Shown here: positions 1 to 31,332 of the stretch, in pieces
Position numbering within the stretch: the stretch's first letter is position 1
How the letters are laid out: each line of letters opens with the position of its first letter
From: a virus
Length of the DNA: 31,332 nt
Direction: 5' to 3' (one strand)
Virus record (IMG/VR): IMGVR_UViG_3300042474_000379
Coordinates: 1 to 31,332 of that record
Notes under the pieces: model-generated
Told to the model about the DNA's origin: nothing
Databases searched by the model: none
What the model saw: only the letters and a program-made list of their open reading frames with translations
Position numbers and translations under genes: made by a program

Positions 1-220
1 GATGGGGGGGGTGATAGGGGGATTTTGAACCGTCCGTTGCCCATGTACACCCCCCACGAGAAATTTTTTTTTTTTTAGAATGGAAACTGAACCGCAGTAA
101 ATTTTTTTTAAAATTGAAAAGCTAACCCTCTAAAAATTTTTTTAAAAATTTCAGAGAAGATGTAAAAAACTTTACTACCATAGGTAAATGATGTTAAATA
201 TAATTTTGAAAGGAGGATAG
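1..220. other. Non-coding leader before the terminase genes; candidate packaging or control region
   Basis: No credible gene is seen here. The stretch opens with a run of eight G (from about 4) and a further G-run, with a matching C6 run at 51-56, so a G/C-paired hairpin is possible. Three AT tracts follow: T13 at 64-76, T8 flanked by A-runs at about 99-115, and T7 flanked by A5 runs at 132-151. The T-runs begin 35-38 bases apart. Phage cos and pac sites commonly lie in or beside the small terminase gene, so a packaging-recognition or bent-DNA role is an inference from position and composition only. A strong AGGAGG ribosome-binding site for terS lies at 211-216. Confidence 0.35.
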
Positions 221-715
221 ATGATGATATCAATCCCATTTACGCCAAGAGAAGTGCAAGCCACCGAATGGCGTTTACAACAAATATATGATGCTGCCGC
301 TCTAGGGTTAAAAGGTGACAAGCTTGCCTTAGCCGCAGGAATGTTACCTTCCGAATATCGACAGTTATGCCAACTTGACCCTGTTGCTGAAATGGCAGCG
401 TTGAAAGGCGCAGCGGATGGAGAAATGGAAGCGTCATCTCAATTAAGAGAAGCTGCCAGAAATGGCGATGCTAAAGCAGCGCTGTCAATCCTGCAACACG
501 TTCATGGTTGGACTGCCAAGCAAGAAATATCCATGTCAATTGAAACTATTAATATACAATCTGCCTTAGATGAAGCGCGTAGTCGAGTCATCGAGGGAAC
601 GTCATCTCCTATTCAACTAGAGGAACAAACTCACAATGGCCCAACAACCAATATATCGTCCCGACGAAGAACAGACGTTGATGGTGGAGTTATGGTCGCC
701 CAAGATAGCGGATGA
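221..715 (+). CDS. terS: Small terminase subunit (TerS)
   Basis: Probable DNA-recognition subunit of the packaging motor, which would bind the packaging site and hand concatemeric DNA to the large subunit encoded next. The 164-residue protein has a helix-turn-helix-like segment in its first third (around KGDKLALAAGMLPSEYR), an alanine-rich helical middle and a hydrophobic ILQHVHGW stretch near residue 90, a pattern I associate with phage TerS proteins. The start is well supported: AGGAGG at 211-216 precedes two in-frame ATGs at 221 and 224, and 224 has the more typical spacing. Its 3' end overlaps terL by 80 bases in another frame. Assignment rests mainly on position before terL; residue-level similarity to a named TerS was not checked. 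Confidence 0.75.
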   Translation: MMISIPFTPREVQATEWRLQQIYDAAALGLKGDKLALAAGMLPSEYRQLCQLDPVAEMAALKGAADGEMEASSQLREAARNGDAKAALSILQHVHGWTAKQEISMSIETINIQSALDEARSRVIEGTSSPIQLEEQTHNGPTTNISSRRRTDVDGGVMVAQDSG

Positions 716-2171
716 TCCCGAAGCATTTGTGTTGTTCGTATTTCCTTGGGGGAAGAAGAACACACCATTAGAACACTTTCACGGGCCAAGAAAATGGCAA
801 CGAGAAGTGCTAAGGGATATTGCCGATCATATTAAGGAGAATAAAGGCCAAGTAGATATGAACACCCTGCGGTCAGCAGTGTCATCAGGTCGAGGTATTG
901 GTAAGTCCGCGTTGGTGTCGTGGTTAATATTGTGGATGTTGACCACACGAGTAGGCTCAACGGTGATCGTGTCGGCTAACTCGGAAAGCCAATTGAAGTC
1001 CGTCACTTGGGGTGAATTGTCACGATGGTACGCCATGTCGATCAACACGCATTGGTTTGAACTGTCTGCTACTAAGATAACGCCAGCTACATGGCTGACT
1101 AACTTGGTGGAAATGCAACTGAAGAAAGGTACTCGATATTGGGGCGCTGAAGGTAAGTTATGGAGCGCTGAGAACCCTGACAGTTATGCGGGTGTTCACA
1201 ATCATGACGGAATGATGTTAATCTTTGATGAAGCCTCAGGTATTCCTAATGAGATATGGTCGGTAGGGGCAGGTTTCTTTACTGAAAATATCCTTGATCG
1301 GTATTGGTTTGCTTTCAGCAACCCTAGACGGAATGAAGGGTATTTCTTCGAGTGTTTTCACGGCAAACGAGCGTTCTGGAAAAGCCGTATGGTGGACGCG
1401 AGAACGGTTGAGGATACGGATAAACAAGTTTATGAACAGATTATTGCTGAGTATGGTGAAGATTCTTCCCAAGCACGGGTTGAGGTGTATGGTGAATTTC
1501 CCACCGCAGGTGAAGATCAGTTCATATCACCCGACCTCATTGAAGATGCGTTTCAACGTCCATTATATAAGGATACAACTGCACCTATTGTTATTGGTGT
1601 CGATCCTGCACGAGGTGGGGCTGACTCAACGGTGATTATTGTCAGGCAGGGGCGTGACTTATTAGCGATTAAGCGGTACTCCGGTGAAGATACCATGACG
1701 ATTGTTGGACGAGTGATCGATGCGATTGAACAATATCGCCCTGCCTTGACGGTAATTGATGAAGGTGGTTTGGGCTATGGTATTCTTGATCGTTTAGTTG
1801 AACAACGATATAAGGTAAGAGGAGTGAATTTTGGTTGGAAGGCGACTAATGCTATTATGTGGGGCAACAAACGCGCTGAGATGTGGGGGGCAATGAGGGA
1901 TTGGTTAAAAACTGCCAGTATTAAGGAGGATAGGCAATTGAAGTCTGATTTAATAGGGCCTATGAAGAAACCTAATTCTTCAGGGACTATCTTTCTTGAA
2001 GGTAAGAAAGAAATGCGGTCTAGGGGTTTAGCCTCACCTGATGCAGCGGACGCATTAGCGGTTACTTTTGCGTTTCCGGTAGCCCATAGGGAACAGCGAG
2101 AGCATAGGGAAGGAGGAAATCGATCTTATAATTCATCTGGGGGAAGCACTTCTTCTTGGATGGGCGCTTAA
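636..2171 (+). CDS. terL: Large terminase subunit (TerL), ATPase and nuclease
   Basis: Motor ATPase and headful/cos nuclease that pumps DNA into the prohead through the portal. Residues 84-91 (SGRGIGKS) form the Walker A loop, and MMLIFDE ending at D198-E199 is Walker B with its catalytic glutamate. The C-terminal RNase H-like nuclease shows three acidic motifs: IGVDPARGG (D323), VIDEGG (D375) and SPDAADALA (D469, D472). The length of 511 residues is normal for the family. The start at 636 has a GAGGAA-like site about 11 bases upstream and overlaps terS by 80 bases. An alternative ATG at 681 (MVELWSPK) would still overlap by 35 bases. All key motifs are intact, so the gene should be functional. 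Confidence 0.95.
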   Translation: MAQQPIYRPDEEQTLMVELWSPKIADDPEAFVLFVFPWGKKNTPLEHFHGPRKWQREVLRDIADHIKENKGQVDMNTLRSAVSSGRGIGKSALVSWLILWMLTTRVGSTVIVSANSESQLKSVTWGELSRWYAMSINTHWFELSATKITPATWLTNLVEMQLKKGTRYWGAEGKLWSAENPDSYAGVHNHDGMMLIFDEASGIPNEIWSVGAGFFTENILDRYWFAFSNPRRNEGYFFECFHGKRAFWKSRMVDARTVEDTDKQVYEQIIAEYGEDSSQARVEVYGEFPTAGEDQFISPDLIEDAFQRPLYKDTTAPIVIGVDPARGGADSTVIIVRQGRDLLAIKRYSGEDTMTIVGRVIDAIEQYRPALTVIDEGGLGYGILDRLVEQRYKVRGVNFGWKATNAIMWGNKRAEMWGAMRDWLKTASIKEDRQLKSDLIGPMKKPNSSGTIFLEGKKEMRSRGLASPDAADALAVTFAFPVAHREQREHREGGNRSYNSSGGSTSSWMGA

Positions 2172-2195
2172 CATTTTAATAGCTCAGGAAAAATC

Positions 2196-4391
2196 ATGGC
2201 AAATTTAGATACAGATTCGATAATGGAATCATTTGGTGTTGGTATGGAAGCTGAAACAGACGAAGAAAAAATGGATGAAGATACGCTGAAGGAGATACGC
2301 GAACGATTCAGTTCTGCGGTAGAGTTTACTTCTGTCAATAGACAGGAAATGCTGGACGATGTCCGTTTTGCACGATTAGGCGATCAATGGCCTGAGTCTG
2401 CAAAGTACGACCGTAATCGCCCAGGTAAAGAACGTCCAATGTTGGTGATTAACCGATTACTTCAGTATCGCGATCGAGTGGTCAATGAAATTCGTCAGAA
2501 TACTCCCAGTATTCGTATTCGTCCGGTCAACGATGAAGCCGATCAAGAAACAGCAGAAGTATTGCAAGGGTTGATTCGTCACATTCAAGACAATAGTAAC
2601 GCTGGTATGGCATATGACACTGCGGTGGAATCGCAAGTAGACATGGGTATCGGTTATGTGCGTATTCGTAATGACTGGGCTGATGACTCCAGCTTCGATC
2701 AAGAAATTTACATTGACCGGATACCTGATCCATTTAAGGTCTACATGGATCCGCACAGCAAATCGCCAGATGGCTCTGATGCTGAATGGTGTATTTTAGC
2801 TGAAGAAATTTCTAAAGATGAATTTGAGCGTTTATATCCTGGCGTTGATGAAACGCATTTTGATGATGCAGGTAATGGTGATGCTCAAGGTTGGTACACT
2901 AAAGACAGCGTTCGTATTGCTGAATACTATTATATAGAGCATGAAGAAGTAGAAATAACTGACCCTCAAGACCCATCACAGGTGCGTATAGCTGATAAAA
3001 AACGCTGTATGTGGTGTAAGGCTACTGGTGATACTATTTTAGAGCGTGGTGAGCTTCCTACGAAGTATATCCCTATTGTTCCAGTCATCGGTCATGAATT
3101 ATGGCTACAAGGTAGACGCTATTTATCAGGTTTGATTCGCAATGCTAAAGATGCTCAACGGTTGTATAACTATTATCTATCTGCTAATGCTGAAAATGTT
3201 GCATTGTCGCCTAAAGCTCCGTTTATAGGTGTAGCAGGGCAATTTGAAACTGACCCTAATTGGGGAAGGGTAAACAAAGAATCAGTCGCCTACCTCGAAT
3301 ATGACCCCGTATCAATAGCTGGAACACCTGTTGGTTCACCTCAACGAGCAATGCCTCCACAATCTAGCCCTGCAATCATGCAAGCTATTCAATTAGCTGA
3401 AAATGACATCATGCAAAGCATGGGGATTTATCAACCTACATTAGGCGCTCAATCTAACGAAACGTCTGGTAGAGCATTATTATTGAGGCAAAAACAAGCG
3501 GATATTAATACTTTTCACTATCAAGATAATTTATCACGTTCAGTTCGTCAAATTGGCCGTGTTGTATTGGATATGATTCCAAAAGTCTATGATAGACCAA
3601 GAGTTGCACGAATTTTAGGCGAAGATGGAACGCCAAGAACTGTACAACTTAACCCTAACATTCAAACTCCGTCCGCTAACACTGAAAATACTGCGATTGA
3701 TTCAATTTTCAATCCGACTATTGGACGTTATGATGTGGTTTGTGATGCAGGCCCTTCATATGCAACTAAACGCGATGAAGCAGCCACAATGATGCTGACT
3801 TTAACCCAAGCTAACCCATCATTATTCAATATCATCGGTGATTTGATGTTAAAGAATATGGATTGGCCAGGAGCTGAAGAAATCAGCAAACGACTTCAAG
3901 CCATGTTACCTCCGCAAATACAAGCGGTGGCTAAGAGTGGTGATAAAGTTGATCCTCAAGTCCTTCAAGCTCGGCAAATGATGGATGAATTAGCAGGTCA
4001 AATGGAGCATATGAGTCAAGAAATTACTCAACTTCGTGACCAACGCATGATTGAACTTCAAAAGCAGGAACGTGAATGGTTTGAAGCCCAAACTAAACGT
4101 ATGGATGTCGAAGGTAAAATTATGATGACTGATACGCAATTACAAGCTGCTGTCAGAGAAAATTTAACCTTAATGATGGGTATGGGGACTCAAGAGCTAG
4201 TAGAAAATAATCAAGAATTTGAACAATTAGAAATGCAAGCAACTCAGCCACCTCCACAACCTCAAGGTATGCCTCAAGGCGCACCACAAGGTCAAGCACC
4301 TGCTGGTCAACCTATTAGACCTGGTGCTATGCGAAGGGAACCTGATATTGCAGCATTAACAAGTGAAGCAAAACCCGGAGAAACAAAATGA
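2196..4391 (+). CDS. Portal protein, P22 type
   Basis: Forms the dodecameric ring at one head vertex through which DNA is packaged and ejected. It also docks TerL and later the gp4-type tail factor. The 731-residue length matches P22 gp1 (725) rather than the shorter HK97 or SPP1 portals. The N-terminal part (RQEMLDDVRFARLGDQWP, then RPMLVINRLLQYRDRVVNEI) is typical of P22-type portals. A helical region rich in Q, M and E (about residues 590-660) would correspond to the barrel and stem helices, and the last 50 residues are a disordered Pro/Gln-rich tail. A CAGGA site lies ahead of the ATG. The stop overlaps the scaffold start (ATGA), suggesting translational coupling. Confidence 0.9.
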   Translation: MANLDTDSIMESFGVGMEAETDEEKMDEDTLKEIRERFSSAVEFTSVNRQEMLDDVRFARLGDQWPESAKYDRNRPGKERPMLVINRLLQYRDRVVNEIRQNTPSIRIRPVNDEADQETAEVLQGLIRHIQDNSNAGMAYDTAVESQVDMGIGYVRIRNDWADDSSFDQEIYIDRIPDPFKVYMDPHSKSPDGSDAEWCILAEEISKDEFERLYPGVDETHFDDAGNGDAQGWYTKDSVRIAEYYYIEHEEVEITDPQDPSQVRIADKKRCMWCKATGDTILERGELPTKYIPIVPVIGHELWLQGRRYLSGLIRNAKDAQRLYNYYLSANAENVALSPKAPFIGVAGQFETDPNWGRVNKESVAYLEYDPVSIAGTPVGSPQRAMPPQSSPAIMQAIQLAENDIMQSMGIYQPTLGAQSNETSGRALLLRQKQADINTFHYQDNLSRSVRQIGRVVLDMIPKVYDRPRVARILGEDGTPRTVQLNPNIQTPSANTENTAIDSIFNPTIGRYDVVCDAGPSYATKRDEAATMMLTLTQANPSLFNIIGDLMLKNMDWPGAEEISKRLQAMLPPQIQAVAKSGDKVDPQVLQARQMMDELAGQMEHMSQEITQLRDQRMIELQKQEREWFEAQTKRMDVEGKIMMTDTQLQAAVRENLTLMMGMGTQELVENNQEFEQLEMQATQPPPQPQGMPQGAPQGQAPAGQPIRPGAMRREPDIAALTSEAKPGETK

Positions 4392-5227
4392 GCGAAGAAA
4401 TAATCGAAAGTACACCCGTAGAGATTCAAGAAGTTGAATCACAAGAAGTTGAATCAGAGGGCAATCAGGAGGAGGTAGAAGCAACTGAAGAACCTACCTC
4501 CGAAAAACAAGACCCTTGGTATAAGAAACGGATTGATGAATTAACCCGTGATAAGCACGAAGCAAGAAGGCAAGCAGAGCGTTTGGAAAAGATGCTTGAG
4601 CAGCAGGAGCAAATACTTAGACAGTATTCTCCTGCTCAAGAGCAACAAGCGCCATCATTAGCACCACCTGATCCGTCACAATTTGCTGGCGGTCAGTATG
4701 ACCCTCGGTATATGGATGCAATGATGCAATATACTCGTGAATCTGCGGTTATGGAGGCAAAACAAGCCGTTGCTCAGGAATATGAGCAAAGAGCAAGAGC
4801 GCAAACTCAACAAGCTGCACAAGCTAAATTAGAAACGGCTGAAGCAGCTGCTCGTGTTAGATATGTAGATTATGATTCTGTTATTGAAAGAATTACTTCT
4901 GATCCGATATTAGCTCAGAACCAAACTATCAGAGAAGCCATATTAGGTATGGAAAATGGCCCTGATATAGCTTATCAATTAGGTAGAAATCTTGATGTAG
5001 CCTATGAAATTTCTAATATGTCGCCTGTACAAGCAGGCATGAGATTAGCTTCAATTATTAGACAAGATACTAGAGCAAGTTCAGCACCTAAACCAATACG
5101 GCCTATTAATGGCACTGGCGGTACTGTAAATGGAACTAAATCTTACGCTGAGATGTCTACTTCGGAATATATAGCTGCTCGTAATGCAGAAGATAAAGCT
5201 AAACTGGTAGCACGTCTAAAACGCTAA
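4388..5227 (+). CDS. Scaffolding protein (putative)
   Basis: Predicted to chaperone coat assembly inside the prohead and then leave. The 279-residue protein has a very acidic N-terminus, a long charged coiled coil (about 45-85, rich in RRQAERLEKMLEQQEQ-type heptads), a Gln/Ala-rich central region and a small basic helical C-terminus ending in KLVARLKR. P22 scaffold (303 residues) also binds coat through a basic C-terminal helix-turn-helix. The position between portal and coat is the normal scaffold position. The call rests on position and composition, not on conserved catalytic residues. It overlaps the portal stop by four bases and is followed by a terminator. Confidence 0.75.
   Translation: MSEEIIESTPVEIQEVESQEVESEGNQEEVEATEEPTSEKQDPWYKKRIDELTRDKHEARRQAERLEKMLEQQEQILRQYSPAQEQQAPSLAPPDPSQFAGGQYDPRYMDAMMQYTRESAVMEAKQAVAQEYEQRARAQTQQAAQAKLETAEAAARVRYVDYDSVIERITSDPILAQNQTIREAILGMENGPDIAYQLGRNLDVAYEISNMSPVQAGMRLASIIRQDTRASSAPKPIRPINGTGGTVNGTKSYAEMSTSEYIAARNAEDKAKLVARLKR
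4427..4456 (+). repeat. Perfect 15-bp tandem duplication inside the scaffold gene
   Basis: CAAGAAGTTGAATCA occurs twice head to tail (4427-4441 and 4442-4456). It keeps the frame and encodes QEVES twice in the disordered acidic N-terminus. This probably reflects replication slippage in a tolerant region. Confidence 0.9.
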
Positions 5228-5241
5228 AAACTCTCCGACTC

Positions 5242-5272
5242 GCCACCAATACTATATTGGTGGCATTTTTTT
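5242..5272 (+). terminator. Rho-independent terminator after the scaffold gene
   Basis: A perfect 9-bp stem (GCCACCAAT at 5242-5250 and ATTGGTGGC at 5256-5264) with a five-base loop is followed by ATTTTTTT. It lies 14 bases after the scaffold stop and would separate packaging/scaffold transcription from the coat gene, which then needs its own promoter or leaky read-through. Confidence 0.9.
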
Positions 5273-5273
5273 A

Positions 5274-5304
5274 TGTACATTTTAAATATGATATGGTATA
5301 TAAT
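5274..5304 (+). promoter_or_regulatory. Candidate sigma70-type promoter for the coat gene
   Basis: A perfect TATAAT at 5299-5304 lies just after the scaffold terminator. The best -35 candidate is TGTACA at 5274-5279 (four of six consensus matches, 19-base spacer), which is weak. The position between a terminator and the most highly expressed structural gene supports it. Transcription would begin near 5311, giving a leader of about 125 bases. Confidence 0.5.
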
Positions 5305-5310
5305 GACCTC

Positions 5311-5435
5311 ACATCTATTTAAACTTTTGCCTGTTTAAATAGCTAGGCAACCTCAGTACAGATAATTCGAGGGATTGGCTCCCATCTGGAAATAAATCAG
5401 GCTAAATACCTTTTTCTTTTCATTTGGAGACAAAT
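5311..5435 (+). promoter_or_regulatory. Structured 5' leader of the coat-protein mRNA
   Basis: This non-coding stretch contains a perfect 10-bp inverted repeat (CTATTTAAAC 5315-5324, GTTTAAATAG 5333-5342) with an eight-base loop. Loop bases TTGCCT (5327-5332) are complementary to AGGCAA (5345-5350), so a kissing, pseudoknot or alternative fold is possible. A second element pairs CAGAT (5359-5363) with ATCTG (5384-5388) around a GGGA/TCCC hairpin (5371-5374, 5380-5383). The coat ribosome-binding site GGAGA lies at 5426-5430. I do not recognise a known RNA family. A 5' stabilising or translation-control element is inferred. Confidence 0.45.
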
Positions 5436-6689
5436 ATGTCTAATCAATTGCTTACCATAAGCATGATTACAAACGAAGCTCTACGGGTCTTGACCAACAG
5501 CTTAGTTTTTACTCGTGCAATCAGCCGTCAATATGACGACAAATTCGCCATCGAAGGCGCAAAAATCGGCACTACTATTAACTTGAGAAAACCTCCTCGT
5601 TATGTTGGTAGAACTGGCCCTGCACTTCAAGTTGAATCTTCTGTTGAAACTTACGTTCCATTGACTCTGAACACTCAATTTGGTGTTGATATGGCGTTTA
5701 CAACTCAAGATTTGAGCTTAAACATTTCTGACTTCTCAGATCGTTTTATTAAGCCTGCTATTGCTGCGGTTGCTAACAAAATCGACTATGATGGTCTACA
5801 ACAATTCTTGAACGTATATAACATGGTCGGTACTCCTGGCGTGTTATCTAACTCACCAACTCAAGCACAATCTTTGAACACAATCTTAGCTGCTCGTGCT
5901 AGATTGAACCAAGAAGCTGCTCCTGTTGATGAATTAAGAAGCATTATTGTTGATCCTACTATCGATGTTGGTATCGTTTCTGGTTTGACTAACTTGTTCA
6001 ACCCACAAGGTGTTATTTCTGAAATATTTAAGAAAGGCGCAATGGGCGACAGCACTTTAGGTTTTAACTTTGCAATGGATCAAAACGTAGGTAACTTTAC
6101 TTCTGGTTCTTTCATCGTTGGTACTGACACTATCGCTGTAGCTGCACAAGCTGGCGGGTCTGTTCAAACTAACGCTGCAACTACTTTTGGTTTAACTGCT
6201 ACTATTACTAATGGTAAAACTTTAACTCAAGGCACTGTTTTCACAATACCTGGCGTTTACGCTGTGAACCCACAAAACCGTCAATCAACTGGTACACTAC
6301 GAAACTTCGTAGTAACTGCGTTGACTACTGGTACTGGTTCTTCACAAACAGTTCAAGTATTCCCAACACCTGTATTTAGCGGTCAATTCCAAAACGTAAC
6401 TAGCACCACTGGTACTATTGCTTCTGGCAACGCTACTGTAATTTCAGGTTCTGCTGGTGCAAGCTACGCCAATGCTATTGCGTTCCATCGCGATGCGTTT
6501 GCTCTTGGTACTGCTGACCTATTATTGCCTCAAGGTGTTGATATGGCTGGACGTGCTTCTGCTGATGGTTTGTCAATTCGTTTGGTTCGCCAATACGATA
6601 TTAACTCTGACCAATTGCCGACTCGTCTTGATGTTCTTTATGGTTTCAGCACAGTTTATCCTGAGCTGGCTTGCCGTATCACTGGTTAA
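5436..6689 (+). CDS. Major capsid (coat) protein, P22 gp5 type
   Basis: Builds the icosahedral shell. The N-terminal half (MSNQLLTISMITNEALRVL, then the KIGTTINLRKPPRYVGR stretch and LTLNTQFGVDMAFTTQDLSL) is typical of the P22 coat family. The 417-residue length is close to the 430 of P22 gp5, and a Gly/Thr/Ala-rich central part could be the inserted I-domain. ATG 5436 is chosen because GGAGA (5426-5430) precedes it at good spacing; an in-frame TTG at 5424 lies upstream of that site. The gene has its own probable promoter and leader after a terminator, consistent with very high expression. Confidence 0.9.
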   Translation: MSNQLLTISMITNEALRVLTNSLVFTRAISRQYDDKFAIEGAKIGTTINLRKPPRYVGRTGPALQVESSVETYVPLTLNTQFGVDMAFTTQDLSLNISDFSDRFIKPAIAAVANKIDYDGLQQFLNVYNMVGTPGVLSNSPTQAQSLNTILAARARLNQEAAPVDELRSIIVDPTIDVGIVSGLTNLFNPQGVISEIFKKGAMGDSTLGFNFAMDQNVGNFTSGSFIVGTDTIAVAAQAGGSVQTNAATTFGLTATITNGKTLTQGTVFTIPGVYAVNPQNRQSTGTLRNFVVTALTTGTGSSQTVQVFPTPVFSGQFQNVTSTTGTIASGNATVISGSAGASYANAIAFHRDAFALGTADLLLPQGVDMAGRASADGLSIRLVRQYDINSDQLPTRLDVLYGFSTVYPELACRITG

Positions 6690-6704
6690 TAGGAGTATTT
6701 TAAT

Positions 6705-7079
6705 ATGAGTAATCCAGGCCCTAATATAGTTGCAGTTGCACCAATCCGCGCTACATCTATTGTATCTTTAGCAGTAACTCCTGCTGCTGTTGCAACAATT
6801 ACCACTGCCGAGCAAGATTTTACTCTTACTGGCGTTGCTGTAGGTGATTTTGTATCAGTATCAACTACAGCAGCTCAAACTGCTGGCGTTGCTATAGCTA
6901 GCGCAAGAGTGAAAGCTGCTAATACTATCAGTATCACTTATGTAAACCCAACTGCTGCAAGTAAAACTCCAGCAGCTGATACATATTTAGTTCAAATTGT
7001 TCGTTCTTACCCTGTTGCTACTGACTTTATGACAGCATCACCAAGTAACTACGGTGCAATTGCGGCTAATAACCCATAG
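6705..7079 (+). CDS. Small head-associated protein, possibly decoration protein
   Basis: A 124-residue Ala/Thr/Val-rich protein with alternating beta-prone segments, no cysteines and no membrane segment. It begins 15 bases after the coat stop behind an AGGAG site. Small beta-rich proteins directly after the coat gene are often head decoration or stabilisation proteins, and that is the inferred role. No motif proves it. A terminator-like hairpin follows, so this gene and coat may be one highly expressed unit. Confidence 0.55.
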   Translation: MSNPGPNIVAVAPIRATSIVSLAVTPAAVATITTAEQDFTLTGVAVGDFVSVSTTAAQTAGVAIASARVKAANTISITYVNPTAASKTPAADTYLVQIVRSYPVATDFMTASPSNYGAIAANNP

Positions 7080-7086
7080 TAAGTTG

Positions 7087-7116
7087 AAGGTGGAGGGATA
7101 AAGTCCTCCACCTTTT
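7087..7116 (+). terminator. Terminator-like hairpin after the head genes
   Basis: A perfect 10-bp stem (AAGGTGGAGG at 7087-7096, CCTCCACCTT at 7105-7114) with an eight-base loop ends in a short T4 run. The stem is strong, but the U-tract is short and interrupted, so termination may be partial, which would lower expression of the tail genes relative to coat. Confidence 0.65.
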
Positions 7117-7131
7117 CCTTTAAGGTGAAAT

Positions 7132-7308
7132 ATGGCAATCGATTATCCATGCTCGATGCACAAAGACTCATACGCCAATTCAACAATTGCCGTTGATGAG
7201 CAAGAATATAAAGCTTTATCCAAGGATGGATGGCTTACTTCCCAAGAATGGGACGATCAGGGTAAAACCCCTAAAAAACGTATTAGAAATACCCCATTTG
7301 AGGAATAG
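7132..7308 (+). CDS. 58-residue conserved-type small head/tail-junction-region protein
   Basis: Short gene encoding 58 residues (begins MAIDYPCSMHKDSY, ends RNTPFEE). It lies between the terminator-like hairpin and the tailspike gene, with AAGGTGA upstream of ATG 7132. It is acidic in the middle (VDEQEYKALSKDGWLT) and basic near the end. Proteins of this general shape (Y-P-C start, then an E/A-rich 'GW' segment) are common in phage head regions, but I know of no proven function. The stop is four bases before the next start. Confidence 0.6.
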   Translation: MAIDYPCSMHKDSYANSTIAVDEQEYKALSKDGWLTSQEWDDQGKTPKKRIRNTPFEE

Positions 7309-7311
7309 TAA

Positions 7312-9678
7312 ATGTCTAGCCTAGCGAATCAGCAACAAAATTTAACCTTTCCAGGCTTATTGCAGGTTCCTGGAGGCATTACTTCAACACTTCAACAAGT
7401 TCAAGATGGTAATGGTAATCTAACCGCATTAAGTATTAGTTCCACCGGGTCTAATATCGCTACAGCTAGCAATTTTATAGCTACTAAAAATGGGGTTGCT
7501 ATTTCAGGAGCCATATCAAGGCTTATAAGCGATGGTTTCGGGGATATGCCTTCAGTTAAAGATTTCGGTGCTATAGGTGATGGTGTTACAGATGATACTG
7601 TGGCCTTTACTGCCGCCATTGCTGCAAGCCCTACTGGTGTAGCTGTTCCTGCTGGAAGTTATAAAATTACAGGTACTGTTACAGGAACTTTTTATAGTTT
7701 TGGGGTTGTTACTGTAGTTACAGGTACAGTTACATCGATCCAAAATTTAACAAATTATCTTACTGCATCTAATGGATCAGCCTTAGTAGGGACTATTCAA
7801 ACTGGTATGGGCGCAGTTGCAAGAACTGTAGCATCTAAGCTTAACGATAACGTAGCCGCTAAAGACTTTGGTGTGGTGGGTAATGGCGTTACAAATGATA
7901 GTACAGCATTGCAAAATGCAGCTGTTAGATCAAATACAGTGCTTGTAAGAGATAATGTTTATGCACCCAGTACAGCCATAGCTTCCCTAGCGGATACGAC
8001 ATTTAGAGGCAATGGCAGCCTATTATCTAGCGTTTATCATAAAGCTGTCATACCTGAATCATCAACATCAGATACTTTTGTAAACCAAGATATTGTTGCT
8101 GCAAAGCACTTAACGCAGCTCAATGCGGTCACCACACCAACCGTTGTTTTAATTGGTGATAGTATTAGCACTTATTTTGCAAATTCTATTGGGCGATCTG
8201 ACATGCTAACAGAGGTGTTAAGAACGACATTAGAAAATCAATTTGGGGCGATAAATTTCTATAACAGAGCTATTGGTGGAACACAGTTCTCTTCTTTATT
8301 TAACTCACAATATCAGACCTATATTCCTTGGTATGCAGGATCACCTACGGTTAATTGGATAGATATGGTTAGGAACTTATCGCCAGATTTAGTTGTTATG
8401 TCATTCGGTATGAATGATGGCGCTGGAATACAAACCTTTTACTTGAAAGCGGCTATTGATGCAATGCAGGGGTGGACAAAAGTACCCTCTATTGTTATGG
8501 CAACTAATCTAGTGCCAAGCCCTGCTTCAACAGCTTTTCCTGACGGACAAGCAGGACAAGAAAGCCGTGATAAATCGGCTGGCTTGGTTAGGACTTATGC
8601 AAAGTTTAGAAATGTTGGCTTACTGGATGTCCATAGAAAAGATTGTATGGTGCGTGATGGATATGATCCTGTGTCTAGCATATTAACAATAGGTGACTCT
8701 ATCAATGCAAGCATAGTAGGGGGTAGAAACTTCTGTGTAGGGACTAAAAAAGTTATTGATTTTAAAGCAAGAGTTTATCTTGATTCAACCGCTTTATTAG
8801 GTGGTACTAATTATATCACTATTAAAACAGGTTCTGGAGCTAATGATTTTCTTCAAGTAATCAGAACACTTAGTACAACCTTGACGTTTGCGCTTTATGC
8901 CGGGGGTGTTGATAGTATCGGAGTAGCTGCATCAACCATTACCTACACTTTAGCGGCTGGCGTTGCATGTCATTTTGTAGTTGAAAGATCAAACGATCAG
9001 GTTGTTGTTTATGTTGATACAGACAGTCAATTTGGAACTTTTAATGCACCGTTGTTTACTTCTAAATTGGTGGCACTTGGCTCGGAATATTACCCAACCA
9101 TACAAGATAACGCTGGAACAGTTTTAAGTTCAGTTGGCTATAGTTATGGCGAGCAGCGCCCCAATGTGCCGTCAGTTACAAATAGTTTACTGTGGGGTGA
9201 TGGTACATTACCATATGCTCAACATGGAGGCTCTGGGTACAACCATCCTGGTGGATTTGCTGCATCTCATATTTACAGACCTTTGATTGGTGGGGTTACT
9301 TGGACAACACCATTAAAAGATTTGGTGTCTACAAATAACACTGGAATTGGTTATGGTACAGGTTCAGGCGGTACGGTTACGCAGCTTACAAGCAAAGGCA
9401 CAGCAGTAACGCTTAACACTATAGCTGGTCAGATAACAATGAATAATGCCGCTTTGGGAGCTGGTGCAACGGTGGGCTTTATCTTTAATAATTCGCTTTT
9501 AAGAATAAATGATATCCTTTTGATAACGCCACAATTTGCTGGGTTTGGGTATAATTATTCTTTTAGAACTGTAATCGCAAATACCACAGCATTAATTTAT
9601 GTAAAGAATGAAACGGCAGGGTCTTTGTCAGAAGCCATTGTTTTTAACTATGTAATTATTAAAGGAGCAATATCGTAA
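7312..9678 (+). CDS. Tailspike / receptor-binding protein with SGNH (GDSL) hydrolase domain
   Basis: Likely a virion spike that binds and trims host surface glycan. Two copies of the DFGxxGxGVTxD motif (residues 84-95 and 185-196), typical of the head-binding/neck part of pectate-lyase-like tailspikes, precede an SGNH hydrolase domain. That domain has block I IGDSIS (D283, nucleophile S284), block III GMND (residues 366-369) and a candidate block V NHPGG (H645). Between the blocks lies a beta-rich insertion resembling a lectin-like jelly roll. SGNH domains remove acetyl or other acyl esters from polysaccharides; the substrate here is unknown. Its position between head and gp4-type genes is unusual for P22-like phages. 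A GAGGA site precedes the ATG. Confidence 0.8.
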   Translation: MSSLANQQQNLTFPGLLQVPGGITSTLQQVQDGNGNLTALSISSTGSNIATASNFIATKNGVAISGAISRLISDGFGDMPSVKDFGAIGDGVTDDTVAFTAAIAASPTGVAVPAGSYKITGTVTGTFYSFGVVTVVTGTVTSIQNLTNYLTASNGSALVGTIQTGMGAVARTVASKLNDNVAAKDFGVVGNGVTNDSTALQNAAVRSNTVLVRDNVYAPSTAIASLADTTFRGNGSLLSSVYHKAVIPESSTSDTFVNQDIVAAKHLTQLNAVTTPTVVLIGDSISTYFANSIGRSDMLTEVLRTTLENQFGAINFYNRAIGGTQFSSLFNSQYQTYIPWYAGSPTVNWIDMVRNLSPDLVVMSFGMNDGAGIQTFYLKAAIDAMQGWTKVPSIVMATNLVPSPASTAFPDGQAGQESRDKSAGLVRTYAKFRNVGLLDVHRKDCMVRDGYDPVSSILTIGDSINASIVGGRNFCVGTKKVIDFKARVYLDSTALLGGTNYITIKTGSGANDFLQVIRTLSTTLTFALYAGGVDSIGVAASTITYTLAAGVACHFVVERSNDQVVVYVDTDSQFGTFNAPLFTSKLVALGSEYYPTIQDNAGTVLSSVGYSYGEQRPNVPSVTNSLLWGDGTLPYAQHGGSGYNHPGGFAASHIYRPLIGGVTWTTPLKDLVSTNNTGIGYGTGSGGTVTQLTSKGTAVTLNTIAGQITMNNAALGAGATVGFIFNNSLLRINDILLITPQFAGFGYNYSFRTVIANTTALIYVKNETAGSLSEAIVFNYVIIKGAIS

Positions 9679-9938
9679 TGGCTTTAACACTAGATTTTAA
9701 AGCTCAAGCATTTGGGCAAGATATAATTTTAAAAGACTCTTATGTTAGAGTTAATTCTGTTTATTGGGATAAGCACCAGACTACAGGTAATGTAGATGTA
9801 TGCGACTCTATCACTAAAGCTACTTTAAAGACTGTTGCGTATTCATTTGCATCAACAATGGATGGAGGTAATTTTGTTAAGCAGACTTATGAGTTTTTAA
9901 AAACTCTCCCAGAGTTTGCAGATGCTATAGATTGCTAG
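9678..9938 (+). CDS. 86-residue phage protein of unknown function after the tailspike
   Basis: Starts inside the tailspike stop (TAATG), so it is probably translationally coupled. The C-terminal pattern (FVKQTYEFLKTLPEFADAIDC) resembles small proteins often found after phage tail-fibre genes, ending in an 'aYxyLKtLPEFa.A.DC' motif. The function is not established; a fibre-associated or assembly role is an inference from position. It has no signal peptide or membrane segment. Confidence 0.6.
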   Translation: MALTLDFKAQAFGQDIILKDSYVRVNSVYWDKHQTTGNVDVCDSITKATLKTVAYSFASTMDGGNFVKQTYEFLKTLPEFADAIDC

Positions 9939-9961
9939 ATAAATTTTAATAGGGGGATATT

Positions 9962-11065
9962 ATGGCAAGGTATTTTACTCTTGATTTAGTTCCTCAGTTA
10001 GGGGGTCAATTAGGGTTGATTTCCGCTGGAGTGTTCTATGCGAACACTTCCTCTGCGGTGGCGATCTTTGAAGATCAGGCGATGACTACCCCTATAGCTA
10101 ACCCTATCGTAATATCTAGCGGCTATAATATATCTTTTTGGGTAGCTGATGGCGTTCAAGATTATGACATTCAGCTGATGGGGGGCAACCTCATATCAAC
10201 GGTTTTCATTAATGATATTTGGACTCTCCCTGCACCAATCTGGGGGAATTTATCTACTTTTTGGGCTAACGCTGCAAATGTTTGGGCGTATATAACCCCT
10301 TACACTGTTGCTGTTTCAATGGTCAGCAATGTTGGGCAGCTTTATACTGCAAATGATTTAGTACGCGCTGCAATGCGATTAATTCAAGTATCCTCTGTAG
10401 ATACTGATTTAACCGCAAATGAGCTTAAAGACGGCATAGAATCACTTAATCGTATGTTAGACTCGTGGTCTGCTGATGAATTGATGCTCTATCAAATCAC
10501 CAGGGAAACCTTTCCTTTAACCTCCGGTACTAACCCTTATACTATAGGGTTAGGGGCTATGTGGAATACTATCAGGCCAAGCCGAATAATAGATGCTTAC
10601 TTTACTATTTATACCGGAAGTATTCCTGTTGATTATCCCATGCAAATTATGGAATGGGATGACTATAATTCTGTAAGACTTAAAAGTTTACAAACTAATT
10701 TCCCAGGTTATTTATTTTATGATAGGGGTTTTCCTATCGGAAATGCTTATATCTACCCAATATGTTCATCAAGTAATGAAACGATTACTTTGACATCTTG
10801 GAAGCCATTTACAGTTGTTAATGATCCTACTGCGTACATTAGCCTTCCTCCGGGTTATTGGGAAGCTATAGTGTTTAATTTAGCAATTCGTATTGCTGAA
10901 GAATACCAATTTGATATTAGACAAACTTCTGTTGCTTTAGCTCAAAATGCTATTAAACGCATTAAGAGGATTAATCAACGAACTCCTACCCTTAGTACGG
11001 ATGTAGCGCTTATGAGTACCAGCCAAATGAGATATAATATTTATAGCGATGGGTATGGACGATAA
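9962..11065 (+). CDS. gp4-type tail accessory (portal-tail adaptor) protein with extra N-terminal module
   Basis: From about residue 121 the protein resembles P22 gp4: TANDLVRAAMRLIQV, ELKDGIESLNRMLDSWSADEL, then RPSRIIDAYF. gp4 binds under the portal, plugs the filled head and begins tail assembly. P22 gp4 has 166 residues, whereas here the homologous part is about 247, and it is preceded by a ~95-residue beta-rich domain (GVFYANTSSAVAIFEDQAMT...ANPIVIS...DYDIQL). That domain resembles the N-terminal module of the collar fibre encoded at 22272. A GGGGGA site precedes the start; the stop overlaps the gp10-type gene by one base. Key caveat: the fold of the N-terminal module is inferred. Confidence 0.75.
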   Translation: MARYFTLDLVPQLGGQLGLISAGVFYANTSSAVAIFEDQAMTTPIANPIVISSGYNISFWVADGVQDYDIQLMGGNLISTVFINDIWTLPAPIWGNLSTFWANAANVWAYITPYTVAVSMVSNVGQLYTANDLVRAAMRLIQVSSVDTDLTANELKDGIESLNRMLDSWSADELMLYQITRETFPLTSGTNPYTIGLGAMWNTIRPSRIIDAYFTIYTGSIPVDYPMQIMEWDDYNSVRLKSLQTNFPGYLFYDRGFPIGNAYIYPICSSSNETITLTSWKPFTVVNDPTAYISLPPGYWEAIVFNLAIRIAEEYQFDIRQTSVALAQNAIKRIKRINQRTPTLSTDVALMSTSQMRYNIYSDGYGR

Positions 11066-13557
11066 TGCCAGAAGCCATTGTACTACCTATATTAGGGGCT
11101 GGCATAGCTGGACGGTCTAAAGCTGTTTCTGCTCAAAAAAGGCAGAATCTTTTTCTTGAAGTTAAACCTGAAAAAGATAAGACAAATTTAGCCGCCTATC
11201 CAACACCAGGATTAACTTTATTTGCTAATGCGGGTAAAAATCCTTCGCGTGGAATTTGGTGGCTTCAATCATTAAATTTACTTTATTCCGTAAATGCTAA
11301 TAAGTTAATAGAGATTGATAAAAACGGCGTAGTTACGGAAAGAGGAACGCTTTCAACGGCTGAAGGCACAGTTTCAATTTCAGATAATGCTCAACAAATA
11401 ATAATTGTTGATGGTCAAAATGGATATATTTATGAGCCAAAAACGCTTCAATTAAGCTATACCTACCCCGCTAATTCCGTTTCAAATGTTTATAGTCGTA
11501 CAGGATTAACTATCACTGTAACAGGGTTTGTTAATGCTGGCATCGCTGGAGATACAGCTACCATTACTACTGATGGCGGCGATGTTCTTTCAGGAGTCTA
11601 TACAATTGCCACAGCTATACAAGGCAGTTGGACTTTTGCTATTGTTTTACCTTCATTGCAAACTCCAATTTTGGCAACTGCATTAGTAGCAGGATCAAAG
11701 TATGTTGTTTTAACATTAGGTACATCTGATTTTACTATTGCAGGGGCCGCGGCTAACGTATTAGGCGCCGTTTTTACAGCTACTAAAGCGGCTACTGGCA
11801 CAGGCACAGCGGTTCCAGCAACTATCGATGTTAATGTTCCCGCAACATCTTTAGTAGCGGGGCAAAAATATATAATTTTAATTGTAGGCTCTACAAACTT
11901 TACTCTTTATGGAGCGGCATCAAATACCGTAGGATTGGTATTTACTGCTTCATTACCAGTCGTTAATGCCACAGCTCTAGTAGCTAGTACAATATATCAA
12001 ATTCTAACATTAGGCACTACAGACTTTACACTTTATGGCGCTGCGACTAATACTGTAGGCACTATATTTACTGCAACTGGTGTAGGTATTGGTACGGGAA
12101 CAACTTATGAAATGCCTATTGGTACAGGCGTAGTCATCAATAATAGTGCTACTGGATTACTTACATTTACGCAAAACGGTATTGTTGCAGTAACTGAAAA
12201 CGCAACTAATCGTCATTCTAATGCTAATGTTGAAATTTTAAAAACCGCAGGGCCAGTACCTTCAGGTAATTATGTAGTTAATTTCCCTTTGACAGCCGCT
12301 ACAGCTTTAGTTGTTAGCACTCAATATGTTATCAATAGTGCAGGCACTTCCGATTTTCAATTAGTTGGCGCTATAAATAACGAAGTGGGTACTTCTTTTG
12401 CGGCTACCGGAACTACACCAGGTACTGGAACTTGTACATTAGCTAATGAATGGACATTTACAGTACCTAATACTACTCCTGCTGGCGCGGGAGGTTTAGA
12501 AGTAGTTAATAATTTTAGAGCTATTACAGCAGAGGGCTTCCCTGGAGGCAATACTGTAACTTTCTTAGACGGGTATTTTATCGTTAATGCGCCTAATACA
12601 CGTCAATTTTACTTATCCCAGTTATACGACGGCTTTACTTGGAACGCTTTAAGTTTCGCCAGTAAAGAAGCATATACCGATACTTTAGAAGCAGTTGCGG
12701 TTGATAATAGCTGTTTAGTTTTATTAGGTTTTATTTCGCAAGAATACTGGCAGGATATTGGCGCATTTCCGTTTCCATTATTAAGGATACCTGGTTCACC
12801 TACTGATATGGGTGTAGCTGCACGATGGAGCGTTGCGCGATGTAATGGTGAATTAATTTATTTAGGCCGAGCAAGGCGCGGCGGTTTATCAGTTGTAACG
12901 ATCCGAAATTATCGCCCTGTTACAGTATCAACGCCCGATTTAGATTTTTTATTTAACGAATATGTAAACCCTGGCGATGCTATTGCTTTCAGCTATCGTC
13001 AAAATGGGCATGAATTTTATCAGATAAGTTTCCAGCAACAAGGGGTTACTTGGTTATATGATGCAACTTCACAAGTTTGGAGTACCTTATTATCTGGTGC
13101 TACCACAAGACATTACGCTAATTTTGGTTGTCAATTTGACTTCCATGTAATAACTTCGGATTATCGTAATGGTAATTTGTATATTCTCGATCCTGCATCT
13201 TACACAGATAATGGTGATTTGATTGCAAGAGAATTGATCACGCCTCATTTCTTTGTAAATACCTCGTTTAATAAACTTCATATTTATCGTTTGCGATTGG
13301 ATATGGAACAAGGCGGTGGGCTTAATGATGGTCAAGGTCAAAATCCTCAAGTCATGTTACAAGTGAGCCGAGATGGTGGATACACTTGGGGCGATGAAAT
13401 GTGGGCGACATGTGGAGCGCAAGGTGATTTCTTAAGCCGCGCTGAATGGCGCAGATTAGGAGTATCACGAAACTATGTTTTTAAATTTAGAATAACTGAT
13501 CCAATCAAAACAGTATTGATTGGCGCTGCTGCTTACGCAACACAGGCATCTAAATAA
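11065..13557 (+). CDS. gp10-type packaged-DNA stabilisation / tail-hub protein with repeat insertion
   Basis: P22 gp10 (about 472 residues) forms a hexameric tail hub that closes the DNA channel. Here residues 1-130 and about 478-830 match that type (LPILGAGIAGRSKAVSAQKR, PNTRQFYLSQLYDGFTW, LVLLGFISQEYWQDIGAFPF, IPGSPTDMGVAARWSVARC), giving a core close to the family length. Between them lie about 345 extra residues made of a beta-prone segment and four copies of a ~45-residue repeat (see the repeat entry). The insertion should project from the hub. It overlaps its upstream neighbour by one base and abuts the fibre gene, which fits a coupled tail operon. Confidence 0.85.
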   Translation: MPEAIVLPILGAGIAGRSKAVSAQKRQNLFLEVKPEKDKTNLAAYPTPGLTLFANAGKNPSRGIWWLQSLNLLYSVNANKLIEIDKNGVVTERGTLSTAEGTVSISDNAQQIIIVDGQNGYIYEPKTLQLSYTYPANSVSNVYSRTGLTITVTGFVNAGIAGDTATITTDGGDVLSGVYTIATAIQGSWTFAIVLPSLQTPILATALVAGSKYVVLTLGTSDFTIAGAAANVLGAVFTATKAATGTGTAVPATIDVNVPATSLVAGQKYIILIVGSTNFTLYGAASNTVGLVFTASLPVVNATALVASTIYQILTLGTTDFTLYGAATNTVGTIFTATGVGIGTGTTYEMPIGTGVVINNSATGLLTFTQNGIVAVTENATNRHSNANVEILKTAGPVPSGNYVVNFPLTAATALVVSTQYVINSAGTSDFQLVGAINNEVGTSFAATGTTPGTGTCTLANEWTFTVPNTTPAGAGGLEVVNNFRAITAEGFPGGNTVTFLDGYFIVNAPNTRQFYLSQLYDGFTWNALSFASKEAYTDTLEAVAVDNSCLVLLGFISQEYWQDIGAFPFPLLRIPGSPTDMGVAARWSVARCNGELIYLGRARRGGLSVVTIRNYRPVTVSTPDLDFLFNEYVNPGDAIAFSYRQNGHEFYQISFQQQGVTWLYDATSQVWSTLLSGATTRHYANFGCQFDFHVITSDYRNGNLYILDPASYTDNGDLIARELITPHFFVNTSFNKLHIYRLRLDMEQGGGLNDGQGQNPQVMLQVSRDGGYTWGDEMWATCGAQGDFLSRAEWRRLGVSRNYVFKFRITDPIKTVLIGAAAYATQASK
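11677..12438 (+). repeat. Four-copy ~45-residue repeat inside the gp10-type gene
   Basis: Copies lie at 11677-11811, 11842-11952 (shortened), 11968-12102 and 12301-12438. The shared pattern is LVA/V-x-x-x-KY-x-I-x-x-LGTTDFTLYGAA-x-N-x-VG-x-x-FTATG, then a GTGT-rich end. The first three are nearly contiguous, and the fourth follows a 66-residue spacer. DNA identity is moderate while the protein pattern is strong, so the array is old or imported rather than freshly duplicated. Confidence 0.85.
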
Positions 13558-16500
13558 TGGCTATATCTCAACCTCCCTTTCAGTCTACTTTAGTTGATGC
13601 TAACGACCGAGTGCAAACTCCTTGGGCGCAATGGTTTAGTCAATTACAACCTATTCTGCAATCAGTTGTAGCTAGTGGCCCTACATCAGGTAGACCAACT
13701 CAAAATCTTTACATAGGGTATCCTTACTTTGACACCACAATAGATCAAATGATTTATTGGAATGGTGTCATTTGGGTGACATATGCGCCTTCTACGACTG
13801 GAACCAGTATTTTAAAAGGTAATGGCTCAGGTGGATTTAATAACGCGGTAGCAGGCGTTGATTTTGCCCCTGCAACGTCCGGTACAGCCATTCTTTATGG
13901 CAATGGCGCTGGCGGATTTAGTTCAGTTTCTATCGGTTCAGGTGTTACTTTTGCTGGCGGTGTTTTATCTGCAACTGGATCAGGAGGAACGGTAACTGCT
14001 GTTACCGGAACTGCACCTATCGCATCATCTGGCGGTAATACTCCTGCAATTAGTATTAGTCAAGCCGGAGTTAGTACAAATGGATACCTATCATCAACTG
14101 ATTGGAATACATTTAACAATAAAGCACCTGCAACGTCAGGAATTGCTATTTTATATGGTGATGGTACTGGTGGATTTAGTAATGTAACAATTGGAAGTGG
14201 AGTTACATTTGTAGCTGGAACATTAAGTGCTACTGGATCAGGTGGTACAGTAACTGCTGTTACCGGAAGCGGAAATATTGCTTCTAGCGGTGGAACTACA
14301 CCTAGCATTACTTTTACTGGAACGCTTCCTATTGCCAATGGCGGCACAAATGGCACAGCAGCTCCCACAGCAGGCGCTGTTGCTGTCGGTAACGGTACTC
14401 AATACGCATTTACCGCAGCAGGATCAGCAGGTCAGGTTTTAACTTCTAATGGCTCAACAGTGCCTACTTGGGCAACTGTAGCAACAGGAATTGGTACAAC
14501 AGGCTATTGGGGATCATTCTGGGATACAACTAATCAAACTGCAGCCAGTACAACTGTAGCGTACACAATTAATATTGGTACTTCTGACCCTAATAATAGT
14601 GGTGTTAGTATAGTTAGCAGCAATCGGATTACAGTTGCGCATGCTGGCGTATACAATATTCAATACTCCATACAGTTTCAAAACATTGGTACGGGAAACA
14701 AAAATTATAATACTGATGTATGGTTTCGTTTAAATGGCGTAGATATTCCAGATAGTAATAGCATATATTGGATTGCATCAAAAAACTCAACTATTAACGG
14801 TGAAATGATTGCAGCTGTAAATTATGTGCTGTCATTAAATGCTGGGGATTATATTCAAATTTTATGGGCTGTTAGTGACATTGATATTTCAATTGTAACA
14901 TTGCCAGCTACCTCAAGCCCAACAGTTCCTCGAACACCTGGAGTTATTGTAACTGTAACACCAATTACTGAAGTAGGTATAGGGTATTACAATTTAACGT
15001 CCGTTTCTTCTGTAGCTATTGCAACAGGGTCAAAAACATTTACTACAAACCTTTCTAATATTTCAACTGCTTTTACAGTAGGAACTAGAGTTAGAGTGGC
15101 TTACGTCACTACACCTGCTAATTATATGGAAGGTGTAATTACATCTTTCAGCGGTACAACTTTAGTAGTTAATGTTGATTCTATTGGCGGTTCTGGTACT
15201 TATGCAAACTGGACAATTTCTGTTGCAGGGCTTCAAGGGTCTAATGGGGTTACATCCATTACCGGAACAGCTAATCAAGTTATTGCATCAGCTTCAACAG
15301 GCGCAGTTACATTAAGTTTACCTCAAGATATAGCAACTACATCATCACCCACTTTTGTAGGAACAAATTTCTCAGGTACAGCAACCAGTCTAAGCATCGG
15401 AGGAAACGCTGCAACTGCAAGCAAATGGGCAACTGCAAGAAATTTAGCTGGTAATTCTGTAGATGGCTCTGCAAACGTAGCTTTTACTAATAAATTTATT
15501 GTACAAGGCACAACAGATACTGGTTTATCAGGCGCTCAATTTTTAGGTGCTTTGGGGACTGGGATAGTTAAAAACACTACTTCAACAGGGGTTTTATCTA
15601 TTGCAGCTTCCGGAACTGATTACGCACCTGCAACTTCGGGATCAGCTATTCTTTATGGAAATGGTAGCGGCGGTTTTAGCTCCGTAACAATTGGAACAGG
15701 TGTTTCATTTGCTGCTGGTACTTTGTCAGCTACAGGATCAGGAGGAACTGTTACATCAGTGGGGTTTACTGGAGGGTTAATAACTGTCGCTACAGCTACA
15801 ACTACACCCGCTTTTACTGTTGCAGGAACTTCAGGTGGTATTCCTTATTTCAGTTCAGCATCTACTTGGGCTACTTCCGCAGCATTAACAGCTAATGCTT
15901 TAATGATTGGAGGAGGAGCTGGAAGCGCTCCTGCTACAACTACAACTGGAACAGGCGTATTAACTGCGCTTGGAGTTAATGTAGGTTCTGCTGGCGCATT
16001 TATAACATTTAATGGCGCATTAGGAACCCCATCAAGCGGTACAGTTACCAATTTAACGGGTACAGCGTCAATCAATATTAATGGGACTGTAGGTGCAACA
16101 ACCGCAAATACTGGAGCATTTACTAATTTAAGTTATACAGGTACGTTTACTGGTGGTACTGGTGTAATTGCTATAGGTACAAACCAGATATACAAAGATG
16201 CCTCCGGCAACGTTGGGATCGGTACGAGTAGTCCTAGCGCTCAATTAAATGTTTCCGGTGCCGGACAAACAACTGCTAATTTAACTGATGCTGGCTCAAA
16301 GTTAGGTACTATATACGCATATTCACCTAATGCAGGTGTTGGGGACGGTGGTGCGATACTATTAGGTGCAGCTTCATCTGTAGGACAAACTACTCCACAA
16401 TGGGCGATTAAAGCCTTGTTAGTAAGTGGCGGAGTAAACGGACGAGGGGATTTAGCCTTTTCTCGTAGAGTTAATACTTCTGACACAGCATTAACGGAAG

Positions 16501-16742
16501 CTATGCGCATCGATTCCTCAGGCAACGTGGGGATTGGGACGAGTAGTCCTACAGGAAAATTAGATGTAGCTGGAACAATAAAAACTTTAGGTTATACAGT
16601 AGCCACATTACCAACAGGTGTTGTAGGCGCAAGAGCGTATGTAACTAATGCTTTAGCACCTACATTCGGTGCAACAGTTGTAACTGGCGGTGCAGTCACC
16701 ATACCTGTATTTTATAATGGTACAAACTGGATAGTAGGATGA
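13557..16742 (+). CDS. Large mosaic tail fibre protein
   Basis: Virion fibre of 1061 residues. The N-terminus (residues 1-80, WAQWFSQLQPILQSVV, then NLYIGYPYFDTTIDQMIYWNG) is a typical attachment region. The shaft is Gly/Ser/Thr-rich and contains three copies of a 47-residue repeat (104-150, 190-236, 690-736). Residues about 311-470 (GYWGSFWDTTNQTA, AGVYNIQYSIQFQ, DVWFRLNGVDIPDSN) look like a C1q/TNF-type trimeric receptor domain. A further beta module follows at 475-560 (SKTFTTNLS, VRVAYVTTPANYMEG). Two GNVGIGTSSP motifs (after 16197 and 16512) lie near the end. No Ser/Lys-dyad autoproteolytic chaperone domain is recognisable. The start abuts the gp10-type stop. Confidence 0.85.
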   Translation: MAISQPPFQSTLVDANDRVQTPWAQWFSQLQPILQSVVASGPTSGRPTQNLYIGYPYFDTTIDQMIYWNGVIWVTYAPSTTGTSILKGNGSGGFNNAVAGVDFAPATSGTAILYGNGAGGFSSVSIGSGVTFAGGVLSATGSGGTVTAVTGTAPIASSGGNTPAISISQAGVSTNGYLSSTDWNTFNNKAPATSGIAILYGDGTGGFSNVTIGSGVTFVAGTLSATGSGGTVTAVTGSGNIASSGGTTPSITFTGTLPIANGGTNGTAAPTAGAVAVGNGTQYAFTAAGSAGQVLTSNGSTVPTWATVATGIGTTGYWGSFWDTTNQTAASTTVAYTINIGTSDPNNSGVSIVSSNRITVAHAGVYNIQYSIQFQNIGTGNKNYNTDVWFRLNGVDIPDSNSIYWIASKNSTINGEMIAAVNYVLSLNAGDYIQILWAVSDIDISIVTLPATSSPTVPRTPGVIVTVTPITEVGIGYYNLTSVSSVAIATGSKTFTTNLSNISTAFTVGTRVRVAYVTTPANYMEGVITSFSGTTLVVNVDSIGGSGTYANWTISVAGLQGSNGVTSITGTANQVIASASTGAVTLSLPQDIATTSSPTFVGTNFSGTATSLSIGGNAATASKWATARNLAGNSVDGSANVAFTNKFIVQGTTDTGLSGAQFLGALGTGIVKNTTSTGVLSIAASGTDYAPATSGSAILYGNGSGGFSSVTIGTGVSFAAGTLSATGSGGTVTSVGFTGGLITVATATTTPAFTVAGTSGGIPYFSSASTWATSAALTANALMIGGGAGSAPATTTTGTGVLTALGVNVGSAGAFITFNGALGTPSSGTVTNLTGTASININGTVGATTANTGAFTNLSYTGTFTGGTGVIAIGTNQIYKDASGNVGIGTSSPSAQLNVSGAGQTTANLTDAGSKLGTIYAYSPNAGVGDGGAILLGAASSVGQTTPQWAIKALLVSGGVNGRGDLAFSRRVNTSDTALTEAMRIDSSGNVGIGTSSPTGKLDVAGTIKTLGYTVATLPTGVVGARAYVTNALAPTFGATVVTGGAVTIPVFYNGTNWIVG
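13866..15764 (+). repeat. Three 141-bp in-frame repeats in the tail fibre
   Basis: Copies at 13866-14006, 14124-14264 and 15624-15764 each encode 47 residues. The common pattern is A-PATSG-x-AILYG-x-G-x-GGFS-x-V-x-IG-x-GV-x-F, then LSATGSGGTVT. The first two are neighbours; the third sits about 1.4 kb later, beyond the C1q-like module, as if receptor modules had been inserted into a once-continuous repeat array. Confidence 0.9.
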
Positions 16743-17065
16743 TAACGAATAATTGGAACATCATAGCTTTAAATTGCAAACCGGACGTAAATGGTATGCT
16801 TGATTATGTCGTTGTAGCCCATTGGACTTTAACAGCTACAGACGGAACTTATACAGGTTCAGTATATGGAACAGCATCATTTGAAGTTGATCCTGACAAG
16901 CCTAATTATGTACCTTATGAAGATTTAACTTTAGATCAAGTGGTCGCTTGGACACAAGATGCTTTGGGAGAAGAACAAGTAGCATCATATGAAGCGAATG
17001 TAGCAAGCCAAATTGAAGCACAGATAAATCCAACTATCATAACCCCTAAATTACCTTGGCTATGA
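16739..17065 (+). CDS. Conserved phage protein of unknown function following the tail fibre
   Basis: A 108-residue protein overlapping the fibre stop (ATGA), so probably coupled. The first half is beta-prone (WNIIALNC, DYVVVAHWTLTATDGTYTG) and the second helical (YEDLTLDQVVAWTQDALGEEQV, VASQIEAQINP), ending in LPWL. This two-part layout is common in small proteins directly downstream of phage fibre genes. I believe it belongs to an uncharacterised family in that position. A fibre-assembly or capping role is an inference. No catalytic motif is visible. Confidence 0.65.
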   Translation: MITNNWNIIALNCKPDVNGMLDYVVVAHWTLTATDGTYTGSVYGTASFEVDPDKPNYVPYEDLTLDQVVAWTQDALGEEQVASYEANVASQIEAQINPTIITPKLPWL

Positions 17066-17538
17066 TAGACTTCATGGTTTTAGCGCTTCCTAGATCAGGA
17101 ACAGCATGGGTTTCTAACTTGCTGACAACTGATACTTCACTTTGTATTCATGAATCAGCAATGGATTACCATACGACTGATTTAGATGCGATGGAGTATA
17201 GCGGAACTTTAGGAATTGCTGAAACCAGTGCATTTATTAGAGTGGATGAACTTAACCTACACTCTGCTAAAAAGCTAATTATAGACCGTCCTTTTGATGA
17301 TATAAATAAATCAATAGCAGAGCTAGGCTTTAAAGCGATGCCTTCATATTCGGCTGATTTGATGATTCAACTTAAAGGGTATAGAATAGCTTATAAAGAC
17401 TTGTTTAATTACGAAATTATGTCAGAAGCATACTACTATTTGCTTCGTAAAGAACTTAACCAAGAACGGCATAAAATGTTATGCCAAATGAATATACAGA
17501 ACACCGCAGCTATTGAACGTGTCAGAGGAATAGTATGA
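17062..17538 (+). CDS. Sulfotransferase-like P-loop protein (short)
   Basis: The N-terminus MIDFMVLALPRSGTAWVSNL carries the RSGTxW phosphosulfate-binding loop (R11-S12-G13-T14-x-W16) seen at the start of PAPS-dependent sulfotransferases. The rest is 158 residues long, against 250-300 for full enzymes. Sulfotransferases move sulfate from PAPS to sugar hydroxyls or tyrosines. Whether this short form is catalytic is uncertain, since no clear 3'-phosphate-binding serine motif is obvious. ATG 17062 overlaps the preceding stop (ATGA) and is preferred to an upstream TTG. The stop overlaps the 2OG-oxygenase start in the same way, so the two are probably co-translated. Possible roles are modification of a virion protein or host surface glycan. 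Confidence 0.6.
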   Translation: MIDFMVLALPRSGTAWVSNLLTTDTSLCIHESAMDYHTTDLDAMEYSGTLGIAETSAFIRVDELNLHSAKKLIIDRPFDDINKSIAELGFKAMPSYSADLMIQLKGYRIAYKDLFNYEIMSEAYYYLLRKELNQERHKMLCQMNIQNTAAIERVRGIV

Positions 17539-18110
17539 ATAATATTATGGCCATTGCTAATGTAGATATTACGCAGATACTGTTACAGTTAAAACGTAAT
17601 CCTCAGCTTTGGAACAGAAACCCTATCAGAACAAATACGCCTTCTAGTCCTCATTATGGATTTGAGGACATCCATGTTAGATTCCGCGATCTCACTGAGT
17701 ATGACGGTGGTGATTGGGCTAAATTTAATGGCGAACACCGTTCATGCTGGTATAAAGAAGCAGATAGCCTTCCAGCTATTAAAGACTTAGCCTTTCAGTT
17801 AATGGCTACCGTGAAAGGTGAAGAACTAGGCGGAATCTTAATATCTAAAATCCCCCCCGGTGGATTATGCAAACCCCATACTGATACTACTTGGCACGCC
17901 AAGTATTATGATAAATATGCAGTACAGTTAGAAAGCCATCCAGATCAAGCGTTCTGTTTTGAAGAAGGAGAGCATATATCTCCACCAGGTGAAGTCTATT
18001 GGTTTAATAACCAAGCCGTTCATTGGGTGCGTAATAATTCTCCGGTTGACCGGATCACATTAATTTTCTGTATTAAATCAGATAGGAGGTTTTCATGCCT
18101 TGGGGAATAG
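17535..18110 (+). CDS. 2-oxoglutarate/Fe(II)-dependent aspartyl/asparaginyl beta-hydroxylase-like protein
   Basis: The 191-residue protein shows the facial triad of the double-stranded beta-helix oxygenases: H115-x-D117 in KPHTDTTWH, and H163 in NNQAVHWVRN, with R173 (VDRITLIF) placed to bind 2-oxoglutarate. The spacing and the PPGGLCKPHTD / AVHWVRNNS pattern fit the aspartyl/asparaginyl hydroxylase family (PF05118-like). Such enzymes hydroxylate protein side chains or small molecules; the substrate is unknown. It overlaps the sulfotransferase-like gene by four bases and the next ejection gene by 16. This position among virion genes suggests a structural protein or the cell surface as target. 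All catalytic residues are present. Confidence 0.8.
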   Translation: MNNIMAIANVDITQILLQLKRNPQLWNRNPIRTNTPSSPHYGFEDIHVRFRDLTEYDGGDWAKFNGEHRSCWYKEADSLPAIKDLAFQLMATVKGEELGGILISKIPPGGLCKPHTDTTWHAKYYDKYAVQLESHPDQAFCFEEGEHISPPGEVYWFNNQAVHWVRNNSPVDRITLIFCIKSDRRFSCLGE

Positions 18111-18880
18111 CAGCAGCAGGAATAGCATCAGGCGCTTTAGGGGCAGCGGGGCAATCTGACGCAGCAGCAGCATCAGCCGCCGTTGCGCGAGAACAATTAG
18201 ATTGGACAAAGAAAGTCTATGGGCAAGCTCAAAAAGACATTAAGCCTTACACACATTTAGGTGAAGTTGGGGCTACAGGATATGAAGCTAATCTACCTTA
18301 CCTGACATCACGTTACGGTATGGAGGATTACAGACAAAGTCCTTTATACACACCGATGGTAAGAAATTTAGCTGAACTGCAAGCAACGCCAGGCTATCAA
18401 TTCCAATTGCAACAAGGTTTGCAAGGCGTTCAACAAGGCGCGGCTTCTAAAGGTGGCTTGCTATCTGGCGCTGCTGGTCAAGCCATGAACACTTATGCTC
18501 AAGGTCAAGCAGCTCAAGGTTATCAATCGGCTTGGGAAAGAGCGCAGAAAGCTTACGGTACAGCCTTTACCCAAGATTTAAACCAAAAAGCACAAATTGG
18601 TCAAATGTATTTAGAACCTGCCAAGTTAGGTCAAAACTCTGTATTAGGTTTAGGTCAAATAGGTGTTGGTGCGGCTAATGCAATGGCTCCAGCTTATCAA
18701 GCATTAGGCGCTGCTAACGCTGCTGGAGCAGCTGCACCTTGGACTGGAGCTGCTAGTGCAGTAGGTTCATTAGGTAGTTTATTTGGTGGAGGCGGTATTG
18801 GTTCATCAGGCGGCTCATATCCTGGCGGTTCACCTTCATCGCAAGTGTCTTGGGGCTATCAACCTGGTCTAGGGGGTTAA
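18095..18880 (+). CDS. Ejection (DNA-transfer) protein, P22 gp7-like
   Basis: A 261-residue protein, strongly Ala/Gly/Gln-rich, with a small-residue hydrophobic N-terminus (WGIAAAGIASGALGAAG) and Gly-rich C-terminus (GGGGIGSSGG). The centre carries a helical amphipathic segment (LQATPGYQFQLQQGLQGVQQG, AQGYQSAWERAQKAYGTAF). These features recur in phage internal virion proteins that leave the head ahead of the DNA and form part of the trans-envelope conduit. Gene order (three consecutive ejection-type genes after the tail genes) supports the call. AGGAGG at about 18083 within the upstream gene's 3' end precedes ATG 18095. Confidence 0.75.
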   Translation: MPWGIAAAGIASGALGAAGQSDAAAASAAVAREQLDWTKKVYGQAQKDIKPYTHLGEVGATGYEANLPYLTSRYGMEDYRQSPLYTPMVRNLAELQATPGYQFQLQQGLQGVQQGAASKGGLLSGAAGQAMNTYAQGQAAQGYQSAWERAQKAYGTAFTQDLNQKAQIGQMYLEPAKLGQNSVLGLGQIGVGAANAMAPAYQALGAANAAGAAAPWTGAASAVGSLGSLFGGGGIGSSGGSYPGGSPSSQVSWGYQPGLGG

Positions 18881-18881
18881 A

Positions 18882-20378
18882 ATGAGTGACTTAACTGAAA
18901 TTTTAAAAATGCAATGGGAAGCATATCCTAACGCTTTAAAGACCGGACAAGAAGCTCAAGCTAGTGCTATTGGATTAGAAAATGCCCGTAGAGCGCAACA
19001 AGAGCGTGAAGGGTTAAAAGCTTTATATGCTAAACAAGCTCCACCTTCCTATCAACAAATAGGTGCCTTTGACCCTGCAATGGCGCAAGAGTATTTAAAA
19101 AATCAGTTTGTTATGCAAAAAGATATGGTAGGGATGCAGCATCAACAAGCAGAAACAGCTAAAATTTTAAATGCAGAAGATAGAGAAAAAGAAACTTCAA
19201 TGGCTAATGCAGCGTTGCCTTTTTTAAACGCTTATGAAGCTAATAAAGGTAAAATTCCAGACGCTGAAAATCTTTATAATTTAAGAACTGCGTTAAGTAA
19301 AATTTCAACTCAAGCAGTTGCAGAAGGGTGGGCACCCAGCCACCATACATCGATGGATCCTAATGCTACATATGAATCCATAGTATCAAATGCTAATAAA
19401 AGCAAAGTTTATACGGATAGTCAACGATTAAATCAAGAGGCAGCTAAAGCTCAAGGTTCTCAACAAGGGCTTGTTCAAGGAGGGGTTGCACCTCAACCAA
19501 GCACTTATTACAATTCATTTGGGCATGACGAAAATGGAAACGCTTTTGTTATTCCAGGGTCTAGTGGAATGTGGCCTCCAGGCGCTAAAAGCCCTGAAAA
19601 TACTCAGCCTCCTGACGCTAACGCTACGCCTGCCGATCCAGCCAATATTAAGAAATTAGCTTTTTATGAAGGTATGTTGAAGGATCCTGATGCAACTGCT
19701 GAAGATCAAGCTTTTGCAGAAGCTCAAATTAGAAAATTAAGTCCTAAAGAAAATTTTAAAGTACAACCTCAAGTAGTAATTAACACACCTGAACAAATGG
19801 ATGTTAAAAAAGCCAAGCTAAAAGGTGAAATTGCAGGGGCTGAAAAAGCAGCTGCTTTAACTGCTGAAGAAAAAGCTGCTGATAGAAAAGCCATAGAAAC
19901 TTATTTTAGAGGCCCAAAACCTGAAGCAATAAGAAAACTTATTAATGAATCTATTGAAGGTGATGTTCAATCAGGGCTTGCTAGATTAGGTAAATTTTTT
20001 GGTGTTGCAGTCCCTGGTGGCGATGCTTTAGCAGCATTAAAAGTTATCCAACAACAAATGGCAAGATCGCTTCCTTATGCACCTGGAGCATCTTCAGATA
20101 TAGATGTCAGAAATAGATTAGAAATGATATCTAACCCTGCTACTGATGAACCTATTGTAAATAGACTTCGAGCTTTGGAGGAAGTTATTAGGGACGCAGA
20201 AGCGTATGTTGTTCAAAAAGGTGATTTTTTATCTGAAGATCAAATTCTTGACTCCATTGAAAATGGGTATTTATCTGAAACTAATGCATTAGAAATGATT
20301 AATAACAGATTGCTTAATAAAGGAAAACCAATTTACGCCCCGACGCAAGGTAACAAAACTTCAACTGGAGTAAAGTAA
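18882..20378 (+). CDS. Ejection / internal virion protein, P22 gp20-like position
   Basis: A 498-residue, highly helical, Gln/Ala/Lys-rich protein. The first 100 residues are amphipathic helices, the middle (about 200-260) is a disordered Pro/Asn/Gly stretch, and a second long helical region (about 295-480) ends in a Lys-rich tail. No enzymatic motif is visible. It begins one base after the gp7-like gene and is followed by another large helical protein. Together the three fit the P22 gp7-gp20-gp16 ejection set by order and composition, but the sequences are too diverged for a one-to-one assignment by eye. Confidence 0.6.
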   Translation: MSDLTEILKMQWEAYPNALKTGQEAQASAIGLENARRAQQEREGLKALYAKQAPPSYQQIGAFDPAMAQEYLKNQFVMQKDMVGMQHQQAETAKILNAEDREKETSMANAALPFLNAYEANKGKIPDAENLYNLRTALSKISTQAVAEGWAPSHHTSMDPNATYESIVSNANKSKVYTDSQRLNQEAAKAQGSQQGLVQGGVAPQPSTYYNSFGHDENGNAFVIPGSSGMWPPGAKSPENTQPPDANATPADPANIKKLAFYEGMLKDPDATAEDQAFAEAQIRKLSPKENFKVQPQVVINTPEQMDVKKAKLKGEIAGAEKAAALTAEEKAADRKAIETYFRGPKPEAIRKLINESIEGDVQSGLARLGKFFGVAVPGGDALAALKVIQQQMARSLPYAPGASSDIDVRNRLEMISNPATDEPIVNRLRALEEVIRDAEAYVVQKGDFLSEDQILDSIENGYLSETNALEMINNRLLNKGKPIYAPTQGNKTSTGVK

Positions 20379-20379
20379 A

Positions 20380-22251
20380 ATGGGCATGACAATAGAAGAT
20401 TTACGCGCAAAAATAGCACAAAGAGAAGCAACTCAACCAAATGAAACCATGATGAAAGCGGTAGCTAATGCTGCTGCAAAATGGAAAGCTTCACAAATGC
20501 CTAAGCCTGAAGCGTGGGAAAAATACGGCTACGCTAAAACGCCTGCTGAAGAATCAGGTATGGCTAATTTTGCATTAGGCGTTAACGCGGCTGCACGGAG
20601 GCAGTATGCAGGGTTAAAAGGGATGTTTACTGATTTAACGCCTGCGGAACGTGAAGAATTAGCCGCTTCAAAATCCTACGTAGAAGCCGCACCTTGGCAA
20701 GCTACAGCAGGTGAAATATATGGGCAAGCAGTTCCTCAAATAGCATTAAATAAAATTACGCCTGCAATAGCAGGGGTTAAAGGAATAATGCCTTTTCTTT
20801 CTAGGGTAACAGGTGCAGGAGCGTATGGCGCAGCGACAGAACCTGAAAATAGAGGTAAAGCTGCAATGTATGGCGCAGGAGGTCAAGTTGGCGGTGAAGC
20901 TTTAGGTTATACAATCCCCCACGCTGTAAATATAGGAAAAAAAGTATATGAAGGCGTAGCTGGAATGCTCCACGCGCCTACAGCAGCAGCGCAGATATTA
21001 GGTAAATTTGCAGAAGTGCCAGGTAGAACGATCCCAGAAACTGTTGATCTTTCTCGTACATATGAAAATATTCCTGAACTTAAACCAACTTTAGGAATGA
21101 TGGTTCCTGAAGATCAAAGGTCATTGCTTGAGTTTGAAAATTATGTGCGTACTAAATTTGGTAAAACTGCTTTAGCTGAAGCAGATATTTATAATCAACA
21201 AGCTATATTAAAAGGGCTTCAAGAACGCGCATTTGATCCAACGCAAGCGACTAAAGAAATGGAGTTATTAAACGCTGAAACTGGAGCTTTGCGTAAAACA
21301 GCTTTTGAAAAAGCCAGAGAAAAATCATCTGCTGAACTTGCAGCGCCCATAATGCGTGTAACATCGGATATTAGAACTCGCCCAGGTGAAACTGGCTTAG
21401 GCTCTCCAGCAGCGCAAACACAGGCATCTGAAATTGAAAACATTGCTTTAGGCCCTGTAAGTAAAAAATCAGTTATTGGCGCAGGAGGATTAGCAGTTGA
21501 TGTCCCTGTATTTGCCAGAAAAGTTGATCCTGCCAATCTTTATGCGGCCAGAAAAACAATTGATGATGTTTTAAGAGGCGCTGTAGGGCCGAACGATGAA
21601 ATTAAAAATGCTATTAAAGCTAATAAAGTAACAGCAATGGAATTGAAAGGTGCAATTGATGAAGCGTTAAAAGATGCAAGCGCTGGAAATTGGGAGAAAT
21701 ATCTCAACACTTACATAGAAAAGATAAAGCCTATTGAAGAAGGTAAAGCTTTTCAGGGAGTTTTAGAATTATTTAAAACCGCGCCTAGAATTCCTGGATC
21801 AACTTTGGCAAACATCAGTCCTTTTAAAATGCGTAAAGCTGCTTCAGAAGCTACATATAAAGAAATAGGAACTTCGTTAAAAGACATACTTTCACCAGAA
21901 GGTAGATCATTTTTAGATGATGCTGCAAATGCAATGTCAGCTATTGAAAATGTTAGGTCTGGATTAAATGCAACTAACAATTCAGCCACAGCATCAAGAT
22001 TTTATGAAATGGTTAGAAACCTACCTAAAGCAGCGCAACCCGTAATAAATGCAGGGTTAGCAGCGGTTAATATACTTACCAAAAATAAATCGCAAGAAAT
22101 TATTGTTGACGCTTTACAAAACCCTCAAAATTTTCAAGCAATTGTTGACAGATATAATAAAATGAACAAAGTTCCAATATCACCTTCTCAAGCTAAAGGG
22201 CTTCAAGTGCTATTGGGTTCTGTCGGAGCAGGCGCAGCGCAACAAAGATAA
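20380..22251 (+). CDS. Ejection / internal virion protein, P22 gp16-like position
   Basis: A 623-residue Ala-rich helical protein with weakly hydrophobic, Gly-rich stretches (about 110-200: IALNKITPAIAGVKGIMPFL, GAGAYGAATEPENRGKAAMY, GGEALGYTIPHAVNIGKK) that could insert into membrane during DNA entry. P22 gp16 (609 residues) has similar size and is the last ejection gene. No lytic transglycosylase glutamate motif is recognisable. GGAG at 20367-20370 precedes the ATG, and an internal ATG two codons later is possible. The role is inferred from position, size and composition. Confidence 0.6.
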   Translation: MGMTIEDLRAKIAQREATQPNETMMKAVANAAAKWKASQMPKPEAWEKYGYAKTPAEESGMANFALGVNAAARRQYAGLKGMFTDLTPAEREELAASKSYVEAAPWQATAGEIYGQAVPQIALNKITPAIAGVKGIMPFLSRVTGAGAYGAATEPENRGKAAMYGAGGQVGGEALGYTIPHAVNIGKKVYEGVAGMLHAPTAAAQILGKFAEVPGRTIPETVDLSRTYENIPELKPTLGMMVPEDQRSLLEFENYVRTKFGKTALAEADIYNQQAILKGLQERAFDPTQATKEMELLNAETGALRKTAFEKAREKSSAELAAPIMRVTSDIRTRPGETGLGSPAAQTQASEIENIALGPVSKKSVIGAGGLAVDVPVFARKVDPANLYAARKTIDDVLRGAVGPNDEIKNAIKANKVTAMELKGAIDEALKDASAGNWEKYLNTYIEKIKPIEEGKAFQGVLELFKTAPRIPGSTLANISPFKMRKAASEATYKEIGTSLKDILSPEGRSFLDDAANAMSAIENVRSGLNATNNSATASRFYEMVRNLPKAAQPVINAGLAAVNILTKNKSQEIIVDALQNPQNFQAIVDRYNKMNKVPISPSQAKGLQVLLGSVGAGAAQQR

Positions 22252-22271
22252 CCATATTTTTAGGAATTGAA

Positions 22272-23216
22272 ATGACTCAAGCTTACTTATCACCGATTTT
22301 ACAAAACGCGCAGTTTAGCGATGACGGTACTTTCTTAAATGGAGGGCTTATTTGGTTCTACGCGGCAGGTACGTCTACACCATTAACTGCTTATCAAGAT
22401 GGCGCTGCTACAACGCCTTGGCCTAACCCTATAATATTAAACGCTAGGGGCGAAACAGGCGGTCAAATTTGGTTGAATGGCATCTACAAGATGGTATTGC
22501 AAGGCGCTCCTTTAGTCGGTGAAACTAACGGCCCTGCTATCTCAACTTTTGATAACATTTACGGTATCAACGCTCCGACATCGTTTGCACCTCCTTATGT
22601 ATTTGCAGGCACGTCAACTTCACAATCTAACACTGACATCTTCATGGGATGGAATGGTGTTAATTTTACTGCTTCACAAGATACTACTGATTTTGGTGCT
22701 AACTGGCCTATTAATATAACAGGCGCTGCTGGCCCTATTGGTCATGTAGCTGCTTACGCTGGCAATGTCGTACCATTAGGGTACTTAGAATGTAACGGTG
22801 CAGCGGTATCAAGAACAACTTATGTTAATCTGTTTGGTGTCTGCGGTATTTTATACGGGGCAGGCGATGGCACAACGACTTTCAACCTTCCCGATCTAAG
22901 AGGATATTTCGTTCGTGGTTGGGATGATAACGCTGGAGTGGATGTTGGGCGTGTCTTAGGTTCTACACAAGCAGATTTAGTCGGGCCAATTACCGATCCT
23001 GGACATACGCATACTGACGCAGGGCATGTACACAGCGATACAGGCGCTAATTCTACTTTTGGGGGTACATCTGGCCCCGATAGTATGCAATCATGGTCAG
23101 GTACACATAACACCGCAACAGGTATTGCTAATATTCAATCCAATACAACTGGCATTACTGGTGGTACAGAAACCCGTCCTAAAAACGTAGCAATGATGTA
23201 TATCATCAAAACATAA
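22272..23216 (+). CDS. Tail-collar-domain fibre protein
   Basis: A short fibre of 314 residues. Residues 1-100 form a beta module (FSDDGTFLNGGLIWFYAAGT, PWPNPIILNARGE, IWLNGIYKMVLQG) that recurs in many phage fibres and resembles the N-terminus of the gp4-type protein at 9962. From about residue 154 it is a classic phage tail-collar domain: GPIGHVAAYAGNVVPLGYLE, CNGAAVSRTTYVNLF, TTTFNLPDLRGYFVRGWD. A metal-binding-like H245-x-H247 and H252-x-H254 cluster follows, and the protein ends with RPKNVAMMYIIKT. Such domains mediate attachment to fibres or host. A TAGGAA site precedes the ATG. Confidence 0.88.
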   Translation: MTQAYLSPILQNAQFSDDGTFLNGGLIWFYAAGTSTPLTAYQDGAATTPWPNPIILNARGETGGQIWLNGIYKMVLQGAPLVGETNGPAISTFDNIYGINAPTSFAPPYVFAGTSTSQSNTDIFMGWNGVNFTASQDTTDFGANWPINITGAAGPIGHVAAYAGNVVPLGYLECNGAAVSRTTYVNLFGVCGILYGAGDGTTTFNLPDLRGYFVRGWDDNAGVDVGRVLGSTQADLVGPITDPGHTHTDAGHVHSDTGANSTFGGTSGPDSMQSWSGTHNTATGIANIQSNTTGITGGTETRPKNVAMMYIIKT

Positions 23217-23229
23217 CGAGGGTAGTTAA

Positions 23230-23436
23230 ATGGGTAAATTATTAGGTTTATTTATTTGGTTGAAGTCAAGGTTATCTGAGCCTAGCACAATGGCTTCAAT
23301 TGCAGCGGTATCTGCTTTAGGTGGTGTTAATGTTGATCCTGGCAAAGTGCAAGATGCGCTTAATATTGGCTCAGTTATATTTGGTGCTTTAGGGTTTTTT
23401 ATATCTGAAGCAAAACCTTTAACCAAAGTTGATTAA
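23230..23436 (+). CDS. Small membrane protein of the lysis cassette, putative holin
   Basis: A 68-residue protein with a short amphipathic N-terminus (GKLLGLFIWLKSRL), a small-residue helix (SIAAVSALGGVNV) and a hydrophobic helix (IGSVIFGALGFFI), ending in a charged tail. Two candidate membrane-associated segments immediately before a lysozyme gene fit a holin or pinholin that releases the endolysin. The hydrophobic segments are short, so a non-holin role cannot be excluded. GAGGG lies upstream of the start. Confidence 0.6.
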   Translation: MGKLLGLFIWLKSRLSEPSTMASIAAVSALGGVNVDPGKVQDALNIGSVIFGALGFFISEAKPLTKVD

Positions 23437-23447
23437 AAGGAAACAAT

Positions 23448-23675
23448 GTGACTGATCTTAACTGTAGAGTTGCTAAAGTAGAACAAAAAATTGAAGGGCT
23501 TACGCAAGAACTTCATAAAGAACTTGAAGATTCCAGAAGAAGATCGGATCGTATTTTCTTAGCACTAGATGAACTTAAGAAAGATTCAGCTAACAATAAA
23601 GGCTTCTTCGGAGGTATTGTTTTTGCCGTTGGTGCTATATTTGCTGTAGTGGCATATGTTTTTGGTAAAGGGTAA
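23448..23675 (+). CDS. Coiled-coil plus single-TM lysis protein (XhlA-like architecture)
   Basis: 75 residues: an N-terminal coiled coil (NCRVAKVEQKIEGLTQELHK, then charged repeats to about 45) and one C-terminal membrane helix (FFGGIVFAVGAIFAVVAYVF). This layout is shared with hemolysin XhlA-type proteins found beside phage holins and endolysins. The start appears to be GTG at 23448; the ATG two bases earlier is out of frame and is followed at once by a stop (ATGTGA). AAAAGG at about 23435 is the likely binding site. The stop overlaps the lysozyme ATG by one base, so translation is probably coupled. Confidence 0.65.
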   Translation: MTDLNCRVAKVEQKIEGLTQELHKELEDSRRRSDRIFLALDELKKDSANNKGFFGGIVFAVGAIFAVVAYVFGKG

Positions 23676-24106
23676 TGAGTGCATTAGAATTGTTAATCAA
23701 ACTCCTTAAAGAGTCTGAGGGATGTAAACTTACCAGCTATAAATGCCCAGCAGGGATTTGGACGATAGGTTACGGTCAAACCAAAGGCATTAAAGAAGGA
23801 ATGACTTGGACTCAAAACCAAGCTGATGAAGATTTAATTAAAACGGCATTAGATGTGCTTAATCAAGCGATTAAGGCTTCACCCATACTAGCAACAGCTA
23901 ATATGGAAAAACAAGCTGCAATAGCAGATTTTGTTTATAATTTAGGCATTGGTAGTTACACTTCTTCAACGCTGAAGAAAAAAGTAGATGCTAATGATTG
24001 GATTTCCGCAGTGTCTGAAATCAAACGTTGGGATAAAGCAGGCGGTAAGGTCTTAAAAGGTCTTACTATTCGTAGAAATAAAGAAGCAGAATTAATATTA
24101 TCATGA
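23675..24106 (+). CDS. Endolysin, GH24 (T4-type) lysozyme
   Basis: Hydrolyses the MurNAc-GlcNAc bond of peptidoglycan at the end of infection. The active-site pattern E15-x8-C24-x5-T30 is visible in SEGCKLTSYKCPAGIWTIGY, with the family hallmark WTIGYGQT. Cysteine occupies the place of the usual aspartate, a variation known in this family (E-x8-D/C-x5-T). The 143-residue length is standard. There is no signal-arrest helix at the N-terminus, so it should be cytoplasmic and depend on the holin. QAAIADFVYNLG and GLTIRRNKEAELIL match the usual C-terminal region. Confidence 0.95.
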   Translation: MSALELLIKLLKESEGCKLTSYKCPAGIWTIGYGQTKGIKEGMTWTQNQADEDLIKTALDVLNQAIKASPILATANMEKQAAIADFVYNLGIGSYTSSTLKKKVDANDWISAVSEIKRWDKAGGKVLKGLTIRRNKEAELILS

Positions 24107-24264
24107 ACGAAATTACATTGACATTGTCATTAGAAGAACTAAACATCATCATGAACGCATTGGGAGTTGGTCAATTTACCCAAGTTGCTCCGGTCATTCA
24201 AAAAATACAACTTCAAGCAGGCCCGCAAGTTCAAGCGATGCCTGCTGAAGAAGTAGTTGAATAA
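24103..24264 (+). CDS. 53-residue conserved-type phage protein after the lysozyme
   Basis: Overlaps the lysozyme stop (ATGA) and encodes 53 residues starting MNEITLTLSLEELNIIMNAL. The pattern 'T-L-S-L-E-E-L-N-x-I-x-N-A-L-G ... P-V-I-x-K-I-Q-x-Q' is one I associate with small proteins common in phage late regions, of unknown function. It has no membrane segment. Its stop codon is directly followed by the stop of the convergent leftward operon, with no space between. Confidence 0.7.
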   Translation: MNEITLTLSLEELNIIMNALGVGQFTQVAPVIQKIQLQAGPQVQAMPAEEVVE

Positions 24265-24579
24265 TTACTTATTGAAGCCTGGTATTGGCTCAATAGGTTG
24301 AATTTGAGGAAATGGGGCGACTAGCATAGCAGGTGCTATTTGCTCCATTGGTGGTAAGATCGGCAATTCAGGTGTGGTAATGTTTGTGCCTAATGCCATT
24401 CTATTAATAGTCATTCCATTAGTACACGTTGTTAAAGTACCAAAAGTTGTGCAGTTGATTGATTCTGCTGATGCTACATTAACCATTAAGGATATGATTA
24501 ATGCTATAGTAAGATATAAGTTAATCATTCTAGCTTTATAAAGTTTAGCTTCTAATTCTTCACAGTTATAAAAGATCAT
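24265..24579 (-). CDS. Membrane-anchored protein with proline-rich tail, unknown function
   Basis: Last gene of the leftward operon, 104 residues. A GGGGA site upstream supports the start. After a short charged N-terminus comes one hydrophobic helix (about 18-38, MINLYLTIALIISLMVNVAS) ending in an ASA-type signal-peptidase site. Then follow a two-cysteine segment (CTTFGTLTTC) and a Pro/Ile-rich tail to residue 104. The chain past the helix should face the periplasm. Such small proteins can act in lysis, superinfection exclusion or host takeover, but no motif selects among these. It overlaps the upstream gene by four bases. Confidence 0.6.
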   Translation of the reverse strand: MIFYNCEELEAKLYKARMINLYLTIALIISLMVNVASAESINCTTFGTLTTCTNGMTINRMALGTNITTPELPILPPMEQIAPAMLVAPFPQIQPIEPIPGFNK

Positions 24580-24761
24580 TGTTGTTCCCCAAATAATTGA
24601 TTGCGCTCTCTAGCCATCCTCAAGGTGCAAAAACGTTGATGTAACCGTATCAAAACCATCGCACGTCTAGCGCCTACTTTTTCCATCTCAAGAAGGGTTA
24701 GCACTTCTTCTTCTTCTAAATCCGGTAATACTTCATTTAGTTTTCGCCAACTTAATTTCAT
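24576..24761 (-). CDS. 61-residue phage protein downstream of the helicase, unknown function
   Basis: Highly charged helical protein beginning MKLSWRKLNEVLPDLEEEEV, with a basic second half (RRAMVLIRLHQRFCTLRMAR). The pattern of a 'W-R-x-L-N-E-x-L-P-D-L' start, then a helical 'ARR...RLHQR' segment, is familiar from small genes adjoining phage helicases. A partner role to the helicase is only inferred. It overlaps both neighbours by four bases, indicating tight translational coupling. Confidence 0.65.
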   Translation of the reverse strand: MKLSWRKLNEVLPDLEEEEVLTLLEMEKVGARRAMVLIRLHQRFCTLRMARERNQLFGEQQ

Positions 24762-26101
24762 CGTAACTCCGCTATCGCAATTTCAGATAAAGTACATTTT
24801 TCTTGTAAGACAGAATAAATGCGCTCGTCTATAGTATTTTCAGTCATTAATATATAACACCACACTTCACGTTTCTGACCACTCCGGTGAATACGACCGA
24901 TTGCCTGTTCAAAATACTCCAATGACCACGGCAAGGATAAGAACACTATCTTATTGCCGTGATGCTGAAGATTCAAACCATGCCCTGCGCTCTTAGGGTG
25001 CGCCAACAACAACTCAATCTGCCCAGTATTCCAACGTTCAACGGCATCAGGATCATCTAATGTTTGAGCGTGAGGGTATCTCCGTTTGAGTTCTTCAAGT
25101 TCTTCCTTGTACATGTAAAAAATCATTGTACAATCTCTTTGATTTTCTGCAAGCAATTCTTCTAATCTATCGAATTTATGACTAGAAAACCATATTGATT
25201 GTGTGGAAGTATTAAACTTACCTGGCGACTTACTGGGTGTAGTTGTCGAGTGATAAACAAACCCAGAACTCATTTGCTGAAGCTTACCCGTCACTACTGC
25301 AAGATTAGTTGCAACCGCAGTTGCACTGGGAAACGCTACAACTAAATCCTTCTTCATAGTATTATAGTGTTCCATATCCATCTGGCACTTAATCTCAACC
25401 ATGTGCAAAGGTGGCATCAGATCAGCGTAATCACCTGCATCCAACAGATAGGTAGCGGGTTTGATAGTTTTCATAATCTTAGGTAAGGAATCAGGACGTG
25501 CAGCCCATTCACCATAATCACGATTCATCAGGACAAAATACTGTTGTAGGAAAGCGTTTTTGCTTCTGCCTAGCAATGATTGGTCTACTACTTTACATTG
25601 CCCAAACACGTCTTCTAAACCATTGCTAGTAAACGATCCGGTCAAGCCCCAGCGTATCTTGAACAAGTCTATCACTTTGAACAATGCTTTAAAACGTGAC
25701 CCCGATGGGTTCTTCAAACGTGTCAGCTCATCAAAAACAATGCCGTCAAAACCTTGAAGCAAGTCCGGACGTTCACGGCAAAGCCATAACAGATTGTCGT
25801 AATTGGTAACGATCACATTAGCAGCGCAATTAAACGCTGCTATTCTGTTCTTAGCAGTTCCTATCGCTATTTCAATGAATATGTTAGAAGCCCATTTAAG
25901 CCCTTCCTGCCTCCAAACGTCAGTACACACACGTTTAGGTGCAAGGACTAAGAATCGTTTAACATGCCCATCCTGTATCATCGCTTGCATAGCTGTTAGA
26001 GTGATGGCCGTCTTGCCAGCACCAACTGGCGCAAGAATCATCGCTCGATCACAACTGTACAAGAAATCAGCAGCTTCATCCTGATAAGGTCTTAAAACCA
26101 T
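24758..26101 (-). CDS. SNF2/DEAD-type superfamily 2 helicase
   Basis: ATP-dependent DNA translocase or helicase of 447 residues, presumably for phage replication or recombination. The SF2 motifs are all visible: Q-motif-like RPYQ at the start, Walker A PVGAGKT (25-31), motif II DELT (124-127) in GIVFDELTRLKNPSG, motif III LTGSF (about 155) and motif VI QAIGRIHRSGQ (about 405-415). The arrangement with IHRSGQ is typical of SNF2-family and phage 'DEAD-like' helicases. ATG 26101 is chosen because GGAG lies seven bases upstream; a TTG further up sits on that site. It overlaps the 39-residue gene before it by 10 bases. Confidence 0.93.
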   Translation of the reverse strand: MVLRPYQDEAADFLYSCDRAMILAPVGAGKTAITLTAMQAMIQDGHVKRFLVLAPKRVCTDVWRQEGLKWASNIFIEIAIGTAKNRIAAFNCAANVIVTNYDNLLWLCRERPDLLQGFDGIVFDELTRLKNPSGSRFKALFKVIDLFKIRWGLTGSFTSNGLEDVFGQCKVVDQSLLGRSKNAFLQQYFVLMNRDYGEWAARPDSLPKIMKTIKPATYLLDAGDYADLMPPLHMVEIKCQMDMEHYNTMKKDLVVAFPSATAVATNLAVVTGKLQQMSSGFVYHSTTTPSKSPGKFNTSTQSIWFSSHKFDRLEELLAENQRDCTMIFYMYKEELEELKRRYPHAQTLDDPDAVERWNTGQIELLLAHPKSAGHGLNLQHHGNKIVFLSLPWSLEYFEQAIGRIHRSGQKREVWCYILMTENTIDERIYSVLQEKCTLSEIAIAELR

Positions 26102-26211
26102 TGGTTTCTCCAATTTAAATAGGCTTCACAAGGAGTGCGTCCATATCCTGCAATTTCGTAAGGCCCTCCGCATACCCAAAATCGCCCTACTCGTTTAATT
26201 TTTGGTTTCAT
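26092..26211 (-). CDS. 39-residue micro-protein overlapping the helicase start
   Basis: Encodes MKPKIKRVGRFWVCGGPYEI followed by AGYGRTPCEAYLNWRNQWF. The pattern of a basic N-terminus, a 'W-x-C' pair and 'GyGRTPxeAYxxW' is one I recognise from short proteins in many phages, which supports a real gene. The function is unknown. It overlaps the helicase start by 10 bases and continues the stop-start chain of the operon. The ribosome-binding site is weak, so it may depend on translational coupling. Confidence 0.65.
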   Translation of the reverse strand: MKPKIKRVGRFWVCGGPYEIAGYGRTPCEAYLNWRNQWF

Positions 26212-26275
26212 AACTGCACTCGTTAGCTTTATAAACGTTTTTCTTACGCTGTTTGTTGGTTGTCTTGTTAGCCAT
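26195..26275 (-). CDS. Possible 26-residue basic micro-protein
   Basis: A short reading frame (MANKTTNKQRKKNVYKANEC, then SYETKN) starts two bases after the previous stop behind a GGAGAG-type site and overlaps the next micro-gene. It fills the only gap in this part of the operon. The Lys/Arg/Asn-rich composition would suit nucleic-acid binding. It is short enough to occur by chance, so support is modest. Confidence 0.35.
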   Translation of the reverse strand: MANKTTNKQRKKNVYKANECSYETKN

Positions 26276-26277
26276 TT

Positions 26278-26559
26278 TTATTTCTCTCTCCTTTCCATCA
26301 TTGCATCAGCTTGACCATACGCAATCAAAGCGATATCATTTTCATCCCATTTTGTATTTATATCTGAAGCTAACAATCCCTGCATAGCCAAGCCAGCAAA
26401 GTGGTCACGTAGTGATATATTTTCTTGTAACTCTTCTCTTAAGGAAATGTTTTTTGATATCAATCCAGATATTTGCTTATCACGTTCAAGTAGTTTTTCT
26501 TTAGCCCACTTTAATTCCAAGTCCATAGGTATTGTTAATCTTTCATTTTCAATGCTCAT
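26278..26559 (-). CDS. Conserved-type phage protein with C-terminal 'RDxFAGLAMQGLLA' motif
   Basis: 93 residues: a charged coiled coil (about 10-50) then LRDHFAGLAMQGLLASD and, near the end, IALIAYGQADAMMERREK. The 'RDyFAakAMQGLLa ... AYxxADAMlxxR' signature is common in small phage proteins of unknown function. The start overlaps the upstream stop by four bases. There is no enzymatic motif or membrane segment. Confidence 0.7.
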   Translation of the reverse strand: MSIENERLTIPMDLELKWAKEKLLERDKQISGLISKNISLREELQENISLRDHFAGLAMQGLLASDINTKWDENDIALIAYGQADAMMERREK

Positions 26560-26972
26560 TCCCCACCTCCAATACCGTGTGCTTTTTCTATTGCTCTAGC
26601 TATATAAAAAACTTGCCATACCGATACATTATCGAAATCAGGGTGAGCATGAATTGAATTACTTAAATCTCGCAGTCTTTCATCACTCAAAGGCTCACGT
26701 TTCAATTCTAGCTCTGCTTGTGCATAACCCTCTTGGTAAAAAACTCGATTGCTTTTAACCTGCCTCATTAACTCTTCACCTGTAACATCTGATATTGGCG
26801 ATTCTATTGCAGCTTTCATTCGTTCTAAATCAAAGTTAAATTCAGGCTCTTGCTCAGGTTGGGCAAGACATTCTTTTATATCATTAAACAAACTGACCAC
26901 ATCTTCTTCTGTGTTAAGTTCAGTCATAAATCTCTTAAGTAGTTCTCTTTCACGGCTTACACGTTCTGCCAT
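26556..26972 (-). CDS. Conserved-type phage protein of unknown function
   Basis: 138 residues, acidic and helical. The C-terminal third (EPLSDERLRDLSNSIHAH, then VWQVFYIARAIEKAHGIGGG) carries the 'EPLSDEqi...faRAiEkaHGI' pattern seen in many small phage proteins. The central part may be a spacer of phage-specific origin. The function is unknown. GAGGTG lies five bases before the ATG, inside the 3' end of the HNH gene, which it overlaps by 16 bases. Confidence 0.7.
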   Translation of the reverse strand: MAERVSRERELLKRFMTELNTEEDVVSLFNDIKECLAQPEQEPEFNFDLERMKAAIESPISDVTGEELMRQVKSNRVFYQEGYAQAELELKREPLSDERLRDLSNSIHAHPDFDNVSVWQVFYIARAIEKAHGIGGGE

Positions 26973-27499
26973 GTCGCACCTCTTTTAATAAAGCTAATTG
27001 TGCTTTGTGTAACTCCGTAAATTTTTGCTATCTGATTTTGAGACATACCATCTGTTAATAGGTTTTTTATTTCCTTAACTATGCTTGGTGTTAGTTTTGC
27101 AGATGCTGGTAACCCGTCTATTTTCCGCATAACTATGCCACTCCATTTTCTTCCTTTGTCTTGCATATCCTTCATATTTTCTTTATGCGTTCCTAAAAAT
27201 AAATGAGATGGGTTTACACATGAAGGAACATCGCATTTATGACAAACACATAAACCTTTAGGGATATCGCCATTGTGCAATTCGTAAGAAAATCTGTGCA
27301 TGGTATATCCGTTATACACACCATAACCTCCACACCTTACATTGCTAACCTTTCCTACCCATAACCAACAACCAGACTCAGTTACAGGAATAACTCTTTC
27401 ATAAAAAGCTGATTCATTAGGTTTTTTGGGTACTCTTTGCTTATCATAAATTGCTTTTAAATACTTTTTGTTTTTGACATCCTCTTTCTCAATGCTCAT
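26957..27499 (-). CDS. HNH endonuclease with C-terminal helix-turn-helix (homing-type)
   Basis: Likely a free-standing homing endonuclease of 180 residues. The HNH core shows C86-H87-x-x-C89, C94, N96-P-x-H99 and H105-x-x-N108 in VCHKCDVPSCVNPSHLFLGT plus HKENMKDMQ. The preceding HRFSYELHNGDIPKG is typical of HNH_3-type enzymes. Residues about 148-175 (TDGMSQNQIAKIYGVTQSTI) form a helix-turn-helix for DNA binding. ATG 27499 is chosen because GAGG precedes it at nine bases; a TTG upstream lacks a site. It overlaps both neighbours, so it is embedded in, not dropped between, the operon genes. Confidence 0.88.
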   Translation of the reverse strand: MSIEKEDVKNKKYLKAIYDKQRVPKKPNESAFYERVIPVTESGCWLWVGKVSNVRCGGYGVYNGYTMHRFSYELHNGDIPKGLCVCHKCDVPSCVNPSHLFLGTHKENMKDMQDKGRKWSGIVMRKIDGLPASAKLTPSIVKEIKNLLTDGMSQNQIAKIYGVTQSTISFIKRGATWQNV

Positions 27500-27692
27500 A
27501 ATAATTGCCTCGAAAATCAATAAAAAGGTCACATTCAAGTTGGTTCAGTTCTTTTTTAAAGTCACCATGCCACATGTAGTCCTTAGTATCCACCTCAATA
27601 CTTAAGTATCGGGAGCAGTTTTCTTTCTTTTCGCAGTTGCTACCTAAGCAACGTGCGTTTTCATCAGATAAAGGCCGTATCATTTTCTTCAT
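27489..27692 (-). CDS. Small cysteine-containing phage protein, unknown function
   Basis: 67 residues from ATG 27692, which has a GGAG site seven bases upstream; longer versions starting further up are less likely. The N-terminal half has CLGSNCEKKENCSRYL, a C-x5-C-x5-C cluster that may bind metal and is common in small phage proteins with an 'RPLSDeNaRC...C...C.RY' layout. The rest is acidic (FKKELNQLECDLFIDF). The function is unknown. It overlaps the HNH gene start by 11 bases and the HTH gene before it. Confidence 0.6.
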   Translation of the reverse strand: MKKMIRPLSDENARCLGSNCEKKENCSRYLSIEVDTKDYMWHGDFKKELNQLECDLFIDFRGNYYEH

Positions 27693-27939
27693 AATAATCT
27701 CCAAGTTCAATGTAATCCCCAACATAGGGTGGTGCTTCACCTAGTGCTTTACGGTAATAGTCTTGCAATGCCATTCCTTCCCATCCATCATGCCAGCCAA
27801 TCGGTACAGGTTTAATTTCTTGTTTAACATTAGATAACGAGCTTACCGCTGTGCCTGTAACTTTTGATATACTAGCTAAGGTGTAGCCTCTGCTATAAAG
27901 CACTTGCAATATGAGGGCGTAGTCAACATCCCTAGCCAT
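27664..27939 (-). CDS. Helix-turn-helix DNA-binding protein
   Basis: 91 residues from ATG 27939 (AAGGA site upstream); a GTG at 27954 is a less likely start. Residues about 19-40 (YTLASISKVTGTAVSSLSNV) fit a Cro/XRE-type helix-turn-helix. The C-terminal half is a Trp/Tyr-rich tail (GWHDGWEGMALQDYYRKAL). It may regulate the early operon or act in replication initiation. No catalytic motif is present. It overlaps both neighbours by a few bases. Confidence 0.6.
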   Translation of the reverse strand: MARDVDYALILQVLYSRGYTLASISKVTGTAVSSLSNVKQEIKPVPIGWHDGWEGMALQDYYRKALGEAPPYVGDYIELGDYYEENDTAFI

Positions 27940-28393
27940 TATTAATCCTTCCACCTAACTGTTTACGTCTTAATTCATCACAATACAACTCCATGTCTTT
28001 ACTGCGACGCATGAACTCAACTATTGAAGCTGCCATTCCAGTTAATTTGATCGGAGGACGGTTATACATGAACGCACAAACTTCTCTGATATATGGAAGC
28101 CAATCCATGATCTCGGCTCGGTTGAATAGAATTGATCCGTCAATATGAGTTGCCACATGCTTAGGCATACAATAGCGAGGGTCTTTCACGATCTTATCAA
28201 GCATCAATGCTTTAATACCGATTAAAGCCATTATTTCTTTTTTGGTAATGCTTTTTTGAGGTACTGGAGGGATTACAACATTAGCTTTTAAACGATCCAT
28301 TTTGCGTTTCAGCATAACACGTTCATGTATGGCTTTTTTATTCTTATGATAATACTCAAGGCATCTTTTTCGTTGTTTATCTCGTTGATTCAT
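27932..28393 (-). CDS. AlpA/MerR-like DNA-binding protein (putative)
   Basis: 153 residues with a basic N-terminus (residues 1-37, rich in K and R). Residues about 49-100 (ITKKEIMALIGIKALMLDKI, ending FNRAEIMDWLPYI) have the shape of an AlpA/excisionase winged helix-turn-helix: a helix-turn-helix followed by an 'R-x-x-E-I-x-x-W' helix. The C-terminal part is helical. It probably binds DNA as a regulator or accessory factor. The start is ATG 28393 with GGAG about ten bases upstream. It overlaps the DUF3310 gene by 17 bases. Confidence 0.55.
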   Translation of the reverse strand: MNQRDKQRKRCLEYYHKNKKAIHERVMLKRKMDRLKANVVIPPVPQKSITKKEIMALIGIKALMLDKIVKDPRYCMPKHVATHIDGSILFNRAEIMDWLPYIREVCAFMYNRPPIKLTGMAASIVEFMRRSKDMELYCDELRRKQLGGRINNG

Positions 28394-28589
28394 TGTATTC
28401 AAGCTCCAAGATTAGTTCACAGTAGTGTATGATTTTCTTTATATCTTCTGCGCCATTCTTGCTTCGATGGCGCGTAATGTACTTTATTATGTTACCTTCC
28501 ATAAACGGTATATTGTTAGCATGGATGTAAGTAACGGGTTGGATCGGTAATAAGTAGTGCTTACCTCCAACCATCTTTTTGTCGGGCAT
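28377..28589 (-). CDS. DUF3310 family protein
   Basis: 70 residues with the full family signature: GGKHYLLPIQPVTYIHANN, then FMEGNIIKYITRHRSKNG and AEDIKKIIHYCELILELE. DUF3310 proteins are common in phage early regions. They have sometimes been grouped with nucleotide-kinase-like proteins, but the biochemical role is not settled. A GGAG site lies eight bases before ATG 28589. It is followed by an overlap with the AlpA-like gene. Confidence 0.92.
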   Translation of the reverse strand: MPDKKMVGGKHYLLPIQPVTYIHANNIPFMEGNIIKYITRHRSKNGAEDIKKIIHYCELILELEYNESTR

Positions 28590-28625
28590 TGGATAACTCC
28601 ATAAGTTTATTGGTGGAAAAGTTAA

Positions 28626-28814
28626 TTACATCATAACTTCCTTGAAAGCTCGTGTTCTGGCTGAAGATACAGTTAATCCTAACAACCGTCTATATCGGCT
28701 TACCAGATAATCAAATTCATCTTCCTGCTTCTCAGTTGGACGTTTAAGTCCTCCTTTTACAACTTGTGCATACAACCAGTCTATATCTTGATCTATTTCC
28801 ATTTTGTTACCCAT
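28626..28814 (-). CDS. 62-residue early protein of unknown function
   Basis: A charged helical protein (MGNKMEIDQDIDWLYAQVV, then EKQEDEFDYLVSRYRRLLGL) with a basic end. No clear ribosome-binding site lies before ATG 28814; an internal ATG at 28802 is possible. It overlaps the 34-residue membrane peptide upstream, from whose translation it may be coupled. The 36 bases after its stop are non-coding. I recognise no family. Confidence 0.5.
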   Translation of the reverse strand: MGNKMEIDQDIDWLYAQVVKGGLKRPTEKQEDEFDYLVSRYRRLLGLTVSSARTRAFKEVMM

Positions 28815-28897
28815 AAGTTAATGATGGCCAGCGGTAGCATGACCGTTAAAATTACTAAACATATAATCAATCTAATTAAATATGTAATCCCAAACAT
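28793..28897 (-). CDS. Possible 34-residue single-span membrane peptide
   Basis: This frame reads MFGITYLIRLIICLVILTVM then LPLAIINLWVTKWK, an almost continuous membrane helix flanked by basic residues. It exactly fills the 61-base gap between the VRR-NUC and 62-residue genes, overlapping each by about 20 bases as its neighbours do. The ribosome-binding site is weak. Hydrophobic frames can arise by chance in AT-rich DNA, so confidence is limited. If real, it may modify the host membrane early in infection. Confidence 0.4.
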   Translation of the reverse strand: MFGITYLIRLIICLVILTVMLPLAIINLWVTKWK

Positions 28898-29163
28898 TCT
28901 ATTGCCCAATTATCAATCTGTTCTATTGTCCAAAGACATGCGTAGTTTTGGTTAAGCCTTATCATTTCTTGTGCAAATAGTTTTTGTAATTCTGATAATC
29001 TACCCTCTTTTGTTTTTAATTCGACGAACCAGCACGAGCCGTCCGACATGCAAGCAATTCTATCTGCTACGCCTCGATGGGCAGGCGAAGTAAATTTATA
29101 CGTCTTTCCTCCGTTCACTTCAACCACCCATTTAAAATATTTTTCAATGTCACGTTCTAGCAT
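28876..29163 (-). CDS. VRR-NUC domain nuclease
   Basis: A stand-alone VRR-NUC (PD-(D/E)XK superfamily) of 95 residues, a family that cleaves branched or Holliday-type DNA. The active site is visible: E7 on the first helix, RGVADRI (D34), FVELKT (E48, K50) and Q60 in LSELQKLFAQEM. Phages use such nucleases for recombination or debranching before packaging. The start lies immediately next to the upstream stop with AAGGGA ahead of it. The full catalytic set is intact. Confidence 0.93.
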   Translation of the reverse strand: MLERDIEKYFKWVVEVNGGKTYKFTSPAHRGVADRIACMSDGSCWFVELKTKEGRLSELQKLFAQEMIRLNQNYACLWTIEQIDNWAIECLGLHI

Positions 29164-29379
29164 TTAATCCCTTGGAGTTACAAAGCTTGGAACGTTACCA
29201 GGTAATTCCAACACCTGATATATTTGTTCCTCGCCTTTTAAATTTTTTTGAATAATGAATGATCCGCTGCGAGTTTTGTGGATTACACTAGATTCATTAT
29301 TAGAAAGTTTATTAATAGCTAATCCTCCAGAAATAAAAGAAATTGCTGCTGCTATTGCGATCATTGTATTTTTGTTCAT
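29164..29379 (-). CDS. First gene of the leftward early operon: small membrane-anchored protein
   Basis: 71 residues from ATG 29379: a hydrophobic N-terminal helix (MIAIAAAISFISGGLAINKL) then a polar domain (HKTRSGSFIIQKNLKGEEQI). Another in-frame ATG at 29433 would put the ribosome-binding region TGGAA inside the coding sequence and remove the conserved leader, so 29379 is preferred. The helix suggests a signal anchor with the rest in the periplasm. As the first early leftward product it could be a superinfection-exclusion or host-takeover protein; this is inference. Confidence 0.6.
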   Translation of the reverse strand: MNKNTMIAIAAAISFISGGLAINKLSNNESSVIHKTRSGSFIIQKNLKGEEQIYQVLELPGNVPSFVTPRD

Positions 29380-29383
29380 TTGA

Positions 29384-29490
29384 GTATTCCAGTTTCGTTT
29401 AGTGAGGTTATAGCTTATCACTGTAAAAAACATTTGTACAATATATTTTTTTGTGAAATAATATATTCACTTTAAACGAAACGGGAATAC
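29384..29490. repeat. Mirrored 18-bp leader repeat in the divergent early control region
   Basis: GTATTCCAGTTTCGTTTA (29384-29401) and TAAACGAAACGGGAATAC (29473-29490) form an inverted repeat matching at 17 of 18 positions and separated by 71 bases. Each arm ends four bases before a start codon (29379 leftward, 29495 rightward). Both mRNAs therefore carry nearly the same leader, TAAACGAAAC-N-GGAATAC-N4-ATG, which contains the GGAA ribosome-binding core. GTGA follows each arm inward, offset by two bases. Confidence 0.9.
29402..29472. promoter_or_regulatory. Divergent early promoter/operator region
   Basis: Very AT-rich core between the two mirrored leaders. Two GTGA...TCAC dyads lie at 29402-29421 and 29453-29470, with centres 50 bases apart. 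A perfect TTGTACAA palindrome lies at 29434-29441, and AATATATT occurs twice exactly 20 bases apart (29440 and 29460). For rightward transcription, TTGTAC (29434) with TAATAT (29459) is a weak -35/-10 pair with a 19-base spacer. For leftward transcription a TATAAC can be seen, but no -35 is well spaced. Control by a repressor or a phage-specific factor is inferred. Confidence 0.55.
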
Positions 29491-29494
29491 ATTA

Positions 29495-30616
29495 ATGGCA
29501 CACTCAAAGATTGTTGGCGGTTCGACTGCTAAAAGGGTAATCAACTGCCCAGGCTCAGTCAAACTGTGTAATGAAGCGCCTGAAAAGCCTTCATCTTCTT
29601 ACGCTGACGAGGGTACACTTCTTCATAATACCATTGCTGAATATTTAGATATTGGTACAAAGCCTGTAATCGGCGCACAATATCAAGATGTTATACTGAC
29701 ACAAGATTTAATTGATGAAAAAATTCATGCCGCACTGGAGTTATTGAATGAAGTTGATTCAGGATATTTTATGGACTATGAAATCGAAGTTGAAGTTAAT
29801 TTCGGTGATTTCATGCCTGACGTATTTGGCAGCTGCGATTTGCTTGGTCGTATACATGATCGTGCTATTGTCTTGGATTGGAAGTTTGGCAATGGCGTTA
29901 TCGTAGAAGCAAAAGAAAATGAGCAGTTGATGTTCTACGCTGCTGCTGCGATGCGTACTGAAAAAGCCAAATGGGCATTTAAAGACGTAAAAGAAGTCGA
30001 GCTAATCATTATCCAACCTCCGATGATTAAACGTTGGGTAACATCAATAGAACGCATTAAAGCATTTGAACAACAGCTTTTAAGTGCCGTTAAAGCATCT
30101 CAAAAACTTGATGCTCCTCTTCGGGAAGGTAGCCATTGTAAATGGTGTGCAGCTAAACCTACCTGCCCATTAATGACAGGTGCAGTTGAACGTGCATTAA
30201 AAGTTAAGGTTGATGCGATAGACGCACCAACTATAGATGCGTATCTTCAGAACGCTGAGATTTTAGAAGAATGGATAAAAGACTTGCGTGCTTTAGCATT
30301 TAACATGTTAGAATCAGGTCGTGATTTACCAAATTACAAACTGGTTGCTAAACGGGCAACCCGTAAATGGTCAGATGAAGTAGAAGCTAAACAAGCTTTA
30401 CTTGATGCTGGCTTAACAGAATCTGATGTGATGGAAGCATCGTTTATTTCTCCTGCTCAGGCTGAAAAGAAGCTCAAGAAGCTTAAACAGCCTTTACCAG
30501 AAGGGTCAACCGTTTCTATTTCATCGGGTAACACAATGGCACATGTAGACGATCCTCGTCCTGCTGTGCTGTTAATTGGGCATCAGTTGTCTGCTGCTCT
30601 TACTAAACTTCAATAA
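29495..30616 (+). CDS. DUF2800 / Cas4-like PD-(D/E)XK nuclease with Fe-S cysteines
   Basis: 373 residues, RecB/Cas4-type nuclease fold. Visible motifs are GTLLH (G40-H44), GSCDL (D115), LDWKFG (D128-x-K130) and EQLMFYA (QxxxY motif). The C-terminal C215-x2-C218-x5-C224 cluster, with an N-terminal cysteine (C18 or C25), matches the four cysteines that bind Fe-S in Cas4/AddB-type enzymes. It probably trims 5' or 3' DNA ends in phage replication or recombination. The start is preceded by the mirrored GGAA leader. It heads the rightward early operon, with a putative polymerase downstream. Confidence 0.9.
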   Translation: MAHSKIVGGSTAKRVINCPGSVKLCNEAPEKPSSSYADEGTLLHNTIAEYLDIGTKPVIGAQYQDVILTQDLIDEKIHAALELLNEVDSGYFMDYEIEVEVNFGDFMPDVFGSCDLLGRIHDRAIVLDWKFGNGVIVEAKENEQLMFYAAAAMRTEKAKWAFKDVKEVELIIIQPPMIKRWVTSIERIKAFEQQLLSAVKASQKLDAPLREGSHCKWCAAKPTCPLMTGAVERALKVKVDAIDAPTIDAYLQNAEILEEWIKDLRALAFNMLESGRDLPNYKLVAKRATRKWSDEVEAKQALLDAGLTESDVMEASFISPAQAEKKLKKLKQPLPEGSTVSISSGNTMAHVDDPRPAVLLIGHQLSAALTKLQ

Positions 30617-30627
30617 GGTACAATATT

Positions 30628-31260
30628 ATGTCAAACTTAGTAGCGTTTTCTGGTTCTAATCTTCCTTCTGTTACTTCACTCTCTACTGCACTTCGTTCTT
30701 TGGAAACTGAAGTAGGTGGGGGCAATGGTTCTGCGATACTTAAAATGGATCGCACAGGTCATTGGGTGTTTGGTGCAGGAGAATCTGAAGTTGAATCAGA
30801 CTCTACATGGGCGGTTAATCCGTTCTCTTTTGTTCACGGTTTTATTTGCTGGGGTGAAGGTGAAGTTTTAGGTGAAAAGATGGTAAGTATTACATCTCCA
30901 TTACCTGAACTTGATGCTGCTCCTGCTGGTGGTAAACGTGGATGGGAAACTCAAGTCGGTATGAGCTTAAAATGCTTATCCGGTGAAGATAAAGGCTTGG
31001 AAGTTCGTTACTCAACCACTTCAGTTGGCGGTAAACGTTCAGTACAGACTCTTGCAGTTGCTATTGCAGCGCAAGTAGATGCCTATCAAGATAAACCTGT
31101 TCCAGTTATCAATCTGAAGAAAGAATTTTACCAGCACAAAGCGTACGGTAAGATTTACACTCCTGTGTTTGAAGTGGTTACTTGGGTGGGCTTGGAAGGT
31201 GAAGAAAAGGATGAAGATGGTGTGCCAGCGGAGACTGGTAGAAGACGTAGATCGGTCTAA
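30628..31260 (+). CDS. Conserved phage replication-module protein, possibly ssDNA-binding
   Basis: 210 residues starting MSNLVAFSGSNLPSVTSLST. Conserved-looking blocks include ILKMDRTGHWVFGAGESEVE, WAVNPFSFVHGFICWGEGEV, LKCLSGEDKGLEVRYSTTSV and KKEFYQHKAYGKIYTPVFEV. The protein recurs beside DUF2800 nucleases and polymerases in phages, and a beta-rich layout with an acidic then Arg-rich tail (GRRRRSV) would suit a single-strand-binding protein. That function is an inference; no OB-fold proof is visible in sequence. It lies 11 bases after the nuclease and is followed by a strong terminator. Confidence 0.7.
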   Translation: MSNLVAFSGSNLPSVTSLSTALRSLETEVGGGNGSAILKMDRTGHWVFGAGESEVESDSTWAVNPFSFVHGFICWGEGEVLGEKMVSITSPLPELDAAPAGGKRGWETQVGMSLKCLSGEDKGLEVRYSTTSVGGKRSVQTLAVAIAAQVDAYQDKPVPVINLKKEFYQHKAYGKIYTPVFEVVTWVGLEGEEKDEDGVPAETGRRRRSV

Positions 31261-31266
31261 ATTAAG

Positions 31267-31293
31267 AAGCCCCTCTTAGGAGGGGTTTTTTTT
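31267..31293 (+). terminator. Rho-independent terminator
   Basis: Stem CCCCTC (31270-31275) and GAGGGG (31280-31285) with a TTAG loop, extended by A-A-G opposite T-T-T and followed by eight T (31286-31293). It lies just after the 210-residue gene, within an operon, so it may attenuate transcription of the next gene. Confidence 0.9.
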
Positions 31294-31315
31294 CCTCTTA
31301 AATTTAGGAACGACT

Positions 31316-31332
31316 ATGTTATTTATAGATTT
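31316..31332 (+). CDS. Partial gene cut by the window end, possibly DNA polymerase
   Basis: ATG 31316 follows AGGAA at 31306-31310 with five-base spacing and reads M-L-F-I-D before the window ends. This start resembles phage family A DNA polymerases, whose 3'-5' exonuclease motif I is 'LFIDFET'-like, and the position after the DUF2800 nuclease fits. Five residues cannot prove it. Confidence 0.35.

Follow-up and report, generated by a model that had tools for sequence, protein, structure and literature searches.

Mirrored leaders of a predicted divergent promoter region stay nearly constant while first genes change among close relatives of a presumed podovirus-like phage

In the gene 0.3 region of phage T7, early anti-restriction genes stand first behind host promoters. 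In Aca-controlled acr operons, a small winged-helix regulator gene adjoins early counter-defence genes and a compact inverted repeat lies between the −35 and the −10. In archaeal viruses, conserved early regulatory sequences precede anti-defence genes and are proposed to be repressed by a winged-helix protein (PMC11065993). Bacterial bidirectional promoters, finally, share a −10 and have divergent starts about 10–23 bp apart (PMC12825309).

Among published ideas the one on archaeal viruses (PMC11065993) comes closest to the locus described here, in that the promoter-bearing sequence is constant and the genes behind it are diverse, anti-defence genes included. In the archaeal viruses, however, the sequence precedes many separate genes at the genome ends, with one copy each, whereas here a single divergent pair of operons has two mirrored copies; moreover, we are presumably dealing with a phage of bacteria, the constant part includes a predicted transcribed leader, and early timing is likewise a prediction. 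As in the bidirectional promoters (PMC12825309), symmetry sets the divergent starts so near to each other that RNA polymerases should exclude one another, but in our case it is an overlapping −35 that is shared, the −10s are separate and the predicted starts lie about 64–66 bp apart, which places the locus outside that definition. A gene for a small candidate regulator, its winged helix predicted with low confidence, would adjoin presumed early counter-defence genes as in the Aca-controlled operons, but the arms described below are not a compact repeat of that kind. Finally, a presumed first-entry operon would open with an exchangeable gene of anti-restriction type as it does in the T7 region, except that here two divergent operons have one common leader text.

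The window (the whole stretch of DNA analysed, a record of 31,332 nt) is a viral fragment of 31.3 kb with a P22-like portal, and its source is presumably a podovirus-like phage of bacteria. A plus-strand block of large genes reaches ~24.2 kb, a minus-strand operon begins at 29.4 kb and runs down to 24.3 kb, and the rest of the window from 29.5 kb is taken up by an operon on the plus strand. The 115 bp of intergenic DNA between these left (minus) and right (plus) operons holds both arms of an inverted repeat. The left operon opens with a 71-aa peptide having a hydrophobic N-terminus (29164..29379, minus strand), which is swapped or missing in relatives, followed by a 95-aa endonuclease-like protein of phrog_93 (28876..29163, minus strand); it also encodes a 156-aa protein with a predicted MerR/excisionase-like winged helix, our candidate regulator (27932..28402, minus strand). 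First in the right operon is a 373-aa DUF2800 / PD-(D/E)XK exonuclease-like protein (29495..30616, plus strand). Promoter anatomy and gene content suggest that both operons are early and that the arms are transcribed. The left operon of the window also contains, at 26957–27538, a gene for an HNH endonuclease with a C-terminal helix-turn-helix, which is seen in only a few close relatives and is probably a mobile insertion.

The left leader copy, TAAACGAAACTGGAATAC (29384..29401, minus strand), contains a Shine-Dalgarno-like GGA and is followed by TCAA and then by the ATG at 29379. The right copy, TAAACGAAACGGGAATAC (29473..29490, plus strand), is followed by ATTA and the ATG at 29495, giving a 4-nt gap on either side. 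The two 18-bp arms are identical at 17 of 18 positions and their sole mismatch directly precedes GGAATAC. Inspection of the sequence and alignment of both arms bear out exactly what the sequence-only reading had described, namely the 17/18 match, the equal register to each ATG and the mismatch just before the GGAA core. When up to three mismatches were allowed, the arm pattern had only two sites in the window, which are the arms themselves (chance expectation 0.09); the search for further copies proposed in that reading therefore returned none in the window at this threshold. When the 115 bp of intergenic DNA were dinucleotide-shuffled 5000 times, no inverted 18-mer match scored above 16, and among the window's 30 start sites the arm pair is an outlier, with 17/18 vs ≤11/18 for every other pair. 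What relatives have in common is TAAACG(AAACG)n, where n is 0 to 2, ahead of a Shine-Dalgarno-like GGA/GAG; symmetry over the full 18 bp is in part peculiar to the window genome. Both leaders are unstructured according to predicted RNA folding (0 kcal/mol). A single arm by itself is not palindromic, and since each mRNA would contain one copy in the same sense, the arms do not pair with each other within either transcript.

The arms are the flanks of a more extensive mirror-symmetric element. Their midpoint, 29437, falls within the palindrome TTGTACAA (29434..29441), which is the mirror centre and can be read as two overlapping −35 hexamers: TTGTAC at 29434–29439 on the plus strand and at 29441–29436 on the minus strand, with four bases common to both. 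The presumed right −10, AATAAT (29457..29462, plus strand), lies 17 bp from its −35 and was chosen by a consensus scan too. Its presumed left counterpart, TAAGCT (29412..29417, minus strand), lies 18 bp from its −35 and is of the extended type, with TGA ahead as the end of the spacer; it is a weak match, with 3/6 consensus bases, and was missed by the consensus scan. Both strands thus carry a sigma-70 arrangement with −35 and −10 separated by 16–18 bp, TTGTAC-17-AATAAT on the plus strand and TTGTAC-18-TAAGCT on the minus strand. From this anatomy transcription is predicted to start near A29469 on the right and near 29405–29403 on the left, at the edge of each arm that faces the palindrome. The A lies seven bases past the right −10 and the leader ACTTTAAACGAAACGGGAATACATTAATG comes next; the left-side counterpart of this text is (TC)ACTAAACGAAACTGGAATACTCAAATG. 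Overlap of the −35 boxes should exclude the simultaneous fit of two RNA polymerases. The arms are equally distant from their start codons because both sides follow one common plan, with a shared −35, similar spacing, the same leader and the same Shine-Dalgarno position. An inverted duplication of the whole promoter was also considered; its halves align barely above shuffles (23 of 2000 were as good) and we make no claim of this kind.

Relatives were collected via a DUF2800 protein search plus DNA-pattern searches. The promoter-leader block is present in all relatives of at least 84% protein identity that have upstream sequence, and the arm-to-arm spacing is constant among close relatives; in L011 and L021 an inserted gene sets the block at a greater distance upstream. 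Scanning with the promoter core, a search blind to leaders, returned 32 contigs, 32/32 with leaders on both sides, and neither the protein-based nor the core-based search, both leader-independent, found a leaderless member of the close clade. Across 22 equal-length haplotypes 1 of the 20 leader columns is variable, an invariance that is partly selected since these haplotypes were chosen by a pattern naming the leader ends. None of the −10 and central columns varies in the same set, ATTTGTACAAT being invariant, vs 11/12 columns in the 6-bp segments that separate each −10 from its leader and 74/93 four-fold sites of the DUF2800 gene (leaders vs four-fold sites, Fisher P 3e-10, uncorrected for relatedness). 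The TSS-proximal CACTAAACGA is nearly invariant, and in a 23rd haplotype (L031) AAACT replaces AAACG in the right leader. This contrast in column variation indicates that the leaders are constrained in their own right, apart from the promoter hexamers. The constraint (1/20 vs 74/93) and the promoter anatomy together support the proposal of the sequence-only reading that the arms are 5′ leaders in equivalent positions.

Behind the leaders, genes are swapped among relatives. The first left gene encodes a 69–72-aa membrane peptide in 11 haplotypes, and the extra first left gene is missing in 8 haplotypes, where the endonuclease-like gene is directly next; in relatives of this kind the phrog_93 gene stands directly behind a shortened left leader. 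Elsewhere the position is taken by a methyltransferase of phrog_757 (L006 and L014), a C5-cytosine methyltransferase (L013), Mom (L026) or a 70-aa protein (L016). On the right side, an 82-aa gene in L011 and a DruA/Mom-like gene in L021 precede DUF2800. Discounting the peptide, four of the six slot genes (the phrog_757 methyltransferase, the C5 methyltransferase, Mom and the DruA/Mom-like gene) have DNA-modification or anti-restriction relatives. Since the leader text stays while the first genes change, the leader belongs to the promoter and not to one gene.

Three smaller observations concern these genes. The DruA/Mom-like frame behind the right leader of L021 (5387–7104) reads stop-free into DUF2800 for 564 aa, which may reflect either a gene fusion or a pair of starts that overlap. 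The 69–72-aa peptides (window, L008, L012, L020, L121) are conserved towards the C-terminus, VIHKTxSGxFII...IYQVLEL, and differ in the hydrophobic N-terminus, as though recombination had replaced the first half. In a subset of relatives that does not include the window, CCTCACTAAACTTCAATAAGG or a near-match reappears where the DUF2800 gene ends, just upstream of the next ATG (L013:3087, L018:7107, L019:7092 and others); it codes for the last DUF2800 residues and the stop, and its recurrence may be chance.

The left leader has one AAACG unit in L010, two in the window and three in L020. In L121 the left leader is intact and the right one is cut to a single unit, TAAACGGAGA. L159 keeps the palindrome and a single unit on the right, and its left leader is without TAAACGA and reads CTCACTCAAAAAAGG. 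In a group of ~58% identity the motif is found on the right side only, where CTCACTAAAC is constant at the same distance behind the right −10 and the ribosome-binding text and first gene differ. The central palindrome, TTTGTACAA/TTTGCACAA, is more deeply persistent than the arms. The sequence-only reading had proposed that the arms would let one factor control both operons, a view left unsupported by L159, L121 and the ~58% group, all of which break the pairing. Loss of one arm with retention of the genes, which that reading had itself named as evidence against it, is seen outside the closest clade in L159, and the compensating changes in both arms that it suggested looking for are not there: no change between the two arms in relatives is compensatory. 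Judged from these sequences, strict two-arm control is contradicted by the relatives, and any control by a single factor is putative.

The best reading of these data, and one we consider reasonably probable, is that the region is a divergent promoter-leader cassette behind which first genes can be exchanged. Two sigma-70-type promoters would stand back to back, their overlapping −35 boxes inside a common palindrome, and both transcripts would have one short, unstructured leader in common, ACU(UU)AAACGAAAC, then the Shine-Dalgarno-like GGA/GAG and then ATG. Whichever gene stands first would receive from the leader both the opening bases of its transcript and its ribosome-binding region, and the two operons would thereby receive matched start signals. 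First genes of DNA-modification or anti-restriction type could then be exchanged without rebuilding the expression signals and would be expressed at once. The left copy was probably derived from a right-type leader, because in most of the distant relatives the left gene has almost no leader; this direction of copying is based on a few distant groups rather than a rooted tree. The left leader of L026 bears right-type text through the start codon, GAGAATACATTAATGGC, the same as in the right leader of L030, which would fit occasional exchange between the arms, short of proof. Any Shine-Dalgarno match is short, and the right leader of L021 is without one. Since the conservation of AAACGAAAC exceeds a plain ribosome-binding need, an added function at the DNA or RNA level is likely. 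More tentatively, the mirrored leaders could be a docking site for counter-defence genes, leader homology allowing a new first gene to enter by recombination on the left or the right of one fixed divergent promoter, with immediate expression, an idea that we regard as possible rather than probable.

In a rival account the arms are operators, with a phage DNA-binding protein binding both leaders or the palindrome and shutting both operons after the early phase, in the manner of Aca proteins at acr operons. We think this rather unlikely as an account of the arms, which are not palindromic singly, may shrink to one unit or vanish and, on the left, range from 1 to 3 units. The most plausible binding candidate would be the 156-aa protein from the left operon, with its predicted winged helix. 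Its predicted fold is MerR/excisionase-like with topology b-a-a-b-b-a, although confidence in the model is low (pLDDT 62), and its best structural matches are RacA (prob 0.98), BldC (0.92) and MerR-type regulators, all of them weak with no E below 0.04. All 48 loci in which the protein occurs belong to the leader-bearing clade, and L121 carries a 26%-identical homologue, but this co-occurrence is clade-wide and little proof because other clade genes, e.g. p62, behave likewise. The almost invariant TSS-proximal text would also suit an operator, and L121 has a near-palindrome of 13+13 bp (26 bp) centred on TTGTACAA that would make a better operator than the arms do. A regulator common to both operons may exist. 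At the RNA level, a phage or host protein or a small RNA might recognise AAACGAAAC in both mRNAs and co-set translation of the first genes. Both mRNAs have the same sequence in the same strand sense and at the same distance from the start codon, and the leader is single-stranded; yet there is neither a compensatory pattern nor structure, and the two-unit text is dispensable in some relatives, and we judge such control improbable. No Rfam family reaches threshold for the region, the only answers being two plant miRNA models, far below cut-off, that respond to the long inverted repeat.

We hold it highly improbable that the arms are a recent accident, that is, an inverted duplication or a gene conversion that is new and has no function. 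The repeat units do grow and contract, and within-genome arm similarity slightly exceeds that of permuted pairs (P about 0.02, uncorrected for phylogeny), but the constraint is strong across 23 haplotypes whose synonymous sites are well mixed. The permutation result, like the L026 left leader, fits occasional exchange between the arms, short of proof. Scarcely credible, in our view, is that the arms are late or middle promoters for a T7-like phage RNA polymerase. The left element TAACCTCACTAAACG does resemble the T3 promoter, CCTCACTAAA, with a ten-base identity to its core. However, the bases ahead of CTCACT are freely variable, the motif does not occur elsewhere more often than chance would give, whereas a phage promoter would have many copies over the genome, and a single-subunit RNA polymerase (PF00940) is absent in nine relatives of 37–42 kb, on which this search rests since the window is a fragment (the T7 control was positive). 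A T7/T3-like promoter was dropped on the last two grounds. Free-standing CACTAAACGAAACNNGA in other viruses, beyond the clade, L119 and L121, has unrelated contexts with no promoter and looks like chance. The sole match in a search of genome contigs, in Sedimenticola, has no promoter context, is due to chance and was rejected as a host link.

If the region is indeed a divergent promoter-leader cassette, a short recognisable sequence would mark the first-gene exchange slot of environmental podovirus-like phages. The uncharacterised first genes of the slot would be anti-restriction candidates and, if the docking-site idea holds, the promoter-leader text could be used to find more of them. The main interest lies in the leader as a marker of a slot where first genes, many of them for DNA modification, are exchanged; the locus would also be a natural case of two divergent promoters competing for one −35 region, with equal leaders.

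In the distant groups, of 58% and 63% identity, the left gene is predicted to begin at or nearly at the transcript start. In the 63% group (L034, L036 and relatives) the left endonuclease-like gene starts ~7 bases past a TATACT −10, and its mRNA may be leaderless. In the 58% group (L060, L059, L148) the divergent promoter has two direct copies of TTGCAAACTTTT and a palindrome, TTTGCAAA, which look like regulator sites.
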